Shown here one piece after another: positions 1 to 64,000 of a stretch of 64,000 nucleotides of DNA. Numbering within the stretch: position 1 is the stretch's first letter; every line of letters starts with the position of its first letter. The notes beneath the pieces were generated by a model, which saw only the letters and a list, made by a program, of their open reading frames with translations, searched no databases and had not been told where the DNA came from. Origin of the DNA: Candidatus Chlorohelix allophototropha (GTDB taxonomy: Bacteria > Chloroflexota > Chloroflexia > Chloroheliales > Chloroheliaceae); NCBI RefSeq assembly GCF_030389965.1, contig NZ_CP128400.1:1240001-1304000 (forward strand), given 5' to 3'. A program made the position numbers and the translations under genes.

Positions 1-659
1 GAGCGTTCAATTTCAGTGCGTATATCTTCTTCGGTGCGGTTCTCTCGCTTGGCGCGTGCTTTCTGAATTTCCAACACGCGATCGGTAGCTGTCCAGCCCG
101 GTAAAACACAATTGACTGTAATGTTGTGTTTTGCCAGTTCGTTTGATAGGGTTTTTGCCAAACCTGTTACGCCTGCCCTGACCGAGTTGGAGAGTACAAA
201 GCCTTCAAGAGGTTGCTTTACGGTCATCGAGGTAATATTAATAATACGCCCAGCCCCTGTTTTCTTCATGTGCGGTAATACTTCGCGAGTTAAGCGAACT
301 GTACTTAGCAGGTTAAGCTCGATGGCTTTAGCCCACTCTTCATCGTTGAACGATTCGAATGCCCCGGTTGGTGGGCCTCCCGCGTTGTTGACCAGAATAT
401 CTATCTGCCCGAACCGTGCCACTGTTTTGTTAACCAAACTTTCCACATCTGAAGCTTTGGTGACATCCGCCGGAACTGCCAGTATTTCGACTCCGGTGGC
501 AGCGCTGATTTCCTGTGCTGCTGCCAATAATCGCGCCTCGTTGCGTGCGCACAAACTCAGCTTAGCTCCTTCTTTTGCAAGTTCCATTGCAACCGCTTTG
601 CCAATTCCGCTACTTGATGCAACTACAAGCGCCACTTTGCCTTTTATTCCAAAGTCCAT
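1..659 (-). CDS. SDR-family oxidoreductase (FabG-like), 3' end cut by window edge
   Basis: About 219 residues are visible, starting MDFGIKGKVALVVASSSGIG. The glycine-rich nucleotide-binding loop (SSSGIGKA) and the NNAG motif identify a Rossmann-fold short-chain dehydrogenase/reductase. The catalytic YxxxK is absent: where it should lie, after INITSM, the protein reads LSNSVRAGVTGL, so Tyr aligns with Ser and Lys with Arg. A recognised subgroup of beta-ketoacyl-reductase-like SDRs lacks the standard tetrad, and this protein probably belongs there; its substrate is unknown. The start is the ATG at 659. The gene runs off the window, so the C-terminus and downstream neighbours are not visible. 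Confidence 0.85.
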   Translation of the reverse strand, partial: MDFGIKGKVALVVASSSGIGKAVAMELAKEGAKLSLCARNEARLLAAAQEISAATGVEILAVPADVTKASDVESLVNKTVARFGQIDILVNNAGGPPTGAFESFNDEEWAKAIELNLLSTVRLTREVLPHMKKTGAGRIINITSMTVKQPLEGFVLSNSVRAGVTGLAKTLSNELAKHNITVNCVLPGWTATDRVLEIQKARAKRENRTEEDIRTEIER

Positions 660-700
660 TTTTTAATCTCCCTATGCTGATTATATAGCAGGGCTTGGCA

Positions 701-913
701 CTATTTGAGGTATTTGCTTACAACTTCTGCTACAGCACGCGCCATAAATTTGCGATCTGCCATAGATAGCGCATTTACCCGTACCATATTTGTATCTATA
801 CCGGGATGCGCTTCTTCAAATTCTTGGATAGCATCGGGAATGAATTCGAAAAGCTCACTTTCGTGTTCTCTCATCCAATCGTTTAATTCTTTTTCTAACT
901 GTTGGGCGTCCAT
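701..913 (-). CDS. Small acidic protein of unknown function (70 aa)
   Basis: A 70-residue soluble protein, rich in Glu and Asp and predicted to be mostly helical, with no Cys and no membrane segment. A clear ribosome binding site (AGGAG, about 9 nt before the ATG at 913) supports it as a real gene. It lies 41 nt upstream of the SDR gene on the same strand and may be co-transcribed with it. I do not recognise the family. Confidence 0.6.
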   Translation of the reverse strand: MDAQQLEKELNDWMREHESELFEFIPDAIQEFEEAHPGIDTNMVRVNALSMADRKFMARAVAEVVSKYLK

Positions 914-1029
914 AATATATTTCTCCTAGTTGAAAATAACGATAAAGTGTGTTCGTAATCTTAACCTTTAGGAATAACTTTGTAAAGCCCAAGTAGTTTC
1001 AAAGCGAAAATTCAAGCTCTAGTAAAAGC

Positions 1030-1056
1030 AAAAAAGGCGAATTTGCACGCCTTTTC
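1030..1056 (-). terminator. Rho-independent terminator of the MATE gene
   Basis: On the minus strand the sequence is a GGCG/CGCC stem flanked by A and T runs and followed by TTTTTT, located 20-45 nt past the MATE stop codon. Confidence 0.7.
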
Positions 1057-1074
1057 AGGATAACCCAACCTTCT

Positions 1075-2565
1075 TTATTCATTAGCAGAAGATTGGATGG
1101 CTGCAAGTTGGGGAAGTGAAGATTCCTCTAGTTGTTCGGGTTCGTCTTTGATGGCGCTTTGCCATCGTCCGCTTTTGAAACGCCATACCACCATTATTGA
1201 TAGCACAACCGAGTCCAAACCCATAGCTAGACGCGCTCCATATAAGCTCAACCCGATCAATTCAATAAAGATGTACCCGAGGATGAAGCGTACTCCACAG
1301 GATGAAATTATCCGGGCGTACATCGGATAGCGGGTATCGCCTGCGCCACGTAGCACGCCGATGAAGATAAAGACGGTTGCCAGCAACGGGTCAAACATTC
1401 CCGCAATGCGTAGAGGATTGGTAGCGGCTTCGATTACATTGGGGTCGTTTACCAATATACTTAGAAAAAATTGAGGGAAAAGTACAAAGGTGATACCCAT
1501 AAATGTCATAAAAACCAGTCCCAACTGGTAAGAGGTGATAGCATAGCGTTTTGCCAGATCGGGACGGTTTGCTCCTAGGCATTGCCCTACCAGCACCGTA
1601 GCTGCTATCCCAAAACCCATACCCGGTAAAAAAGCTATGCTATCTATACTGATTATGGCATTATGGGCGGCATAGTTAGTGGTTCCCAACCCAACTACCA
1701 TGCGGGCGAAGAAGAAAATTCCGAATTGGAAAGCGAGTTGTTCTCCTAGCGTAGGGAGTCCAATCCTGAGCATAGCTAGAATTGTGGCTGCCTCAAGTTT
1801 AACTCCGAAGGGAATATAAAGTGCCCCTATATTTCCCAGTCGCGGTGCTTTATACAAGCGGATAGCCACCGCCAACCCTCCCACTGTCCAAGCGGTAGCG
1901 GCTGCCATAGCTGCTCCTCTAATGCCCATTATAGGGAAGCCAAGCGTACCGTTTACCAGTAGCGCCGAACCGACAATATTTATGCTATTCACCAGTAGCA
2001 TAATTAGTAATGGGGTACGAGTGTCGCCCGACCCACGTAGGCATGCATTACCGATCGTTAAAAGCGCCCAAAGCGGCAAGCCAAAAGCAGCGGTTTCCAG
2101 ATATATTGTGCCAATCTGTGCGACATTTCCACTTGCGCCAAAAGCTAAGATAAGGTAACTGGCAGAAAAGTGGAGAATAATTCCCACGATAATGCCCGTA
2201 ATCAGCCCAACTACCAGTGCTTGCCGTCCTATGTGGGCAGCATGTTTTATATCATGTGCGCCATAAGCGCGCGCTACCAGTGTGGTAGCGGGAATGCTCA
2301 CTGCGCTGAATATTACAAATGACACCCATGTAAAGAAGGTTGCCAAAGCAGCGGAGGTTAATGCTTCGGCGCTGCCATATCCAAGTTGATTCACTGCCGT
2401 TGAAGTCAAATGACCTACGAAAAACACATCGGAAAGCCCTACCAACAGGTTCAAACATTGCTCTCCGATAGTGGGCCAAGCCAAACTCCAGACTTGCTTA
2501 CGTAACCTGTTTGGAGTTATTTCCCCTTCAAATACTATTTCCTTTTTCGTTTGGGTTTTGCTCAC
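1075..2565 (-). CDS. MATE-family multidrug/toxin efflux transporter
   Basis: A 496-residue integral membrane protein with about 12 hydrophobic segments in two homologous halves (roughly residues 25-240 and 260-470), the usual size of MatE/NorM/DinF-type exporters. These proteins export drugs or cationic metabolites using a Na+ or H+ gradient. The GxGxxTR-like segments (GSGDTRTP near 180, GAGDTRYP near 405) occur in each half, as expected for MATE repeats. The start is GTG at 2565, preceded by AAGGAAAG. The C-terminus carries a short acidic cytosolic tail. The gene stands alone and is followed by a terminator. The substrate cannot be told from the sequence. Confidence 0.92.
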   Translation of the reverse strand: MSKTQTKKEIVFEGEITPNRLRKQVWSLAWPTIGEQCLNLLVGLSDVFFVGHLTSTAVNQLGYGSAEALTSAALATFFTWVSFVIFSAVSIPATTLVARAYGAHDIKHAAHIGRQALVVGLITGIIVGIILHFSASYLILAFGASGNVAQIGTIYLETAAFGLPLWALLTIGNACLRGSGDTRTPLLIMLLVNSINIVGSALLVNGTLGFPIMGIRGAAMAAATAWTVGGLAVAIRLYKAPRLGNIGALYIPFGVKLEAATILAMLRIGLPTLGEQLAFQFGIFFFARMVVGLGTTNYAAHNAIISIDSIAFLPGMGFGIAATVLVGQCLGANRPDLAKRYAITSYQLGLVFMTFMGITFVLFPQFFLSILVNDPNVIEAATNPLRIAGMFDPLLATVFIFIGVLRGAGDTRYPMYARIISSCGVRFILGYIFIELIGLSLYGARLAMGLDSVVLSIMVVWRFKSGRWQSAIKDEPEQLEESSLPQLAAIQSSANE

Positions 2566-2721
2566 CCTTGTACTTTCCTTGATAGATTATTCTCCATAGT
2601 AAAAATTCAAACATTAAGCTGCTGTCATGTCAATTGGTAATTTGGCGGTAATACTAAAACAAACCCTCTCATAATCCATTGAAAGGGCTTGTTAGAAGTT
2701 ATATGTTTATGCTATTTGGGT

Positions 2722-3123
2722 TTAGTGACGTCTTGCCGCTTTCGGTTCTTTTATGAGCGGCGCTTTTACTTGCTTGTGGTATATAAGTCGTCGAAGAGTG
2801 TTGTTCTTTTGCGCCATTTGCAAGAGAACGGCGTATAGGATAGCGATTATGCTAATTATAACCAGAAAAAGTTGAATATCGGGCAAACACGCCAGCATTG
2901 CTAGCACTCCACCGGGGGTTAGAATCCACCCGGCTTTTTCGCAGCGCACTTCTTGTTGTTCTATCGTTAGAAGGTAGAAGGCAAACGTGCTAAGAGTTAG
3001 TACCCCCCAGCCGAATGCTGCTGATAGGTCTAGAAATTGCTGGCAGATGACACTCAATAATACGAAAAGACCCACCCAGCCAACAAATGCCCAATGCGGT
3101 AACTTACTTATAAGCTTCGCCAT
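2722..3123 (-). CDS. Small integral membrane protein, unknown function
   Basis: A 133-residue protein with three to four hydrophobic helices (about 12-30, 36-52, 66-82, 84-104) and a basic C-terminal tail rich in Lys and Arg, expected on the cytoplasmic side. GAGGG before the ATG at 3123 gives a good ribosome binding site. No known motif is visible. It lies between the MATE gene and the LysM gene on the same strand, but gaps of more than 150 nt on each side suggest separate transcription. Confidence 0.6.
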   Translation of the reverse strand: MAKLISKLPHWAFVGWVGLFVLLSVICQQFLDLSAAFGWGVLTLSTFAFYLLTIEQQEVRCEKAGWILTPGGVLAMLACLPDIQLFLVIISIIAILYAVLLQMAQKNNTLRRLIYHKQVKAPLIKEPKAARRH

Positions 3124-3245
3124 AAACTACTACCCTCAATTTGTACATATCTTCACAAACCTAAACAATTCTTCTACAAACATTATATACTTCGGGAAGA
3201 ATCTTTTAATGTTTATTCGATGTGAATAAGGGGTAATATTGAAGA

Positions 3246-3280
3246 CAAAAAAGAGGTTGCACGGTTTAGGTGCAACCTCT
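3246..3280 (-). terminator. Rho-independent terminator of the TPR/LysM gene
   Basis: A perfect 11-bp stem (3252-3262 with 3270-3280, loop GGTTTAG) is followed on the minus strand by a run of six T. It lies 17 nt past the stop codon of the LysM gene. Confidence 0.9.
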
Positions 3281-3296
3281 CACGATTTTCGAACTG

Positions 3297-4790
3297 CTAA
3301 GGCAATAACAGCGCGTCGCCAACTTTAGCATCACCCGGTGCAGTCAATCCGGTCAGCTTAAGGATGTCGGATGCGGCTACTTTGTATTGCTGGGCGATAC
3401 TTTCAACTGTTTCGCCTGCTTTAAGTACCACTGCCTTACCCCGGAAATTAGGCTGATTAACCGGAATAACGAGCTTAGTATTGAAGTAAATCTGCAGATT
3501 GTTGCTCGGACCCGTGATTAGCGGGATATTCGAACCGACTGCCGCCGGGTTGCTATTCGCAGCCACAATCGCCTCAACCGAGGTATTGTATTGTTTTGCT
3601 ATAGTGGTCAGGTTGTCACCGCTTACAATCACCCTGATTATTGGTCGGGGAGTCGCAGGAGCTTGTGCCGCGGTAGTTGCTGGAGCGGCAGTGGTAACAA
3701 CGGGTGCGGCAGTTGTAGCGGGCGCAGTGGTAGCCGCTACAGTAGTCACAACCGCATTGGTAGTTGCAGGTGCGGCGGTAGTAGCGAGCGAAGCAGTAGT
3801 GGATATAGTGGTAGCCACAGTCGTTGCCACTACGCCAGTTGCGCTATCATTGCTATTATCAGCCGTCGTCTGATTACGGTTGCGATATGAAACAACTGCT
3901 GCTAAAAGAATAAACGCAACAATCAAGGTAATTAATATCAGTAATAATCTTCGTCGCTGTTTAGTCTGACGTTCTCTGCCGCTGCGGTCGAGGCTGGTGG
4001 CAGTGCCGCCTCCAAAAGCCTGAAGCTGCGGTTTTTCCTTCTTCTTGTTGCGTCCTCCTATTTCAGCCCTTAAAGAGTCCAAACCGGGTTCTTCATAAGC
4101 TCCTTTGGCACGTTGGCTATAGGTTGGAGGAGTAATTATCGGTGGTATATCTTCCTCTGCGGCAGAGTAATCAACTTGCAAGCTTGGAATGCTAAAAGTA
4201 GGGACGGTATCCTTACTGGCGTAACTTGGCTCCTCCACTTCTTCTGCTTGAACCGGAGGTGGGCTGGTAAATGGCGGTATTGCAGGACCGGGTGGTTGGC
4301 GAAATGAGACGGTAGGCGTGCCAGATGACATATTGCTCAGATTCATCCGGGAGGTTTGGCTGGTTTGAACATTATCAAAGTCTTGGGATTGCTTTTCTAC
4401 ATGTGTATCACTCACACCAAGCCCCGAAACTAATTCTTGTTCCCCTACTCTAAGGTTCTCTTGTGTGGTGGTTTCTGGCACTTGTGCAGAAGTTTCGGCG
4501 GGTTTGCCAGTTTCTTGTGCTTCCTCATCTAATCGGGCTTTGATTCGCTCGATGCCACGCTGAGCTTTTGCGTTGTTAGGATTAATGCTCAACACTCGTT
4601 GTAAGCAAACATATCCCTCCGAAAGGTCATCTGTGGTTGCGGCTCGATACAGCCAACCGTGTTCATTATTTGAGTCAAGGTTGACCACGTTGCAGAAAAG
4701 GTTATACGCTTCCTCACGTTTTCCCTCTTTCGCAGCCTTAAAGCCCTGCACCAACAGAGCATTAATATCGTTTGCGCTCGTTTCTGTCAC
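3297..4790 (-). CDS. TPR-like / single-TM / LysM membrane protein
   Basis: From GTG at 4790 the protein has 497 residues. Residues 1-90 form a TPR-like helical repeat region; a long Pro/Thr/Ser/Glu-rich cytoplasmic linker follows; one membrane helix lies at about 282-302 after a basic RRR stop; then comes an external Thr/Ala-rich linker (about 320-385) and two LysM domains (about 388-435 and 452-497), which usually bind N-acetylglucosamine-containing glycans such as peptidoglycan. An upstream ATG at 4847 would add 19 residues encoded across a run of nine G (4796-4804). I prefer the GTG because the TPR region starts directly after it and the G run sits where a ribosome binding site belongs. 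The likely role is cell-wall sensing or anchoring; this is inference. Confidence 0.8.
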   Translation of the reverse strand: MTETSANDINALLVQGFKAAKEGKREEAYNLFCNVVNLDSNNEHGWLYRAATTDDLSEGYVCLQRVLSINPNNAKAQRGIERIKARLDEEAQETGKPAETSAQVPETTTQENLRVGEQELVSGLGVSDTHVEKQSQDFDNVQTSQTSRMNLSNMSSGTPTVSFRQPPGPAIPPFTSPPPVQAEEVEEPSYASKDTVPTFSIPSLQVDYSAAEEDIPPIITPPTYSQRAKGAYEEPGLDSLRAEIGGRNKKKEKPQLQAFGGGTATSLDRSGRERQTKQRRRLLLILITLIVAFILLAAVVSYRNRNQTTADNSNDSATGVVATTVATTISTTASLATTAAPATTNAVVTTVAATTAPATTAAPVVTTAAPATTAAQAPATPRPIIRVIVSGDNLTTIAKQYNTSVEAIVAANSNPAAVGSNIPLITGPSNNLQIYFNTKLVIPVNQPNFRGKAVVLKAGETVESIAQQYKVAASDILKLTGLTAPGDAKVGDALLLP

Positions 4791-4847
4791 TTTCTGCCCC
4801 CCCCCATATGCGCCTAGAAAAGTGGCACTCTTAGAGTTTTTATACAT

Positions 4848-5055
4848 TATTTTTGCGGAAGTTCTCTTTTATTTGCAAGCCATTAACTTAACATATCATG
4901 ATTATTTCCATTATATCATATTATGTCTAGAGGGTTGTTTAATATACTTATAGCAAGGTTTAAGCCGTTATAACACGGTAAAGCTGAGGTATAATAAAAT
5001 TTCTACTGCCATATAAAATACAAGTTACTTCCCAGACATGAAAGGTTCAGACATT
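4848..5055. promoter_or_regulatory. Divergent promoter region between LysM gene and S9 peptidase
   Basis: AT-rich interval separating divergent genes. On the plus strand a consensus -10 box TATAAT lies at 4990-4995, about 60 nt before the peptidase start; its -35 is poor. No gene or strong repeat was seen. Confidence 0.4.
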
Positions 5056-6924
5056 ATGGCTGAATATAAAACGTTATCGGAGCTTGAACGTGAAAATCCC
5101 GGTTACTGGGAACCTACCCTGACCTCAGGAATGCTTTCGCAGCTAAAAAATATTGGTACTCCGGTATGGTCACCGGATGGACATACCCTTTTTTATCCCC
5201 AAGATTATAATGGTCGTACCGATATTATTCGCCTTGATCTTGAAACTGGAGTTTCAATTCAACTAACTTCCGATGTGGAGGCAGGCGGGCTTTTGCGAAT
5301 TTCCCAAAGCGCTTTGGATGTATCTCCAGATGGCGCGATTTTGCTTTATATGAGTGGTAAGGATGGGAAATTATGGTGTATTCCGGTTAGGGGTGGCGTG
5401 GCTAAACGTCTGACATTGCAGGGAGAAGGGCTGCAATTTAGCGCCTCTTTCTCACCGGATGGCAAGCAAGTCGCTTATGTAACGGGCTATGGTGATCGTA
5501 TAGACTTGGCTGTTTGCGACAGCGACGGCGAGAGTTGGGGTCGTAAGCTTAACAAAACCGATCACATCGTTTTTGATCCGCAATGGGTTCCGGGTGGTAA
5601 GTATTTGATCTATGGTGAGTATGATAACCGGAAATTTTGGTGGAGTGAAACCAGTATCAACCTTCTAAATCTACAAACCGGAGAAAGTAAAACGCTGGTG
5701 GATGGTTGGGGCAAAAACAGGGTAAATGACCAGCCTCGCCCCTCACCGGATGGGAAATGGCTTGCCTATGTAACTGAGGAAAGCGGGTGGGCTAACGTTC
5801 AACTTCTGAATCTTGAGACGGGTCAGGCAACACCCTTTGCATCGGCTGAATTTGAACAGGGCGAGCCGGTATGGTCACTGGATGGACGTGGTATTGCCTA
5901 CACTGTAAACCGGAATTGTAATGTAGGGATAAGCTATACCACTTGCGAAGGTCAAACTTTGGTAATCGAGAATGGCGAAGCGGTTTGTACCGGACTGGTA
6001 TTTTCACCGGACGGGAAGCGATTGGCTTATCTCAAGCAAAGTGTAAATTTCCCACCCAATATTTTTGTGTACGACCTTGCGCTGAATACCGCAAAACAAG
6101 TAACGCATAATACGATAGGAGGGTTAGAGCAGTCCGGTTTGGTTAAGGCTGAAGCGGTACACTGGACTAGCCCCGATGGGTTGAATATTGAAGGGCTGCT
6201 TTTCAGACCCCGCAAGGAGCTACCGGGTAAACACCCCTTATTGTTACATTTGCATGGTGGTCCGGTGGCACAATATAATCGCCGTTGGGACGGTAGCGTG
6301 CAATATTGGGTTAATCGGGGTTGGGCAGTGATTGAGCCGAATTTCCGGGGCAGTACCGGTTATGGTCGGACTTTCCGCAACCTCTTGAATGGGGCATGGG
6401 GCAATGAAGATATGCTCGATAATATCGGGGCGGTAGATTATCTGACTAAGGAAGGGTTGGTAAACCCCCGTAAAGTTGTAGCTTGGGGCGGTAGCGGTGG
6501 TGGTTATGCTACTATGCTGTTGCTCGGCAAATTCCCCGAACTATTCAAAGCGGGCGTGGCATTGGTGGGGGTTTCCAATTTCGCCAGCTTTCCCGATCAA
6601 ACTGACCGACTTGCGCGCTATCTTATGCAAGATTTGCTCGGTGCACGTCCTGAAAATTACGACTTGTACGTAGAACGTTCACCAGTAACCTATGCCGCTA
6701 ATATTAAAGCGCCTCTTTTGATTATGATGGGCGCTGAGGACAAGCGCGTTCCCGCTAAACAGGGTGAAGAAATGGTAGATGCACTCAAGAAAGCAGGTAA
6801 ATCCGATTTCGAATATGTGGCATATGAAGGGGAAGGTCATGGCTGGCGCAAGTCCGAGAATATTCAGGACTACTACCGGCGGATGGAGCGCTTTCTGAAA
6901 CATTGGGTGCTAGAGCGCACCTAG
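5056..6924 (+). CDS. S9-family (prolyl oligopeptidase/acylaminoacyl-peptidase-like) serine peptidase
   Basis: A 622-residue cytosolic protein with no signal peptide. The N-terminal part (to about residue 370) contains repeated SPDG-type beta-propeller blades. The C-terminal alpha/beta-hydrolase domain carries the oxyanion-region HGGP and the nucleophile motif GGSGGGY (Ser480), with Asp562 in AEDKRVP and His595 in GEGHGW completing the triad. Family members cleave short peptides or remove N-terminal acyl-amino acids. An upstream in-frame ATG at 5038 has no ribosome binding site, whereas AAAGG precedes the ATG at 5056, so I chose the latter. The gene is monocistronic and a hairpin follows it. 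Confidence 0.9.
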   Translation: MAEYKTLSELERENPGYWEPTLTSGMLSQLKNIGTPVWSPDGHTLFYPQDYNGRTDIIRLDLETGVSIQLTSDVEAGGLLRISQSALDVSPDGAILLYMSGKDGKLWCIPVRGGVAKRLTLQGEGLQFSASFSPDGKQVAYVTGYGDRIDLAVCDSDGESWGRKLNKTDHIVFDPQWVPGGKYLIYGEYDNRKFWWSETSINLLNLQTGESKTLVDGWGKNRVNDQPRPSPDGKWLAYVTEESGWANVQLLNLETGQATPFASAEFEQGEPVWSLDGRGIAYTVNRNCNVGISYTTCEGQTLVIENGEAVCTGLVFSPDGKRLAYLKQSVNFPPNIFVYDLALNTAKQVTHNTIGGLEQSGLVKAEAVHWTSPDGLNIEGLLFRPRKELPGKHPLLLHLHGGPVAQYNRRWDGSVQYWVNRGWAVIEPNFRGSTGYGRTFRNLLNGAWGNEDMLDNIGAVDYLTKEGLVNPRKVVAWGGSGGGYATMLLLGKFPELFKAGVALVGVSNFASFPDQTDRLARYLMQDLLGARPENYDLYVERSPVTYAANIKAPLLIMMGAEDKRVPAKQGEEMVDALKKAGKSDFEYVAYEGEGHGWRKSENIQDYYRRMERFLKHWVLERT

Positions 6925-6935
6925 CAAGCGATTGC

Positions 6936-6980
6936 TTGCCCCTCCAACATGTATCGGTGGAGGGGCAACTGGTTATTTTT
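6936..6980 (+). terminator. Hairpin terminator after the S9 peptidase
   Basis: A perfect 11-bp stem (6936-6946 with 6958-6968) is followed by CTGGTTATTTTTT on the plus strand. A second small hairpin (CAAGC/GCTTG, 6925-6938) precedes it. The element overlaps the last codons of the convergent ychF gene. Confidence 0.65.
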
Positions 6981-8085
6981 TGACGTTGAACAGGAAGTTT
7001 ACGATGTCGCCATCTTGCATGATGTAGGTTTTGCCTTCGCTGCGGTACACACCCAACCGCTTTGCTTCAGTCATGCTCCCTGTTTTTATCAAATCGTCAT
7101 AGCTAACGATTTCTCCGCGAATAAACCCCTTTTCGATGTCGCTGTGGATTTCTCCAGCTGCCTGTACTGCCGGGGTATTTTTCCGAATAGTCCAAGCGCG
7201 TACTTCATCTGCTCCGGCGGTTAGGAAGGAAATCAAGCCTAGCAAATCGTAAGACGCTTTGATAATTCTATCTAAGCTGCTTTCTTTGATGCCCAACTCT
7301 TCCATAAACATCTCGGCTTCTTCCGGGTCAAGTTGGCTGACTTCCATTTCAATTTTCCCGCGCAGGGCTTCAACTCCACTTTGTTTGCGTTTGCCCGCTA
7401 ATGTTCGCACTTCTGCCAGTAGTTGGTCAGCCCCGCTTACTTTTTCTTCGCCTAGGTTCAGGATGGTAAGTAACGGTTTCTGACTCAAGAATTGGTAGCC
7501 GCGAATCACTTTTAGCTCGTCTTCGTTCAAATCCAGATCGCGAATCGGAATTTCGTTTGAAAGCGACTCGTTCAAGCGCACCATAATTTCCTGCTCAAAA
7601 ACATAAGCATCGCGCTCAGGACCAGATTTGAATTTCTTAATGTTTTCTTCCAGCTTGATTAAGCGTTTCTCGATAATACTAAGGTCGCTGAAAGCCAGTT
7701 CTAAATCCATCGTCTCAATATCGCGGATAGGGTCAACCTTGCCGGAAGGGTGTGGGATGTTGGTGTCCTCGAAAGCTCGCACCACATGAACCAGAGCTTG
7801 TACCTTCTGGATATAGTTCAAGCCGGGAAGTGCTTGCCCTTGTTTGGTAGCGCCGGGGTTCATACCCGCTACGTCGGTATATTCAACCGTAGCGTAGGTG
7901 GTTTTTTTGGGGATGAACATTTCGGTTAGCACTTCCAGCCGTTTGTCCGGCACTTTCACAGTACCGAGGTTGGGAGTAGCAGCCGAACCGTATGCGCTGG
8001 TTTCGGCGTGTCCGTGTGTAAGAATGTTAAAAACGGTAGTTTTGCCGCTTTTACTGAAACCTATAATACCTAAAGTAAGTGCCAT
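6973..8085 (-). CDS. ychF: YchF/OLA1-type P-loop NTPase
   Basis: A 370-residue Obg-family protein. G1 is GFSKSGKTT (residues 9-17) and G3 is DVAGM (71-75). In place of the NKxD guanine-recognition motif it has NLGE (210-213), the NxxE variant typical of YchF/OLA1, which bind ATP rather than GTP. The C-terminal TGS/DUF933-type domain includes the conserved RAWTIRKNTPAVQAAGEIH region. YchF associates with ribosomes and affects translation and stress responses. TTGGAG precedes the ATG at 8085. It follows the TIGR00300 gene after 23 nt and is probably co-transcribed with it. Confidence 0.93.
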   Translation of the reverse strand: MALTLGIIGFSKSGKTTVFNILTHGHAETSAYGSAATPNLGTVKVPDKRLEVLTEMFIPKKTTYATVEYTDVAGMNPGATKQGQALPGLNYIQKVQALVHVVRAFEDTNIPHPSGKVDPIRDIETMDLELAFSDLSIIEKRLIKLEENIKKFKSGPERDAYVFEQEIMVRLNESLSNEIPIRDLDLNEDELKVIRGYQFLSQKPLLTILNLGEEKVSGADQLLAEVRTLAGKRKQSGVEALRGKIEMEVSQLDPEEAEMFMEELGIKESSLDRIIKASYDLLGLISFLTAGADEVRAWTIRKNTPAVQAAGEIHSDIEKGFIRGEIVSYDDLIKTGSMTEAKRLGVYRSEGKTYIMQDGDIVNFLFNVKK

Positions 8086-8108
8086 ATATCTCCAAAATAA
8101 GAACCCAG

Positions 8109-9347
8109 TTAGTTGCCGTTGTTTCCGCTCAGTTGCCGGTAAAGTTCACCCAAGAAGCTTTCCACATCGGTAACGATACCTAGCGCTTGGTTACTGCCTC
8201 GATCCGCCAGTTTGGTTACTACGGTGGGATTTATATCTACACAAACCAATCGAACTCGTGCCGGTAACAGGTTGCCCACCGCGATGCTGTGTAGCATCGT
8301 AGATACCATGAGGGTGATTTCCACTCCTTCGAGATGTTCGCGCATAACATCCTGCGCAACCAGCACATCGGTAATTACTTCCGGTAACGGACCATCATCG
8401 CGGATAGAGCCGCACAGCACAAACGGAATATTGTGTTTGGTACAGGTGTACATGATCCCGCTCTTTAATACACCCTGTTCAACCGCCTGAGCAATGCTGC
8501 CATAATAGCGAATGGTGTTAATGGCTTTCAAATGGTGTTGATGACCATGTTCCGCATTCAACCCGCTCGACAACGATACTCCCAATGAAGTGCCGTAAAG
8601 GGCGGTTTCGATGTCGTGTACCCCTAGCGCATTACCCGCGAATAAAACATCCACAAAGCCCATTTCGATGAGGCGACTCACATATTTAGCTGAACCTGTG
8701 TGCGCGATTGCCGGACCACCCACCAGCAGGATTTTTCCGCCCCGCGCTTTTACATGCTTGATTTCTTCTACCAGCCCGCTTATTGCCAATTCTTTGGGTT
8801 TTTCGCTACTGACCGCGCTATTCATAAAGCCAAAGATTTCACGTTGGCGTTCGCGTTCCAGCACTTCCAGCCTGATGCCGGAATGCCCCACTGCCAATAA
8901 ATCACCCTTTTTAACTTTGGTCATAGGGATACATTCGGCTGTTCCCTTTTCGGCATCATAAATAATGCCGCAATCCATCTCGGTTTTATCTACCGGCAAC
9001 CATACACCGTTTATACGAATATGAGTTTGCAAGTTAGTGGTAGCGTAAAAGTCTAGAGGGAAAACCCCATCGCGGGGAACAGGTTCAAATTTGGCATCGG
9101 CATCGGAAAGAATAACTGCGCCGAGTCGTTGTGCTACTAAGAGCGCATCCATCAGAATTCTATCGGTAGTGGCAATGATACGCATGCGGCAGTAGCTGGG
9201 TTCGGTTTTGTTACGCCCTAGCTCGAATTCCTCAACCTCGTAGTTTCCGCCGAGATCCATAATGCCGTCCATCAATTGCGGCAAAATCAGGCTATCAACT
9301 ATATGTCCGCGCAGTTCAATGGTTTGCTGGTAAAGCTGCTGAGTCAT
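8109..9347 (-). CDS. TIGR00300 (LOR/SDH-domain) protein, ornithine cyclodeaminase-like
   Basis: A 412-residue protein resembling the TIGR00300/LOR-SDH family, whose studied members include archaeal NAD-dependent ornithine cyclodeaminase and the C-terminal half of cyanobacterial arginine-catabolic AgrE/ArgZ. The N-terminal part (1-130) is the LOR/SDH-like domain; the C-terminal part has a glycine-rich nucleotide-binding loop (KILLVGGPAIAHTGS) and the conserved segment GLNAEHGHQHHLKAI. An annotated GTG start at 9359 would overlap the ribosome binding site GAGGAG; the ATG at 9347 is preferred. If the family function holds, it would turn ornithine into proline and ammonia. The amino-terminal guanidine-modifying domain of AgrE is absent. 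Confidence 0.82.
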   Translation of the reverse strand: MTQQLYQQTIELRGHIVDSLILPQLMDGIMDLGGNYEVEEFELGRNKTEPSYCRMRIIATTDRILMDALLVAQRLGAVILSDADAKFEPVPRDGVFPLDFYATTNLQTHIRINGVWLPVDKTEMDCGIIYDAEKGTAECIPMTKVKKGDLLAVGHSGIRLEVLERERQREIFGFMNSAVSSEKPKELAISGLVEEIKHVKARGGKILLVGGPAIAHTGSAKYVSRLIEMGFVDVLFAGNALGVHDIETALYGTSLGVSLSSGLNAEHGHQHHLKAINTIRYYGSIAQAVEQGVLKSGIMYTCTKHNIPFVLCGSIRDDGPLPEVITDVLVAQDVMREHLEGVEITLMVSTMLHSIAVGNLLPARVRLVCVDINPTVVTKLADRGSNQALGIVTDVESFLGELYRQLSGNNGN

Positions 9348-9411
9348 AATTCTCCTCACCTAAATTTGGTTAAGCTTTGCTGATTATAGCGGTTTGGGCA
9401 GAAAAAGTACA

Positions 9412-9442
9412 GAAAAATAAAGCCCCCGGACTAACCGAGGGC
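9412..9442 (-). terminator. Rho-independent terminator of htrA
   Basis: On the minus strand a GCCCTCGG/CCGGGGGC stem with one mismatch is followed by TTTATTTTT. It lies 16 nt past the htrA stop codon and separates it from the TIGR00300-ychF unit. Confidence 0.8.
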
Positions 9443-9457
9443 AAGAATGAGGCGAAA

Positions 9458-10687
9458 TCAGTTCAGGGTTTTGGGGCGTTCGCCCAGAGTGAGTTGTAAG
9501 GTGAGTGTATCTTTACCACGCTGCACCGTAAGGCTAATGGTGTCATTAGGTTTATATTTTAATATAGCGGTTACAAGCGGGTTCAGGTCGTTTAGTGGCA
9601 CGCCATTGATGGCAGTAATAATGTCGTTATCTTTCAGTCCGGCTTTATCGGCAGGTCCTCCCGCAACTACTCCCGGCTGTCTTCCGCTAGGGCTGATCCA
9701 TGCGCCTTCCACTTCGGGTATGCTAATGCCTGATAGACTCGTACCGGCTATAGCTGGAGTTATCATTTGATAACGTATCCCGAAATAAGGTTTGGAAGCA
9801 ACTCCTTTGGTCATCAACTGCTCAGATATCATGCCCGCCACATTGCTAGGTATCGAGAAGCCCAAGCCTTCTGCTACATCGCTTGCGCTTGAAGTGCTAC
9901 TGCTACCGCTGACGCTGCGTACTACCGCTGTATTAATCCCTATAATTTCACCCTTCAGGTTTAACAATGGTCCGCCGCTATTGCCATGATTGATCGGAGC
10001 ATCGGTTTGGATATAAACATTGGGTGAGGTATCACCGGGGATGGTGCGGTTAATTCCGCTCACAACTCCCTTTGTTACCGAATTGCGGAAGTCTCCAAGA
10101 GCAGCGCCGATGGCAATAACTGTTTCCCCAATTTCCAATTTGCTTGAATCGCCGAATTTAAGTACGGCAGGCACTTTTACATCTACTTTTAAGACCGCAA
10201 TATCGCCATCATCATCCTCACCTATCAGTTTGGCGGTGACGACTTTCTGACCGTTATTGAAGGCAACACTGATACCCTGCGCTCCGGTTACCACGTGCGC
10301 GTTTGTAATGATGTAACCGTCTTCGCTGATTATTGCGCCGCTTCCGGTACCAACAGTAAATTGGCTACCTGTAGTAGTGCGCGTAGCTTTGGTATAAACG
10401 GTTACGACGGCAGGGCTGGCGCTTTTTACTACGCCTACTACCGAGTTGCTCTCAACTTGATCGGCGCTCAAAACCGTGGTGGCGGTTGGTGTAATTTTTG
10501 CGGCTGTGCTAGTTGCGGCAGCAGTGGCAGCAGGTTTGCTAGTATCGGTAGATATAGTGGTGGGAACAGTAACTGTCTGGCTTGAAACCTGAGTGGTCGT
10601 AGTAGCGGTAGGGGTAGTATCACTACAGGCGGATAAAGCTAGACTCAGCAGGAGAATAAACAATATACTAATCTTAAGTCGGTACAT
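9458..10687 (-). CDS. HtrA/DegP-like S1C serine protease, lipoprotein
   Basis: A 409-residue extracytoplasmic protease. The signal peptide ends in the lipobox LSAC, so it is predicted to be lipid-anchored. A Thr/Ala/Ser-rich linker (about 25-85) follows, then the trypsin-like domain with His in TNAHVV, Asp in DDDGDIAVLKV and Ser in NHGNSGGPL, and a C-terminal PDZ domain (about 300-400; GGPADKAGLKDNDII). The role is degradation or refolding of misfolded envelope proteins. An in-frame GTG at 10696 exists, but GGAAGG precedes the ATG at 10687 by 8 nt, so I start there. The leader has several hairpins. Confidence 0.92.
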   Translation of the reverse strand: MYRLKISILFILLLSLALSACSDTTPTATTTTQVSSQTVTVPTTISTDTSKPAATAAATSTAAKITPTATTVLSADQVESNSVVGVVKSASPAVVTVYTKATRTTTGSQFTVGTGSGAIISEDGYIITNAHVVTGAQGISVAFNNGQKVVTAKLIGEDDDGDIAVLKVDVKVPAVLKFGDSSKLEIGETVIAIGAALGDFRNSVTKGVVSGINRTIPGDTSPNVYIQTDAPINHGNSGGPLLNLKGEIIGINTAVVRSVSGSSSTSSASDVAEGLGFSIPSNVAGMISEQLMTKGVASKPYFGIRYQMITPAIAGTSLSGISIPEVEGAWISPSGRQPGVVAGGPADKAGLKDNDIITAINGVPLNDLNPLVTAILKYKPNDTISLTVQRGKDTLTLQLTLGERPKTLN

Positions 10688-10806
10688 AGGTAGCACCTTC
10701 CGAGAGTTATAAAGTAAAAGATGACCGGATTATCAAACCCGGTCATCGTCACAAAATCTATATAAAACCGGCGATGCCGGGGATATCTTCAAACCCTAAT
10801 GGGTTT
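10688..10806 (-). promoter_or_regulatory. htrA leader with three consecutive hairpins
   Basis: Three perfect inverted repeats lie upstream of htrA: 10720-10747 (9-bp stem), 10768-10780 (CCGGC/GCCGG) and 10791-10806 (AAACCC/GGGTTT). On the minus strand the hairpin nearest the gene is followed by TTTTACTTT, which resembles an attenuator. No minus-strand gene lies directly upstream, so these are best read as part of the htrA leader. Confidence 0.45.
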
Positions 10807-11078
10807 TATAAATCTATGTTAAAGAGCTTAACTAGCCTCTTATGGTTTTATTATCTCATTAATTTGCTAATAAAGTATTCTAAAATTGTAAAAATATGGT
10901 AAACAGAAACTCAGATTCAAAACTTTTAATAGCTGATGTATAATAGTTGAAATGCTAATAGCTATCCTGAAAAGGGGAGGTTTTAAATTAGTTTGGAATT
11001 TCCGGCACAACGTTTTCCTTCCCTAATTCGTGCATGTAGCATTTTAGTGCCGGGTAACAGGCAAGAACTGGAACAAAT
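10807..11078 (+). promoter_or_regulatory. Promoter and leader region of the J-domain gene
   Basis: AT-rich interval with a TATAAT box near 10937. A strong ribosome-binding-like AAAAGGGGAGG near 10971 precedes a short TTG-initiated frame that overlaps the J-domain start. A 7-bp inverted repeat CCGGCAC (11002-11008) / GTGCCGG (11047-11053) lies in the leader. No longer gene was seen here. Confidence 0.35.
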
Positions 11079-11900
11079 ATGGATTTCGACCCTTATAAGA
11101 TCTTGAAAGTTGACCCTACTGCTGACGAAGAGGTTATTTCCGCAGCTTATCGAGCATTAAGCAAAAAGTACCACCCTGATTTGAATAAATCTGCGGAGGC
11201 GCAAACCCAAATGCAACAGGTGAATCGCGCCTACGAAATGTTAAAAGACTCCGTCTCTCGCGCTAAAGTTGATGCAGAGCTTGCCCGTAAGAGTTCTTCC
11301 CAGAGTAGCGGGCAGGGTATGCGCCCTTCTTATACTCAACCCAATTACAACCCCCCCCAAAATTATGGAACGGGCGGATTTCAGCGTAATCAGCCGGTTA
11401 GTAAAGGAACAGAGCGGATTTATGTAGCCACTCCCGATGACAATACTTTCTATCTGTACCAGAAAAGGTTGGTAGATGATAAGGAACATAAATTGCTTCG
11501 GATAGGGGTGTATCACGACAAGCTATTCGGGAAAATTTGCAATATCAATGCCACCGCGCCGGACGTGAGCGGGAAAATTAGCAGTGGTTCGGTTTTCATC
11601 CAATCCTTGGAGATGTTTGACCTGACCGATGCAATAACCGAAGCGTTGGCTGCGATGGAAAAACCACTCTATCCCATTGAAACCAATAGTGATCATAACG
11701 TTTTTTATCGTCGCCAGATTAATGGACTTAACAGCACTTATCTGGTTTTGGAAGTAATCAAACGCTTGAAATCAGATGCCAAGATTGTTCTGTTTTTGAT
11801 AGGAGAACGACGTGGTGAAGGCGTAGTAGCTTCCCAGACTCAGGCGCAGTTAAAACAATTGGAGAAAATATTTACCGAGGCTTTTGCGACAATGCGCTAA
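11079..11900 (+). CDS. J-domain (DnaJ-like) protein with uncharacterised C-terminal domain
   Basis: 273 residues. The first 65 form a canonical J-domain with the HPD motif (YHPDLN), which stimulates the ATPase of an Hsp70 (DnaK) partner. A short Ser/Gln/Pro/Asn/Gly-rich linker follows (about 70-105), then about 165 residues with no zinc-finger (CxxCxGxG) repeats or DnaJ C-terminal substrate domain. It is therefore a class C J-protein that probably recruits DnaK to a specific client. An in-frame stop precedes the ATG, so the start is fixed. The gene is monocistronic and ends at a bidirectional terminator. Confidence 0.85.
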   Translation: MDFDPYKILKVDPTADEEVISAAYRALSKKYHPDLNKSAEAQTQMQQVNRAYEMLKDSVSRAKVDAELARKSSSQSSGQGMRPSYTQPNYNPPQNYGTGGFQRNQPVSKGTERIYVATPDDNTFYLYQKRLVDDKEHKLLRIGVYHDKLFGKICNINATAPDVSGKISSGSVFIQSLEMFDLTDAITEALAAMEKPLYPIETNSDHNVFYRRQINGLNSTYLVLEVIKRLKSDAKIVLFLIGERRGEGVVASQTQAQLKQLEKIFTEAFATMR

Positions 11901-11932
11901 AAAGAGGGGGTAGCAATACCCCCTCTTTAATT
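11901..11932. terminator. Bidirectional terminator
   Basis: A perfect 12-bp stem AAAGAGGGGGTA (11901-11912) pairs with 11917-11928 around a GCAA loop, with T-rich flanks on both strands. It serves both the J-domain gene and the convergent cytochrome gene. Confidence 0.9.
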
Positions 11933-11954
11933 CTTCCGTTACCGCTTTTGCCAA

Positions 11955-12494
11955 TTACGGCTTGGGACCACGTGGTGCTAACTGAATAGAGCGCAGGTAA
12001 ACGGTTACTTGGTAAAGCTCTTGAGGGCTGATAACGTATGGATAAGGGTCATTATCATCTGCCAATTTTTCTTTAAAGTAAGGCATACCTGTTTGTTGCT
12101 GCGGACCATAAACACCAAACCGCACCTGCTTAATTATAAAATTGGCATCACGGGCGTTAAAGCTGCGATCAAGGCGTGGTCCAAGCCCTGTTGCAGCAGT
12201 ACCTCCTACTGCATGGCAAATTTGGCATTTCAGACTGAAAACCTTTTTGCCATCTGTGGCATACTGTTTGTAAACTACCGGATCAATCTGGCTGTAGTTG
12301 GTAAAATCAGCAGAAGCCAAGTTTGCCGGAATCACCTTGTTATTGCCAAGCGAATTGGGAAGTACGATGAGCAGAAGCATTACAACGCCAATGGCAATGC
12401 CAGTAAGCCAGACTCCTAGTACTGTAAGCTGCACCGGCACATCCCCTAATACAGAGGTAACGTTGCGCGATTGTTTTGGCTGTCTAATGGGCAT
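11955..12494 (-). CDS. Membrane-anchored mono-haem cytochrome c
   Basis: 179 residues with a cytoplasmic basic N-terminus, one membrane helix at about 23-46 and an external cytochrome c domain. The haem attachment site is CQICH (Cys90, Cys93, His94); Met137 in TGMPYF is the likely distal ligand. The uncleaved anchor tethers it to the outer face of the cytoplasmic membrane, where it could carry electrons between a quinol-oxidising complex and a terminal acceptor or reaction centre. AGAGAGGA precedes the ATG. A second anchored cytochrome lies at 14144 on the other strand. Confidence 0.9.
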   Translation of the reverse strand: MPIRQPKQSRNVTSVLGDVPVQLTVLGVWLTGIAIGVVMLLLIVLPNSLGNNKVIPANLASADFTNYSQIDPVVYKQYATDGKKVFSLKCQICHAVGGTAATGLGPRLDRSFNARDANFIIKQVRFGVYGPQQQTGMPYFKEKLADDNDPYPYVISPQELYQVTVYLRSIQLAPRGPKP

Positions 12495-12621
12495 AAGACC
12501 ATCCTCTCTAGCTTGAGCCTATTACATGTTCAGGCTCCGCAGCGTTGCATGAGCAAAAAACCTGCGAGTGCCCTTATACTCGTTGAAAAAAAGTGTAATC
12601 TTTTTTGAGCAAAAAAAATAT

Positions 12622-12704
12622 AGCATAGGCTACAAACGGTTTTTTCGACATCTCTTTGACACTATACCGCTGGTTTGCCAAGCCCGCCTATGCTTTGTTA
12701 CAAT
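12622..12704 (+). promoter_or_regulatory. Promoter of the aminotransferase-cytochrome operon
   Basis: TTGCCA (12675-12680) and TACAAT (12699-12704) are separated by 18 nt. A 9-bp inverted repeat, AGCATAGGC (12622-12630) with GCCTATGCT (12686-12694), has its right arm inside the promoter spacer and could be a regulator site. Confidence 0.4.
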
Positions 12705-12743
12705 CGCTCCTGTTATTTAATCCGCTTGCAGGGAGATAAAAAA

Positions 12744-14138
12744 ATGACTGCTAAAGTTACTAATAGCCTTGATGAATTTCTGGCACAAAACCCCACCTCG
12801 CTTGAATTATACGAAGAAGCGCAACAGGTTTTCCCAACCGGGGCAACGCATGCCAGTCGTTATTGGGAAACAGCGCCGGGTTTATATTTCGAGCGCGCTC
12901 AGGGAGCTTATAAATGGGATGTGGATGGGCATCGTTATATTGATTATTGGATGGGACACGGCTCACTTATTTTTGGTCACTCTCATCCGGTTATTACTCA
13001 GGCACTGGTAGAACAAGCTTCTCGCGGTACTCATCTGGGCGGCAACCATCCCGGTGAGGTGCGTTGGGCGCAACTAATTTGCAAATTGATTCCCAGCGCC
13101 GAGCAGGTGCGTTTCTTCAGCAGTGGCACCGAAGCTACTATGATGGCGATGCGTCTTGCCCGAACCGTTACCGGGCGCGAGAAAATTCTGAAGCTGGAAG
13201 GGCGCTTTCACGGTTGGAACGATTATAGCAGTGTAAATCAAAGCAAAGTTGCACCGATAGGTATTCCACAGGCGGTAGCGGACAACATATTGGTGTTAAG
13301 CCCTGACCTACAAGAGATTGAGAAAGCCTTTGCGGCGGATAAAAATATAGCGGCGGTTATATTGGAAGCCGATGGCGCAAGCTATGGCGCTGTTCCAAAT
13401 CCGCCCGGTTTATTGGCGGGACTGCGAGATCTAACCCGGCGGGAAGGGGCGCTATTAATTTACGATGAGATTGTAAGCGGCTTTCGCTACGGACCGGGTG
13501 GTATTCAGGCAATCGAAGGGGTATTACCAGATTTAACTTGCCTTGCCAAAATACTGGCGGGTGGTTTGAACGGTGGTGCGGTGGTTGGTAGCCGTGAAAT
13601 AATGGCGGTATTCGATCCTGCTTCCGGGAAAAAATTCATTCGCCATCATGGTACTTTCAACGGCAATCCTCTTTCTGCCGCGGCAGGTGTGGCTGCGCTT
13701 TCGCTGATTGCAGAGCCAAACGCGCAAACTACGCTTTATGATTATATTGGAAGATTGGCTGAAAGACTTCGTAGTGGATTACGTGGCGCTATTCTCGATG
13801 CAGGTTTGAAGGGGAAAGCTACTTCTTACGGTCGCGGGTCGGTTTTCCATGTGTTGCTTGGTGCGCCTTATGTAGTGGAATTGCCCGAAGACGGAAACTT
13901 GTTATCAGAGGATTTTTTGCCCTACTTTAAGAAACCCGAAGTGCAAGCCCGCCTCAAAACGAGTCTTTTACCCGAAGTGGTGGAACCGCTACGCCTTGAG
14001 ATGGATTTGCGAGGAGTGCAGTTAATGGGTGGTCATGGAGGGTTTGTATCAATTGCACACACCGAAGAAGATATTGACCAAACGGTCGAGGCTTTTTCGC
14101 AAGCACTTGCCGCTCTCAAGAAAGCAGGAGTACTATAA
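12744..14138 (+). CDS. Class III PLP aminotransferase, glutamate-1-semialdehyde aminomutase-like
   Basis: 464 residues of the HemL/class III aminotransferase fold. Recognisable elements are FFSSGTEATMMAMRLAR (phosphate-binding cup), GRFHGW, the Asp241 region IYDEIVSGF and the Schiff-base Lys269 in LAKILAGG. True HemL, which makes 5-aminolevulinate, is about 430 residues; this protein is longer near its C-terminus, so it may be a paralogue acting on another amino acid. The start ATG at 12744 follows GGGAG; upstream in-frame codons lack such a site. A cytochrome c gene follows after 5 nt in the same operon. Confidence 0.8.
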   Translation: MTAKVTNSLDEFLAQNPTSLELYEEAQQVFPTGATHASRYWETAPGLYFERAQGAYKWDVDGHRYIDYWMGHGSLIFGHSHPVITQALVEQASRGTHLGGNHPGEVRWAQLICKLIPSAEQVRFFSSGTEATMMAMRLARTVTGREKILKLEGRFHGWNDYSSVNQSKVAPIGIPQAVADNILVLSPDLQEIEKAFAADKNIAAVILEADGASYGAVPNPPGLLAGLRDLTRREGALLIYDEIVSGFRYGPGGIQAIEGVLPDLTCLAKILAGGLNGGAVVGSREIMAVFDPASGKKFIRHHGTFNGNPLSAAAGVAALSLIAEPNAQTTLYDYIGRLAERLRSGLRGAILDAGLKGKATSYGRGSVFHVLLGAPYVVELPEDGNLLSEDFLPYFKKPEVQARLKTSLLPEVVEPLRLEMDLRGVQLMGGHGGFVSIAHTEEDIDQTVEAFSQALAALKKAGVL

Positions 14139-14143
14139 CCCCT

Positions 14144-14560
14144 ATGTCCAATGAAGTAAAAGAAAATAATCCATCGGGCGATGCGCAAAATGGCGTTTCG
14201 CCCGTATTTTTCGGGTTGGTGTTGTTCGGTATATTGCTGATAGCTGTATTCGTTATGCTCCTTTTAACACTTAACGATACCAAAGAGACCCCTGCTCCTG
14301 CTAATCTTGATCCAATTGCTTTGCAAGGCAAGGCGCTTTTCTCGCAACAAGGAAAATGTGACGTTTGCCACTCGGCAGAGGGACGCAAAGCTGGAATCGG
14401 TCCTCGCCTTAGTACGCTCAATTTAGGTGATGCTACAATTCGCAATATAATTCGGAATGGTAGAGAGGCGATGCCCGCCAATACGGTGCTCAGTGAGGAC
14501 GATATTACTAAAATAATGGCATATATGAAAGCGCTCAAATTGGCAGCCGCGGGTACCTAA
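14144..14560 (+). CDS. Membrane-anchored mono-haem cytochrome c
   Basis: 138 residues: a short hydrophilic N-terminus, one membrane helix (about 19-42) and a small cytochrome c domain with CDVCH (Cys72, Cys75, His76). The sequence RNGREAMPAN contains the probable Met ligand. It starts 5 nt after the aminotransferase stop, so the two are co-transcribed. Its last 4 nt overlap the convergent gene at 14557. Function as a membrane-tethered electron carrier is inferred from the fold; its partner is unknown. Confidence 0.88.
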   Translation: MSNEVKENNPSGDAQNGVSPVFFGLVLFGILLIAVFVMLLLTLNDTKETPAPANLDPIALQGKALFSQQGKCDVCHSAEGRKAGIGPRLSTLNLGDATIRNIIRNGREAMPANTVLSEDDITKIMAYMKALKLAAAGT

Positions 14561-16116
14561 ACCGCAATTTTAACGGACTTGAGGTTGGTTTCTTCTTCCA
14601 TTAAGATTTCAGCGATGGTATCGGAACCGCGTCGCTGCCACTTGTAAAAGGTATCTTCGTCCACATCGCTGAGCCATTCCAACACCTTTTCTATTTCTCC
14701 GGGTTCCCGATTGCCATTTTTACGTCTTTCTTCTGCCAATCTGCGGGCTTCGGCAAAGGCGTTTTTCTTGGAAACTTCTCGAATATAGGGGAAATATAGA
14801 GAATTGTAATAGCGCCACGCTTCTGAAGTACCGAAAATTGCGCCATCCGGGCGCAATCGCTCAATCAGCTCTGTTAAAAGGCTTTTGAGGGTTGTGGCAC
14901 GATTTAGGCGATTATCTTCTAAATCCTGCAATTTGAGCCTTTTTTCCACGACATTCAGGCTCAACAAGGGGCTTTTAACGAGTTGGGGGGAATTTTTGAG
15001 GCTGGAAATGGCGCGCCGTACCGCATCTTTAAAGGCTTTTTGGCTGAATCCCCCTTCTACTTCCGGTATTTGACCCTGATTGGTAACAAGTGGAATCGTA
15101 TTTTCTTCCAACGGCTGAATTTCTGGCACGGGCGCAGGCTGGAAAGCTAATTCTGAGGCATATTCACGCGCTTCAGTACGGGCTACTTGCTCGGCTTTAC
15201 TGAAGAAGAATTTATCCAATATGTCGCGCAAGCGGTCGTATAAAGTATGACTGGTGGTTATCAGCCCGGTCATTATCAGTACCGAAATCGGCGAATTAAA
15301 ACCAACGATTGCCATCGATCCAATATAGATAAAATTGAACAATAGAATTGAAATGAAGCTATAGGCAAAGTCACGCCCGATTTCTTTACCTTCTACCAGC
15401 AAGTCGTAATGGGTTATAGCGTAACCGAACAAACCTAAGCCTACCAATAACAGTATATGGGCTGGCAGGTCGGGAAATTCGGTGAGGTAGAAATTTACTT
15501 TAATGGCAAGATAGATGCCACCTATGATAAAACAGAACGCCCCTGTCGCTAACATTACTATTTTTGTGCGACTTGATGCTGAGGAAGGCTCTTTCCCGCT
15601 TCTCATTAGAATATATAATCGGATTAAATTGATGCAAGCTCCGAACCCTGCCAGTGCGAGATATACAATGAAAAACCAGTAAAAAGGTCCGGCTTTGACA
15701 TACAGATGTTCCGGGCGATCATAGAATTTCCCATCATAATCCAGTAACAGGTTTGTGGAATAACCGATAAGGGTAATTAAAACCGCAAGGGTATATATGA
15801 TAGTCACGATAGGCGGAAAGATACTGGCAGGTTTGCCGCGCCGCCATACTAGCAAGCTCACGTGAAACCAGAAGGCAATAGGCAAAGTATTAGTCCACCA
15901 GCCGAGGCGGTTTACCGCTACACTTAGCTCATAGCCTGTCACAATGTTGACCGCTACGTTGTGAAAGAAATAAGCCGATTGGAGAAGTGAACCAACTACG
16001 CTGATGGTTATAAGCGGGCTAAAGGTAGAAGCGCGAGATAGTAAATATAAACCAACCCAGAGGTAGGCGCTGAAGGAAACAGTTGCAACTATTGTTTGCA
16101 AATCGAATTGAGGCAT
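14557..16116 (-). CDS. Multi-TM protein with cytosolic C-terminal domain, possible sensor
   Basis: 519 residues. The first 295 hold about eight or nine hydrophobic helices, arranged like the 7TM sensor modules found at the N-terminus of some histidine kinases. The remaining 220 residues are soluble and charged, with no H-box, kinase, GGDEF or phosphatase motif that I can see. It may be a receptor whose output domain is unrecognised. GAGGG lies before the ATG at 16116. The gene converges on the cytochrome operon with a 4-nt overlap, so no terminator separates them. Confidence 0.65.
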   Translation of the reverse strand: MPQFDLQTIVATVSFSAYLWVGLYLLSRASTFSPLITISVVGSLLQSAYFFHNVAVNIVTGYELSVAVNRLGWWTNTLPIAFWFHVSLLVWRRGKPASIFPPIVTIIYTLAVLITLIGYSTNLLLDYDGKFYDRPEHLYVKAGPFYWFFIVYLALAGFGACINLIRLYILMRSGKEPSSASSRTKIVMLATGAFCFIIGGIYLAIKVNFYLTEFPDLPAHILLLVGLGLFGYAITHYDLLVEGKEIGRDFAYSFISILLFNFIYIGSMAIVGFNSPISVLIMTGLITTSHTLYDRLRDILDKFFFSKAEQVARTEAREYASELAFQPAPVPEIQPLEENTIPLVTNQGQIPEVEGGFSQKAFKDAVRRAISSLKNSPQLVKSPLLSLNVVEKRLKLQDLEDNRLNRATTLKSLLTELIERLRPDGAIFGTSEAWRYYNSLYFPYIREVSKKNAFAEARRLAEERRKNGNREPGEIEKVLEWLSDVDEDTFYKWQRRGSDTIAEILMEEETNLKSVKIAV

Positions 16117-16165
16117 AAGCTTTTGTTTCCCTCATATTCAAAGTTTACTGTATTTATTATACAAT

Positions 16166-16200
16166 AAAATTGCCTCTTTCCAAGTCAGGAAAGAGGCAAT
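16166..16200 (-). terminator. Rho-independent terminator of the VWA gene
   Basis: A perfect 13-bp stem (16169-16181 with 16188-16200, loop AAGTCA) is followed by TTTTATTGTAT on the minus strand. Confidence 0.85.
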
Positions 16201-16215
16201 AATTTAAAATTTGAT

Positions 16216-18219
16216 TTACTTTACATGCTTTTTCTTACTACTTACGTAGTCAACCAAGATATACTCGCCTAAACTTTCCGGCGAGGCGTAGAAGGCGCGC
16301 CCTTTGTTGATTTTGGTCATTTGCTCGACGAAATGCGCCAGATATTTGCTTTTTTCTAGCATGAAGGTGTTAATCACAATCTGGTCACGGGTACAGCGTG
16401 TAACCTCTTTTAAAGTTTCTTGGAAGGTGCGACTGGTGGGCGGGTAGCTGAAGAAAACTTCTCCGTCTTCTTCGATATGGGCGGTTGGCTCACCATCGGT
16501 AATCATGATGATTTGTTTGTTGCCGGATTTATGCCTACCCAACAACTGACGCGCCATCATAAAACCATGTTGCATATTAGTGCCATAGACATATTCGTTC
16601 CAAGTAATTTGGGTGAGGCTCTCCGGTTGAAGCATTCGTGCCCGATCACTAAAACCGATGATATACAAATTATCTCTTGGAAACTGCGAACGTATTAGGG
16701 CATTGAGCGCCATTGCCACTTTTTTAGCGGCTGCCCAGCAATTGCGCAGAATCATAGAACGGCTCATATCCAGCATCAGTACGGTAGAGGAGGAAGTCAT
16801 CAACTCGGTGCGGTACACCTCGAAATCTTCCGGGCGGATTCGCACAGGTGTGCCTTGCCCTTCCCGGAAAACTGCATTCATTACCGTTTCTTCTAGGTCT
16901 AGCAGGAAGGGGTCGCCGAATTCGTATTTCTTGCCAATGTCGGTGCGCTCACCACCTGAACCTACTAGGCTGGTTTTGTGCTTGCCAAAACTGTCTTTTT
17001 TCAACTGTGTGAAAATGTCCTTGAGGGCTTTCTGTCCGATTTTGCGCATACCACGCGGGGTAAGCTCGAAGCGGTTGCCATTTTTTTCAATATAACCTGC
17101 TTCTTCCAGTATGCGGGTTAATTCCTTGAGACGCTCTAGGGTAGCGGCAGCTTCTTCACCCATCAAGTCTTGTAGTTGTTGTTCATCGAGGCTGTTTAAA
17201 CCTTTTCTGCCGTACTGGATGTCCTTAAGCTCTTGTTCAAGCTGATCCATCTGTTGTAAGCGTTGCATCAAATCCATCGCTTCGCCTAAACCCAGTTGTT
17301 CATCCCCCTGAAAAGGATAACGCTGGTTCATTCCGCGCATTGGATAAAGCTGTTCAAGGTTCGCTGCCAACCGCGCCAACTCCATACGCATCCGGTCATC
17401 TTTCAACATTGCCTGCATCATACTTTCAAGCTGGCGACGCTGTTCAGGCGACATGCTATTCATCAAGGATTGCATTTGTGCCATCTGCTTTTGCATATGC
17501 TTGATGAGTTCATCTAGGCTATTTATACCGGGTGGAAAGAACTGCCCCCATTTCTGCATAAATTGCTGGAACTTGGGTTCTTTGCCCTGCGCTCGGTCTT
17601 GCAGCATTTGGTTCAAATCCTGAACCATTTCGCGCATTTGGTTCATATCTTCAGGCGTAATGTTTTCCATTGCCTGTTTCATGCCTTGGAAATAGCTACC
17701 CAGAATCTGCTGCTGGATCATCTGCATTAGCTCTTGAAATTCTTGCCGTGCATCTGCATCCATAAATTCGTAATCGGAGAGTTTGCGCAATTGCCCTCCT
17801 GGGTCTTTAGGCATGTCACGGAGGAACTGTTGTTTTTTGGCAACTTGCTTTTCAAGCAATTGGCGCAAGGCTTTTTCTTCACTGTTGGCGGTTTCATCCA
17901 GACGGCGTTGTAAGCCCGTTTGCTCTTTATTGACTATACTATCCAGTTTTTCTTTGATGTCCTGCATTACCGAATCGAGGTCATAGCGATTCATTTCCGC
18001 TTGCCTCATTGCTCGCAACTTTTCCATCAAGTCCTGCAAACCGGGCATGCGTTCATTCATAGGTCCGTTCAAACCCCAGCGATAAAGTTTCTGGAGAGCA
18101 TTATTCAAATCACTGAAATTATCATCTATCAGTTCTTTGCTCAGCTCTTCCATTATTTCTTCAGCGTCAAAAGGGAATACCTGTTGAGTGCCATCCCAAC
18201 GGGAATATCGGTACAGCAT
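16216..18219 (-). CDS. Large coiled-coil protein with C-terminal von Willebrand factor A domain
   Basis: 667 residues, no signal peptide, so cytosolic. Residues 1-290 are strongly helical and rich in Gln and Met; a winged-helix-like stretch lies at about 350-400; the C-terminal 200 residues form a VWA domain with the metal-ion-dependent adhesion site DMSRS (484-488) and a later ITDGEPTA segment. Related VWA proteins usually work with a MoxR-type AAA+ ATPase in maturing metal enzymes or in stress responses, but no such ATPase is in this window. GCAGGA precedes the ATG. Confidence 0.78.
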   Translation of the reverse strand: MLYRYSRWDGTQQVFPFDAEEIMEELSKELIDDNFSDLNNALQKLYRWGLNGPMNERMPGLQDLMEKLRAMRQAEMNRYDLDSVMQDIKEKLDSIVNKEQTGLQRRLDETANSEEKALRQLLEKQVAKKQQFLRDMPKDPGGQLRKLSDYEFMDADARQEFQELMQMIQQQILGSYFQGMKQAMENITPEDMNQMREMVQDLNQMLQDRAQGKEPKFQQFMQKWGQFFPPGINSLDELIKHMQKQMAQMQSLMNSMSPEQRRQLESMMQAMLKDDRMRMELARLAANLEQLYPMRGMNQRYPFQGDEQLGLGEAMDLMQRLQQMDQLEQELKDIQYGRKGLNSLDEQQLQDLMGEEAAATLERLKELTRILEEAGYIEKNGNRFELTPRGMRKIGQKALKDIFTQLKKDSFGKHKTSLVGSGGERTDIGKKYEFGDPFLLDLEETVMNAVFREGQGTPVRIRPEDFEVYRTELMTSSSTVLMLDMSRSMILRNCWAAAKKVAMALNALIRSQFPRDNLYIIGFSDRARMLQPESLTQITWNEYVYGTNMQHGFMMARQLLGRHKSGNKQIIMITDGEPTAHIEEDGEVFFSYPPTSRTFQETLKEVTRCTRDQIVINTFMLEKSKYLAHFVEQMTKINKGRAFYASPESLGEYILVDYVSSKKKHVK

Positions 18220-18438
18220 ATATATTGTTCCTGTCTGCCGCTTATCGGCGGTTAGAGGTTAGATTCATATTCTGATATACTTGGCTCGGATAGGGAGATG
18301 ATACATCCCTGATAAAATTAATGCAACAGTAAATTCGTCTAGGTCGCTGTCGCCCAAACCTGTTTGTGAAAAAGTAGAGATACTGTAATTCGGAGTTCAA
18401 ACTCCCTTGTTCTTGGTTCAGAATCCTTGTTAGGGTAT

Positions 18439-18867
18439 ATGGAAAGCACCTTCTCGCAACAAGTTTATAAAATTGTAAAAGCTATACCCAAAGGCAAAGT
18501 GATGACCTATGGGCAGATTGCTTTGCTGCTAGGTGTGCCACGTGCCAGCCGACAAGTAGGATGGGCTTTGCATAGCGTTCCCGAAGAATATCAAGTGCCT
18601 TGCCAGCGCGTGGTAAATCGCTATGGCGGGTTGGCGGCAGGCTATGGCTGGGGTGGGCAACTGGCACATCGTGCCGAACTTGAGGCAGATGGCGTTGAGA
18701 TTCGCGAGGATTTCACCGTTGATCTTGAAAAATATCAGTGGCATCCAACTGAAGCTGAGATTGTGCTACTTCAGCTACCTCTCGAATCGCTCGAACGGCT
18801 GAATCAAAAATTGGCTTTCAGTAATGAGCGGCTGAGTCAGCCGAGAAGGAAAAACTCTAAGAATTAG
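18439..18867 (+). CDS. O6-alkylguanine alkyltransferase-like protein (PCQR variant)
   Basis: 142 residues matching the C-terminal DNA-binding domain of methylguanine methyltransferases: the helix-turn-helix YGQIALLLGVPRASRQVGWAL and the active-site region VPCQRVVNRYGG. The acceptor Cys55 is present, unlike in alkyltransferase-like proteins, which have Trp there; but the usual His of PCHR is Gln. It lacks the N-terminal domain of Ada/Ogt. It may repair or merely flag O6-alkylguanine. A TTG at 18427 is in frame upstream; the ATG at 18439 is preferred. Confidence 0.8.
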   Translation: MESTFSQQVYKIVKAIPKGKVMTYGQIALLLGVPRASRQVGWALHSVPEEYQVPCQRVVNRYGGLAAGYGWGGQLAHRAELEADGVEIREDFTVDLEKYQWHPTEAEIVLLQLPLESLERLNQKLAFSNERLSQPRRKNSKN

Positions 18868-18981
18868 TTTTCCTTTAGCATTTATGTTATTTTTAAGGTA
18901 AAATACACGATGAACAACGGGGTTCGTTCTTAACCATTGTTTCATCCAATATGTAGTTAACGCAAAAAGGAGCTGTAACTA

Positions 18982-21534
18982 GTGAAAATTATCAGCCGCG
19001 TTTCGGTCTTCCCCGTAATGCCGCAACGCATCACCCGACTCTATGAGCTGGCTTTCAACCTCTGGTGGAGTTGGAATTATACAGCCCAAGAATTGTATCG
19101 TACCATCGATTCTGAACTGTGGGATGAATTGAATCACAACACGGTACGCTTTCTTAGCAATGTGGAACCTGCCAAGCTAGAGAAGGCTGCTGCCGATGAG
19201 GAGTTCTTAAAAAAATACGATAGCGTTCTGGAAGCTTTCGATGCTTACATGAACCCCACATCCACTTGGTATAAGGATACTTATCCTGAATATAAGGATA
19301 AAGTAATCGCGTATTTCTCCGCAGAATTCGGTTTGCACGAAGCGCTGCCTATTTATAGCGGTGGTCTGGGCGTATTGGCTGGTGATCATTGCAAAGCAGC
19401 TAGCGACATTGGTTTGCCTCTGGTAGGAGTGGGCTTCCTTTATCCACAGGGCTATTTTATTCAGCGCATAAACTACGATGGGCGACAGGAAGCCTTCTAT
19501 GAGAAAATACACTTTTCGGAAGTGCCTGCTACTGCCGCAGTTAACGCAAAGGGCGAGGAAGTAGTAATTTCGGTCGATTTACCCGGACGTAAGGTTTATG
19601 CCAAAGTCTGGAAAATTCAAGTGGGCAGAGTGCCTTTATACTTGATGGATACCGACGTTGACCCCAACCTTCCCAGCGACCGTGACCTTACCGCACGGCT
19701 CTATGGCGGCGACCACGAATTACGGATTATGCAGGAAATAGTACTTGGTATCGGTGGTGTACGCGCTTTGCGAGCGCTCGGTATTGCTGCCACCGTATAT
19801 CACTCTAACGACAGCCACCCAGTATTTCAAGGTTTGGAACGGGTGCGCGAATTAGTACAGACGCAAGGGCTTAGCTTTGATCAGGCTAAAGAAGCGGCTG
19901 CCGCATCTGGCGTGTTTACTACTCATACCCCGGTTGCAGCAGGAAACGATGTTTTCAATCACGACCTCGTAGACCGCTATTTCGGTAGCTTCTGGCCTTA
20001 TTTGGGAATTGACCGCGATGGTTTCATGAATCTCGCCCGTCACGACCAACCTTGGGGTCCCGGTTATAGCATGACCGTGCTGGCTATGCGCCTTTCTAAC
20101 CAGCATAATGGTGTGAGTGCTTTGCATGGTTCGGTATCACGTCGGATGTGGCAGTGGCTATGGCCCGGTGTAGATGCCGATGAAGTGCCGGTTGACCATG
20201 TTACCAACGGTATTCATACCCAAACTTGGCTTGCTCCTGAACTAGATGAGCTTTATACCCAGTATCTGGGCGCGGATTGGAAAGAGCGGATTGATGACCC
20301 GGCGATGTGGCAGGCGATTGATAAAATCCCCGATCAAGTGTTGTGGGATATTCACTGTCGGGCAAAAAAGACCTTGATTGAGTTCCTCCGTAAAAGAGTT
20401 ATCCAAATGCGGGTAGAGGTGGGTGAAGGTACTGGCTCGGTAGAAGAGGCAGGGCATATCTTTGACGAAAACGCCTTTACGATTGGTTTCGCCCGTCGCT
20501 TCGCCACCTATAAACGTGCTACCCTTGTGTTCAGAGATGTGGCGCGAATCCAGAAACTTTTAGGCGATAAAAAACGCCCGGTACAGATTGTGTTTGCCGG
20601 AAAAGCGCACCCTGCCGATGAACCCGGAAAGAGCTTTATCCAGCGCGTCCATCAGATTTCCCGGCAAGAGGGCTTTGAAGGTCGTATCGTGTTCCTTGAA
20701 AATTACGATATGAATATGGGTCGCTATTTGGTGCAGGGGGTTGATATGTGGTTAAACAACCCTATTCGCCCTAATGAAGCCAGCGGAACCAGTGGACAGA
20801 AAGCAGCCCTTAACGGTGTTCCTAACGCCTCCATTCTTGACGGGTGGTGGCCAGAAGCCTATAACGGTAAAAACGGTTGGGCTATCGGGGAAGAACGCAC
20901 CTACCAGAGCCAAGATATACAGGATGAGGCAGATAGTCTTGCTCTATATAACTTGCTGGAAAACGATATTGTACCTACTTACTTCAATCGTGATGAGAAT
21001 GGCTTGCCCCTAGGCTGGATCAAGGTTATGAAAGAGTCAATCAAAACGGTTGCTCCTTACTTTAGCACCCGACGCATGCTGAAGGATTACACTAACAAAT
21101 TCTACATTTCTTCCATCAAGCAAACGTTGATGCTTTCGACCGAAAATTATGCCGGAGCTAAAACTTTAAGCTCGTGGAAACGTGCAATTTACGATGGTTG
21201 GAATCGGGTGGCGATTTCCGCTAAAACTCCTGCTGAATCCAAGTTGGCTTTGGGTCAGGAGTTTAAAGTAACTGCGCAAACGTTCTTAGGACAACTAAGA
21301 CCTTCGGACGTGGTGGTAGAATTTTTGATGGCGCGCGATGACGATGGTAATCTGGTAAACCAAGAGATAATCACTATGGAGCTTGTCAGTGGTCCCGACC
21401 AGAACTCACTCTATAATTACGCTGCCAACGTCAAAGTTTCGCAAGGTGGTAGTATTGTGATGGGTGTACGTGTGCTGCCCACACACCCTGCACTTACCAG
21501 TAAGCACGAACTGGGTCTGGTACGCTGGGCTTAA
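18982..21534 (+). CDS. glgP: Alpha-glucan (glycogen) phosphorylase, long form
   Basis: 850 residues of the glycogen/starch phosphorylase family in the longer bacterial type with an N-terminal DUF3417 domain (about 1-115). It releases glucose-1-phosphate from alpha-1,4-glucans in the cytosol. Conserved segments include YFSAEFGLHEALPIYSGGLG (donor-site region), THTPVAAGNDVF, and the PLP region EASGTSGQKAALNG near residue 599 with Lys607. The start is GTG at 18982 after AAGGAG. It is followed by a terminator, so it is transcribed alone. No other glycogen gene is nearby. Confidence 0.93.
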   Translation: MKIISRVSVFPVMPQRITRLYELAFNLWWSWNYTAQELYRTIDSELWDELNHNTVRFLSNVEPAKLEKAAADEEFLKKYDSVLEAFDAYMNPTSTWYKDTYPEYKDKVIAYFSAEFGLHEALPIYSGGLGVLAGDHCKAASDIGLPLVGVGFLYPQGYFIQRINYDGRQEAFYEKIHFSEVPATAAVNAKGEEVVISVDLPGRKVYAKVWKIQVGRVPLYLMDTDVDPNLPSDRDLTARLYGGDHELRIMQEIVLGIGGVRALRALGIAATVYHSNDSHPVFQGLERVRELVQTQGLSFDQAKEAAAASGVFTTHTPVAAGNDVFNHDLVDRYFGSFWPYLGIDRDGFMNLARHDQPWGPGYSMTVLAMRLSNQHNGVSALHGSVSRRMWQWLWPGVDADEVPVDHVTNGIHTQTWLAPELDELYTQYLGADWKERIDDPAMWQAIDKIPDQVLWDIHCRAKKTLIEFLRKRVIQMRVEVGEGTGSVEEAGHIFDENAFTIGFARRFATYKRATLVFRDVARIQKLLGDKKRPVQIVFAGKAHPADEPGKSFIQRVHQISRQEGFEGRIVFLENYDMNMGRYLVQGVDMWLNNPIRPNEASGTSGQKAALNGVPNASILDGWWPEAYNGKNGWAIGEERTYQSQDIQDEADSLALYNLLENDIVPTYFNRDENGLPLGWIKVMKESIKTVAPYFSTRRMLKDYTNKFYISSIKQTLMLSTENYAGAKTLSSWKRAIYDGWNRVAISAKTPAESKLALGQEFKVTAQTFLGQLRPSDVVVEFLMARDDDGNLVNQEIITMELVSGPDQNSLYNYAANVKVSQGGSIVMGVRVLPTHPALTSKHELGLVRWA

Positions 21535-21573
21535 AGTAGTTGCTACGGTTTTGAGATAAACCAATATGTAGTC

Positions 21574-21608
21574 GGAGGGCGTGCTAATTGCGCGCCCTCC
21601 TGCTTTTA
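21574..21608 (+). terminator. Terminator of the glucan phosphorylase gene
   Basis: GGAGGGCG (21574-21581) pairs with CGCCCTCC (21593-21600), followed by TGCTTTTA on the plus strand. Confidence 0.65.
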
Positions 21609-21630
21609 TAGCACAAAGAGGAGATTTAGT

Positions 21631-22245
21631 TTGGTAACCGGAACAAGCAGTCAACCCACAGTTAGTTTGTTTAAGCTGCTCAAACTATGGGCTGCAATAG
21701 GGATTCAATCGTTTGGGGGAGGACCTTCCACCCAGTTCTTTATATTTCGCACCTTCGTGGAAAAATACCATTGGCTTAGCGAAGAAGAATACCTTCGTTA
21801 CTGGGCGATGTGCGGTATTGTGCCCGGCGTTAACTTGCTCTCTCTTTGTATTTTAATCGGGCGCAAACTGGGTGGTGCAAAGGGTATGGTGGTTTCAGGA
21901 TTGGCTCTTATGTTACCCAGCGCGGCTATTACTTTATTGCTTACCATCGTTTTCCTAGGAATCCAGAATCTCCCGGCAGTTCAGGCTATGCTAAAAGGAA
22001 TAGTTCCGGCTACTAGTGGCTTGATGTTACTAGTTGGACTCAGAACCGCGCGCCCGCTTTTGAGAAAAAGCAAGAAAGAAGGTTGGTTCAGTGTGTTGGT
22101 TGCTTGCTTGATTATTGCTTTGTGCGTAGCCTTGATATTGCTGGCAAAAGTGCAGGTATTTGTTTTATTGGTGGGGATGGGATTTTTTGGCGCGCTAGTC
22201 TTGCCCTTATTTTCAAAATCTACGGAAAAAGCTGAAAACCAGTGA
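21631..22245 (+). CDS. Chromate transporter, N-terminal-type half (CHR domain)
   Basis: 204 residues with five to six hydrophobic helices and the CHR-family signatures GIQSFGGGPS and GIVPGVNLLSL. In many bacteria ChrA is one protein of two CHR domains; here it is split into two adjacent genes, and the pair probably forms a heterodimer. Such proteins export chromate or act as small-anion transporters. The start is TTG at 21631, supported by GAGGAG 7 nt before it. The stop overlaps the GTG of the next gene by 4 nt (GTGA), showing translational coupling. Confidence 0.88.
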   Translation: MVTGTSSQPTVSLFKLLKLWAAIGIQSFGGGPSTQFFIFRTFVEKYHWLSEEEYLRYWAMCGIVPGVNLLSLCILIGRKLGGAKGMVVSGLALMLPSAAITLLLTIVFLGIQNLPAVQAMLKGIVPATSGLMLLVGLRTARPLLRKSKKEGWFSVLVACLIIALCVALILLAKVQVFVLLVGMGFFGALVLPLFSKSTEKAENQ

Positions 22246-22754
22246 ATCAATTTGCCTATTTCCTTTATTTTCTAAAGGCTTCTTTATTCAGTTCGGGTGG
22301 CTTAGCTAATCTTCCCAGCTTGCATCAGGATTTAATTGATAATGGTTTGGCGCAGGAAGCTGATTTTGGGCATGCGGTTACTATCGGGCAATTAAGTCCC
22401 GGACCAAACGGCTTGTGGGTTATCAGCCTCGGCTACCTCACAAATGGCTTTTTAGGAGCTATTCTGACGCTGCTGGCAATAATGATCCCTCCCGCTCTTG
22501 TATTGGTTGTTTCTGCTGTGTACAACCGAATTGAGAGCAAAGCATGGGCACAGGGTTTGATGCGCGGAATCCAACTCGCCTCGGTGGGGTTGGTTTTGAC
22601 TGTTAGTTGGTCAATAGTTATCTCGCTCGGTTTTGATATAAGAAGTTTTATCGTTGGTGGCGCTGCCTTTTTGCTTGCTTTCAGCAATCGTGTTCCGGTT
22701 ATAGTGATCTTAGTATTGGCGGCTGGCGGCGGTTTTCTTCTGTATAGCTTCTAA
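22242..22754 (+). CDS. Chromate transporter, C-terminal-type half (CHR domain)
   Basis: 170 residues, about five hydrophobic helices, with the CHR-family features FLKASLFSSGGLANLP and QLSPGPNGLWVISLGY. It is the partner of the preceding gene. The start is GTG, overlapping the previous stop. Substrate is inferred from family membership only. The gene is followed by an unusual regulatory interval rather than an immediate terminator. Confidence 0.88.
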   Translation: MNQFAYFLYFLKASLFSSGGLANLPSLHQDLIDNGLAQEADFGHAVTIGQLSPGPNGLWVISLGYLTNGFLGAILTLLAIMIPPALVLVVSAVYNRIESKAWAQGLMRGIQLASVGLVLTVSWSIVISLGFDIRSFIVGGAAFLLAFSNRVPVIVILVLAAGGGFLLYSF

Positions 22755-22775
22755 TCGGCTATGCTTTGGAAGCAA

Positions 22776-22838
22776 TGTGATCTGCATCACACTTTTCATG
22801 TGACTTAAATCACACTTCTTATGTGATATACCACATAA
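22776..22838 (+). promoter_or_regulatory. Three tandem CRP/FNR-type operator palindromes
   Basis: Site 1, TGTGATCTGCATCACA (22776-22791), and site 2, TGTGACTTAAATCACA (22799-22814), both match TGTGA-N6-TCACA exactly. Site 3 (22819-22838) is a perfect TTATGTG-N6-CACATAA palindrome. Their centres are 23 and 22 nt apart, about two helical turns. A weak -35 (TAAAGG) and a TAGAAT -10 at 22859-22864 place site 3 about 42 nt before the predicted start, the class II activator position. The -35/-10 assignment is inference; the palindromes are seen directly. Confidence 0.7.
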
Positions 22839-22869
22839 AGGGATAGGTGATTAAAGGCTAGAATGTAAA

Positions 22870-23015
22870 TGTAAGAAAACAGGTAGAAAAATCTGATACT
22901 TATAACAGCAATAATTTTTACTTATTTTATTTTTAGTAAGTAAATTTCCTCCAAAATCTTCTCTTAAACTCCTCCTAGACAGAAGGGCACTGATGAGCAG
23001 CGGTGCTCTTTTTAT
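22870..23015 (+). ncRNA. Candidate small regulatory RNA
   Basis: Predicted transcript of about 145 nt lying between convergent protein genes and containing no credible ORF. It has an 8-bp stem (22917-22924 with 22937-22944), then a single-stranded stretch with TTTCCTCC (22945-22952) and CTCCTCC (22969-22975), both complementary to Shine-Dalgarno sequences, then a terminator stem (22984-22990 with 23003-23009) followed by TTTTTATTAT. It could instead be the 3' untranslated region of the chromate transporter mRNA. The start is inferred from the -10 box. Confidence 0.45.
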
Positions 23016-23048
23016 TATGTCTGATAATTCCCGATTGAACCTTGTTAG

Positions 23049-24716
23049 TTAAAGCACTTCGCTGTTGTTGTTATTTAAGAGCATAGTTTTGACCAACGGC
23101 ACCGGTGGTGCGCCATATGCCAATAATTGATCATGGAATTCGCGCAGACTAAACGCCTCGCCTTTTTCCTTTTTGTAATCCTCGCGCAACTTCAAAATCA
23201 GCAATTTACCCAAAGTATAATTGAGGTATCCCGGATCAAATGTGCCACGACGGGCTTCGCTGGCGGCAGGGGTTTCTTCCATATAGGCATTTTCCATGAA
23301 AAAGCGGGTGGCTTCCTCCACGCCCATGCCCTGTGTGTGCATCATGATAGACACTATATAGCGGCAATTACGCAGTAGGGCTTCAGAAAGCTGCGCCATA
23401 TGGTAACGTGGGTCATTTGTCCCGTAGCCTTCCTCTATCATCATTTGCTCGGTGTAATGCGCCCAACCCTCTACAAAAGAATAGCTGTAACTGGCAGACC
23501 ATAACAATCGCCGCAATCTATTATTCAATAATTTGAAATGCATGTAATGCAAATAATGACCGGGATAGGCTTCATGGATGCTGACATCCTGTAGGGTAAA
23601 ATAATCAAATTTGGTTAGCCATTCCTCTTTTTGTTGCTCAGTCCAGTGAGATTCTACCGGAGTGATATAGTAATAAGATTGGGTAGCGATTTCCTCAAAT
23701 GCACCGGGAGTATCCATGAATGCGAAAGCCCAGCGCATAAAAGGAGGAGTTTCAGCCACTATACAACGGACTTCGCTTGGAACACTTATAATATTGTGTT
23801 CGATTAGAAATTGACGCACTTCTTCCAACTTGGCGGTGGTATCGGCTATCAGGCTCTCAGGTGTGGGATGATGGCTCGCCATTTTTGCCATCGCTTCCTG
23901 AACCGTAAGATCAGGTGCAAATTTTTGGCAAGCACTCCTTAGCAACTCCTGATTCACGCGCAGGTTTCGCTGCCCCACCTCAAGCAGTTCATCGAGAGGA
24001 AGCCCAACCATTTCACCAAAGAAAAGCATTCTACGATAGCGTTCTGCGCCTATAGCAAAGTTATTATGAGAAAGCGGCAGACGCTTTTCTAGACCATCTA
24101 TGTAGTTGTTTATCGCTTCAATGGCTTTCTGACAAGTGGCGGTGTACTGTGCGGTTAACGTGGCGTTGTTCAACTCCACAAACTGCGTGGTTACATCACC
24201 TTCAAGATAGGTGATAATGCCTTTGAACATTTCCAATGCAGTTTCCAATGCCGGGCGGGATAGTGACATCTCAAGGTTTTCGAGTCCCTGCCCTAACGCT
24301 TTCGGAAGCTTTTCTAGATGCCGGATGACCATTTCGAGGCGATGTTCCAGCGGAGCATAATCCCGTTTTATGTACACGCTGACATCGGTTAATCCCCCGT
24401 AATACAAGGGGCTGATTTCGTGTTCACGCATTTCTTCTAGCGAGAACAATTCTTTGTCAATACAGTGCAATAGGAGTTCGTAATCGAACTTACTTTCTTT
24501 ATCATCCAGCGAAATGCCGATTATGCGTACACGCTCCCTGAATTCTTTTAATTGCAACATACGATTTCGGAAAGTAGTGGCGCTGGTATCGGGCAGTCGC
24601 CCATCGTATTCATGTAACCCGCAAGCGGTGCCAACTATGGGGAATGTTTCTAGCAAATCTTTGATATAAATATCTATAAGCGTTTCAAGAGTTTCGTTAT
24701 CAGTTGTTACAGTCAC
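23049..24716 (-). CDS. DUF885 family (putative zinc peptidase)
   Basis: About 555 residues, cytosolic, largely helical. The zinc-ligand motif HEAYPGH (residues 381-387 from the GTG start) and the downstream EGWAHYTEQMM segment match the DUF885 family, which has a metallopeptidase-like fold; the substrate is not known. The start could be ATG at 24746 (10 more residues, no ribosome binding site) or GTG at 24716, which follows GGAAGGAAAG; I prefer the GTG. The gene follows the PIG-L deacetylase closely on the same strand and probably shares its transcript. Confidence 0.82.
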   Translation of the reverse strand: MTVTTDNETLETLIDIYIKDLLETFPIVGTACGLHEYDGRLPDTSATTFRNRMLQLKEFRERVRIIGISLDDKESKFDYELLLHCIDKELFSLEEMREHEISPLYYGGLTDVSVYIKRDYAPLEHRLEMVIRHLEKLPKALGQGLENLEMSLSRPALETALEMFKGIITYLEGDVTTQFVELNNATLTAQYTATCQKAIEAINNYIDGLEKRLPLSHNNFAIGAERYRRMLFFGEMVGLPLDELLEVGQRNLRVNQELLRSACQKFAPDLTVQEAMAKMASHHPTPESLIADTTAKLEEVRQFLIEHNIISVPSEVRCIVAETPPFMRWAFAFMDTPGAFEEIATQSYYYITPVESHWTEQQKEEWLTKFDYFTLQDVSIHEAYPGHYLHYMHFKLLNNRLRRLLWSASYSYSFVEGWAHYTEQMMIEEGYGTNDPRYHMAQLSEALLRNCRYIVSIMMHTQGMGVEEATRFFMENAYMEETPAASEARRGTFDPGYLNYTLGKLLILKLREDYKKEKGEAFSLREFHDQLLAYGAPPVPLVKTMLLNNNNSEVL

Positions 24717-24757
24717 TTTTTCTTTCCTTCCAGAATGTTTTGGCATAAGGGGAACAG

Positions 24758-25462
24758 TTACATTTCTAACTGCACCAGCTTGAAACTTTCGCCGAACTCA
24801 AAAGATTGTTCTTTGGCGGCATCCTGAGCGCGTTTTGTCATCCGTTCCATGAAAGCCGGATTGTCCATACTGAATTGGCTAGGATGCTTGCGCATTGCCT
24901 CAAATTTCAATTCAAGTGTATCGCTTATGTCGCTTACATAATCGGGGTCATCTGTACCGAACAATAGCAGCCGTTTGGTGCGGTGTACACTTAGCCCTTC
25001 CTTGCGAAGATGCTCCGGGTAGCTGTGCGGCATCATTGCGGCGGGAAAAGCCGCATCAAGTGTTGCTTGACCGCAAGCGCGATGATCGGGATGCATACGA
25101 TAGAGGCGCGTTAACGGATCCCATGTAAAAATTACTTCCGGTTTGAAGCGGCGAATCTCGCGTACTATCAATCCTCGCAATTCAAGATTATTGACAACCT
25201 CACCATCACTCAAGCGCAGGAAGGTACAACCCGCCACCCCAAGTATTTTTGCTGCTTCAAGTTGTTCCTGTTCGCGAATCTGGCGTAATTCAGCTAGATC
25301 GGCTTCTGGGTCTTCAGAGCCTTTGTCACCACTGGTCAACATCAGATAGTGGATTTCACAACCCGCCCGTGTCCATTTTGCAACTGTACCGGCGCAACCA
25401 AACTCAGCATCATCAGGGTGTGCGCCAACTACCAAGGCGCTATGCGGAATTTCTATATTCAT
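24758..25462 (-). CDS. PIG-L/LmbE-family deacetylase
   Basis: 234 residues with the zinc-binding AHPDDAE motif at residues 14-20 and the second His motif HPDHRACG. Members remove the N-acetyl group from GlcNAc-containing substrates, for example in mycothiol and bacillithiol synthesis; the substrate here is not determined. AGGAGGG lies upstream of the ATG at 25462, at an unusually long spacing of about 13 nt. A terminator-like hairpin (25490-25526) lies between this gene and a structured leader with a mini-gene, so expression may depend on read-through. Confidence 0.87.
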   Translation of the reverse strand: MNIEIPHSALVVGAHPDDAEFGCAGTVAKWTRAGCEIHYLMLTSGDKGSEDPEADLAELRQIREQEQLEAAKILGVAGCTFLRLSDGEVVNNLELRGLIVREIRRFKPEVIFTWDPLTRLYRMHPDHRACGQATLDAAFPAAMMPHSYPEHLRKEGLSVHRTKRLLLFGTDDPDYVSDISDTLELKFEAMRKHPSQFSMDNPAFMERMTKRAQDAAKEQSFEFGESFKLVQLEM

Positions 25463-25489
25463 TCTTGAAATAAATCCCTCCTATAATTC

Positions 25490-25526
25490 AAAAAGCCGCA
25501 ACCAGCTTGCTGGCATGCGGCTTTTT
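25490..25526. terminator. Strong bidirectional terminator hairpin upstream of the PIG-L gene
   Basis: AAAAAGCCGCA (25490-25500) pairs with TGCGGCTTTTT (25516-25526), with an inner CCAGC/GCTGG stem. T runs follow on both strands. On the minus strand it ends the transcript carrying the 14-codon gene, 29 nt before the PIG-L start. Confidence 0.88.
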
Positions 25527-25530
25527 TTAT

Positions 25531-25634
25531 ACTGCCGAGGCAGTTAGTGGGGCATCGCAGGCGATCTAGCGAACCAGACCTCCGGCGATGCCCTTACGGT
25601 TATCAATCATGGGCATCACCTCCTTTTACTTCTA
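25531..25634 (-). promoter_or_regulatory. Structured leader with three alternative pairing arms
   Basis: On the minus-strand RNA, arm A GATGCCC (25611-25617) directly precedes the mini-gene ATG. Arm B GGGCATCGCC (25584-25593) lies inside the ORF. Arm C GCGATGCCCC (25549-25558) follows the ORF. B can pair with A over 7 bp, covering the start region, or with C over 9 bp, freeing it. A further CTGCC/GGCAG hairpin (25531-25544) and the terminator follow. This arrangement resembles an RNA switch or attenuator; its ligand or signal is unknown. Confidence 0.5.
25566..25610 (-). CDS. 14-residue mini-gene with perfect Shine-Dalgarno sequence
   Basis: ATG at 25610 to TAG at 25566 encodes MIDNRKGIAGGLVR. 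AAAAGGAGGTGAT, a near-complete complement of the 16S rRNA 3' end, lies 8 nt before the ATG. A promoter with perfect TTGACA lies 54-60 nt upstream and a strong terminator follows. It may be a leader peptide controlling the PIG-L gene or an independent small peptide. No family is recognised. The signal that it is translated is the ribosome binding site; conservation cannot be judged here. Confidence 0.5.
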   Translation of the reverse strand: MIDNRKGIAGGLVR

Positions 25635-25640
25635 ACAAGC

Positions 25641-25669
25641 TATATGAGATTTTGGTTAAAGCTTGTCAA
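25641..25669 (-). promoter_or_regulatory. Promoter of the mini-gene transcript
   Basis: On the minus strand TTGACA (25664-25669) is followed after 17 nt by CATATA (25641-25646). The predicted start leaves a leader of only about 25 nt before the mini-gene ATG. Confidence 0.55.
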
Positions 25670-25713
25670 AAGCATAATAGCATTCTGAAGATATAAAGTC
25701 AATAGGTAAGCAA

Positions 25714-25747
25714 GCAAAAAAAGAGAGTACATTAGCGTGCACTCTCT
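25714..25747 (-). terminator. Rho-independent terminator of def
   Basis: AGAGAGT (25722-25728) pairs with ACTCTCT (25741-25747), extended by CA/TG after one mismatch. A run of seven T follows on the minus strand. It insulates priA-def from the mini-gene transcript. Confidence 0.82.
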
Positions 25748-25772
25748 CGATGCTGATTCGACTACCTATGGA

Positions 25773-26315
25773 TTAAATGGTCTCACCTACTTTTTCCTCG
25801 ATTTCATCCTTAATGGAGTCTTCCGCCGCTTTTGCTTTGTGCAAGGTGTTGGGAAGCACCAGATCGGTAAACAGGATACCGCTCAGATGGTCAATTTCAT
25901 GTTGGAAAACCACCGCTGTAAAGTCACTGGCTTTAATTTTTACCGGCTTACCGAATACATCTTGCCCTCTGACGGTTATATCTTTGAAGCGTTTAACTTC
26001 ACCATACCAACCCGGTACGCTCAAGCAGCCTTCTTCGCCCAACTGCTCGCCCTCGCATTTTACAATCTCAGGGTTAACTACAACCGCTTTAAATCCCGGA
26101 CTTCCTTCATAATCCATATCTTCCGGAACATCCACCACTATCAGCTTGATCAATTCGCCGACCTGTGGCGCACTGATGCCAACCCCATTAGATTGCTGCA
26201 TCGTCTGAATCAAATTTGTCGCTAACTGACGCAATCCTTTATCAAACTTGACGACTTTCTGAGATTTAAGCCGTAGGCGTGGGTTATCATCAGTTAGAAT
26301 TTTCAATATTGCCAT
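25773..26315 (-). CDS. def: Peptide deformylase
   Basis: 180 residues with all three deformylase motifs: GVGISAPQVG (motif 1), EEGCLSVPG (motif 2, metal-binding Cys) and QHEIDHLSG (motif 3, the two metal-binding His and catalytic Glu). It removes the N-formyl group from nascent proteins at the ribosome. CGGAG precedes the ATG. It follows priA after 81 nt on the same strand, a gene order seen in many bacteria, and is followed by a terminator. Confidence 0.95.
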   Translation of the reverse strand: MAILKILTDDNPRLRLKSQKVVKFDKGLRQLATNLIQTMQQSNGVGISAPQVGELIKLIVVDVPEDMDYEGSPGFKAVVVNPEIVKCEGEQLGEEGCLSVPGWYGEVKRFKDITVRGQDVFGKPVKIKASDFTAVVFQHEIDHLSGILFTDLVLPNTLHKAKAAEDSIKDEIEEKVGETI

Positions 26316-26396
26316 TAACTTACTCCGACTTTTATCAATAAATGGGTTTTGCGATCCCTTTTATAAATTTGAATAATATCCTCTACTGAAATTATA

Positions 26397-29093
26397 TTAC
26401 AGCATATTTTGTGGGTCAACGTCTAAAGTCCAACCATGTACAAGTTGGGGGCGCAGGCGCATTATAACATGTCGCATAGCTAGTTCAGCCTCGTCCGGTG
26501 GAAAGCTTTCGGGACGGTGGATACGCAAAACAAATTGATAGCGATACAAACCCTTATACTTTCGCTGGAAAGAGGGGGCAGGTCCTACCATGCTCCAACT
26601 TTCGGGTGGGATATCCAGTTCGTTAAATTGGAATTTCAAATCGGAGGCTACTCGCTTAATTTCAAGCTGGGCACGTTCTTCTTTAGGGTAGGCGTATACA
26701 AACTTGATGAGCTTGCAAAAGGGTGGGTATAATCTTTGCGCCCTGAACTCAAGGTCTTGTCGATAGAAAGAGATGTAATCATGCCGGCTGGCAGCCTGTA
26801 TTGCATACTGATCTGGAGTATAGGTTTGGAGAATAGCGCGGGCAACTCCATTTGAACCGGCACGACGACCAGCCCTGCCCGCTACCTGAGTGAGAATTTG
26901 AAAGGTGCGTTCGGTTGCTCTGAAATCGGGCAAGTATAAGCCGGTATCGGAAGTTACTACGCCTACCAGCGAAACCAGCGGCAAGTCTAGCCCTTTGGCT
27001 ATCATTTGCGTACCAACCAGAATATCCGCTTCGTGATTTGCCATTTTATCGTAAAGGGTTTGGTAACTATCCCTGCCACCTTCCCCAATGGTATCCTGAT
27101 CCCAGCGCAAAACCCGCGCTTGGGGAAAGAGTTTTAAAACTTCTTCTTCCACCCGCTTTGTGCCTGTTCCGAAATATCGAATGCGCTGGCTATTACAGTT
27201 GGCGCAACGTACCGGATGGGGCGCATGTCGCCCACAGCGATGACAGATTAATATTTCAAGGTCGGCATGCCATACCAACGGTGTTTCGCAATCCGGGCAT
27301 TGCTCGTTATAACCGCAATCTCGGCACATTACAACGGTGGCAGTTCCCCGCCGGTTCAAAAAAAGGATTGCCTGATGCTCTCGTTCCAAGGTTTGTTTGA
27401 GTTGCTGTCGCAGAACTCGGCTGAATATGCTGGTATTGCCCGACTTTAATTCTTGACGCAGATCTACAATCTGGATAGGGGGTAGTGGAAGTGTACCGAC
27501 AGTTTTATCAAAGGATGTTTCGGTGGCTGACTGCGGCGCTGCAACTCGGTCGGGCAATTCCAGCAGCTTAAATTCACCCATTTGCGTTCGGAAATAGCTC
27601 TCAATGGCTGGGGTTGCGCTGCCAAGGATAACCTTTGCTCCGGTCAACCGTCCGATTTCACATGCCACCTCCCGCGCATTGTACAGCGGCATGCCGAGCC
27701 TACCCTCGGATTCGTCCTGCTTGTAGCTACCTTCATGCTCCTCATCTATAATTATCAGTCCGGGATTGACCAATGGGGCAAAAACTGCGCTGCGTGCCCC
27801 TATAACAATTTGCGCTTCACCTTCACGGGTGCGCCGCCACTCATCGTAAGCCTCACCGGGGTAAAGTTTGCTATGCTTAACCGCCACTTTACCGGGAAAG
27901 CGAGCAGCAAAGCGATCTACCGTCTGGGCAGTGAGCGCGATTTCAGGAACCAGTACGATTGCTTGTTTGCCCTCCCGCAAGGTTCGCGCGATAGCCCGTA
28001 GGTAGAGTTCGGTTTTTCCGCTGCCCGTTACTCCATGTAACAGGTAAGTTTTATAGCCGGGGGTTTGAAGACCATCCAGCAGTTCCCGCCATACTTGCGC
28101 TTGTCGGTAGGTGAGGATTGGGGGTTCTTCGGCGCGTTCTCGCTGTGGGCGATTCGCCAGCGGGTCACGTCTGACTTCTCGTTCCTCTACTTCTAGCAAA
28201 CCCTTCTCAGCCATAGCTCGCAAAAAAGCTGGCTGTACTCCGGTTGCTTCGCAGATTTCGTCTGCTGGTAACAGGTAGTCCAGTTCTGCGGAAGTGTTAA
28301 TATACTCCAGTACAGTTTTCTGCTTTTTAGCGCGTGCCAGTTTTTTTAGCAAGCTTTCGTCTTCCAGTGAAATCAGCGGAGATAGACGGGCAAACAGTTT
28401 TATTTGGGGTTTGATACCGGGGCGCGGTAAGAAGAAACCCCGCTTTACCAATTTATACTCTTCTAGGCACTTAACTGCTTTTTCAAAACCCGATTTTGCT
28501 CGTTTTGCGTTATACGCCTTCTGGGCATCGCTCAACAGTACTTCGCCTGTCTCTTCCTCCTCCTCGGGTTCAACGGTACGCTCGCCAAGCATCTGGCGCA
28601 ATAACTCGACTAGGAAATACTCGTTCTGGTTTAGCCCAGTAGGTAATAGCCCCTCTCGAGCTTCGTTTGCCAGTATCAAAGTTGGTTTAGCGTATCTAGT
28701 AAAACCCGAAGGGAGCATTAAAACGGCGCACTCGTAAAGTCCTGCACAATAATATTCAGAGAGCCAGCGTGCCAGTTTTAGCTGGTAAGTAGCCAGTAGG
28801 GGGCGTTGATCTACGATTTCTAATAGGTCGCGGGTAGGAAAATCGGGTTGCTGTTCGCCCAAACTTAGCACGATGCCTTGTGCTTGACGTTTGCGAAGCG
28901 GAACCCACACCAGTTGCCCCGGCTGAATGAATTCCTCAAACTCTTTTGGCACACTATAGGTTAGCCCACTAAGGAGAGTACCTTGTGATTCAGCCGCTAC
29001 CTCGGCATATAGGCGAGCTTTTTGTGGTTCCCCCGAATCGGCGGGAGGTAAAGGTAAGCTGGTTTCAGTCAATCTTTCAACCTGCATTGTCAT
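26397..29093 (-). CDS. priA: Primosomal replication-restart helicase PriA
   Basis: 898 residues, longer than the roughly 730 of E. coli PriA because of insertions in the N-terminal half. Features in order: N-terminal 3'-end-binding domain; Walker A GVTGSGKTELY; DEEH (Walker B); GSATPA; the zinc-binding cysteines in CRDCGYNEQCPDC and CHRCGRHAPHPVRCANC; and helicase motifs V and VI (GTQMIAKGLDLP, QVAGRAGRR). PriA reloads the replisome at stalled forks. GGAG lies 8 nt before the ATG at 29093. The N-terminal insertion around residues 165-200 is rich in Glu. Confidence 0.95.
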   Translation of the reverse strand: MTMQVERLTETSLPLPPADSGEPQKARLYAEVAAESQGTLLSGLTYSVPKEFEEFIQPGQLVWVPLRKRQAQGIVLSLGEQQPDFPTRDLLEIVDQRPLLATYQLKLARWLSEYYCAGLYECAVLMLPSGFTRYAKPTLILANEAREGLLPTGLNQNEYFLVELLRQMLGERTVEPEEEEETGEVLLSDAQKAYNAKRAKSGFEKAVKCLEEYKLVKRGFFLPRPGIKPQIKLFARLSPLISLEDESLLKKLARAKKQKTVLEYINTSAELDYLLPADEICEATGVQPAFLRAMAEKGLLEVEEREVRRDPLANRPQRERAEEPPILTYRQAQVWRELLDGLQTPGYKTYLLHGVTGSGKTELYLRAIARTLREGKQAIVLVPEIALTAQTVDRFAARFPGKVAVKHSKLYPGEAYDEWRRTREGEAQIVIGARSAVFAPLVNPGLIIIDEEHEGSYKQDESEGRLGMPLYNAREVACEIGRLTGAKVILGSATPAIESYFRTQMGEFKLLELPDRVAAPQSATETSFDKTVGTLPLPPIQIVDLRQELKSGNTSIFSRVLRQQLKQTLEREHQAILFLNRRGTATVVMCRDCGYNEQCPDCETPLVWHADLEILICHRCGRHAPHPVRCANCNSQRIRYFGTGTKRVEEEVLKLFPQARVLRWDQDTIGEGGRDSYQTLYDKMANHEADILVGTQMIAKGLDLPLVSLVGVVTSDTGLYLPDFRATERTFQILTQVAGRAGRRAGSNGVARAILQTYTPDQYAIQAASRHDYISFYRQDLEFRAQRLYPPFCKLIKFVYAYPKEERAQLEIKRVASDLKFQFNELDIPPESWSMVGPAPSFQRKYKGLYRYQFVLRIHRPESFPPDEAELAMRHVIMRLRPQLVHGWTLDVDPQNML

Positions 29094-29159
29094 TGGTTAT
29101 GCTCCAGACCTCGATAAGTATTATAACATTCTGCTTATTTATCTGGAAAACTTGTTCTT

Positions 29160-29202
29160 AATAGCCATATGGTACCATGTCTATATAGCTAATATGGCTA
29201 TT
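29160..29202. promoter_or_regulatory. Nested palindromes between priA and the receiver gene
   Basis: An 11-bp perfect inverted repeat AATAGCCATAT (29160-29170) / ATATGGCTATT (29192-29202) flanks the smaller palindromes ATGGTACCAT and CTATATAG. It lies in the divergent interval between priA and the receiver-domain gene and could be an operator or a cruciform-forming site. Confidence 0.4.
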
Positions 29203-29324
29203 GACCTCACTTGTAAGCTCATCGACAATGGTAGTGTGAGTGAATATAAATCTGATGCTAGTTTGTCAGCGTAAATCCTCGATGAGTTGTCTCAGTAATT
29301 TAATGCAACAAGCAAGGCTAAGCC

Positions 29325-29753
29325 ATGGAAAAGAAAGTACTGGTCATTGAAGATAGTCTGACACAGGCTATTGTACTTAAAAGGGAATTAGAGAAGCAGG
29401 GTTACATAGTTGTGTTAGCGTATGATGGGATGAAGGGACTTGAAGCAGTAGCAAGTTTTCATCCTGATGTAATCGTACTTGATCTGAACATACCGCGCAT
29501 GGATGGTATTGAGGTATGTAAAAGGCTCAAACATCAAAGCCAAGTTGAATGGATTCGCACGATTCCAGTGTTGATGTTCAGCGCACAGACGCGCCTTTCA
29601 ACAATGAATGAGGCATATAAAGCAGGTGCAGACCATTTTGTTACTAAGGATCGTGAAGGCGCAGGCTTTTTAAACCAATTGTTGGAAGCTACCTTCCGAC
29701 GAATTGAACGCCGCAGGGCTACCTCAAAGCTATCATTAAAAGCATATATGTAG
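29325..29753 (+). CDS. Stand-alone response-regulator receiver domain protein
   Basis: 142 residues, a single CheY-like receiver. The phosphoacceptor is Asp53 (VLDLNIP), the acidic pair includes Glu9/Asp10, and the conserved Lys is Lys108 (FVTKD). A basic C-terminal tail of about 20 residues follows, with no DNA-binding or enzymatic output domain. Such proteins act by protein contact, for example in motility or multi-step phosphorelay. No histidine kinase is adjacent. AAGG lies upstream of the ATG. Confidence 0.9.
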   Translation: MEKKVLVIEDSLTQAIVLKRELEKQGYIVVLAYDGMKGLEAVASFHPDVIVLDLNIPRMDGIEVCKRLKHQSQVEWIRTIPVLMFSAQTRLSTMNEAYKAGADHFVTKDREGAGFLNQLLEATFRRIERRRATSKLSLKAYM

Positions 29754-29763
29754 GATAAGAAAC

Positions 29764-29796
29764 AAAAAAGGCAGCAATAGCGCTGCCTCCTTTTGT
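29764..29796. terminator. Bidirectional terminator
   Basis: GGCAGC (29770-29775) pairs with GCTGCC (29782-29787). On the minus strand the stem is followed by TTTTTT, on the plus strand by TCCTTTTG. It separates the convergent receiver and HxlR genes. Confidence 0.8.
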
Positions 29797-29813
29797 AATC
29801 AGGTTAAATGAAA

Positions 29814-30206
29814 TTAGCTTTGCGCTGTTATATCTGAGACTTCTTCAAAGGTGTGTGCATTTTCACTTGGCTCGTAACTAACCCATTTGTTCGCCCAATT
29901 TTGGAGAGCATCTAATACTTGTTCCATTGAGCGACCTTTAGGGGTTAGCATATATTCGATTCGAACAGGCGATTCGGGATGAACAAGACGTTCCAACAAA
30001 CCTTCTGCCTCTAGTTCGCGGAGTCGCTCGGTAAGAACCCGGTCGCTGACAGTACCCACGATTTTCAATAGTTCATTGAACCGCAAAGAACCATCCATTA
30101 AAGCCTTAATAATAAGTCCTGTCCAACGTTTTCCTAATATAGAAATAGCTTTTTCATATTTAGGGCATATGTGTACATGATCTATTGCATTTATTTTCTG
30201 AGTCAT
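29814..30206 (-). CDS. HxlR-family winged-helix transcriptional regulator
   Basis: 130 residues forming the HxlR/MarR-like fold. The core GKRWTGLIIKALMDGSLRFNELLK...LTERLRELEAEGLL is the family DNA-binding region. A single N-terminal Cys14 (HICPKYE) matches the position of the redox or quinone-sensing Cys in YodB- and HypR-type members. It may therefore respond to electrophiles or quinones; this is inference. No clear ribosome binding site is seen before the ATG. A palindrome typical of this family lies 41-55 nt upstream, suggesting autoregulation. Confidence 0.88.
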   Translation of the reverse strand: MTQKINAIDHVHICPKYEKAISILGKRWTGLIIKALMDGSLRFNELLKIVGTVSDRVLTERLRELEAEGLLERLVHPESPVRIEYMLTPKGRSMEQVLDALQNWANKWVSYEPSENAHTFEEVSDITAQS

Positions 30207-30246
30207 TGTATTACCACTGATTTACTACAGAACCTTTTATATAACC

Positions 30247-30261
30247 TACTTTATACAAGTA
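30247..30261 (-). promoter_or_regulatory. HxlR-type operator overlapping a promoter
   Basis: TACTT-TATAC-AAGTA is a perfect 5-5-5 palindrome with the same length and near-identical arms as the YodB-type box. On the minus strand a TATAAA-like -10 overlaps it, with TTGTTA 16 nt before. It lies just upstream of the HxlR gene. Confidence 0.55.
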
Positions 30262-30287
30262 AAAGATATTTTAACAACAAAGCTCGC

Positions 30288-33200
30288 TTAAAGCAATAAT
30301 TTTATAATAGAATGCCGTTTTGCATCTGCAATATACAGATTACCATCGTTGCCAATCACTAAACCCAACGGATTTATAAGCGCACTATCGTTTATAATTC
30401 CTAACTCCTGGTCATCTTTCCCAATACGATAAATTGTGGCATTGGCTGCATCGCTGATATAGGCGTTTCCTGCTTTATCCAACGTTATATACGGTTCGCT
30501 AAGGGGTTGTTCATGCCAATAGGGAATCGTAATTTCACTTAGATATTTACCATCCAAATCGAGAACCTGAACTCGCTTGTTATGCAGGTCGGTAACAAAC
30601 ACTTTTCCAGCATCAGATACTGCTACGCTGGTAGGTTCATCGAATTGACCGGGAGCTGAACCGGAAGTACCAAACTGCCTGAGTGGGACTCCATTTTTAT
30701 CGAAAACCACGATTCGACGATTTCCGGTATCCGCCACGTAGAGTTCTTTGCGGTTACGATCATAAAAGAGTCCACGCGGACCATAAAAGCCTTTGGGGTT
30801 TTGTAGGGCTTGCGCCGGGTCGTTGCGCGAATTCATACCCTCTCCCCATTTGAGCAAGAAATTACCGTTAGCGTCAAACTTCTCAATCCTGTAGCCCCAC
30901 GTATCGGCTACATAAATATTCCCATCCTCGTCTACGGCAATGCCACCAGGTCCGCCGTCGTTTTGTTCGTTGGAGGTGGCAGGTGAACCGGTGCTTAACT
31001 GTATCAAGGCGAATTGCCCATCATCTGAACCGGCTTTCCCGAATTTAGAGAGAAATTTCCCATCTGCGGAAAACCGCTGCACTCGCCCGTTCCCGCTATC
31101 CAATACCAGAAAATCGCCATTGGGTGCGACCGTCAGGGTACGCGGCAAACGGTATTGCCCATTGCTCGTTCCGGCTTGTTTGGAGGTGGTCATATCGAAA
31201 ACACCGTTTGTCGCCGTTTCGGTTGGTTGCGGGCTTACCGTTGCAGGGGGAGTATTGCTTACTAGAGGCAAATCAGGTTCAAGCTCATTGCGAATGTAAT
31301 AAACCAGGTCTACTTGACCCGGAGTTGTAGCTAACTCCCGATACATAATGTAGCGCCACATTTGATCGGCACTAGGCTGTTTGGTGAAGGTGTCCCATAG
31401 CTTGCCCCAGTCAGTGTTCTGAATTTTTTTCTTATCTAAATCCGGCGCGATACTTCCCGGTGGAACTATGCCAATGCTTCCATAACCATTAGCATCCTCT
31501 GGGAACCACCAGCGAAAACGAATTTGATAGCGGGTGTACTGACCTTTTAATGCTGCTTGAAGTTTGGTTTGATCTTCGGATAGTTGAATCGCAATCACCG
31601 CATAAGGATTGCCGCGACTGTCTTTTAAGGGCAGTGCTTCCACATCGGTCTGGGTAATATCATCATTAGGGGTAAAATAACCCACATCGGTATAGCTTCT
31701 TAAATACCAGACTAACGGCCACGCCACTTCATTAGAAACCAGTATAGGTAGCCCTTTTATACCGGCAGGGTCAGCCGCTTGGGTGGTTGTGCCGGGTGTA
31801 GGTGGTGTAGTGCGGAATTGATCGCGGGCATCTCGCGCCAGTCTCTCCAATCGTTTGGTGAAAAGCACCACGTCCGGCGCAGTTTGTACCTGCACTAAGG
31901 GTTCTACTGCACTATCTGGGTGCTCGTAATTAGCGGCAATGCTAGACTTTAACCCGTAGCCGCCAAGCGCTAAAACCACGATTGTTAAGATTACCGCCCG
32001 CATGGTTTTTCCTGCGATACGTCCACTTCGCCAGAGTTTCAGTGCGAAATAGAATAAAAGCACTAGTACAATCAGTACCAGTATAGTTTCTAGGGTACGG
32101 TAAAGTCGGGAGCTTTCTATGGTAGTACCGTCAGCCGGGGTAACGGTGCTACCCAGTTCTCCGATACCGATAAGTTGTCCGATTATCACTGCTATGCCCG
32201 CAAACATTAGAATGAAAAGCGCCCCGAATAGCAAGCCCTGCGAGGGTTTGACCACGCTGCGCCAATCAACCCTTTGTACCGTTCGTTGCACCAGCACTCC
32301 GGCAGCGAGGATAGCAGGCAAGGCAACCTGCATATTGAGCCATGGCACTTTTTCTCCGGCGATGGAATACATCACCATTGCCAACCCACTCCACCACAGT
32401 GTATAACCTGCGAACAACCCCTTTACACTGAATATGAGTTGCCCCTTGCCCATAGAACGCCTGAACCAAGCCACCGGAATTATAACCAGCGCAACTAGGC
32501 TTAACAGGAAAGGCAAAGTTTCATACAACATCATCAGCATCGGGTAATAGAACCAAGGTTGATCGAGGCGGCGGCTATTATGTACGCTTGCCCAATATTC
32601 CACGCCTCGGAAGATTCCATCGGCAAGACCCGGAATATAGGTAAAGAAGTTTCCAAATAAAGGTATATATATTAGAGCAAAGGCAATGAAGAAAGCGGCG
32701 ATAGCTTTTGGTTGGCGGAAGATGCGTATAGCTCCACGCAAAGCCGCGCTACCCGCAAACTTGTCGTCTTCTGCAACGTCCGCCAGCGAAACTAACCAAC
32801 CCGCTACCAATCCTAACGCGATGCCCAATAACGCACCGTTGACGACATAAGCCAGCCACTTATCCACTTCTGGTCCTATTAGAAAGAGATTCCCTTTTGG
32901 GATGCCGTTATTAGGCAGGATCGGGTTTTTTGGCGTAAGCGCAAAACGCAGACTCACAAGTGTAGCAAGCAATAAAGTCCCGGCGAGGGTATAAGAGAAG
33001 CCAAACCAGCCTGCCGGGGTATAAATTAGCAAAGCTCGCCACCACGAGAGCGGTGCAGGCGCGAGAATTTCTTGCTCTGCCGGAAGGTTGACGTTCTGCG
33101 GTTCGAGTGTTGGAGCTTCTTCAGAAACAGCTATTTCTTGGGGTGTTATTTCAGGCTCATCCAGTTCGCCATCGGTGATGATGGCACGTTTAGTTTGCTC

Positions 33201-33971
33201 AGGCGACTGTTCCGGCTTTTTTTTAATTTCTTGTAATCGTTCGGTAATACGCTTTGCGATGCGGTTTTTTACCTCTTTTGGGAGTGTTACCAATTCCACT
33301 ACAAATGCCAAACCTAGCCACGATACAAGAATGACAGTATTGAGGAAAACCATTTCGTGGCTGGCATAGGTGATAGCCAATCCTAGCCCTGCCCATGCCA
33401 TCCAGAGCCATTTGCGGCTTTGCAGAAAGCGGAAAACGCCAATTGCAAAGAGTAGCTCGCCGAAAAGCGCAAAAGAGTCGTGTCGTAGAGAACGATTGAA
33501 ATACAGAATAGTTGGTGAAATTAACACCAGCGTGCCGGCGAACAATGCGCCGAAACGTCCTAAAAGTGGGCGCAGAAACCAGCATATAGAAACAGTGGCT
33601 ATTCCGAAAAGAGCAGGCATCAAACGGGCGGTTGTTTCGTTATCGCCGCCGAAAAGCATAAAAGAAGCGCTGACTAAGTAATAAAGCAAAGGTCCGTGCC
33701 AAGTGGGGTCATAGCGATAGATAAATGTTCCCTTGAACATATCATAGCTCCACTTGGCATGGATAGATTCATCATGGTGTATGGCTTTTAGATCAAGTGA
33801 AGCGAATCGGCTTGCTATTGCCAGCACAATAATCGCTATCCACAGGATACTCTCCCAGTTAAGCCAACCAAAAGCCAGTACCCGATCTAGGGCGCTAGGC
33901 TGTAGCTTTTCTTCGATATCGCCATTAAATTGTTCAGGGGTATCTATTCTATTTGCGTAAGATTTTGACAT
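30288..33971 (-). CDS. Agl23-like (TIGR03663) membrane glycosyltransferase with C-terminal NHL repeats
   Basis: 1227 residues. The first 670 hold about 14 hydrophobic helices with the GT-C-type acidic loop IHHDESIHAKW (His65, His66, Asp67, Glu68) just after the first membrane helix, as in PMT-like and Agl23-like proteins. A cytosolic insertion rich in Glu and Pro lies around 240-300. After an external region of about 200 residues, the C-terminus (about 905-1227) contains NHL-type beta-propeller repeats (GxIYVADxxNxRI). The likely role is transfer of sugar from a lipid carrier to an envelope acceptor, with the propeller outside the cell. It follows its paralogue after 8 nt. Confidence 0.85.
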   Translation of the reverse strand: MSKSYANRIDTPEQFNGDIEEKLQPSALDRVLAFGWLNWESILWIAIIVLAIASRFASLDLKAIHHDESIHAKWSYDMFKGTFIYRYDPTWHGPLLYYLVSASFMLFGGDNETTARLMPALFGIATVSICWFLRPLLGRFGALFAGTLVLISPTILYFNRSLRHDSFALFGELLFAIGVFRFLQSRKWLWMAWAGLGLAITYASHEMVFLNTVILVSWLGLAFVVELVTLPKEVKNRIAKRITERLQEIKKKPEQSPEQTKRAIITDGELDEPEITPQEIAVSEEAPTLEPQNVNLPAEQEILAPAPLSWWRALLIYTPAGWFGFSYTLAGTLLLATLVSLRFALTPKNPILPNNGIPKGNLFLIGPEVDKWLAYVVNGALLGIALGLVAGWLVSLADVAEDDKFAGSAALRGAIRIFRQPKAIAAFFIAFALIYIPLFGNFFTYIPGLADGIFRGVEYWASVHNSRRLDQPWFYYPMLMMLYETLPFLLSLVALVIIPVAWFRRSMGKGQLIFSVKGLFAGYTLWWSGLAMVMYSIAGEKVPWLNMQVALPAILAAGVLVQRTVQRVDWRSVVKPSQGLLFGALFILMFAGIAVIIGQLIGIGELGSTVTPADGTTIESSRLYRTLETILVLIVLVLLFYFALKLWRSGRIAGKTMRAVILTIVVLALGGYGLKSSIAANYEHPDSAVEPLVQVQTAPDVVLFTKRLERLARDARDQFRTTPPTPGTTTQAADPAGIKGLPILVSNEVAWPLVWYLRSYTDVGYFTPNDDITQTDVEALPLKDSRGNPYAVIAIQLSEDQTKLQAALKGQYTRYQIRFRWWFPEDANGYGSIGIVPPGSIAPDLDKKKIQNTDWGKLWDTFTKQPSADQMWRYIMYRELATTPGQVDLVYYIRNELEPDLPLVSNTPPATVSPQPTETATNGVFDMTTSKQAGTSNGQYRLPRTLTVAPNGDFLVLDSGNGRVQRFSADGKFLSKFGKAGSDDGQFALIQLSTGSPATSNEQNDGGPGGIAVDEDGNIYVADTWGYRIEKFDANGNFLLKWGEGMNSRNDPAQALQNPKGFYGPRGLFYDRNRKELYVADTGNRRIVVFDKNGVPLRQFGTSGSAPGQFDEPTSVAVSDAGKVFVTDLHNKRVQVLDLDGKYLSEITIPYWHEQPLSEPYITLDKAGNAYISDAANATIYRIGKDDQELGIINDSALINPLGLVIGNDGNLYIADAKRHSIIKLLL

Positions 33972-33979
33972 ATCCTGCT

Positions 33980-36742
33980 TTATGAACGGTCTAACGGTCT
34001 TTCGACCAAATCACCATACTGACGGTAAAGCGCCAGAATATCCTTACTGATATATAAATCAAAATCGAGGGTGCCGATTGGTTGTACCACTTCGCGGAAA
34101 ACTACATAACGCCACAGACGAGAGAAATCATCTCCCTGCAATTCTTTGCTAACACCTGAAACTAACAGGCTGGTATTTAGAATCCAGCTATTGCCACCAT
34201 TACCGTTGTAGAGTTTATCCAATATCCCTTTGGTAGTACGCAATGATTGCAATTTGTCGGCGTTCATCACTTCGCCCTTGGCTACTGCGACCTGTCCTAC
34301 GTTGTCACGCACCGTAGTTTGGTTGGTTTTTCCGGTTAGAAACTCAATTTCCTTATCGGCGATAGGAACAAAATTACGGTAGGTTTCCTCACCGAACCAT
34401 GCACGGAAAGAATAAGTATATCGCTCATAGCGATCACCAAGTTGTGGTTCCAACAAGGTGCGCTTGTCGGTAAAAGCAATGATTATTGGGTAAGTTGAAA
34501 GCTTATCAATTCCATTTGGTGAAAGGGCTTGCGCGCTAAAATCTTTGACAACATTACGATTGGTAAAATCCCGCAAATAGAAATCGAGCGGGGTGCGTGC
34601 ATCGTTGTCATACATAATGGGAGTACGGTAACGCTGCGGTAAAACATTTGCGACCGTGTTAATCTCTTTAACCACCCGTACTACATCGGGCGAAGTTTGG
34701 GTATAAATCCCGATTTCCTGTGGAACATCCGCATATACATAGGCATAGGCAAAAGCGGTGTGTAGGGTGAAATATGACATTAAACCAAAGGCAACCAACC
34801 CTACGGCATAAAAGGCTATTCGACTACCCAGCAATATACTCCCGCTGATGAGCAGAAATATAGAGAGAATTAGCGGAATCCATAGTAGTGCTTGGGAACT
34901 CCGCGGCTGCGAAATTGCGGAGTTTACATTCACATTCATGGTGATTGTGTAACCAAGTACACCTACGAACAAAAGCAAACCCGTCAATATCCAGAAGAAA
35001 TGAACGCTGCGAAATTTGTAAATTATCAGTTCGCGCGATTCTGCTCCGCTAAGATATTTATCTATTCCACCAAACACACTTTGGCACAGGTAAGCGGTTA
35101 AAAGAATGAATGGCAATGCCAGATGTATAGTCAGCCAGGGCATTTTTTCCCCTGCCCAACTTAAAAAGATGAAATTTCCGATAGCCCAAGTTAGCAAGAA
35201 TAGAGGGGCAAAATAGGGATGTGGGAGTCTTTGTCTTTCTCCGGGTAAGAGGCTATTACCTTTGATACTGGTACTGGTTTCGCGAACTTGCCAACGTGGG
35301 CGTGAGACCGTTTCAGCCATAGTGCCTACGGGTGCGTCCAGTTCGTCATCATTTTCTACATCTGGTATATCGGATGACGGAATTATTTCCCGGCGGATTT
35401 TACGTCGTGTTCCAAAGCGTATTGTTTGCCAGAGGATGAGTATGCCGCTGATAGAGCCAAACATTAACGCCAGCGGTTCATATAGCGGCAAGGTGAGCAT
35501 ATAATAATACCAAGGTTGCGCGCCCCGCTCTACCCCTTGCTGTGCCATCCAGTAGAACAGCGTGGATAATAACCCAACCTCACCTTGTGCCGGACTACTG
35601 AAAAAGCCGGTATAAAAGGCACTGTATATACCGAAAGCCAGCGCGAAGCCCACCCCTACTACTTTCCAACGTCGTCCCAACCAACCCACCGCATAAGCAA
35701 CCGTACCTGGTTCATATGGCATGAAAAGAGCAGTGGAAGCTCGATAGGTTGAATTTACCAGTCCCATGCGGGTGAAATAATTCCGACGATTTACCGCTAC
35801 TTCCTTGAAGGCGTAATATATCAACACCAAGCCGATTATCCCCAATATCAAGGCAGCCCAGACTAGGGGATGTGACAAAACCTGATATACATAGGTTTTC
35901 AAAGCATCGGGATTGGGATTATCCGAGGGGATTGGCGGTAGCGGGTAAAACCCTGCCAGAAAACTAAAACCTGCCAATGCTACCAGCAAATATATTCCGA
36001 TTATTACTAATAGGCGTGGGGCAAGTTGCCAACAGAGCCATGCGAACAAAAAACCACCAAACAAGGCGACATAGAAGAAGCTGATAACTTTGGTGCAAAA
36101 GAGTAGCGCCAACGAAGCCATAAGCAGATAAAAGTGGGATCTTCCGGGCTTGTCGATGAACCGAAAGATAAAGCCTACCAGCAATAATGAGATTACTGCT
36201 ACGAAAATATCCTCACGAATAAAGCGGCTGTAGTAAAGGAATAGAGGAGAAATCGCCAGCAGAAAAGATGCGCTCAAAGCCCCCCAACGTCCCAATTCGC
36301 GCCGTATGAGTAGTGGTAATAGCACCATTATTACGCCCAGAGCGGCGGAGGGGAAGCGTGCCGTTGTTACGGAGTCGCCAAAAAGCCAGAAAGTCGCTGC
36401 CGTAACATGATACAGCAATGGTCCATGTTTCCAAGGTTCTTGCTCATAGCCCCCGCCAATATAATATTGATAGGAATAGTAGGCGTGAACACCTTCATCA
36501 TGGTGCAGGGCGCGGCTATCAAGGTCGGCGAAGCGGGTGAATAGAGCGAAAATAATTATTATAAGGTAGAGTAAGACCTCAAGATTTAGCTTGAAAGTAA
36601 AACCACCAAAGCGATGGACATAAAATCGCTTGGAGGGTGGGCGGGAATGGGAATACCCGCTATCCAGTCCAGATTCTATGACAGTATCCGGCGGTAATTC
36701 GTCGGTCTGAGTGTAGAGGGGGTTCTGTTCGTCTATTGCCAT
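33980..36742 (-). CDS. Agl23-like (TIGR03663) membrane glycosyltransferase
   Basis: 920 residues with about 14-15 hydrophobic helices and the same acidic loop after the first helix, LHHDEGVHAYYSY (His80, His81, Asp82, Glu83). It resembles GT-C enzymes that use polyprenyl-phosphate sugars. The C-terminal external domain has no NHL repeats, unlike its downstream paralogue, so the pair arose by duplication followed by domain gain or loss. The two genes form one operon. Acceptor and donor cannot be told; glycosylation of envelope proteins or of a lipid-linked glycan are both possible. Confidence 0.85.
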   Translation of the reverse strand: MAIDEQNPLYTQTDELPPDTVIESGLDSGYSHSRPPSKRFYVHRFGGFTFKLNLEVLLYLIIIIFALFTRFADLDSRALHHDEGVHAYYSYQYYIGGGYEQEPWKHGPLLYHVTAATFWLFGDSVTTARFPSAALGVIMVLLPLLIRRELGRWGALSASFLLAISPLFLYYSRFIREDIFVAVISLLLVGFIFRFIDKPGRSHFYLLMASLALLFCTKVISFFYVALFGGFLFAWLCWQLAPRLLVIIGIYLLVALAGFSFLAGFYPLPPIPSDNPNPDALKTYVYQVLSHPLVWAALILGIIGLVLIYYAFKEVAVNRRNYFTRMGLVNSTYRASTALFMPYEPGTVAYAVGWLGRRWKVVGVGFALAFGIYSAFYTGFFSSPAQGEVGLLSTLFYWMAQQGVERGAQPWYYYMLTLPLYEPLALMFGSISGILILWQTIRFGTRRKIRREIIPSSDIPDVENDDELDAPVGTMAETVSRPRWQVRETSTSIKGNSLLPGERQRLPHPYFAPLFLLTWAIGNFIFLSWAGEKMPWLTIHLALPFILLTAYLCQSVFGGIDKYLSGAESRELIIYKFRSVHFFWILTGLLLFVGVLGYTITMNVNVNSAISQPRSSQALLWIPLILSIFLLISGSILLGSRIAFYAVGLVAFGLMSYFTLHTAFAYAYVYADVPQEIGIYTQTSPDVVRVVKEINTVANVLPQRYRTPIMYDNDARTPLDFYLRDFTNRNVVKDFSAQALSPNGIDKLSTYPIIIAFTDKRTLLEPQLGDRYERYTYSFRAWFGEETYRNFVPIADKEIEFLTGKTNQTTVRDNVGQVAVAKGEVMNADKLQSLRTTKGILDKLYNGNGGNSWILNTSLLVSGVSKELQGDDFSRLWRYVVFREVVQPIGTLDFDLYISKDILALYRQYGDLVERPLDRS

Positions 36743-36884
36743 CTTCTGCTTGAGTAAATTTCAAACTCGCTTTTCAATTAAAACGCCTTTACTCCAGTAT
36801 TTGTTTCAGCGGATTTTACTATATTAGTAGAGGCTAGTCCAATTTTAGGCTAAAGAGGTGCGTTGAAAAACAAGGGTGTAAGGC

Positions 36885-36935
36885 TTGACAATCTATACCT
36901 CTGAGTTATAATAAAATTAACTGGTATATACATCT
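36885..36935 (+). promoter_or_regulatory. Consensus promoter with dre-like operator at the start site
   Basis: TTGACA (36885-36890), 16-nt spacer, TATAAT (36907-36912). Directly downstream, ACTGGTATATACATCT (36920-36935) matches the NagR/DasR-type dre consensus ATTGGTATAGACAACT at 13 of 16 positions and covers the expected transcription start. It probably binds the adjacent GntR/HutC regulator. Confidence 0.65.
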
Positions 36936-36966
36936 AGTCCACACAACAAGAATCGACCCAATATAT

Positions 36967-37704
36967 ATGGGATTGAATATTTCCAAAACTGGTACTATGC
37001 CACGCTATTACCAACTACGCGAGATTATACGAGAACGTATTGTCTCAGGGCAGTGGAAAGAGGATGATGAGATACCATCCGAGCGTGAGCTTTCCGAACA
37101 GTATGGCTTGAGCCGCATGACGGTGCGGCAATCCCTCTCCGAGTTGGTGAAGGAAGGTTTATTATACCGCAAGCAGGGCAGGGGTACTTTCGTTTCACGC
37201 CCTAAAATTACTCAGCAATTGATACGTTTGACCGGCTTTACCCAGGATATGCAGACTCGCTCTCAGCGTCCCGGTGCAACGGTGTTGAGCGCGGAAATGT
37301 ATATTGCCGATCAGACTGTGGCGGATAAGTTGCGTATCAATCTTGGTCGTCAGGTTTTTAAGTTACGAAGGTTGCGCCTTGCCGATGGTGAGCCGTTAGC
37401 GGTAGAGTTAGCCTATATCAGCTTTATCGGTTGCGAGAAGTTGCTGGAAGAAGATTTTGAGCGCGATTCATTGTATCAGGTTCTTGAAACTAAATACGGA
37501 TTGACTCCACTTGAAGCGGAACAAGAACTGGAAGCGGGTATTGCCAGAGAGTCGGAATGCCGTTTGCTCAATATTGCGCCCGGTAGCCCGGTGCTACTGA
37601 TTCGCCGAATTACCTATACCGAACGCGCTCAACCGCTTGAATATGCCGAGTCGGTTTATCGGGGCGATAAGTACAAGTTTTATGCTCGCTTGGTAAGGGA
37701 ATGA
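36967..37704 (+). CDS. GntR-family (HutC subfamily, UTRA domain) transcriptional regulator
   Basis: 245 residues: N-terminal winged-helix GntR domain (about 12-80; IPSERELSEQYGLSRMTVRQSLSEL) and a C-terminal UTRA ligand-binding domain (about 95-240). Regulators of this type often bind phosphorylated amino sugars, as NagR and DasR do. The ATG lacks a ribosome binding site, and the leader is about 48 nt. The stop overlaps the next ATG (ATGA), so it is coupled with the NamZ-like gene. Context suggests repression of the operon until an amino-sugar phosphate accumulates. Confidence 0.92.
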   Translation: MGLNISKTGTMPRYYQLREIIRERIVSGQWKEDDEIPSERELSEQYGLSRMTVRQSLSELVKEGLLYRKQGRGTFVSRPKITQQLIRLTGFTQDMQTRSQRPGATVLSAEMYIADQTVADKLRINLGRQVFKLRRLRLADGEPLAVELAYISFIGCEKLLEEDFERDSLYQVLETKYGLTPLEAEQELEAGIARESECRLLNIAPGSPVLLIRRITYTERAQPLEYAESVYRGDKYKFYARLVRE

Positions 37705-38870
37705 CTGTTAGAAGTGGGCTAGATGCGCTAACTGCGCAACTGGTGCATGGCAAGCGGCTTGGGTTGGTTACTAACCAGACCGGAGTTGATTGCAATTTAC
37801 GCCGTTCTGCCGAAGTGATAACCACGCTAGGCGGAAAAGTAGCTGCTATTTTTGGTCCTGAACACGGCTATTACGGGGTAGAACAGGATGCGCTGCCGGT
37901 AGAGGGGCAGGAAATAGATCGTTTCAGTGGTGCGCCCGTGTACAGTTTATATCGTCAACACGATTATGAACTGGGAAATGCCACCAATCCATTTGCGCCC
38001 CCCGCTGGAAGTTTGGAAGAACTGGACGCGCTGGTTTTCGACATTCAGGATGTAGGGACGCGCTATTACACCTACCCAACCACGTTGGGGATTTTGATGG
38101 AGCAAGTGGCGTTGCCGCTGCTGGTGATTGACCGTCCGAATCCGCTCGGTGGCGAGATAATAGAAGGGCCACTTTTGGAAGAGCAGTTTAGCTCTTTTGT
38201 AGGGCGCTATCCGCTATCGGTGAGACATGGCTTGACCATTGGCGAGTGGGCTTTACTGGTCAATACGCTGTTTCTAAAAGGTAAGGCGCAGTTGGAATTG
38301 GTGAGAATGGAAGGGTGGGAGCGCGGAATGCTGTTTGCTCAAACTGGGCTTCCATGGGTAATGCCTTCCCCCAATCTGCCTACACCGGATACTGCACTGC
38401 TCTATCCGGGTACTTGTTTGCTGGAAGGTACAAATGTATCGACCGGGCGAGGCACTACTAGACCTTTTGAAATCTTTGGCGCACCATGGGTTGACCCGCT
38501 TTTGTTGGCACGGGAACTAACTTCCCGAAATTTAGCCGGGTTACATTTCAGGGAAACCTATTTCAAGCCAACCTTTGATCGGTTTGCGGGGCAAGTGTGC
38601 GGAGGCGTACAGGTTCACCTAACAGAAAACAGCAATATATTGCAGATTGTGCGGGCTGGTTTAGAGATAATCGCGGCTTTGCTGCGGCTCTACCCAAATG
38701 TTTTTGAATGGCAACCCGCGCACTTTGATAGACTAATCGGTAGTGAAAACCCGCGTCTAGTTTTAAGTAATAGCGCCGGAGACTTTTCAGCTTTGCGCCT
38801 GCTCTTTCAAGAGTGGGAAGAACAAGAACAATCCTTTATTGCGCTTCGGCGCAACTTTCTGGTTTATTAA
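37701..38870 (+). CDS. DUF1343 protein, NamZ-like exo-beta-N-acetylmuramidase
   Basis: 389 residues covering the DUF1343 family, whose characterised member NamZ (YbbC) of Bacillus subtilis removes N-acetylmuramic acid from the non-reducing end of peptidoglycan fragments. Conserved segments include GLVTNQTGV, FGPEHGYYG, FDIQDVGTRYYTY and PSPNLPTPDTALLYPG. B. subtilis NamZ is exported, but this protein starts directly with the catalytic domain and has no signal peptide, so it should act in the cytosol on imported fragments. Overlaps the GntR gene by 4 nt. Confidence 0.85.
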   Translation: MTVRSGLDALTAQLVHGKRLGLVTNQTGVDCNLRRSAEVITTLGGKVAAIFGPEHGYYGVEQDALPVEGQEIDRFSGAPVYSLYRQHDYELGNATNPFAPPAGSLEELDALVFDIQDVGTRYYTYPTTLGILMEQVALPLLVIDRPNPLGGEIIEGPLLEEQFSSFVGRYPLSVRHGLTIGEWALLVNTLFLKGKAQLELVRMEGWERGMLFAQTGLPWVMPSPNLPTPDTALLYPGTCLLEGTNVSTGRGTTRPFEIFGAPWVDPLLLARELTSRNLAGLHFRETYFKPTFDRFAGQVCGGVQVHLTENSNILQIVRAGLEIIAALLRLYPNVFEWQPAHFDRLIGSENPRLVLSNSAGDFSALRLLFQEWEEQEQSFIALRRNFLVY

Positions 38871-38942
38871 CCGAATCTCTAGTATCTTGACATCGCTGTA
38901 TGGTGTCTTGTTGTTGACAAGTTATCTCTTAAGGAGGGGAAA

Positions 38943-40406
38943 ATGTCCAAACGCTTGTTCCCACGGTATCATCGCATCGGTTTGTTTGTGGCGCTGGCGT
39001 TGTTTACGACGCTGGTGTTGGCAGCTTGCGGTGACAATACCGCGACCCCAGTTCCGGCAACAACTGCTGCTGCTACCAAAGCTGCAACAACTGCTGCTGC
39101 CACTACCGCCGCTGCAACGACTGCCGCTGCTGCCACCACCGCTGCTGCCACCACTGCCGGGGCAACGACTGCTGCTGCCACCACCACCGCTGCGGCTGCG
39201 GGCGCGTCTGTTAGCAAGAGCGGTTTCAAGGGTACTTTGAGCTACTGGGCGCTAGGTTATGCTCCGGGCGCGAACACCGGTTTCAGCAAATCAACCGATG
39301 CTGCGGTAGCGGCTTTTACGAAAGCTAACCCGGATATTAAAGTGGAAGTAGTTGGTTATACCGCCGACCAAGCTGGTTTTGCCAAAATCGTAAACGCGGT
39401 ACAGGCTGGTTCTGGCGTAGATGCTTTCCGTATTCCCAACGACAGCCTTCCGGTGCTGGTAAAGCAGGGTGCGGTTGCTCCGATTGATGAATATATTACC
39501 GATGCAGACCGCTCCGATATTCTGCCCGGTTTGCTCGATACTGTGAAATTTGACGGCAAGTATTATGCTTGGCCCTTGTGGGTTCCTCCGGTTGCTATGT
39601 ATCTGAACGTGGATATTTTCAAGGAAAAGGGCGTAGATTTACCTAAAGAAGGCTGGACTTATGACCAATTCGTTGAAATTGCTAAGAAACTGACTTTCAC
39701 CCGCGCTAACGGTGAGAAGGTTTACGGCTACAGTGCACTGGTTGACCCCGGTCTAGTTGACACTTGGCCCTTCATTCTGTCTGATGGCGCTCGTCCGCTT
39801 TCCGCCGACAATACCAAGTACACTTTTAACACCCCTGAAGGTATTAGCGGTTTGAAGAAGGTAACTGATTTGGCGTTAGTACACAAAGTAACCCCGCCCG
39901 ACTTCGGCACTCAGAAACTGGATGACATCCTGACTGCAATGCAGAAGAAATTGCAGGCGATGTGGAGCCGCCCCAGCGGTGACTCTGCTACCCTGAAGGC
40001 GAATGGGGTAAATTTCCAGATTATCCACATGCCAATCGGCAAGAGTGGCAAAGCTGTTTCGGCTGGCGGTATCGGCTTGATTGCAGTAGCGGCTAGCAAG
40101 GATAAAGCTCGGTTAGCTGCGAGCATGGATTTGGTGAAATACCTGACCAGTGCTGGGGTTGAGAAGGATGTGCCGGGCTATTATCTAGCGCCTGCCGCTC
40201 GCAAATCGGTGACTGTACAGGAGCCTTTCAGCTTCTTTGCCCCGATTGCCCCAACTGCATGGATTACACCGAGTTTGCCTGCTTGGACTCAAATCCGCAC
40301 GCTGATTCACCCGAATTTGCAAAATGCTATTTTCGGTAAGATGACGCCGGAAGATGCACTTGGTCAACCAACTGTGGAAGTCAATAAGCTTTTGGCTGCC
40401 CAGTAA
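38943..40406 (+). CDS. Sugar ABC transporter substrate-binding lipoprotein
   Basis: 487 residues. A signal peptide ends in the lipobox LAAC (Cys29); a Thr/Ala repeat linker (about 34-88) leads to a family 1 extracellular solute-binding fold (about 95-487) of the kind used for sugars and oligosaccharides. AAGGAGGGG precedes the ATG. Lying directly after the NamZ-like gene, it may capture MurNAc- or GlcNAc-containing fragments. The ligand is inferred from neighbours, not from the sequence. Confidence 0.9.
   Translation: MSKRLFPRYHRIGLFVALALFTTLVLAACGDNTATPVPATTAAATKAATTAAATTAAATTAAAATTAAATTAGATTAAATTTAAAAGASVSKSGFKGTLSYWALGYAPGANTGFSKSTDAAVAAFTKANPDIKVEVVGYTADQAGFAKIVNAVQAGSGVDAFRIPNDSLPVLVKQGAVAPIDEYITDADRSDILPGLLDTVKFDGKYYAWPLWVPPVAMYLNVDIFKEKGVDLPKEGWTYDQFVEIAKKLTFTRANGEKVYGYSALVDPGLVDTWPFILSDGARPLSADNTKYTFNTPEGISGLKKVTDLALVHKVTPPDFGTQKLDDILTAMQKKLQAMWSRPSGDSATLKANGVNFQIIHMPIGKSGKAVSAGGIGLIAVAASKDKARLAASMDLVKYLTSAGVEKDVPGYYLAPAARKSVTVQEPFSFFAPIAPTAWITPSLPAWTQIRTLIHPNLQNAIFGKMTPEDALGQPTVEVNKLLAAQ
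39058..39205 (+). repeat. Imperfect GCN/ACN triplet repeat coding for a Thr/Ala linker
   Basis: Tandem units related to ACTGCTGCCACC encode alternating Thr-Thr-Ala-Ala-Ala in the binding-protein linker. Length variation by slippage would change the linker without breaking the frame. Confidence 0.75.
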
Positions 40407-40443
40407 TTCCATCTGATCTTTTCTCGCGAATTTAGTAATCAAA

Positions 40444-40476
40444 CCCATATCTCCTCATTTTTAGGGGAGATATGGG
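40444..40476 (+). promoter_or_regulatory. Intra-operon hairpin between binding protein and permeases
   Basis: A perfect 11-bp stem CCCATATCTCC/GGAGATATGGG is followed only by CTTTAA, so it is a poor terminator. Such structures usually protect the binding-protein mRNA or reduce downstream transcription, giving more binding protein than permease. Confidence 0.6.
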
Positions 40477-40504
40477 CTTTAAGTGACAGGCGGGTAATGC
40501 ACCG

Positions 40505-41443
40505 ATGGCACAATTAGAAGCAGGTAAAATTCCGGTTCGTCAGGTCAGTATGGGGCAACGCCTCACGCTGTTCTTTAAAAAAAATAGCTGGGGCTACGTT
40601 TTCGTATTGCCCAGTATGCTAACCTTTGCTATTTTCACGCTTTTTCCGGTGTTTTGGTCGTTCATCATCAGCTTTCAGGATTTTAAACCGCGCGGTGGCA
40701 CTACCTGGAACGGTTTCGACAATTATGTAAAAGCATTTACCACTCAGAATTATGTTTTTGTTACTGCTCTTAAGAATACCGCTTATTATGCCATTCTTAC
40801 TGTCACCGCTAATATTTTAATTGCGCTGATACTCGCCAGTCTGATTCAGCCCTTGAATAAATATGCTCAAACCTTTTTCCGAGCAGCCTATTACCTGCCA
40901 GCCGTAACTAGCGCGGTTATAATCGCCGTTATATGGCGCTGGATGTTCAATACCCAGTGGGGCTTTCTGAATTACCTGTTGAGCTTGTTTGGAGCAGACG
41001 CGGTGCGTTGGCTCTCCGACCCGGATATAGCGTTGAACAGTATTGTGCTTTCCACCGTTTTTACTGCGCCAGCTACAGGCGTGGTGTTATTCAGCGCGGC
41101 AATGGGCAGCGTTCCCAAAGATTTGTATGAAGCGGCTGAGCTTGAAGGGGCAGGTCCGGTACGTAAATGGTGGAGCATCACGCTGCCTTTGATTCGACCG
41201 ACTACTCTGTATGTGGTGGTGCTGTACACAATTGCCAGCTTTGAAGTTTTTGAAAAAGTATATGTGATGGTGCCGAGCGGGGTGGGTGATAGTACTCAGA
41301 CAATTGTGACCCAGATATACCAGATGCTTTATAGCAATCTAAATTACGGAGTGGCTTCGGCTCAGGCGATTGTGCTGTTCTTGATTATCGCTACCATTTC
41401 GGTGTTTCAGTTCAAGTTCTTGCGCAGTGACGTGGAGTATTAA
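40505..41443 (+). CDS. ABC sugar permease, MalF/UgpA type
   Basis: 312 residues with six membrane helices and the cytoplasmic EAA loop YEAAELEGAGPVRKWWSITLPLIRP that docks the ATPase. It forms one half of the membrane channel of a carbohydrate ABC importer, together with the next gene. No strong ribosome binding site is seen; the gene sits behind the intra-operon hairpin. Confidence 0.92.
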   Translation: MAQLEAGKIPVRQVSMGQRLTLFFKKNSWGYVFVLPSMLTFAIFTLFPVFWSFIISFQDFKPRGGTTWNGFDNYVKAFTTQNYVFVTALKNTAYYAILTVTANILIALILASLIQPLNKYAQTFFRAAYYLPAVTSAVIIAVIWRWMFNTQWGFLNYLLSLFGADAVRWLSDPDIALNSIVLSTVFTAPATGVVLFSAAMGSVPKDLYEAAELEGAGPVRKWWSITLPLIRPTTLYVVVLYTIASFEVFEKVYVMVPSGVGDSTQTIVTQIYQMLYSNLNYGVASAQAIVLFLIIATISVFQFKFLRSDVEY

Positions 41444-41444
41444 A

Positions 41445-42311
41445 ATGGCGGCAGAATTGGTCAATGTAAAAGGCAGGTCAAAAGCGGTTTCGAACATTTG
41501 GTGGAAAGTGCCGCTTTGGCTGGCATTGATTATCACCACTATAATCTCGCTGTTTCCAATGTACTGGCTTTTTGTGACGGCTTTGACTCCTACAAAAGAT
41601 ACCATCAAAATCCCACCTGATATTATCCCGGTGAACGCCAGCCTAGAAAATTTCAATCGTCTATTCTCGCAGGCAAAATATTACTCGAACTGGGCGATAA
41701 ATAGTTTTGTTATAACTTTGACGATTACCGTATTCCACGTGGCGTTTGATACCTTATCCGGCTATGCTTTCGCCAAGAAAAAGTTTTTCGGGCGCAACGT
41801 GCTGTTCTGGTTGGTTCTCAGCACATTGATGATACCGCCTCATGTTACGCTCACTCCACTCTATTTTGTAGTACAGAATTTTGGGCTACGGGATAACTTG
41901 CTAGCAGTGATTATGCCCGGTACAGCCAGCGTTTTTGGAATCTTTCTGATGCGCCAGTTTATCCAAACTCTGCCGACCGAACTGGAAGAAGCAGGGCGTA
42001 TTGACGGGTGCAGCGAATGGGGCGTGTTCTGGCGTATTATTGCGCCGTTAAGTAAACCCGCTATCGGTGCGTTAGCAATCTTCACCTTTGTGCGCTACTG
42101 GAATGACTACCTGTGGCCCTCAATGGTATTGATAAAAGCGCCTTCGCAAACTTTGCCGGTGGGAGTGGCTAGTCTGCAAACTGAGTTTGCAACCGATTAT
42201 GGTTTGATTTTTTCCGGTGCGTCACTTGCCGCTTTACCCATGATTATTTTCTTCCTGTTATTCCAGCGCTACTTCTTGGAAGGGGTACGTATGGGCGCGA
42301 TAAAAGGCTAA
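41445..42311 (+). CDS. ABC sugar permease, MalG/UgpE type
   Basis: 288 residues, six membrane helices, EAA loop LEEAGRIDGCSEWGVFWRI. The start is the ATG at 41445, which follows GTGGAG and lies 1 nt after the previous stop; an in-frame GTG at 41427 would overlap the preceding gene. The operon contains no ATP-binding subunit, so an ATPase encoded elsewhere (MsmK/MsiK-like) must serve this transporter. Confidence 0.92.
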   Translation: MAAELVNVKGRSKAVSNIWWKVPLWLALIITTIISLFPMYWLFVTALTPTKDTIKIPPDIIPVNASLENFNRLFSQAKYYSNWAINSFVITLTITVFHVAFDTLSGYAFAKKKFFGRNVLFWLVLSTLMIPPHVTLTPLYFVVQNFGLRDNLLAVIMPGTASVFGIFLMRQFIQTLPTELEEAGRIDGCSEWGVFWRIIAPLSKPAIGALAIFTFVRYWNDYLWPSMVLIKAPSQTLPVGVASLQTEFATDYGLIFSGASLAALPMIIFFLLFQRYFLEGVRMGAIKG

Positions 42312-42315
42312 CCAG

Positions 42316-43563
42316 ATGGAACTAAGTGCAAAAGTAATCGGCTTGATGAGCGGTACCAGCGTGGATGGGATTGATGCAGCGCTGGTCGAGTTCTATGAGA
42401 ATCAGACCGGAGAGTTAGGTTTTAAGGTACTCGGTCACTATGAACATCCTCTAGAAGCGAGTTTAAGAAAGTTGACACTGGATGCCTGTGCCTCAAAAAC
42501 CACTACTCAGGAACTGTGCATGCTCAACTTTGCATTGGGCGAGGCTTTTGCCGAAGCGGTTAATAACCTTTTAGGTAAACTGGGTGTGAAAGCGAGTGAG
42601 GTTGACCTAATCGCTTCGCATGGGCAAACCGTATGGCATCAAGTTGAAGCTGACAAACCCCTTTCCACTCTCCAAATTGCCGAACCGGCGGTAATTGCAG
42701 CAAGAACAGGCATTACCACCTCATCAAATTTCAGAGTGGCAGATGTAGCGGTAAATGGGCAAGGTGCACCTTTAGCCTCTTTCTTCGATTACGTTTTTTT
42801 CTCGGACAAGCACAAAACCCGCGCCTTGCAAAACATCGGTGGCATTGGCAATGTTACTTTTTTACCTGCGGGGGGTGGGCATGAAACTGCACGCGCTTTT
42901 GATACTGGACCCGGTAATGTGCTAATCGACTTCGCCGCTGCTTATTATTCCTCCGGGGCATTGAGTTACGACATTGACGGGCAGATGGGGACAAGCGGCA
43001 AAATTGATTATGAGTGGCTGGATAAGCTGCTGGCATACCCTTTCTATGCAACGCAACCGCCCAAATCCACCGGGCGCGAATTGTTCAGCGAAAGTTATTG
43101 GCTTCAATTAAAAGAGGAAGCGTCTGAGCGTAACCTGAGCGGTGCCGATATAATCGCTACCCTTACCGCCCTCACTGCCCATAGCATCGCGTTGTCGGTG
43201 CAACGATTCGGACCGGAAGGTGGCGTTAATGAGCTTATCGTAAGCGGTGGTGGTGGGCGCAACCCTTTCCTGCTAAGGCTTCTAACTGAGGCGTTGGGTG
43301 GGAAAGTGGCAGTAAGACTACACGATGAATTTGGTTTACCCGCCAAGCAGAAAGAGGCGGCTTTCTTTGCCCTCTTTGGTTACGAGCTTTTACGGGCTAG
43401 ACCCGCTAATTTACCGGCATGCACCGGGGCAAGCCACCCTGTATTAATGGGGCAACTTACACCGGGACAAAATTTTTCCGCTTTACTTGCCCGTTTTGCG
43501 GTCAATATGCTGCCCACACCGGCTATACCTTTACAGCATTTATACTTGCTTTCTGACCAATAA
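42316..43563 (+). CDS. anmK: Anhydro-N-acetylmuramic acid kinase
   Basis: 415 residues of the AnmK family, an ASKHA-fold kinase that cleaves the anhydro ring of 1,6-anhydro-MurNAc while phosphorylating it to MurNAc-6-phosphate. Matches include GLMSGTSVDGIDAALVE at the N-terminus, IASHGQTVWH, NIGGIGNVTFLP and DTGPGNVLID. AAAGG precedes the ATG 8 nt away. As the last gene of the NamZ/ABC unit it links uptake to cytosolic peptidoglycan recycling. The next enzyme, MurQ etherase, is not in this window. Confidence 0.92.
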   Translation: MELSAKVIGLMSGTSVDGIDAALVEFYENQTGELGFKVLGHYEHPLEASLRKLTLDACASKTTTQELCMLNFALGEAFAEAVNNLLGKLGVKASEVDLIASHGQTVWHQVEADKPLSTLQIAEPAVIAARTGITTSSNFRVADVAVNGQGAPLASFFDYVFFSDKHKTRALQNIGGIGNVTFLPAGGGHETARAFDTGPGNVLIDFAAAYYSSGALSYDIDGQMGTSGKIDYEWLDKLLAYPFYATQPPKSTGRELFSESYWLQLKEEASERNLSGADIIATLTALTAHSIALSVQRFGPEGGVNELIVSGGGGRNPFLLRLLTEALGGKVAVRLHDEFGLPAKQKEAAFFALFGYELLRARPANLPACTGASHPVLMGQLTPGQNFSALLARFAVNMLPTPAIPLQHLYLLSDQ

Positions 43564-43603
43564 TGAAAAATTGAAATTGACATAAATTCGTCCACTTTTC
43601 CTA

Positions 43604-43632
43604 TTGCATTCTTTTGTTAAAATAGACATAAT
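43604..43632 (+). promoter_or_regulatory. Possible promoter of the pilus-assembly gene
   Basis: TTGCAT (43604-43609) and CATAAT (43627-43632) with a 17-nt spacer, in an AT-rich interval upstream of the CpaB-like gene. Confidence 0.35.
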
Positions 43633-43747
43633 ATATGCAGATTAACATAACCAAAATTATGTGCTTACTAAATTAATTAAAAAGGTACTAAGTGGGGTAA
43701 CCTATTCCTCCTGTAATTGACAAACGGAAAGGAAAAGGGGCAGATTT

Positions 43748-44986
43748 ATGAGAAGGCGTGGACCGCTAGTTCTACTCCTGATACTCTTGATTGGTCTGGT
43801 AGCGGCAGGCGTTATTTTCTTGCTACTTCGCAATAACCAGACTACTACAACTCCAGATGCGGGCGTGGTTGCCACTACCCTACCGGGTGGCGCAACAGCC
43901 GTAACTCCCGGCGCTGGTTTGCCTACAACTGCGGCAGGTCCGACTCCCACTCCGGTTACGGCTAACGTAAAAGTGGTAGTGGTAACTCGCAACTTGTCAG
44001 CTGGAACTCAACTGTTGCCGGATGATTTGGATCTGATTGATAAGTCACGAGCCGAATATGACCCAGATAATGATCTTACCAGCAAAGAACAGGCTTACGG
44101 GCGTATTATCAAAAATCCTATCCTAGCGCGACAGCAATTGAAAAGCGGCGATTTGGTGGATGGCAACTTTTCTACCTATATGAAACAACTGGTATCGGAG
44201 AAGCGCCTAGAACCCGGCAAGAAAGCCTTTGCCTATGCCACTAATGATCTCTCGGCGGCTGCCGGCTTGATTGCTGAAGGCGATTTGGTTGACGTGATTG
44301 CTACTTACGTGTTTGAGCGCAAGGGCGATGAAAACAACGCGGTTGCTGGTAGTAATGCTGCCGCTGCTGCGGGAAGCACTCCTGCAAGTGGTTCATCCTC
44401 AACTACACGCCCGGTAGTGTTGGAAATCAGTACTAAAACCGTGTTGCAAAACGTGCGGGTGCTGAAAGTAATTCGTTTTGGTCCGCCGCTTGAACCGTTC
44501 CGAGGCGATGCCATTCGCTCTACCGCTACTCCGGGTATTGGACTGGATCAGGGTCCCGCACCGCAGCCTACTTCAATTGCGGTAGGTCCCGGTACACCTA
44601 CCCCGATGCCTACCGTCCCGCCTTATGAGGAAAGCGGCAGGCAGTTTGGCACTACTATGATTTTGGTGCTGGCAGTGACCGACCAAGAAGCGGAAGTGTT
44701 GAAGTTCACTCGTGAAGCACGTGTGGCGCTTTCAGCCTCGGTGTTTGCAGGAGTATCCGGTGCTCGCCCGGATGTGCAAACTCAGGTTAGCGCCGACCGC
44801 AATATTCTGGCGACTATTCCGGTGATTCATTTCACTTTGCGCTCTCGTCCGCAAGACCCGACAAACCCGCAAGACCCTTCTATCACCATTGATAAAACCA
44901 GTGGTGTGACTTATAGAACCTTGGTCAGGGACTACGGGTTGCCCATTCCAGAAGCAGTCTTTGCTACAAATCTCAACCAGCGATAG
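43748..44986 (+). CDS. cpaB: Tad/Flp pilus assembly protein RcpC/CpaB
   Basis: 412 residues: N-terminal membrane helix (about 8-27), a Thr/Pro/Gly-rich linker, then an SAF domain (about 78-150; VVTRNLSAGTQLLPDDLDL) and an external RcpC/CpaB region. In diderm bacteria the protein sits at the outer-membrane secretin; here no secretin gene is visible, which fits a monoderm envelope, and the SAF domain may bind peptidoglycan. AAGGGG precedes the ATG. A 341-nt gap separates it from the next pilus gene. Confidence 0.85.
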   Translation: MRRRGPLVLLLILLIGLVAAGVIFLLLRNNQTTTTPDAGVVATTLPGGATAVTPGAGLPTTAAGPTPTPVTANVKVVVVTRNLSAGTQLLPDDLDLIDKSRAEYDPDNDLTSKEQAYGRIIKNPILARQQLKSGDLVDGNFSTYMKQLVSEKRLEPGKKAFAYATNDLSAAAGLIAEGDLVDVIATYVFERKGDENNAVAGSNAAAAAGSTPASGSSSTTRPVVLEISTKTVLQNVRVLKVIRFGPPLEPFRGDAIRSTATPGIGLDQGPAPQPTSIAVGPGTPTPMPTVPPYEESGRQFGTTMILVLAVTDQEAEVLKFTREARVALSASVFAGVSGARPDVQTQVSADRNILATIPVIHFTLRSRPQDPTNPQDPSITIDKTSGVTYRTLVRDYGLPIPEAVFATNLNQR

Positions 44987-45327
44987 GAAAATGAAGGGGA
45001 AGCGGTGGAAAAACATGCTACAGCTTCCCAATATTTAAAGTTGAGAGAGTATCGAGGAAAAGCGGAGACTTTGCTAAGGACAGGCGAGGGCAGAATAGCT
45101 TCGCCTGTCCTACTAGGTTTAAATGCTAATGGTACAAAAGTCATATAGACCAGCGCCTGAAAAGCAAATCTATTGCTTTGCACTATTAAAGGTGCTAAAA
45201 TTTTACTTAAGGCTACAAAACCCTTTTTAAGGGGAGTTTTTGTTGCGTTTTGCTGGAAACCTTGCTTAAGACCTCAATTGAGCAAGAGCGTGTAGATCCG
45301 CCAAATAATTTTTAAGGGAAACTAGTA
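44987..45327 (+). promoter_or_regulatory. Structured interval between CpaB-like and CpaE-like genes
   Basis: Contains a perfect 11-bp hairpin AGGACAGGCGA (45077-45087) / TCGCCTGTCCT (45101-45111) without a T run, and a weaker terminator-like element (CCCTT/AAGGG, 45221-45233, then TTTTT). A 35-codon frame at 45123 lacks a ribosome binding site. The interval probably holds the end of the cpaB transcript and the start of the cpaE unit. Confidence 0.4.
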
Positions 45328-46614
45328 ATGAGTGACTCGCAACAGAAAATACGTCTGTTGGTGGTTGACGATATTGTCGAAACTCGCAATAACCTGATCA
45401 ACCTGCTCTATTTTGAGAAAGATATTGAGGTAATCGGGTCTGCAACCAGCGGCCTTGAAGGTATTGAAACTGCCAAAAAACTCCAGCCTGATATTGTTCT
45501 AATGGATATAAATATGCCTGATATGGATGGCATAACTGCAACAGAACGTATCAAGCAAAACCTGCCAAACATAGCAGTAATAATGATGTCGGTTCAAGGT
45601 GAGCAGGATTACTTGCGAAGGGCAATGCGGGCAGGCGCTAGCGAGTTTTTGGTAAAACCCTTTTCCGGCGATGAGTTAATCAGCAGTATCAGGCACGTTT
45701 ATAGCAGCGAAGTTTCGCGTCGTCGCTTCCCGACGGCAGCCGCTTATCCGGTAGCCGGAACGCCTAGCGCTGATGGTGGTTCTCAGGAAGAACTGGGTAA
45801 GGTAATCAGTATTTTTAGCCCCAAAGGGGGAGTTGGTCGCACCGTTATCATTTCTAATCTAGCGGTAGCAGTCAAACAAATTAGCAAAAAGCGTGTTGCG
45901 TTAGTTGATGGCAGCCTTTTCTTTGGCGATGTCAGCATGATGCTGGATGTGCGACCTGTGAAAACCATCAGTGATTTGCAGGGTAGGGCTGACCAATTAG
46001 ACGCGCAATTGCTTAATGATGTGATGATGTCACACAGCAGTCAGGTTAGAGTGTTGCTGGCTCCGCCTAAACCAGATCAAGCCGAACTGATTACCGCCGA
46101 TGAAATTACCCGTATTTTACAGGAATTGCGGCGTAATTTCGATTATGTATTTGTGGATACTTTCCCCTCACTAAAGGATGAGACCCAACTGGCGATTCTT
46201 GATACCAGCGATACCATCCTTACGATTATGACGTTGGAAATGCCTGCAATTAAGGATATCCGACTTTTTCTTGAAGTTGCCGAGATTCTTGAATATTCGC
46301 GAGACAAAATTGTATTGATCCTAAACCGAGTTGACTCAAAACATGGACTAAAAATAGAAAGCATTGAGTCTACGATACAGCACCCGGTAGCTGCCACAAT
46401 ACCTAGCAGTGGTATTACTGTAACTCTTTCTATAAATCAGGGTACGCCTTTGGTGTTAGATGACCCTAATAATCCGTTTTCCAAAGGTATTGAGGCTATA
46501 GCCCATCGCATTATTGATCAGACTCTCAATGAACGGGCGGATAAAGCGGTAGTTAAGAACGGTGCTAGTACTCCGAAACGTGGCTTATTTGGTTTATTTG
46601 GTGGGAAAAAATAG
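45328..46614 (+). CDS. cpaE: CpaE/TadZ-like protein: receiver domain plus ParA/MinD-type ATPase domain
   Basis: 428 residues. Residues 8-125 are a response-regulator receiver with phosphoacceptor Asp60 (LMDINMP) and Lys110 (LVKPF). Residues 158-410 are a ParA/MinD-like domain with the loop KGGVGRT (166-172): the signature Lys166 is present, but the P-loop Lys before Thr is Arg171. TadZ/CpaE proteins are known for such atypical ATPase sites and localise the pilus machine. AAGGGA precedes the ATG. Confidence 0.9.
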   Translation: MSDSQQKIRLLVVDDIVETRNNLINLLYFEKDIEVIGSATSGLEGIETAKKLQPDIVLMDINMPDMDGITATERIKQNLPNIAVIMMSVQGEQDYLRRAMRAGASEFLVKPFSGDELISSIRHVYSSEVSRRRFPTAAAYPVAGTPSADGGSQEELGKVISIFSPKGGVGRTVIISNLAVAVKQISKKRVALVDGSLFFGDVSMMLDVRPVKTISDLQGRADQLDAQLLNDVMMSHSSQVRVLLAPPKPDQAELITADEITRILQELRRNFDYVFVDTFPSLKDETQLAILDTSDTILTIMTLEMPAIKDIRLFLEVAEILEYSRDKIVLILNRVDSKHGLKIESIESTIQHPVAATIPSSGITVTLSINQGTPLVLDDPNNPFSKGIEAIAHRIIDQTLNERADKAVVKNGASTPKRGLFGLFGGKK

Positions 46615-46679
46615 TAGTTCCAATAACTCTCTATCTTGGGTCAGTTGAAGTTGTAAAAGGGTCTTTGTGAGGTGGTTCA

Positions 46680-48131
46680 GTGTTACTAAGGCGTATTGGT
46701 ACTGGAGATAACAATGATAAAGGCGCTTCTGGAAATGCCGGAAATGCCGCCACACCTTCGAGCAATAGTGCCCCAACAGTTCGTGAGCAAGAACAAAAAT
46801 CAGTATCTAGGTTTGATCGTACTGTCGTTGAGCAGGTTTCAAAACAGGATAAGATAACCTATGAACTTAAGGGCAAGGTTCAGGAACGTTTGGTAGCCGA
46901 ACTTGAGCGCCGAAAGATTTCGCCTACAGAAGAGCGCCAAGTAAGAACAATTACCGATGATATTTTTCAAGAAGTGCTACTTGAAACGCAAGGTGTCACA
47001 TTAAGCCGGGCTGAAAAATCCCTTCTTCTAGATGTAATCCTTGCTGAGATTTTAGGCTATGGTCCTCTGGAAATCCTACTAAGAGATGAAACCGTTACTG
47101 AAGTAATGATAAACGGTCCCAAATCAGTTTATGTTGAGCGAAAAGGCAAGTTGGTTAAAAGCGAGGTAAAGTTCAAGGATGACCAGCATCTGATGCGCAT
47201 TATCGAGCGTATCGTTTCTCCGATTGGTCGTCGCGTAGATGAAAGCTCGCCAATGGTAGATGCGCGTTTGCCCGATGGTAGCCGTGTTAATATCATTATT
47301 CCGCCTCTTTCGCTGATAGGACCAGTAGTTACTATCCGAAAATTCAGCAAAAAGCCTTTGACAATTGAGGACTTGGTACGTTATGGCTCTTTGACTACAC
47401 GTATCGCCGATTTCTTAAGAGCCGCAGTGCTAGCGCGTATGAATATTGTAGTATCAGGCGGTACTGGGTCAGGTAAAACGACGCTATTGAACGTGCTTTC
47501 CGGTTTTATTCCGGATGATGAACGAATTGTTACGGTTGAAAACGCCGCTGAATTGCAGTTACGCCAAGATCATGTGATCACCCTTGAATCTAAGGCGGCA
47601 AATATTGAAGGTAAAGGCGAAGTAACCATTCGAGATTTGGTAATTAACTGCCTCCGAATGCGCCCCGACAGAATAGTAGTCGGGGAGTGCCGTAGCGGTG
47701 AAACGCTGGACATGCTTCAGGCAATGAATACTGGTCATGATGGTTCGCTGACAACTTTACACGCTAACAGTCCTAAAGATGCATTGAGCCGTACCGAAAC
47801 AATGTGCTTAATGGCAGGTATGGATTTGCCGGTACGCGCAATCCGAGAGCAAGTTGCCTCGGCTGTAAATATGATTGTACAGCAGGAGCGTTTAAAAGAC
47901 GGTTCCCGCAAAATCACCAGTATCGCCGAAGTGGATGGTATGGAAGGTGATATTATCAAATTACAGGAAATTTTCCGTTTCGAGCAAACCGGCGTGGATG
48001 AAAACGGGAAAATTATTGGGCAATTGAAGCCAACCGGAGTTCAACCGCGTTGTGTTGAAAAATTCGAGCAGCATAACATCTTCTTACCACCTGATACTTT
48101 TGGTTCGGCGAGTCAGTTGCGGGCATTCTAA
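46680..48131 (+). CDS. cpaF: Tad pilus secretion ATPase CpaF/TadA
   Basis: 483 residues of the GspE/VirB11 superfamily. Walker A is GGTGSGKTTLLN (from about residue 260), the Asp box, Walker B and His box follow (LRMRPDRIVVGECR, THANSPKDAL). It powers extension and, in Tad systems, retraction of Flp pili. The start is GTG at 46680, preceded by GAGG. The N-terminal 60 residues are disordered and rich in Asn, Ala and Ser. Confidence 0.95.
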   Translation: MLLRRIGTGDNNDKGASGNAGNAATPSSNSAPTVREQEQKSVSRFDRTVVEQVSKQDKITYELKGKVQERLVAELERRKISPTEERQVRTITDDIFQEVLLETQGVTLSRAEKSLLLDVILAEILGYGPLEILLRDETVTEVMINGPKSVYVERKGKLVKSEVKFKDDQHLMRIIERIVSPIGRRVDESSPMVDARLPDGSRVNIIIPPLSLIGPVVTIRKFSKKPLTIEDLVRYGSLTTRIADFLRAAVLARMNIVVSGGTGSGKTTLLNVLSGFIPDDERIVTVENAAELQLRQDHVITLESKAANIEGKGEVTIRDLVINCLRMRPDRIVVGECRSGETLDMLQAMNTGHDGSLTTLHANSPKDALSRTETMCLMAGMDLPVRAIREQVASAVNMIVQQERLKDGSRKITSIAEVDGMEGDIIKLQEIFRFEQTGVDENGKIIGQLKPTGVQPRCVEKFEQHNIFLPPDTFGSASQLRAF

Positions 48132-48172
48132 GTAACGCCCAAAACCAGCCTAAATCTGATGGGGAAGTAATA

Positions 48173-49168
48173 ATGAACCAGACCACAATCCTGGTAATAG
48201 TTTTAGTGGTAGTTGTGGTAGCGATCGTCCTGATTTTCATGGCGTTTCGTCTTAGAGGCTCTAAAAATAACGATCTAAAAGAACGCCTCGATAGTTTTAC
48301 CAATACTGATATTGCGCAAACTGTTAAAGATGAAGGACAGTTAGAGGGCGGCGCATCTGCCACTCGCGCTCTTGTTGCGGAAAGAATTGATAAAGTTTTA
48401 AAAGGCAGAAATTTTGCCGACAATATTGCTCGTAATCTTGCAAGAGCCGATTTGAAAATAACCGTTGGGGAATTTTTACTTTTCAAGGTCGCCGGAACGG
48501 GTGCTGGGGTTCTCTTGGGATGGTATTTAGGACGGGGTTTTGGGGTATTTGCGCTTATAGTAGGGCTGGCTGTTGGCATTTTGGGGTTATACGTACCTGA
48601 TATGTACGTTAAAAGGCGCGCCAAGAAGCGTATGAAAACCTTTAATAACCAACTTGGTGATACTATCACTCTGATGGCGAACTCCTTGCGCTCCGGTTAC
48701 AGCCTTTTGCAATCAATGGATTTGATAGCACGCGAAGCTCCCGCACCCATGTCGGATGAATACAAACGGGTCACTCGTGAAGTCGGTTTAGGTCTGAGTA
48801 GTCGCGAGGCACTGGCAAATATGCTTCGGCGCGTACCCAGCGATGACCTCGATTTATTGATTACAGCCATCAATATTCAAAGCGAAGTCGGTGGTAATCT
48901 CTCCCAGATTTTGGATAATATCGGTCATACCATTCGTGAGCGGGTACGTATTAAAGGCGAGATTACGGTATTAACCGCGCAGCAACAATATTCTGGTTAT
49001 ATTCTGTCCGGGTTACCGCTTGCCTTGACTGCGGTGCTGATGTTGATCAACTCAGACTATATTACTAGAATGTTTAAGTGGCCTTGGCTTTGTATGCCTA
49101 TCTGCGGAATTATAATGATTATTGCAGGCTTTTTCGCAATCAAGAAAATTACCGATATAGAGGTCTGA
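48173..49168 (+). CDS. tadB: Tad pilus inner-membrane platform protein TadB
   Basis: 331 residues: an N-terminal membrane helix, two more helices (about 100-145), a cytoplasmic T2SSF domain (NQLGDTITLMANSLRSGYSLLQSM) and C-terminal helices. With TadC it forms the membrane platform that couples the ATPase to pilin assembly. GGGGAAG precedes the ATG. The stop lies 11 nt before the TadC start. Confidence 0.92.
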   Translation: MNQTTILVIVLVVVVVAIVLIFMAFRLRGSKNNDLKERLDSFTNTDIAQTVKDEGQLEGGASATRALVAERIDKVLKGRNFADNIARNLARADLKITVGEFLLFKVAGTGAGVLLGWYLGRGFGVFALIVGLAVGILGLYVPDMYVKRRAKKRMKTFNNQLGDTITLMANSLRSGYSLLQSMDLIAREAPAPMSDEYKRVTREVGLGLSSREALANMLRRVPSDDLDLLITAINIQSEVGGNLSQILDNIGHTIRERVRIKGEITVLTAQQQYSGYILSGLPLALTAVLMLINSDYITRMFKWPWLCMPICGIIMIIAGFFAIKKITDIEV

Positions 49169-49179
49169 GAGGTATTAGT

Positions 49180-50115
49180 ATGCAGGGAATATTACCTGTA
49201 ATAATAGGTGTACTGGTTATAGGTATTGCGATGGCGTTAGCAGCTTATTTTATACTACGTCGCAATCGTCCTGACCTAGTGGAACAACGCCTCGCTGAAT
49301 ATATTGAAAAACCGGTTTCTCTTGAAACGCTTGAACTCGAACAACCTTTCAGGGATCGCGTTATAAGACCGATAATCGCGTTTTTTGCGCGTATCGTTAG
49401 CTCTTTTACCCCTAACGCCACTCAGGATAGGTTGCGCCAGAATTTGGCTATTGCCGGTAACCCCAATAATATGACACCTGCCGATTTTCTGGGAATACGG
49501 TTACTGTCAGCGTTCTTGGTGGGCGGTCTAATAGGAATATTGCTCTTTCTTGCAAATACGCCGATGACTTGGCGTATTCTAGGTCCGGTAATTTTCTTCG
49601 TGTTAGGCTTCATGCTTCCGGTTTACTGGTTGGGCGGTAAGATGAAAAAACGCCGTCGTGCCATTTTGAGAGCGCTTCCCGATGCAATTGATTTGCTTAC
49701 TATCTGCGTTGAGGCTGGTCTTGGTTTTGATCAGGCATTGTTGCGTGTCACTGAGAAATGGGATAATGAACTTGGTAAAGAGTTCAAGCGTATGTTGGCA
49801 GAGCAACGGGTCGGTAAAACACGCCGCGATGCTCTTAAAGAACTAGCAATCCGTTGTGATGTGCAGGAATTAAGTGTTTTCGTAGCTTCTATTGTTCAAG
49901 CTGATCAATTGGGTGTAAGTATGACCAAAGTGTTGCGGATTCAAGCCGATCAGATGCGTATCCGCCGCCGCCAACTGGCAGAAGAACTGGCTCATAAAGC
50001 GCCCATCAAGATGCTTTTCCCTATGGCTTTTCTGATATTGCCGACTATCTATATTGTAATTCTTGGTCCGGTAATCCCAACTGTAGCCAAAGCTATGGGG
50101 TTTAATGTTGAATAA
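49180..50115 (+). CDS. tadC: Tad pilus inner-membrane platform protein TadC
   Basis: 311 residues with the same plan as TadB: N-terminal helix, a pair of helices (about 105-150), a T2SSF domain (RALPDAIDLLTICVEAGLGFDQAL) and a final helix ending in VILGPVIP. A longer frame beginning at 49078 overlaps TadB; the ATG at 49180 follows GAGAGG and is preferred. It is the last gene of the pilus unit and is followed by a terminator. No pilin, prepilin peptidase or secretin gene is in the window. Confidence 0.92.
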   Translation: MQGILPVIIGVLVIGIAMALAAYFILRRNRPDLVEQRLAEYIEKPVSLETLELEQPFRDRVIRPIIAFFARIVSSFTPNATQDRLRQNLAIAGNPNNMTPADFLGIRLLSAFLVGGLIGILLFLANTPMTWRILGPVIFFVLGFMLPVYWLGGKMKKRRRAILRALPDAIDLLTICVEAGLGFDQALLRVTEKWDNELGKEFKRMLAEQRVGKTRRDALKELAIRCDVQELSVFVASIVQADQLGVSMTKVLRIQADQMRIRRRQLAEELAHKAPIKMLFPMAFLILPTIYIVILGPVIPTVAKAMGFNVE

Positions 50116-50129
50116 TTCTGTTACTGTCT

Positions 50130-50166
50130 GCCCGGTCCGCTGCAAACGGTCCGGGCTTATTTTTTG
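50130..50166 (+). terminator. Terminator of the Tad pilus unit
   Basis: GCCCGG (50130-50135) pairs with CCGGGC (50151-50156), extended by CCG/CGG across one mismatch, followed by TTATTTTTTG. Confidence 0.88.
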
Positions 50167-50177
50167 CCTGAAAGCCT

Positions 50178-50525
50178 ATGAAAGTAATTAACAAAACTCG
50201 AAATATTGCGTTGATGAGCAATGGAAAAGTTGCCAATAGTATCTGGACTCGTTTCGTGGGATTGATGGGGCGTAAGACGCTTGAACCGGGGGATGGGCTA
50301 ATTATCATTCCTAACAATAGTGTTCACTGTTTTTTTATGCGTATTCCTATTGATGTGATTTTCGCCGACAAAGCGCATAAGGTAGTGTATATTTCGCATA
50401 ACCTCAAGCCGTGGCGAATCAGCAAGATAGTTCCAAAGGCGCATTATGTAGTGGAGTTGCCCGCTCACACTGCCACCCAAACCGCCACGCAACTTGGTGA
50501 TTTACTGGAATGGCAGGAAAATTAG
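50178..50525 (+). CDS. DUF192 (UPF0127) family protein
   Basis: 115 residues matching DUF192: RFVGLMGRKTLEPGDGLIIIP, NSVHCFFMRIPIDVIFAD and a C-terminal VVELPAHTA segment. The family is widespread, small and beta-rich; its function is not settled. Many members carry a signal peptide, but this one does not. It lies 1 nt before comF and is probably co-transcribed. The ribosome binding site is weak. Confidence 0.85.
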   Translation: MKVINKTRNIALMSNGKVANSIWTRFVGLMGRKTLEPGDGLIIIPNNSVHCFFMRIPIDVIFADKAHKVVYISHNLKPWRISKIVPKAHYVVELPAHTATQTATQLGDLLEWQEN

Positions 50526-50526
50526 C

Positions 50527-51222
50527 ATGAAACTGACAGGCATATTGGTGGATTTTTTCTTTCCGCCACGCTGCCTTGTTTGCGGTAAACTCGGTCAATG
50601 GCTTCATCCTGATTGCCGAAAATCACTTCCTTATATATCACAACCTTATTGCCCGGTTTGTGGTGCGCCCCTTAACGGTTCGCGCTGTTATAGTGCACTC
50701 TGCAACATGCCCTCACGCTATTTGGATGCAGCGGGCAGCGTTTTTATGCACACCGGCACAATTCGCCAGTCGGTTTTAAAGCTGAAATATCGGGGTGTGC
50801 GGGCGTTGGCAGGCGTATTGGGGGCAGAAATGGCAGTGGTAATTAACCGGCAGGGCTGGCAGGATTCAGATTTGTTAGTGCCAGTACCGTTGCATAGCAC
50901 CCACTTACGAAAGCGGGGCTATAATCAGGCAGGGTTATTGGCACAAAGTATCCGCGTAGTTTGCAAGCTGAAGCTAGATGAAATGCATCTGGTAAGGGTT
51001 CGGCAAACTCGCTCACAGGTGGGTTTGGGCTTGTACGAACGCGCGGAGAATGTAGCCAATGCCTTTGAGTGGCGTGGCGCTTCACTCGCCGGAAAAAACA
51101 TTTTACTGGTGGATGATGTATGTACAACCGGTGCAACGTTAAATGCTTGCGGTACGGTTTTGAAAGGGGCGGGAGCTAACCTCGTCCGAGCTATAACTTT
51201 GACCCGTGAGGTAAAGCATTAG
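50527..51222 (+). CDS. comF: ComF-family phosphoribosyltransferase-like protein
   Basis: 231 residues: an N-terminal zinc-finger-like region with CLVCGKLGQWLHPDC and CPVCGAP, then a type I phosphoribosyltransferase fold with the PRPP motif ILLVDDVCTTGAT. ComF proteins are needed for DNA uptake during natural competence in several bacteria, but they are also present in non-competent ones. The ATG at 50527 lies directly after the DUF192 stop; an in-frame ATG at 50494 would overlap it. The 3' end overlaps the convergent methyltransferase gene by 4 nt. Confidence 0.9.
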   Translation: MKLTGILVDFFFPPRCLVCGKLGQWLHPDCRKSLPYISQPYCPVCGAPLNGSRCYSALCNMPSRYLDAAGSVFMHTGTIRQSVLKLKYRGVRALAGVLGAEMAVVINRQGWQDSDLLVPVPLHSTHLRKRGYNQAGLLAQSIRVVCKLKLDEMHLVRVRQTRSQVGLGLYERAENVANAFEWRGASLAGKNILLVDDVCTTGATLNACGTVLKGAGANLVRAITLTREVKH

Positions 51223-52043
51223 CGTTTGCGACAGGTCAAGTGCAAACCGGTGGCGCGGTTACTAGCAGCACGTCGGTTGTCTTCTAAATATGTCAAACGC
51301 CACGTGGGGTACATAATTGCTTTGGCGACCACTTTGGCAAATTTCTTTTGCCACACCGGGCGGTTTCCACTTTGCCAATCACGCTGCCAATAGTCGGCTA
51401 TGTCTAGAATTTGCCCCATTAGGTGAAAGCTGTAGCTTTTATCAACTAGCGTCAAGCCGTTGGCAGCAAATAGGGCGATTATTTCGGTATCGGTTAATTG
51501 TTGGATATGCCCAATGCGCTCTTTTTTCCAACGGGCAATGGGTAGAAGGCGACTGTTTCTGAGGCGATAAAAAAGTGTGCCGGGTTGCCCTTCGATGGGG
51601 ATAAAGGCATGAAAGAGACCGCCCGGTTTCAGCACTCGCGCTATTTCGCTTACCACGCTGCCAACATCGGGTACATGCTCTAGCACATCGAAAAGCATCA
51701 CCGCTTCAAAATCGGCATCTGGATAGGGCAATTGCGCTGCATCTGAAATACGATATTCTACTCCATCAGCAGCCGATACGGCTTCAGCAATAGCGCGATG
51801 GCTTAAATCACAGCCATGCACCTCTAATTCCGGGCGTAGCTTTTTGAGGGTGCGGCATTGTCTTCCTGCGCCACAGCCAAGCTCCATCACTTTTGTGCCG
51901 GATGGCAAGGCAGCGAAAGCAGCCAAAAAACGGCGCAATCGAATTGCACCGAGGTCACGCGCATCAGGATTCCCGATGCCGCGCCCCTCAATGATGGCTT
52001 CGTTCTCGTAATCAAATTGAAATGTTGTTTCGGTACTTTGCAC
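51219..52043 (-). CDS. Class I SAM-dependent methyltransferase
   Basis: 274 residues. Motif I is VMELGCGAGRQ, the acidic residue after beta-2 lies in VHGCDLS, and FDVLEHVPD and ARVLKPGG are typical of UbiE/Coq5-like and related methyltransferases. The C-terminal 100 residues include a basic, Trp-rich stretch of unknown role. It starts with GTG sharing one nt with the RidA stop (TAGTG), so it is translationally coupled. As the last gene of the menaquinone-headed run it could act on a quinone precursor, but the sequence does not prove it. Confidence 0.83.
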   Translation of the reverse strand: MQSTETTFQFDYENEAIIEGRGIGNPDARDLGAIRLRRFLAAFAALPSGTKVMELGCGAGRQCRTLKKLRPELEVHGCDLSHRAIAEAVSAADGVEYRISDAAQLPYPDADFEAVMLFDVLEHVPDVGSVVSEIARVLKPGGLFHAFIPIEGQPGTLFYRLRNSRLLPIARWKKERIGHIQQLTDTEIIALFAANGLTLVDKSYSFHLMGQILDIADYWQRDWQSGNRPVWQKKFAKVVAKAIMYPTWRLTYLEDNRRAASNRATGLHLTCRKR

Positions 52044-52432
52044 TATTCTGGAATTAGGGTAATGGTTTCAATTTCGATCAGCGCATCCTTCGGCAACCGA
52101 CTCACTTCAACCGTACTGCGGGCGGGGTAGATAGTGCCGCTGAAGAATTCCGCGTAAATTTCGTTCATCTCTGGGAAATCGCTCATGTGACGTAGGAAAA
52201 CGGTGGTTTTGACTACATTCGCCAACGTACAGCCTTGTGCTGCCAACAGGTTTTGAATGTTGATAAACACCTGTCGAGCCTGTTCCTTGATTTCCCAGCC
52301 TGTAATTTCGCCGTTAGTGGGGTCTATTGGCACTTGCCCACTGGTAAACAACAGGTTGCCAACCCGAATAGCCTGACTGTAAGGACCTATGGCGGCTGGG
52401 GCTTTGTCGGTTTGAACTGCTTTCTTTTCCAT
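52043..52432 (-). CDS. ridA: RidA-family enamine/imine deaminase
   Basis: 129 residues of the YjgF/YER057c/UK114 family. The catalytic Arg105 (YPARSTVEV) and Glu120 are in place, as in true RidA, which hydrolyses reactive 2-aminoacrylate and related imines formed by PLP enzymes. CGGAGAAAG precedes the ATG. It sits between a HAD phosphatase and a methyltransferase. Confidence 0.9.
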   Translation of the reverse strand: MEKKAVQTDKAPAAIGPYSQAIRVGNLLFTSGQVPIDPTNGEITGWEIKEQARQVFINIQNLLAAQGCTLANVVKTTVFLRHMSDFPEMNEIYAEFFSGTIYPARSTVEVSRLPKDALIEIETITLIPE

Positions 52433-52450
52433 ATATACTTTCTCCGGGTT

Positions 52451-53281
52451 TTATAAGACAGATTGCCATGCGGCAGTTAATTCTGGTAAGCCGTTAAAGC
52501 TTAAATCGGCTTTAAGCAGGCTTGCAGCATACTCGACAGGGCTGGTAACACCACTCAGGGTTATGATGGTTGGTATATCTAACCGCAATGCGCCCTCAAT
52601 GTCTGTTACAAGATTGTCGCCAATCATAACGGTTTCGTGCTTTTGTGCGCCGAGTTGTTCTAGCGCAAGTTCATACATAATTGGTTCGGGTTTGCCTATG
52701 ATAAAAGGCCTTTGCCCACTGGCGGTCTGTAGCAAGGCGGCTACGCTACCTGCCCCCGGAATAAGCCCTTCTTCGGAGGGGAATACTGGGTCGGCGTTGG
52801 TGGCAATGTAGGTTGCGCCTGCTCGGATTAGCAGCGTTGCTTTACGCAAAGATTCATATACCAGATTGAAATCTGCGCCTTGTACTACAAAGCGGGGGGT
52901 TTTATCATCGAAATAAAAGAGACCGTTTTGCTCATTTTCACCGAATAGGGTACGGCGCAGTGCTGCCATACCTATCACGTAAATACCCGCTCCCTCTGGC
53001 GCAATTTTACGCAGATGTAATATAGTTGCCAACGGGCTGGTGATAATTTTCTCTGGTGGTACATCCACGCCCATTTTCAACAATTTGTGGTGGTAATCGT
53101 CCGAAGTCATGCTGGCGTTATTGGTGAGCAACCTATAGCCAATACCGGCATGCTCTAGGAAGTCGAAAAATTCCACCAAGCCCGGCAAGGATTGGTTGCC
53201 TCGATACAGCACACCATCCATATCCATAAGGGCAAAGCGGAAACGGGCGAGTGTATTTTGATTTTGGTGGGTAGTGTCCAT
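52451..53281 (-). CDS. HAD-superfamily IIA phosphatase (NagD-like)
   Basis: 276 residues. HAD motif I is DMDGVLYRG (nucleophile in the first Asp), motif II LLTNNAS, Lys in IIGKPEP, and motif III MIGDNLVTDIEGA. The class IIA cap places it with NagD, 4-nitrophenylphosphatase and phosphoglycolate phosphatase-like enzymes; the substrate is unknown. A TTG at 53293 is in frame upstream, but the ATG at 53281, after GGAG, is more likely. It may be cotranscribed with menA, 68 nt upstream. Confidence 0.85.
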   Translation of the reverse strand: MDTTHQNQNTLARFRFALMDMDGVLYRGNQSLPGLVEFFDFLEHAGIGYRLLTNNASMTSDDYHHKLLKMGVDVPPEKIITSPLATILHLRKIAPEGAGIYVIGMAALRRTLFGENEQNGLFYFDDKTPRFVVQGADFNLVYESLRKATLLIRAGATYIATNADPVFPSEEGLIPGAGSVAALLQTASGQRPFIIGKPEPIMYELALEQLGAQKHETVMIGDNLVTDIEGALRLDIPTIITLSGVTSPVEYAASLLKADLSFNGLPELTAAWQSVL

Positions 53282-53349
53282 TATCTCCAACAATATCGGT
53301 CTAAAACCACATTTCTAAGCATAACACAAAGCCGTATGATTGTGAAATC

Positions 53350-54273
53350 TTAGCTACCAAGCAAACGGGCTATTACCAATCCAACGGCTAGGCACAATCC
53401 ATATACCAGTTCAAGGCGACCCGTACCGCCTAACGCTTTGTTTAGGGCGCGTCCGGTGACGGTGAAAACTAGCTTGATTTGCTGATAGGCGAGAGGCAGC
53501 GAAAGCCATGCCAGCATCGTCCACCAAGGCGCAACGCCCGCTACGCACATGGCAGGGGCTACCAAATATGATACTGCCGCCAGAAGCACATATTCTGCCT
53601 TTGCGCCGTTCTCTCCGATTCGTACTGCCATTGTTTTTTTACCAACCACCCGGTCAGTTTTCACATCGCGCAGGTTGTTGACCACGATGATAGCGGTTGC
53701 CAGCAAGCCTATCGGTATAGCGCACCACCACGCCAATGCCCCAACCGTTCCTGCCTGTACATAATAAGTTCCGCAAACGGCTACCAGACCAAAGAAAATG
53801 AAAACGAAAATATCACCCAACCCGTTATAGCCCAATGGAAAAGGCCCTCCGGTATAGGCGATGCCCGATGCGATGGAGAGCAACCCGATTATTACGATCG
53901 GCAAACCGCCTACTGCTACCAGATACACTCCAACCAATGTTGCTAGTCCGAATACCACCCACATTCCGGTGAACACTTCTTTTGGGGTTAGCAAGCCTGC
54001 CGAAGTGACGCGCACCGGACCTAACCTTTCGGCGGTATCAGCCCCTTTTTTGTAATCGAAAACATCATTGGCAAAATTGGTGGCAATCTGGATTAATAAT
54101 GCGCCTGCCAGTGCTGCCAACGCCGGGAAAAGGCTGAACCCTTTATCGTAAAACGCGGCTGCCGTACCCACAAGCACCGGGGCGGTGGCGGCGGGTAAGG
54201 TCTTGGGGCGCGAAGCCATTAGCCATGCTTGCCGTTTAGTGGGTTTGTTTTTTATCTGTCCTGCGGGTGTCAT
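53350..54273 (-). CDS. menA: 1,4-dihydroxy-2-naphthoate polyprenyltransferase
   Basis: 307 residues, about nine membrane helices, UbiA superfamily. The first Asp motif NFANDVFDYKKGAD and the second NNLRDVKTDRVVGK bind the polyprenyl diphosphate through Mg2+. It attaches the isoprenoid tail to DHNA to form demethylmenaquinone in the cytoplasmic membrane. CGGAG precedes the ATG; it starts 1 nt after the menE stop. Confidence 0.94.
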   Translation of the reverse strand: MTPAGQIKNKPTKRQAWLMASRPKTLPAATAPVLVGTAAAFYDKGFSLFPALAALAGALLIQIATNFANDVFDYKKGADTAERLGPVRVTSAGLLTPKEVFTGMWVVFGLATLVGVYLVAVGGLPIVIIGLLSIASGIAYTGGPFPLGYNGLGDIFVFIFFGLVAVCGTYYVQAGTVGALAWWCAIPIGLLATAIIVVNNLRDVKTDRVVGKKTMAVRIGENGAKAEYVLLAAVSYLVAPAMCVAGVAPWWTMLAWLSLPLAYQQIKLVFTVTGRALNKALGGTGRLELVYGLCLAVGLVIARLLGS

Positions 54274-54274
54274 A

Positions 54275-55768
54275 CTACTCCGTTTTTTTCAATAGTGAAT
54301 CTTTCAGTAGTCGTCGTACTAGCTTTCCGGCTGCATTTCGAGACAGACTTTCAGCAAAGACTATCCGTTTTGGCACTTTATAGCGAGCCAGTCGCGCACT
54401 ACACCATTCTATCAATCCGGCTTCGGTTACGTTTGTGTTCTCGCGCAATTTTACCACTGCAACGGGGATTTGCCCCCACCGTTCGTCAGGAACGCCCACC
54501 ACGCCCGCTTCTTCTATTGTCGGATGTGCTAATAGTGCCGCTTCGATTTCAGCCGGGTAGATGTTTTCTCCCCCTGAGATTATCAAATCGCTGCGCCGAT
54601 CCACCACATAGAGATAGCCGTCCTCATCCAGCCTGCCGAGGTCTCCGGTGTGTAACCAGCCTTCTGCTAATGCTTGCGTCGTTTCTTCGGGGCGATTGAA
54701 ATAGCCCGCTGTTACTATCGCACCACGCACCAGTATTTCACCCACACCATCGTGAGATACTTCTTTATGCAGGATTTTAATCTCGCTTGGATAGAGGGCG
54801 CGTCCGGCTGAACCCAGTTTATTTAGCGCATCCACAGGGGAGAGAGTGGCAACCTGCGAAGCGGTTTCGGTCATGCCGTAGGTTTGGGTGATCGGTATAT
54901 TTAGGGCAGCGCAGCGTTCCAGCAACGGTCTTGGAACAGGACCACCCCCGGTTAGTACACAACGCAAGTGGGAAGGGTAGCCACTGTCGCCGCTTTCATC
55001 CAGCATACGTTGGAGCATGTTCGCTACCACCGAGATAATAGTAACGCGGTTTTCAGTGATAGAGCGATTGATAGTGGCAGGGTCGAATGATTCGTGCAAT
55101 ACCACCGGGATACCGTAAAGCACGCTGCGTAATAGAATGGACATACCGCCCACATGAAAGAGCGGTAAAACTGCCAGCCAGCGGTCATCCTGTTGCAAGC
55201 CCAAATTAAGGCAAGAAGCCAGCGCGTTCCAGAGATGGTTGCCGCAGGTGAGCATCACCCCTTTGGGTTTGCCGGTTGTCCCCGAAGAATAGATAATGCT
55301 GTGAGTCTGGTCTTTGGCGTAATATTCAGTTTGCTGGATAGCAATAGGTTTTGTCGCTGCCAATTCCTCAAGGCTGAGAATTGGGCAGATTGTATATGAA
55401 GCGAGTTCCATTGCTTTGGCAGCGTTTGGCGCATCGTACAGCAGCAAGGCAGGTTGTACATCCTGTAACTGCCAGCCCAATTCAGCAACAGTCAAGCGAG
55501 TGTTGAGGGGCGCTACTACTACGCCAAGTTGTGCCGTAGCGTGTATGGCGCAAACAAAGGCGGGAGTATTGCCCAGTAGCAACGCCACTCGCGCCCCTGC
55601 CTCTACCCCTTGTGCTGCCATCTGCCCGGCATACAGTAACGCCTTGTCGTAAAGTTCTGCCCAGCGCAACGTCTCATCCTTGAAGATAAGGGCGATATTG
55701 TGTGCAGAAGATTCGGCGCGCCGCTTCAGCCAGTCCGGTATTAGATTTTGTTCCGATGTTTGTGTCAT
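54275..55768 (-). CDS. menE: o-Succinylbenzoate-CoA ligase
   Basis: 497 residues of the ANL (AMP-forming) ligase family: YSSGTTGKPKGVM (P-loop), TQTYGMTETASQ, the hinge TGDLGRLDEDGYLYVVDR and the C-terminal Lys in NAAGKLVRR. In this operon it is MenE, which makes o-succinylbenzoyl-CoA, the substrate of MenB. No Shine-Dalgarno sequence is apparent before the ATG at 55768; it starts 64 nt after menB. Confidence 0.92.
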   Translation of the reverse strand: MTQTSEQNLIPDWLKRRAESSAHNIALIFKDETLRWAELYDKALLYAGQMAAQGVEAGARVALLLGNTPAFVCAIHATAQLGVVVAPLNTRLTVAELGWQLQDVQPALLLYDAPNAAKAMELASYTICPILSLEELAATKPIAIQQTEYYAKDQTHSIIYSSGTTGKPKGVMLTCGNHLWNALASCLNLGLQQDDRWLAVLPLFHVGGMSILLRSVLYGIPVVLHESFDPATINRSITENRVTIISVVANMLQRMLDESGDSGYPSHLRCVLTGGGPVPRPLLERCAALNIPITQTYGMTETASQVATLSPVDALNKLGSAGRALYPSEIKILHKEVSHDGVGEILVRGAIVTAGYFNRPEETTQALAEGWLHTGDLGRLDEDGYLYVVDRRSDLIISGGENIYPAEIEAALLAHPTIEEAGVVGVPDERWGQIPVAVVKLRENTNVTEAGLIEWCSARLARYKVPKRIVFAESLSRNAAGKLVRRLLKDSLLKKTE

Positions 55769-55832
55769 TATTACGGTTTTAGGGCGAATCTGTGTATTCG
55801 CCCCTACTTAAGCCCCTTGCCTTTATTCCAGA

Positions 55833-56657
55833 TTAAGGCAGGCGCGGGAACTTTTTGAAATTGGGCTTGCGCTTTTCGACATAAGCGGTTTTGCCTTCTA
55901 TTGCTTCTTCAGACATGTAGTAAAGCATTGTGGCATCGCCAGCCAGCACTTGCAAGCCCATCTGACCGTCTAAATCGGCGTTGAAAGCTGCTTTCAGGAA
56001 GCGCAGCGCAATCGGGCTTTTATCCAGCATTTCCAAAGCCCATTGGATAGACTCTTCTTCCAGTTTTTCCAACGGCACTACGGTGTTTACCAAGCCCATC
56101 TGGAGCGCTTCTTGTGCGTTGTATTGGCGGCACAGATACCAGATTTCACGCGCTTTTTTCTGTCCGATGATGCTGGCAAGATATGAAGAACCAAAACCGC
56201 CGTCGAAGCTGCCTACTTTAGGTCCGGTCTGCCCGAAAATGGCGTTCTCGGCAGCGATAGTGAGGTCGCAAACCACATGCAGCACATGACCGCCACCGAT
56301 AGCATAGCCTGCCACTACCGCGATAACAGGCTTTGGCATTACGCGAATCTGGCGCTGGAGTTCTAGCACGTTCAAACGCGGCACTCCGTCCTTACCGACA
56401 TAACCACCCACGCCACGTACGCGCTGGTCGCCACCTGAACAGAAGGCTTTCCCGCCTGCGCCTGTAAATAGCACCACGCCCACATTCGGGTCTTCATGCG
56501 CGTCCTTGAAGGCTTCGCTCAATTCAAAAAGGGTATCAGGGCGAAAGGCGTTATGCACTTCCGGGCGATTAATCGTGATTCGAGCGATACCTTCCTCGCA
56601 CTTTTCGTAGATGATGTCGCCATATTTTTTTGCTTTGTACCACTCTACCAACGGCAT
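55833..56657 (-). CDS. menB: 1,4-dihydroxy-2-naphthoyl-CoA synthase
   Basis: 274 residues of the crotonase family. [10 protein letters not shown] and [20 protein letters not shown] are specific for MenB, which closes the naphthoquinol ring. The start is the ATG at 56657 with AAGGAGG 8 nt upstream; the longer frame from 56693 has no such site. It lies between menH and menE. Confidence 0.95.
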
Positions 56658-56703
56658 TATTCTATCCTCCTTGTAAAAATACAGAACGCACAAACAAGCG
56701 TTT

Positions 56704-57501
56704 TTAAATCTTCAGGAAATCCAGTACCAAACGATCAAACTCGTCTGGTTTCTCCAAATGTACCGTATGTCCCGCCTCTTGCACAATTTCGAGGTGACTT
56801 TGCGGTATAAGTTCGTGCATTTGTTGGGCGATTGCACAGAATTTCAAATCTAGCTCTCCGGCTATGAGCAGCGCCGGAATTTGCAGTTTTTTCAGTTTCG
56901 CATGTAGCGGTTCTTGTGTTCCCGTTCCCGCACCCCGCAAGCTGTTCGTCAGCCCAACCGGGTTGTTTTGCAAACGCTGCACCCGTTGCGCTGCCCTTAC
57001 TGTTAGCGACAATTGTTTCTGGCTTGCAAAGAGCGGTATATTCTCCCAATGATTTACAAAGGTTTCTAGCCCTTCGCGCTCCATAAAATCTGCCAGTTTG
57101 CCATCGCTTTCGCGCCGAGCAACTCGTTCTGCCGGGTCTATTATACCGGGTGTCGCGCTTTCTAGCACCAGTTTTTCTAATCTTTCAGGTGCGGTTGTAG
57201 CGATATGCAACGCTTGTCGCCCGCCCATTGAATAGCCGAGCAAAACCACCCGCGATAGGTTCAAGATATCTAATAATTTTAGAAAGGCTTCGGTGGTATG
57301 GGGAAGTGAGTAGAGAGCAGGGTCTGCGGGTGCAGGAGAATTACCATGCCCCGGCGCATCTACTGCTAGAACATCGGCAACGTCGGAAAATGCCACAATA
57401 TGCGGATTCCAACTTGCCGCGCTGCCGGTAAAGCCATGTAACAGGGCGAGGGTTGTACTATGCCCTTCACGGCGGTAGTTGTAGGCTAGAGCCTGCTCCA
57501 T
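56704..57501 (-). CDS. menH: SHCHC synthase MenH (alpha/beta hydrolase)
   Basis: 265 residues, alpha/beta-hydrolase fold: [10 protein letters not shown] (oxyanion region), nucleophile elbow GYSMGGRQA and catalytic His in [10 protein letters not shown]. In E. coli MenH removes pyruvate from the MenD product to give SHCHC. Its start overlaps the menD 3' end by 16 nt, so the two are translated together. Assignment rests on both motifs and operon position. Confidence 0.9.
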
Positions 57502-59291
57502 ACCCCCGCTTTTATCCTCTCGGCAATTGGTCCCCAGAACCGGCGGTGCTGGATAACATTTTGGGCGCGTGTAGTCGGAATTTCGATTATTTTAAGTCCG
57601 GGTTTTGCAAAACTGCTGCTGACCGCTTCTCGGAAGGTGTGCCAGTTAGTGGAAAGGGTGTATTCCGCGCCGTACAGAGCGGCGACATGGCGGAAATCCA
57701 ATCCATGCGGTGTGCCGAATAATAGCTCGAAATTCTCAGGGTAAGAGGCTTGCGGCAGGAAGGAGAAGATACCGCCCCCATCGTTATTTATCAAAATGAT
57801 GGTGGCGTTCAACTGATGCAATTTTGCTGCTAGCAGCCCGTTCATATCGTGATAAAAGGAGAGATCTCCTATAACAAGCGTTAGGGGTGCGCTTGTAACC
57901 GCGCCTGCACCCAACGCGCTGGATACCACCCCATCAATGCCGTTTGCGCCCCGATTGCACATAAGTCGGATGTTTCTGTCAGTGCTGGAGAAAAAGGTAT
58001 CCATATCGCGCACAGGCATGCTGTTACTGCTAAACAAGATTGCGCCTTCCGGTAGCAACTCACGCAATTCGGTGAAGATTTTGCCTTCAAACGGTTCATC
58101 TAGTTCGCCCATTATTGCTTGAACGGTTTCATGGGCAAGGTGCGAAGCTTCAAGCCAACCTGACAACCAGCTATTTTCGGTGGTACTCTGGGAGTCGGCA
58201 AGCTGCATGCAAAGGTCGCGGCAGAGCAAGGTGGGGTCTGCATGTATAATTTCGGTTGCCAACATGGTTGGCTCTTGCCAGCCATCCCCGCTATCCACTA
58301 CGATTTGAGGACATTCCGAGAAGCGTTTGAGCCACAGCAAGACGGGTTTGGCAGTGGGCATTGCCCCGAAACGCAGCACCATAGAGGGTGCGAATCCAGC
58401 TACTATTGCCTCATCTCTCAGAAAAGCATCATAATTATCTATTATTAGGTTCTTGTCGTGGCTTCCAGTACGCAAGCCTGAAAGCGGGTCTGCCAGAATT
58501 GGAAATTGCAATGTCTCTGCCAGTTTTACCAACTGCTCAGACAATTCCGGTTCGTCAATTGCGCCACAGATTATCACGCCTCGTTGTTGGGAAGAAAGCG
58601 TCTGGGCGAGGTTGCCAAGCTCAGGTTTGGCGAGACGGCGAGGAGCTTGCGATAAGGTGACGTACGTCTTTGCCCCGGCACGCCCTTGCCATGCTTCGAG
58701 GTTGCGCTTTTCTACAGCGGGTAACGGTTGACCTGGTATGGGAGCAGGGATGAGTGGTTCGCGGAACGGAAAGTTTATATGCACCGCCCCAGATGGTTTT
58801 GCCAGCGCAGTTCCGAAAGCGCGTCCGGCAATGGTACGGGCATAACGCAACATATCTTCGCTGGCTTCGGGCAGGGCAGCTTCAACAAACAACTTTACAT
58901 AATCCCCATATATTTTAAGCTGATCAATCGCTTGCGGTGCGCCGTTATTACGCAATTCGGGGGGACGGTCGGCGGTAAGCACCAACAATGGGACTCGTGA
59001 TAATTGCGCCTCGGTGATAGCGGGAAAGTAGTTGGCAGCGGCAGTGCCACTGGTACAAACCAGCGCAACGGGCTTACGGCTGGCTTTAGCCATACCAAGC
59101 GCAAAGAAAGCGCCGGAGCGCTCATCGTATTGCATCCAGACTTTTATGTTGCCGTTGCGGGCAAAGCTGTAAGCCAACGGGGTGGAGCGAGAGCCGGGGC
59201 TTATTACTACATGTTGCATCCCGGCGCGTGCCAGTTCTTCTACAAAGGCATCAACATAAGCGTAGGTTGGGTTTTCAGGTTCACGATACAT
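57486..59291 (-). CDS. menD: SEPHCHC synthase MenD (ThDP-dependent)
   Basis: 601 residues of the thiamine-diphosphate enzyme family. SPGSRSTPLAYSF, QYDERSGAFFALGMAKAS (with the catalytic-type Glu), CTSGTAAANYFPAI and the ThDP-binding VIGDLSFYHDMNGL...INNDGGG region are typical MenD. It condenses isochorismate with 2-oxoglutarate, the committed step. It begins 1 nt after menF. Confidence 0.95.
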   Translation of the reverse strand: MYREPENPTYAYVDAFVEELARAGMQHVVISPGSRSTPLAYSFARNGNIKVWMQYDERSGAFFALGMAKASRKPVALVCTSGTAAANYFPAITEAQLSRVPLLVLTADRPPELRNNGAPQAIDQLKIYGDYVKLFVEAALPEASEDMLRYARTIAGRAFGTALAKPSGAVHINFPFREPLIPAPIPGQPLPAVEKRNLEAWQGRAGAKTYVTLSQAPRRLAKPELGNLAQTLSSQQRGVIICGAIDEPELSEQLVKLAETLQFPILADPLSGLRTGSHDKNLIIDNYDAFLRDEAIVAGFAPSMVLRFGAMPTAKPVLLWLKRFSECPQIVVDSGDGWQEPTMLATEIIHADPTLLCRDLCMQLADSQSTTENSWLSGWLEASHLAHETVQAIMGELDEPFEGKIFTELRELLPEGAILFSSNSMPVRDMDTFFSSTDRNIRLMCNRGANGIDGVVSSALGAGAVTSAPLTLVIGDLSFYHDMNGLLAAKLHQLNATIILINNDGGGIFSFLPQASYPENFELLFGTPHGLDFRHVAALYGAEYTLSTNWHTFREAVSSSFAKPGLKIIEIPTTRAQNVIQHRRFWGPIAERIKAGVWSRL

Positions 59292-59292
59292 T

Positions 59293-60699
59293 TCAGCTAT
59301 TCTCTATGGCGGATAACATTACTCGCATTTTTAAATTAGACTCGGCGTATTCGCTATCAGGATTCGAGTCGCCCATGATGCCGCAGCCAGCAAAAAGGGT
59401 TGCAGCCTTGCCTTTGACCAGCGCACAGCGCAGCGCAACGGCAAACTCTCCTTCAAAACGGCGATCGAGCCAGCCGACAGGGGCAGCGTACCAACCACGA
59501 TCAAGCTGTTCTCGTTCACGAATAGCGGCGATGGCTTCACGTCCCGGCAAGCCCCCCACCGCAGGAGTGGGGTGCAATTGCTCTACCAGTTGCAGAATAC
59601 TTTTGTCGGCGGCTAACCTGCCGATTACTGGGGTGAGTAAGTGTTGTACGTTCTTGAGTTTTAGCAGTTGTGGTGTTTCAGGCACATTCACTTCGGAACA
59701 CACTTTTTCGAAAGCATCTTTGATCATACCTACCACAATCGCGTGTTCGGAGCGGTCTTTGCCGCTATTCATCAGGCTATCACCTAGACGGTTATCTTTC
59801 TCGGAGGTTGCACCACGCGCAATCGAGCCTGCCAGCGCCATAGTTTGCACCAGACCGCCTTGTAAGCGTACCAACCTTTCAGGGGTAGCGCCTGCAAAGC
59901 ATTGTTCGCCTCGGCTAACGGCATAGGTGATAGCAGTAGGGTAGCTGGCTTCTAAGCGACAAAGCATTCGTGCCACATCAATTTTGTTTTCGGCGGTAAC
60001 ACGGGCAGCACGCGCCAGCACCACTTTTTTGAATTTGCCCTTGGCAATATCTTCGGCGGTAGTTTCTACGATATTTTTCCAGGTACGGGCAGGAAGCAGT
60101 TCTTCAAACGCCAATCTGCCCGGTTCGTAGTCAAGGTGGGCGGGTTGTACCAGCGCATTATAAAGTTGGATAATCTCTTCGGCTTTATCCCATGTATCTG
60201 TATCGGCGTTAAGGTGAACATTGGCAGTGAAGTAACAGCGGTTATCGCTAAAAGTCAGTTGCACTTTCGGTAATATAAGTAAGCCATCAGGGTAGCCTTC
60301 CCACAAAGAGCTTCGTTTATAAAGCGGGTCAAAGGAATAACCCCCCATCAGCGCAGGCCCGCTACCCCAGACATCATCCTCATTTAAAATGAGGGCATCC
60401 TGTAAAAGCTCTCGCCATTCGTGGGCGGCGGTTTCAAAGCGACTTTCGCCTTCGGTGATGATTTCAAAGGCGCTTCCGGCTCCCACCAGCGTAAAATTAC
60501 TATCAGGGCGCGCCCAATAAAAAGCGGTTTGGTTGAGTTGGTGCGCTCGTCCGAATAGCTCTATTGGGTTAGCCGCGTCAATTGGTACGGTATAGCTGAC
60601 GAGAATGGCTTTACCAAGTTCTGCCGCCTGACGCGCTCCCGTACTGAAGATATTTTCTAACTCTGATGTACTTGTAAAAATTTCGGTTGCAATTGCCAT
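59293..60699 (-). CDS. menF: Isochorismate synthase MenF
   Basis: 468 residues from ATG at 60699. The chorismate-binding domain covers the C-terminal half: KFKKVVLARAARV, GSIARGATSEKD, LLTPVIGRL and HPTPAVGGLPG. It converts chorismate to isochorismate, the first menaquinone-specific step. An upstream ATG at 60735 exists, but CGGAG lies before 60699. It follows the TetR gene closely and would be first in the menaquinone gene series. Confidence 0.93.
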   Translation of the reverse strand: MAIATEIFTSTSELENIFSTGARQAAELGKAILVSYTVPIDAANPIELFGRAHQLNQTAFYWARPDSNFTLVGAGSAFEIITEGESRFETAAHEWRELLQDALILNEDDVWGSGPALMGGYSFDPLYKRSSLWEGYPDGLLILPKVQLTFSDNRCYFTANVHLNADTDTWDKAEEIIQLYNALVQPAHLDYEPGRLAFEELLPARTWKNIVETTAEDIAKGKFKKVVLARAARVTAENKIDVARMLCRLEASYPTAITYAVSRGEQCFAGATPERLVRLQGGLVQTMALAGSIARGATSEKDNRLGDSLMNSGKDRSEHAIVVGMIKDAFEKVCSEVNVPETPQLLKLKNVQHLLTPVIGRLAADKSILQLVEQLHPTPAVGGLPGREAIAAIREREQLDRGWYAAPVGWLDRRFEGEFAVALRCALVKGKAATLFAGCGIMGDSNPDSEYAESNLKMRVMLSAIENS

Positions 60700-60739
60700 C
60701 GAAAATAACTCCGATTTTATGCCACTTTGATTCATCTTA

Positions 60740-61333
60740 TTAATTTAACCCGACACCGCGTCTCAGCAATAAACGCAAGGTAGGGTATGCATCTTCCAGA
60801 TTGACAGGCTGTCCGGTAAGTATCCAGCGCGTAACAGTTTCGTTTACCGCTCCGAACCACGCAATACTTGCCACTTGGCTATTGATTGGGGCAACTACCC
60901 CTGCCTTCACCAGTTCATCCAGATAGCTTTGCACCAACGTAGAGAAACGTCCGTGTAGCTCCATTATCTTGTCATTAAATTCGTGACCTGCGCCAAGCGC
61001 TTCTACCAGAAAAAGCTGAGTGAGACGGCGATGACTCCCAAAGGTTTTGAGCATATTTAGCAAGAGGGCGTCGCCTTTTTTCAGCAGGTCTGGCTCGGCA
61101 TTTAGGGCTTCTTCAGCGCGGGAATGTAGCAAGTTTGCCATACGATCGAGCAGAGTCAGGAAGATCGCTTGCTTGTTGGGGAAATGAAAATAGATACCGC
61201 CCTTTGAAGTTTGCGACTCCACCACGATGTCATCTACGCCACTATCACGGTAACCTTTGCGGGAGAATATCTCTACCGCTGCATCCAATATTTTCTCTAT
61301 ACGTGTGTGGCTGCGATCCTGCCTGTCGGTCAT
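60740..61333 (-). CDS. TetR/AcrR-family transcriptional regulator
   Basis: 197 residues: N-terminal helix-turn-helix (about 12-58; AAVEIFSRKGYRDSGVDDIV...SKGGIYFHFPNKQAIF) and a helical ligand-binding domain. AAGGA precedes the ATG. It heads the menaquinone operon (menF follows within 40 nt), and a 7-bp-arm palindrome lies just upstream, overlapping the start-site region of a good promoter. It probably represses itself and the men genes in response to a small ligand, perhaps a quinone, isoprenoid or acyl-CoA; the ligand is unknown. Confidence 0.92.
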   Translation of the reverse strand: MTDRQDRSHTRIEKILDAAVEIFSRKGYRDSGVDDIVVESQTSKGGIYFHFPNKQAIFLTLLDRMANLLHSRAEEALNAEPDLLKKGDALLLNMLKTFGSHRRLTQLFLVEALGAGHEFNDKIMELHGRFSTLVQSYLDELVKAGVVAPINSQVASIAWFGAVNETVTRWILTGQPVNLEDAYPTLRLLLRRGVGLN

Positions 61334-61357
61334 CGTGTTTCCTTATCTTGCTACAAA

Positions 61358-61411
61358 ACCGACCGACCCGTCGGTTGTTGGAATTGTAACAAATAAAACG
61401 TTGGAAATCAA
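61358..61411 (-). promoter_or_regulatory. Promoter and TetR-type operator of the menaquinone operon
   Basis: On the minus strand TTGATT (61406-61411) and TACAAT (61383-61388) are 17 nt apart. Immediately downstream lies AACCGAC-N6-GTCGGTT (61358-61377 on the plus strand), a perfect palindrome of the ACCGAC/GTCGGT kind bound by many TetR regulators, 24 nt before the TetR ATG. Confidence 0.7.
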
Positions 61412-61449
61412 TAAAAAAACGAGCAGAAAAGTAAAATTTCATGCCCGCT
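61411..61449 (-). terminator. Terminator of the ABM/nucleotidyltransferase unit
   Basis: On the minus strand AGCGGGC pairs with GCTCGTT (two G-U pairs; plus 61418-61424 and 61443-61449) and is followed by a T run. It abuts the -35 box of the men promoter. Confidence 0.6.
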
Positions 61450-61476
61450 TTCTAGGATGTATTTGAGTTTCTATTA

Positions 61477-61761
61477 CTAAATTGGTTCGTAGCTTTCAGG
61501 AGTGCGGCTTTCCAAGATGTTAAAAAGGCCACCTATCACATATTGTTGGAAATGGGGGGAAGCGCGATGCGCGTCCACCGCTGCTTGCTCGGTATATTGC
61601 TCGTATAGGAAGAAGCGATTTGGCTGAGTAGGTGAGCGATGCGCTATGTATAGCAGGTTGCCCGGTTCCTCACGGGTCAACTCGGTCATGATTTTTAGGA
61701 GATTTATAGCTTCATTTTCGTGACCGGGCTTGATGATATAAGTAACCGCTAGACAAATCAT
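61477..61761 (-). CDS. Antibiotic biosynthesis monooxygenase (ABM)-domain protein, quinol-monooxygenase-like
   Basis: 94 residues with the dimeric ferredoxin-like ABM fold: LAVTYIIKPGHENEAINLLKIM, EEPGNLLYIAHRSPTQPNRFFLYEQYTEQAAVDAH can be followed through the family pattern. Related proteins (YgiN-type) oxidise quinols or act in detoxification without cofactors. AAAGGAG precedes the ATG. It lies 14 nt after the nucleotidyltransferase gene. Confidence 0.83.
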   Translation of the reverse strand: MICLAVTYIIKPGHENEAINLLKIMTELTREEPGNLLYIAHRSPTQPNRFFLYEQYTEQAAVDAHRASPHFQQYVIGGLFNILESRTPESYEPI

Positions 61762-61775
61762 ATTTACTCCTTTGT

Positions 61776-62555
61776 TTAATACAAGCCGTGAATACTTCTT
61801 TCGGTAGCACGCGAGGGATGTATAAGTTCGAAAAATAGCTCTCTACGCTCGGCAGGGCGAGGAATACCCTCTGCGAAAAGACGCTCCTCGAGGCGGTCGA
61901 GCGCTTCAGCCAGTGGAGCGGGCTTGCCTTTTTCCAGCGCTTTTACCAGCAGGGGAGCTACTTGTGAGGAATCTTCCAGAGTAGTTAGTTCAGCCTCAAG
62001 CCAATGGTCGAGCGGCACCCAACGCCATTCCAGCCCAAAAATCAGCCGCGCTAACGCTTTAGCCCCACGCGAGATGATCAGGCGATTGGAGGCTTCGTAG
62101 CCTCGCTTGATAGTTTTTTCGGCGCGTCGCGGTACAATCCATGTGTCGATAGTAGCGTGTAATAGCCGCAAACGCCTGAATTCAGGGGTCATTTGCCCCG
62201 CTTTTTCGACTGCGTTAGTCACAAGTCCGTTTCGGGCGTACAATACTTGCCCGCGTTGGTAGGGCCAGTGATCAAGGTCATGAGGAGACAGGTGTTTTTG
62301 TTGTAGGTAGGAAAGGCTGATGTATTGGACATCATAGATCAGTTTCTTTTTGGCTTCGTTCACCAGAATTTCACCACATTCGGCAGGAGAAAGTCGGGCA
62401 TGTGCTTCATCGCTTAGCACTATTTCGAGATCATCATCTGAGAGCGAATCGGCATGCCCGTGACCTTTGGAGCCAACCAAAACTATTCCAAGTACATCAG
62501 GCTGCGCTTTCCATTCTTCGATTCTTGCAATAGTTTGAGCAAAAAGCTCAAGCAT
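61776..62555 (-). CDS. Nucleotidyltransferase-fold protein, function unknown
   Basis: 259 residues. The N-terminus has the pol-beta-type nucleotidyltransferase signature VGSKGHGHADSLSDDDLEIVL (GS motif, then Asp pair), followed by a helical domain of about 150 residues. This resembles aminoglycoside adenylyltransferases and related stand-alone enzymes, but substrate residues cannot be assigned. AGGAG precedes the ATG. It is co-transcribed with the VOC gene upstream and the ABM gene downstream. Confidence 0.78.
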   Translation of the reverse strand: MLELFAQTIARIEEWKAQPDVLGIVLVGSKGHGHADSLSDDDLEIVLSDEAHARLSPAECGEILVNEAKKKLIYDVQYISLSYLQQKHLSPHDLDHWPYQRGQVLYARNGLVTNAVEKAGQMTPEFRRLRLLHATIDTWIVPRRAEKTIKRGYEASNRLIISRGAKALARLIFGLEWRWVPLDHWLEAELTTLEDSSQVAPLLVKALEKGKPAPLAEALDRLEERLFAEGIPRPAERRELFFELIHPSRATERSIHGLY

Positions 62556-62566
62556 AAGCTTTTCTC

Positions 62567-62998
62567 CTAGCGACAGTGTATTTTTAGGTAGTCGGCAGCC
62601 ATTTCTGGTGTTAGAAATTCCAGCATAACCCGGTTTTCTATCCAGAATTCAATTACATCGAAAGTTCCGCGTCGGAAACGCCTAGAACGCCAACCCTCTT
62701 TTTCCGCGATAGCAAGAACTTCTGATTCACTTAATTTTATAGAAATGGCAGCGTGGGTAGCAGAATAAGATGCGATACACTGAGTTTGCTGGAAACTGAC
62801 TGGAGCATCTTCCTCACCGGGGATTAATTCTGTCTCTACAGGGTAAACTTCAATTGTAGTGCCGGCTTCATCTCCTGTGAATACCATATATGCTCCGGGG
62901 ATGATGCTAAAGCGATGAGCGCTGCCCCCCAGCATTTTTGACAGAATTTCCGCGACATGTGGCGGGTTAGAAACTGCCAGTGAGATATGGTGAATCAA
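62567..62998 (-). CDS. VOC (glyoxalase/dioxygenase) superfamily protein
   Basis: 143 residues with the start MIHHISLAVSNPPHVAEILSKML typical of a VOC betaalphabetabetabeta module, and a second module to the end. Metal-ligand positions are only partly recognisable (His3 or His4 and a late Glu). The start is TTG at 62998 with CGGAGAG upstream. Members include glyoxalases and fosfomycin-type resistance proteins; the role here is unknown. Confidence 0.75.
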   Translation of the reverse strand: MIHHISLAVSNPPHVAEILSKMLGGSAHRFSIIPGAYMVFTGDEAGTTIEVYPVETELIPGEEDAPVSFQQTQCIASYSATHAAISIKLSESEVLAIAEKEGWRSRRFRRGTFDVIEFWIENRVMLEFLTPEMAADYLKIHCR

Positions 62999-63025
62999 GT
63001 TTTTTTCTCTCCGGGATTAACGAAA

Positions 63026-63052
63026 CCCCCTTACCCCGGTTGGGGAAGGGGG
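63026..63052 (-). terminator. Hairpin after sdhB
   Basis: CCCCCTT-A-CCCC pairs with GGGG-AAGGGGG around a GGTT loop, followed on the minus strand by TTTCG. Strong stem, weak T run. Confidence 0.55.
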
Positions 63053-63087
63053 TAAAATTATCACAACAAGTTTTAAGTTGTTCCAGA

Positions 63088-63783
63088 TTATCGTCGATAT
63101 AGCATATAGCGCTTTATTTCCTCGATAGCTTTCGTTACCGGGATATCGCGTGGGCAGGCATCGGTGCAGTTAAAGACGGTACGGCAACGGAATAGACCTT
63201 CGGCTTCGCCCAGAACGGCAAGGCGATCTTCTGCGCCTTGGTCGCGGGTATCGAAAATGAAGCGATGCGCATTTACTATTGCAGCAGGTCCAATAAAATC
63301 GCCGCTTGCCCAGTAAGGAGGGCAACTACCGCTACAAGCGCCGCAAAGGATACACTTGGTGGTTTCATCGAATACATCGCGTTCTTCAGAAGATTGTATC
63401 CGCTCGGCGGCAGGCGCATCGTCATAATTAATCAGGTAGGGTTTGATAGAGCGATATTTGGCAAAGAAAGGTTCCATGTCCACTACCAAGTCTTTGATAA
63501 TGGTAAAACCGAGCATTGGCTCAATCTGAATTTTCTTGCCTATATCTTGTACCAGCACTTTACAAGCCAGACGGTTACGTCCGTTGATACGTACTGCATC
63601 GCTACCACAAACGCCGTGTGCGCAACTCCGGCGGAAAGTAAGAGTACCGTCCTGATACCACTTGATGGTGTTGAGTACATCAAGAATTCTATCAAGCGGG
63701 TCTGCCTCTAATTCATAGGATTGGAAATGCGCCTTTTTATCCTTTTCAGGGTCGAAGCGCAAAACTTTCACCGTTACTTGCAT
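63088..63783 (-). CDS. sdhB: Succinate dehydrogenase/fumarate reductase iron-sulfur subunit
   Basis: 231 residues. An N-terminal [2Fe-2S] domain has SCAHGVCGSDAVRINGRNRLAC, with Asp in the third ligand position as in E. coli SdhB. The C-terminal domain carries CILCGACSGSCP ([4Fe-4S]) and CRTVFNCTDACPRDIPVTKAI ([3Fe-4S]). It passes electrons from the flavoprotein to quinone. GAAAGG precedes the ATG; it directly follows sdhA. Menaquinone made by the neighbouring operon would be its partner. Confidence 0.95.
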   Translation of the reverse strand: MQVTVKVLRFDPEKDKKAHFQSYELEADPLDRILDVLNTIKWYQDGTLTFRRSCAHGVCGSDAVRINGRNRLACKVLVQDIGKKIQIEPMLGFTIIKDLVVDMEPFFAKYRSIKPYLINYDDAPAAERIQSSEERDVFDETTKCILCGACSGSCPPYWASGDFIGPAAIVNAHRFIFDTRDQGAEDRLAVLGEAEGLFRCRTVFNCTDACPRDIPVTKAIEEIKRYMLYRR

Positions 63784-63819
63784 CTATTTGAACCTTTCAT
63801 TGCGAATTGTAAAAATACG

Positions 63820-64000
63820 CTAGTATTTGCGCTCCTTTGGCTGGAACCTGGTTATGGATACGGGTTTATAGGCAAGGCGCGAAACACCACCATCCTCGCT
63901 GCGATAAGCCAGCGTATGCTTCAGGAAGTTCACATCGTCGCGGTTTAACATATCCTCGCGATAATGTGCGCCCCGACTTTCTTTGCGTTCCAGCGCGCCC
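63820..64000 (-). CDS. sdhA: Succinate dehydrogenase/fumarate reductase flavoprotein subunit, C-terminal fragment
   Basis: The last 59 codons are visible, ending in TAG at 63820. GALERKESRGAHYREDM is the conserved C-terminal segment of SdhA/FrdA flavoproteins, including the Arg-Gly-Ala-His substrate-side region. The rest lies beyond the window. It is 36 nt upstream of sdhB in the same operon. Confidence 0.9.
   Translation of the reverse strand, partial: GALERKESRGAHYREDMLNRDDVNFLKHTLAYRSEDGGVSRLAYKPVSITRFQPKERKY

Follow-up and report, generated by a model that had tools for sequence, protein, structure and literature searches.

A class-wide mini-gene of the Chloroflexia as a candidate translation-driven RNA switch

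Ribosome-driven refolding of RNA is a known principle, exemplified by the leader-peptide attenuators of the trp and ermC type, which share with the element described here a short open reading frame (ORF), a strong Shine–Dalgarno (SD) sequence and alternative pairings set by the position of the ribosome, a dependence that is proposed for the element. Reading frames carried by regulatory RNAs can be very small, spfP being a tiny ORF. It is found in Spot 42, an example of a dual-function sRNA (PMC11955535). The Downstream-peptide and Yfr6 RNAs of cyanobacteria are small transcripts in which a short ORF with indels in multiples of three lies beside a conserved RNA structure, this structure being placed in the 5' UTR, before an ORF of 17–100 codons, and proposed to bind a ligand (PMC2864571). 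In arfA mRNA (PMC10107115) an RNA hairpin is linked to the loss of the stop codon and to the state of the ribosome, a relation that the present element may share. The element differs from the attenuators in that no downstream gene is consistently regulated, the terminator lies outside the switch, the mini-ORF has its own SD sequence sequestered and an apical loop contains the stop codon. Unlike that of the Downstream-peptide and Yfr6 RNAs, its structure overlaps the ORF from the SD sequence to beyond the stop codon, and it has no match in Rfam. Like Spot 42/SpfP it is predicted to be a short independent transcript that contains a tiny ORF; in the dual-function sRNAs, however, the main role is that of a base-pairing sRNA and the ORF comes second, whereas here the SD sequence, start codon, ORF and stop codon are themselves the arms of the putative switch.

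The window, a stretch of 64,000 nt from the genome of Candidatus Chlorohelix allophototropha (contig NZ_CP128400.1, positions 1,240,001 to 1,304,000), carries on its minus strand a stand-alone gene composed of a sigma-70 promoter, a perfect SD sequence, a 14-codon ORF and a terminator, with a peptide deformylase gene upstream and a PIG-L gene (Pfam PF02585) downstream. This anatomy is near certain, and an earlier note made on this DNA had correctly recognised the ideal SD sequence, the ORF, the terminator and the PIG-L gene beyond it. The promoter (TTGACT-17-TATTAT, 25674–25702), which has an extended −10 element (TGC), matches the consensus at 10 of 12 positions and places the predicted transcript start near 25667. 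The SD sequence AAAAGGAGGTGAT (25615–25627) is nearly invariant in the alignments and complements about 12 nt of the 3' end of 16S rRNA. The bases that separate its core from the start codon make up arm A (GGTGATGCCC, 25611–25620). The ORF (MIDNRKGIAGGLVR followed by TAG, 25566–25610) runs from the ATG at 25610 to the stop codon at 25568–25566 and contains arm B (GGGCATCGCC, 25584–25593), and arm C (GCGATGCCC, 25550–25558) is located 3' of the stop codon. Between arms B and C, folding and family comparison place an inner hairpin, GGTCTGG-TTCG-CTAGATC (25563–25580), that extends the B:C helix and carries the stop codon at its apex. The intrinsic terminator (25490–25528), assigned from sequence and fold, ends ahead of the ATG of the PIG-L gene at 25462. 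Arms A and B form 10 pairs, one of them G-U, so that the pairing proposed previously does exist but is longer than the 7 bp given for it; arms B and C form the 9 pairs anticipated, to which the inner hairpin is added. The fold of this region is better than those of dinucleotide shuffles (z of −3.3 and −4.7), none of the 200 shuffles being as good.

Of 61 genomes, more than 20 gave clear matches when the element was used as a blastn query. The pattern GGAGGTGATGCCNATGN{12,30}GGGNRTYRC was present in 84 of the 158 genomes of the class and its reversed control in none; therefore, the element is not a product of chance. The covariance-model search suggested in the earlier note was performed with a model built from 51 sequences and detected the element in 138 of the 158 class genomes, including 89 of the 93 of good quality, nearly always as a single copy per genome, and also in scattered other families of Chloroflexota. 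The class genomes presumably include Chloroflexus aggregans, Roseiflexus sp. RS-1, Herpetosiphon aurantiacus and Sphaerobacter; a Candidatus Chloroheliaceae MAG is a close relative of the genome of the window. Outside the class the same anatomy was seen in the six families inspected (f20, f34, f39, f42, f47 and f75), while the weaker covariance matches in further families may be due to chance. The pattern had no match in 2.9 million viral contigs and none in plasmids, and an origin from a phage, a plasmid or a repeat was discarded on these grounds and on that of the single copy per genome. A gene kept across nearly all genomes of a bacterial class is normally important.

The conservation and covariation of the arms in relatives, on which the proposal had been staked beforehand, were found in two sets of sequences, and the three arms with their two mutually exclusive helices are maintained across the more diverged one. 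In the B:C helix, 93.3% of the cells are paired in the set of 51 sequences, with 70 double-change cells against 25.9 in shuffled alignments, and 91.7% in the 66 more diverse sequences, with 62 against 18.5; in slid controls pairing does not exceed 55% and 48%, respectively. The A:B helix is paired in 95.7% (51 sequences, collected with a pattern that presupposed part of A and B) and 94.7% of the cells (66 diverged sequences, from covariance matches that did not need exact arms), as compared with at most 56% in the slid controls. Compensatory changes appear at two A:B pairs in the 66 sequences. Arm B varies almost solely where its pairing with A survives through G-U, and A:B double changes are few because arm A, being also the SD region, is nearly invariant. 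Only the outermost pair, A1:B10, departs from this rule, being absent from about a third of the members. Some families exchange both sides of the helix, as seen in f8 (GCTA/TAGC and GCGA/TCGC) and f20 (GCCT/AGGC), and f7 extends it with CCGG/CCGG or CCAG/CTGG; in f34 the partner of arm B is the SD core (GGAGG/CCTCC), and arm C is altered to match. In these alignments covariation supports B:C strongly and A:B mostly through wobble pairs, a wobble-preserving variation that might in part be mimicked by a constraint on coding. In energy the two folds differ little, the minimum-energy structure containing B:C in 101 of 129 elements and A:B in 38, under criteria that overlap. The energy models prefer B:C for many members but A:B for some, so that the resting state is perhaps not the same in all species.

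Comparison also supports the limits of the gene. Among the 128 elements whose upstream sequence was long enough, a near-consensus sigma-70 promoter recurs, usually 35–60 nt 5' of the SD sequence (mean score of 6.8, versus 4.7 in shuffled sequence), and it is present in nearly all class members with similar spacing and at a similar distance from the SD sequence. The TTGACA (25669) originally taken for the promoter has a poor −10 region and is probably wrong in view of this recurrence, for which reason it was replaced by the conserved promoter upstream of it. As a consequence, the leader measures about 43 nt instead of the 25 nt first assigned. At the other end, the terminator is a separate hairpin 3' of arm C that includes none of the three arms, and a strict terminator test was passed by 88 of 130 elements against 4 of 130 shuffled sequences, several of the failing elements having an imperfect stem. 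A transcript with its own promoter and terminator around a small ORF, as in the dual-function sRNAs, is thus predicted from the sequence. Within the leader, a small hairpin is tentatively placed just 5' of the SD sequence (GCTT-GTTAG-AAGT, 25628–25640), and variants occupy the same place in different families (GCC-GNNCA-GGC, ACC-GNNCAG-GGU and CUU-GUUAG-AAG), with a mean stem slightly higher than that of shuffles (3.6 versus 3.2). A conserved leader motif, CCGNNCAGGGNAAAGGAGG, was observed about 15–20 nt 5' of the SD sequence in most class members (25640–25628 in the window); it possibly forms a hairpin of 3–4 bp with a GNNCA loop. This motif resembles the ACCGUAGGGGAA stretch of 16S helix 45, perhaps by chance.

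The ORF has a length of 12–17 codons in 128 of the 130 elements. Measured from the ATG, a fixed position within arm B lies at 19, 22, 25 or 28 nt, and hence in a single frame, in 65 of 66 diverged members, and the same frame is kept throughout the 90 members found with the pattern; the SD-to-ATG and stop-to-C spacings take values that are not in threes. This comparison argues that the mini-ORF is translated and favours the dependence on translation that had been proposed, so that, as in the attenuators, a probably translated short ORF would lie over two mutually exclusive helices. A strongly conserved frame could also indicate that the peptide of 13–17 residues is the product that matters, a microprotein whose translation is limited by the structure sequestering the SD sequence, and the recurrence of the pattern M-S-S-H-G..G-I-T..E-V in several families points in the same direction. 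The conserved G-I/V-T/A of this pattern is, however, forced by arm B, residues 2 and 3, like the C-terminal residue, are highly variable, and serine is encoded mainly by AGT (200 of 292 codons), which suggests a constraint on the RNA. Purifying selection on the peptide outside arm B does exist but is weak (pN/pS of 0.60–0.73). Given this weak constraint and the predominance of AGT, the act of translation seems to outweigh its product, and a functional microprotein is considered unlikely.

The region around the stop codon revealed a feature that the earlier note lacks: the B:C helix forms the lower part of a long hairpin, of approximately 18–24 bp, whose inner stem closes over this codon. In 96 of 130 elements the stop codon falls in the apical loop and in 121 it is within 3 nt of it, and the inner segment is more stable than its shuffles in 125 of 130 (mean of −10.5 versus −6.0 kcal/mol). 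Arm B starts 25 nt 5' of the stop codon, sometimes 22 or 28 nt, and within 22–28 nt in nearly all of 90 elements; the size of the ribosome footprint places it just behind a terminating ribosome. A ribosome that holds the stop codon in its A site would therefore already have melted the 5' side of the hairpin in full, with arm B emerging behind it near arm A. The stop codons of the 130 mini-ORFs are TAG (92), TAA (34) and TGA (4), as compared with TGA (216), TAG (167) and TAA (87) in ORFs of at least 250 codons from the same loci, a control that includes some spurious ORFs and in which related sequences are not independent. The scarcity of TGA could mean that termination relies on release factor 1 or that the apical loop restricts the choice of codon. 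SD-like bases near the stop codon (GGAGG in 45 of 130 elements, GAGG or GGAG in 47) were discarded as a pause site and are not independent evidence, because they also make up the 5' side of the inner hairpin.

Our main reading, to which we assign a probability of about one half, is that the element is an autonomous gene for a structured mini-mRNA of about 175 nt that would act as an RNA switch driven by translation. At rest, arms B and C would be paired, so that the SD sequence would be accessible and the long hairpin would hold the stop codon in its apical loop. A ribosome would load on the very strong SD sequence, read approximately 14 codons and open the entire 5' side of the hairpin, so that the stop codon would reach the A site exactly at the apex. 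Arm B, lying just behind the ribosome, would then snap onto arm A, closing the SD sequence and freeing arm C. A single passage would in this way convert an open form with C hidden into a closed form with C free, and slow refolding would reset it. Both the order of folding and the role of the ribosome as trigger are read from the geometry of the element. The state of the RNA would report initiation or termination capacity, and the output would probably be exerted through the RNA itself (the free C arm, its stability or its processing) and not through a downstream gene. We regard as tentative, and on balance doubtful, the broader reading in which a stand-alone RNA, class-wide and probably with a housekeeping role, would detect translation through being translated itself. 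The passage of one ribosome would then toggle a two-state switch built from the SD sequence, start codon, frame and stop codon, with an output in trans. If true, this would be a minimal translation sensor, a mini-mRNA answering to ribosomes via its own start and stop codons and lacking a downstream gene.

Two other roles linked to the ribosome were weighed against this switch. In a nonstop sensor of the arfA type, RNase III would cut the stop hairpin, the ORF would lose its stop codon and the RNA would report ribosome-rescue capacity; a stem of this length with the stop codon at its apex would suit a double-strand cut. The arfA gene encodes a longer protein and has neither a competing SD arm nor a hairpin centred on the stop codon with a competing upstream arm. 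The mini-ORF peptide is far too short for ArfA, and the arfA system needs no A:B competitor, which makes this role quite improbable here even though arfA mRNA has no stop codon and is under repression by trans-translation (PMC10107115). Alternatively, the RNA could be a sponge for ribosomes or for 30S subunits, its nearly invariant SD complement titrating the latter while the switch tunes the number bound. The strong promoter agrees with such a role as does the extent of the complementarity, but a sponge leaves the frame conservation, the narrow range of ORF lengths and the stop codon in the loop unexplained, and we consider it very unlikely.

The genes around the element bear on the two remaining explanations. 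In nine families, at 57 loci in all, a LysM lipoprotein gene with the same orientation directly precedes the element, an arrangement that is apparently ancestral. In two of these loci its positions relative to the SD sequence are −662 to −86 (L013) and −462 to −63 (L163), and in the latter, from a Herpetosiphon-like genome, the element promoter overlaps the end of the LysM gene. The neighbourhood could mean that the element is a 3' element of the LysM gene, acting on termination or stability, and not a separate gene. This is the explanation we consider least credible, as a conserved near-consensus promoter lies between the two or overlaps the end of the LysM gene, and the loci of f1 (the family of the window) and those inspected in f3, f14 and f20 keep an intact element with no LysM gene clustered upstream of it.

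On the downstream side, the earlier note had favoured leader-peptide control of PIG-L, in which the position of the ribosome on the mini-ORF would set transcription or translation of the following gene. Two exclusive folds over an ORF are the classic kit of an attenuator, and all five f1 loci have PIG-L downstream in the same orientation. No PIG-L gene was found within 2.5 kb outside f1, however, and the downstream genes vary by family (rplY, a metal-dependent repressor, a methyltransferase, DUF1684, a GDSL lipase). In 32 loci of f9, f10 and f13 the adjacent gene, rplY (L25), is convergent and therefore not under cis control by the element. The conserved same-direction downstream gene or operon typical of attenuators is thus missing, and neither alternative fold is a terminator or blocks a downstream SD sequence, the terminator hairpin being separate from the arms. 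As no downstream gene is conserved, its regulation is not the conserved function; a PIG-L riboregulator was discarded on grounds of synteny, and an attenuator in general has a very low probability.

The autonomous switch considered here would be novel in being a class-wide gene whose SD sequence, start codon, frame and stop codon are the switch, a combination for which no precedent was found; to our knowledge, no autonomous, ancient gene made of nothing but ribosome-driven refolding has been described. No match at or above the gathering score was obtained in Rfam with the window and with the element of 13 relatives, and a lenient threshold gave chance-level matches only. No described element with these features was found in the literature either, the coverage of which was partial, so that absence is not proof and the word new refers to Rfam and the literature searched. 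The claim that no element of this layout had been described is in agreement with these searches. Chloroflexi-1 (RF01698), the Rfam motif named for the phylum, was rejected as a counterpart, since among five genomes tested it matched only the C. aggregans-like one (G059), at five other positions (822–881 kb, with the element at 2,337 kb). Four of these five copies (G059:C1, 822346–880748) are spaced by about 2.7 kb.

Three further observations were made at individual loci. A T-box leader is found near the element in an f3 genome (L087, 339–581, minus strand). In the Herpetosiphon-like locus L163 (2427–4101, minus strand) a convergent 23S rRNA gene is located about 350 nt downstream of the element. 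At L091 (G132:C533), two elements lie face to face with overlapping 3' ends, each predicted transcript being partly antisense to the other, and the usual terminator is absent from both.
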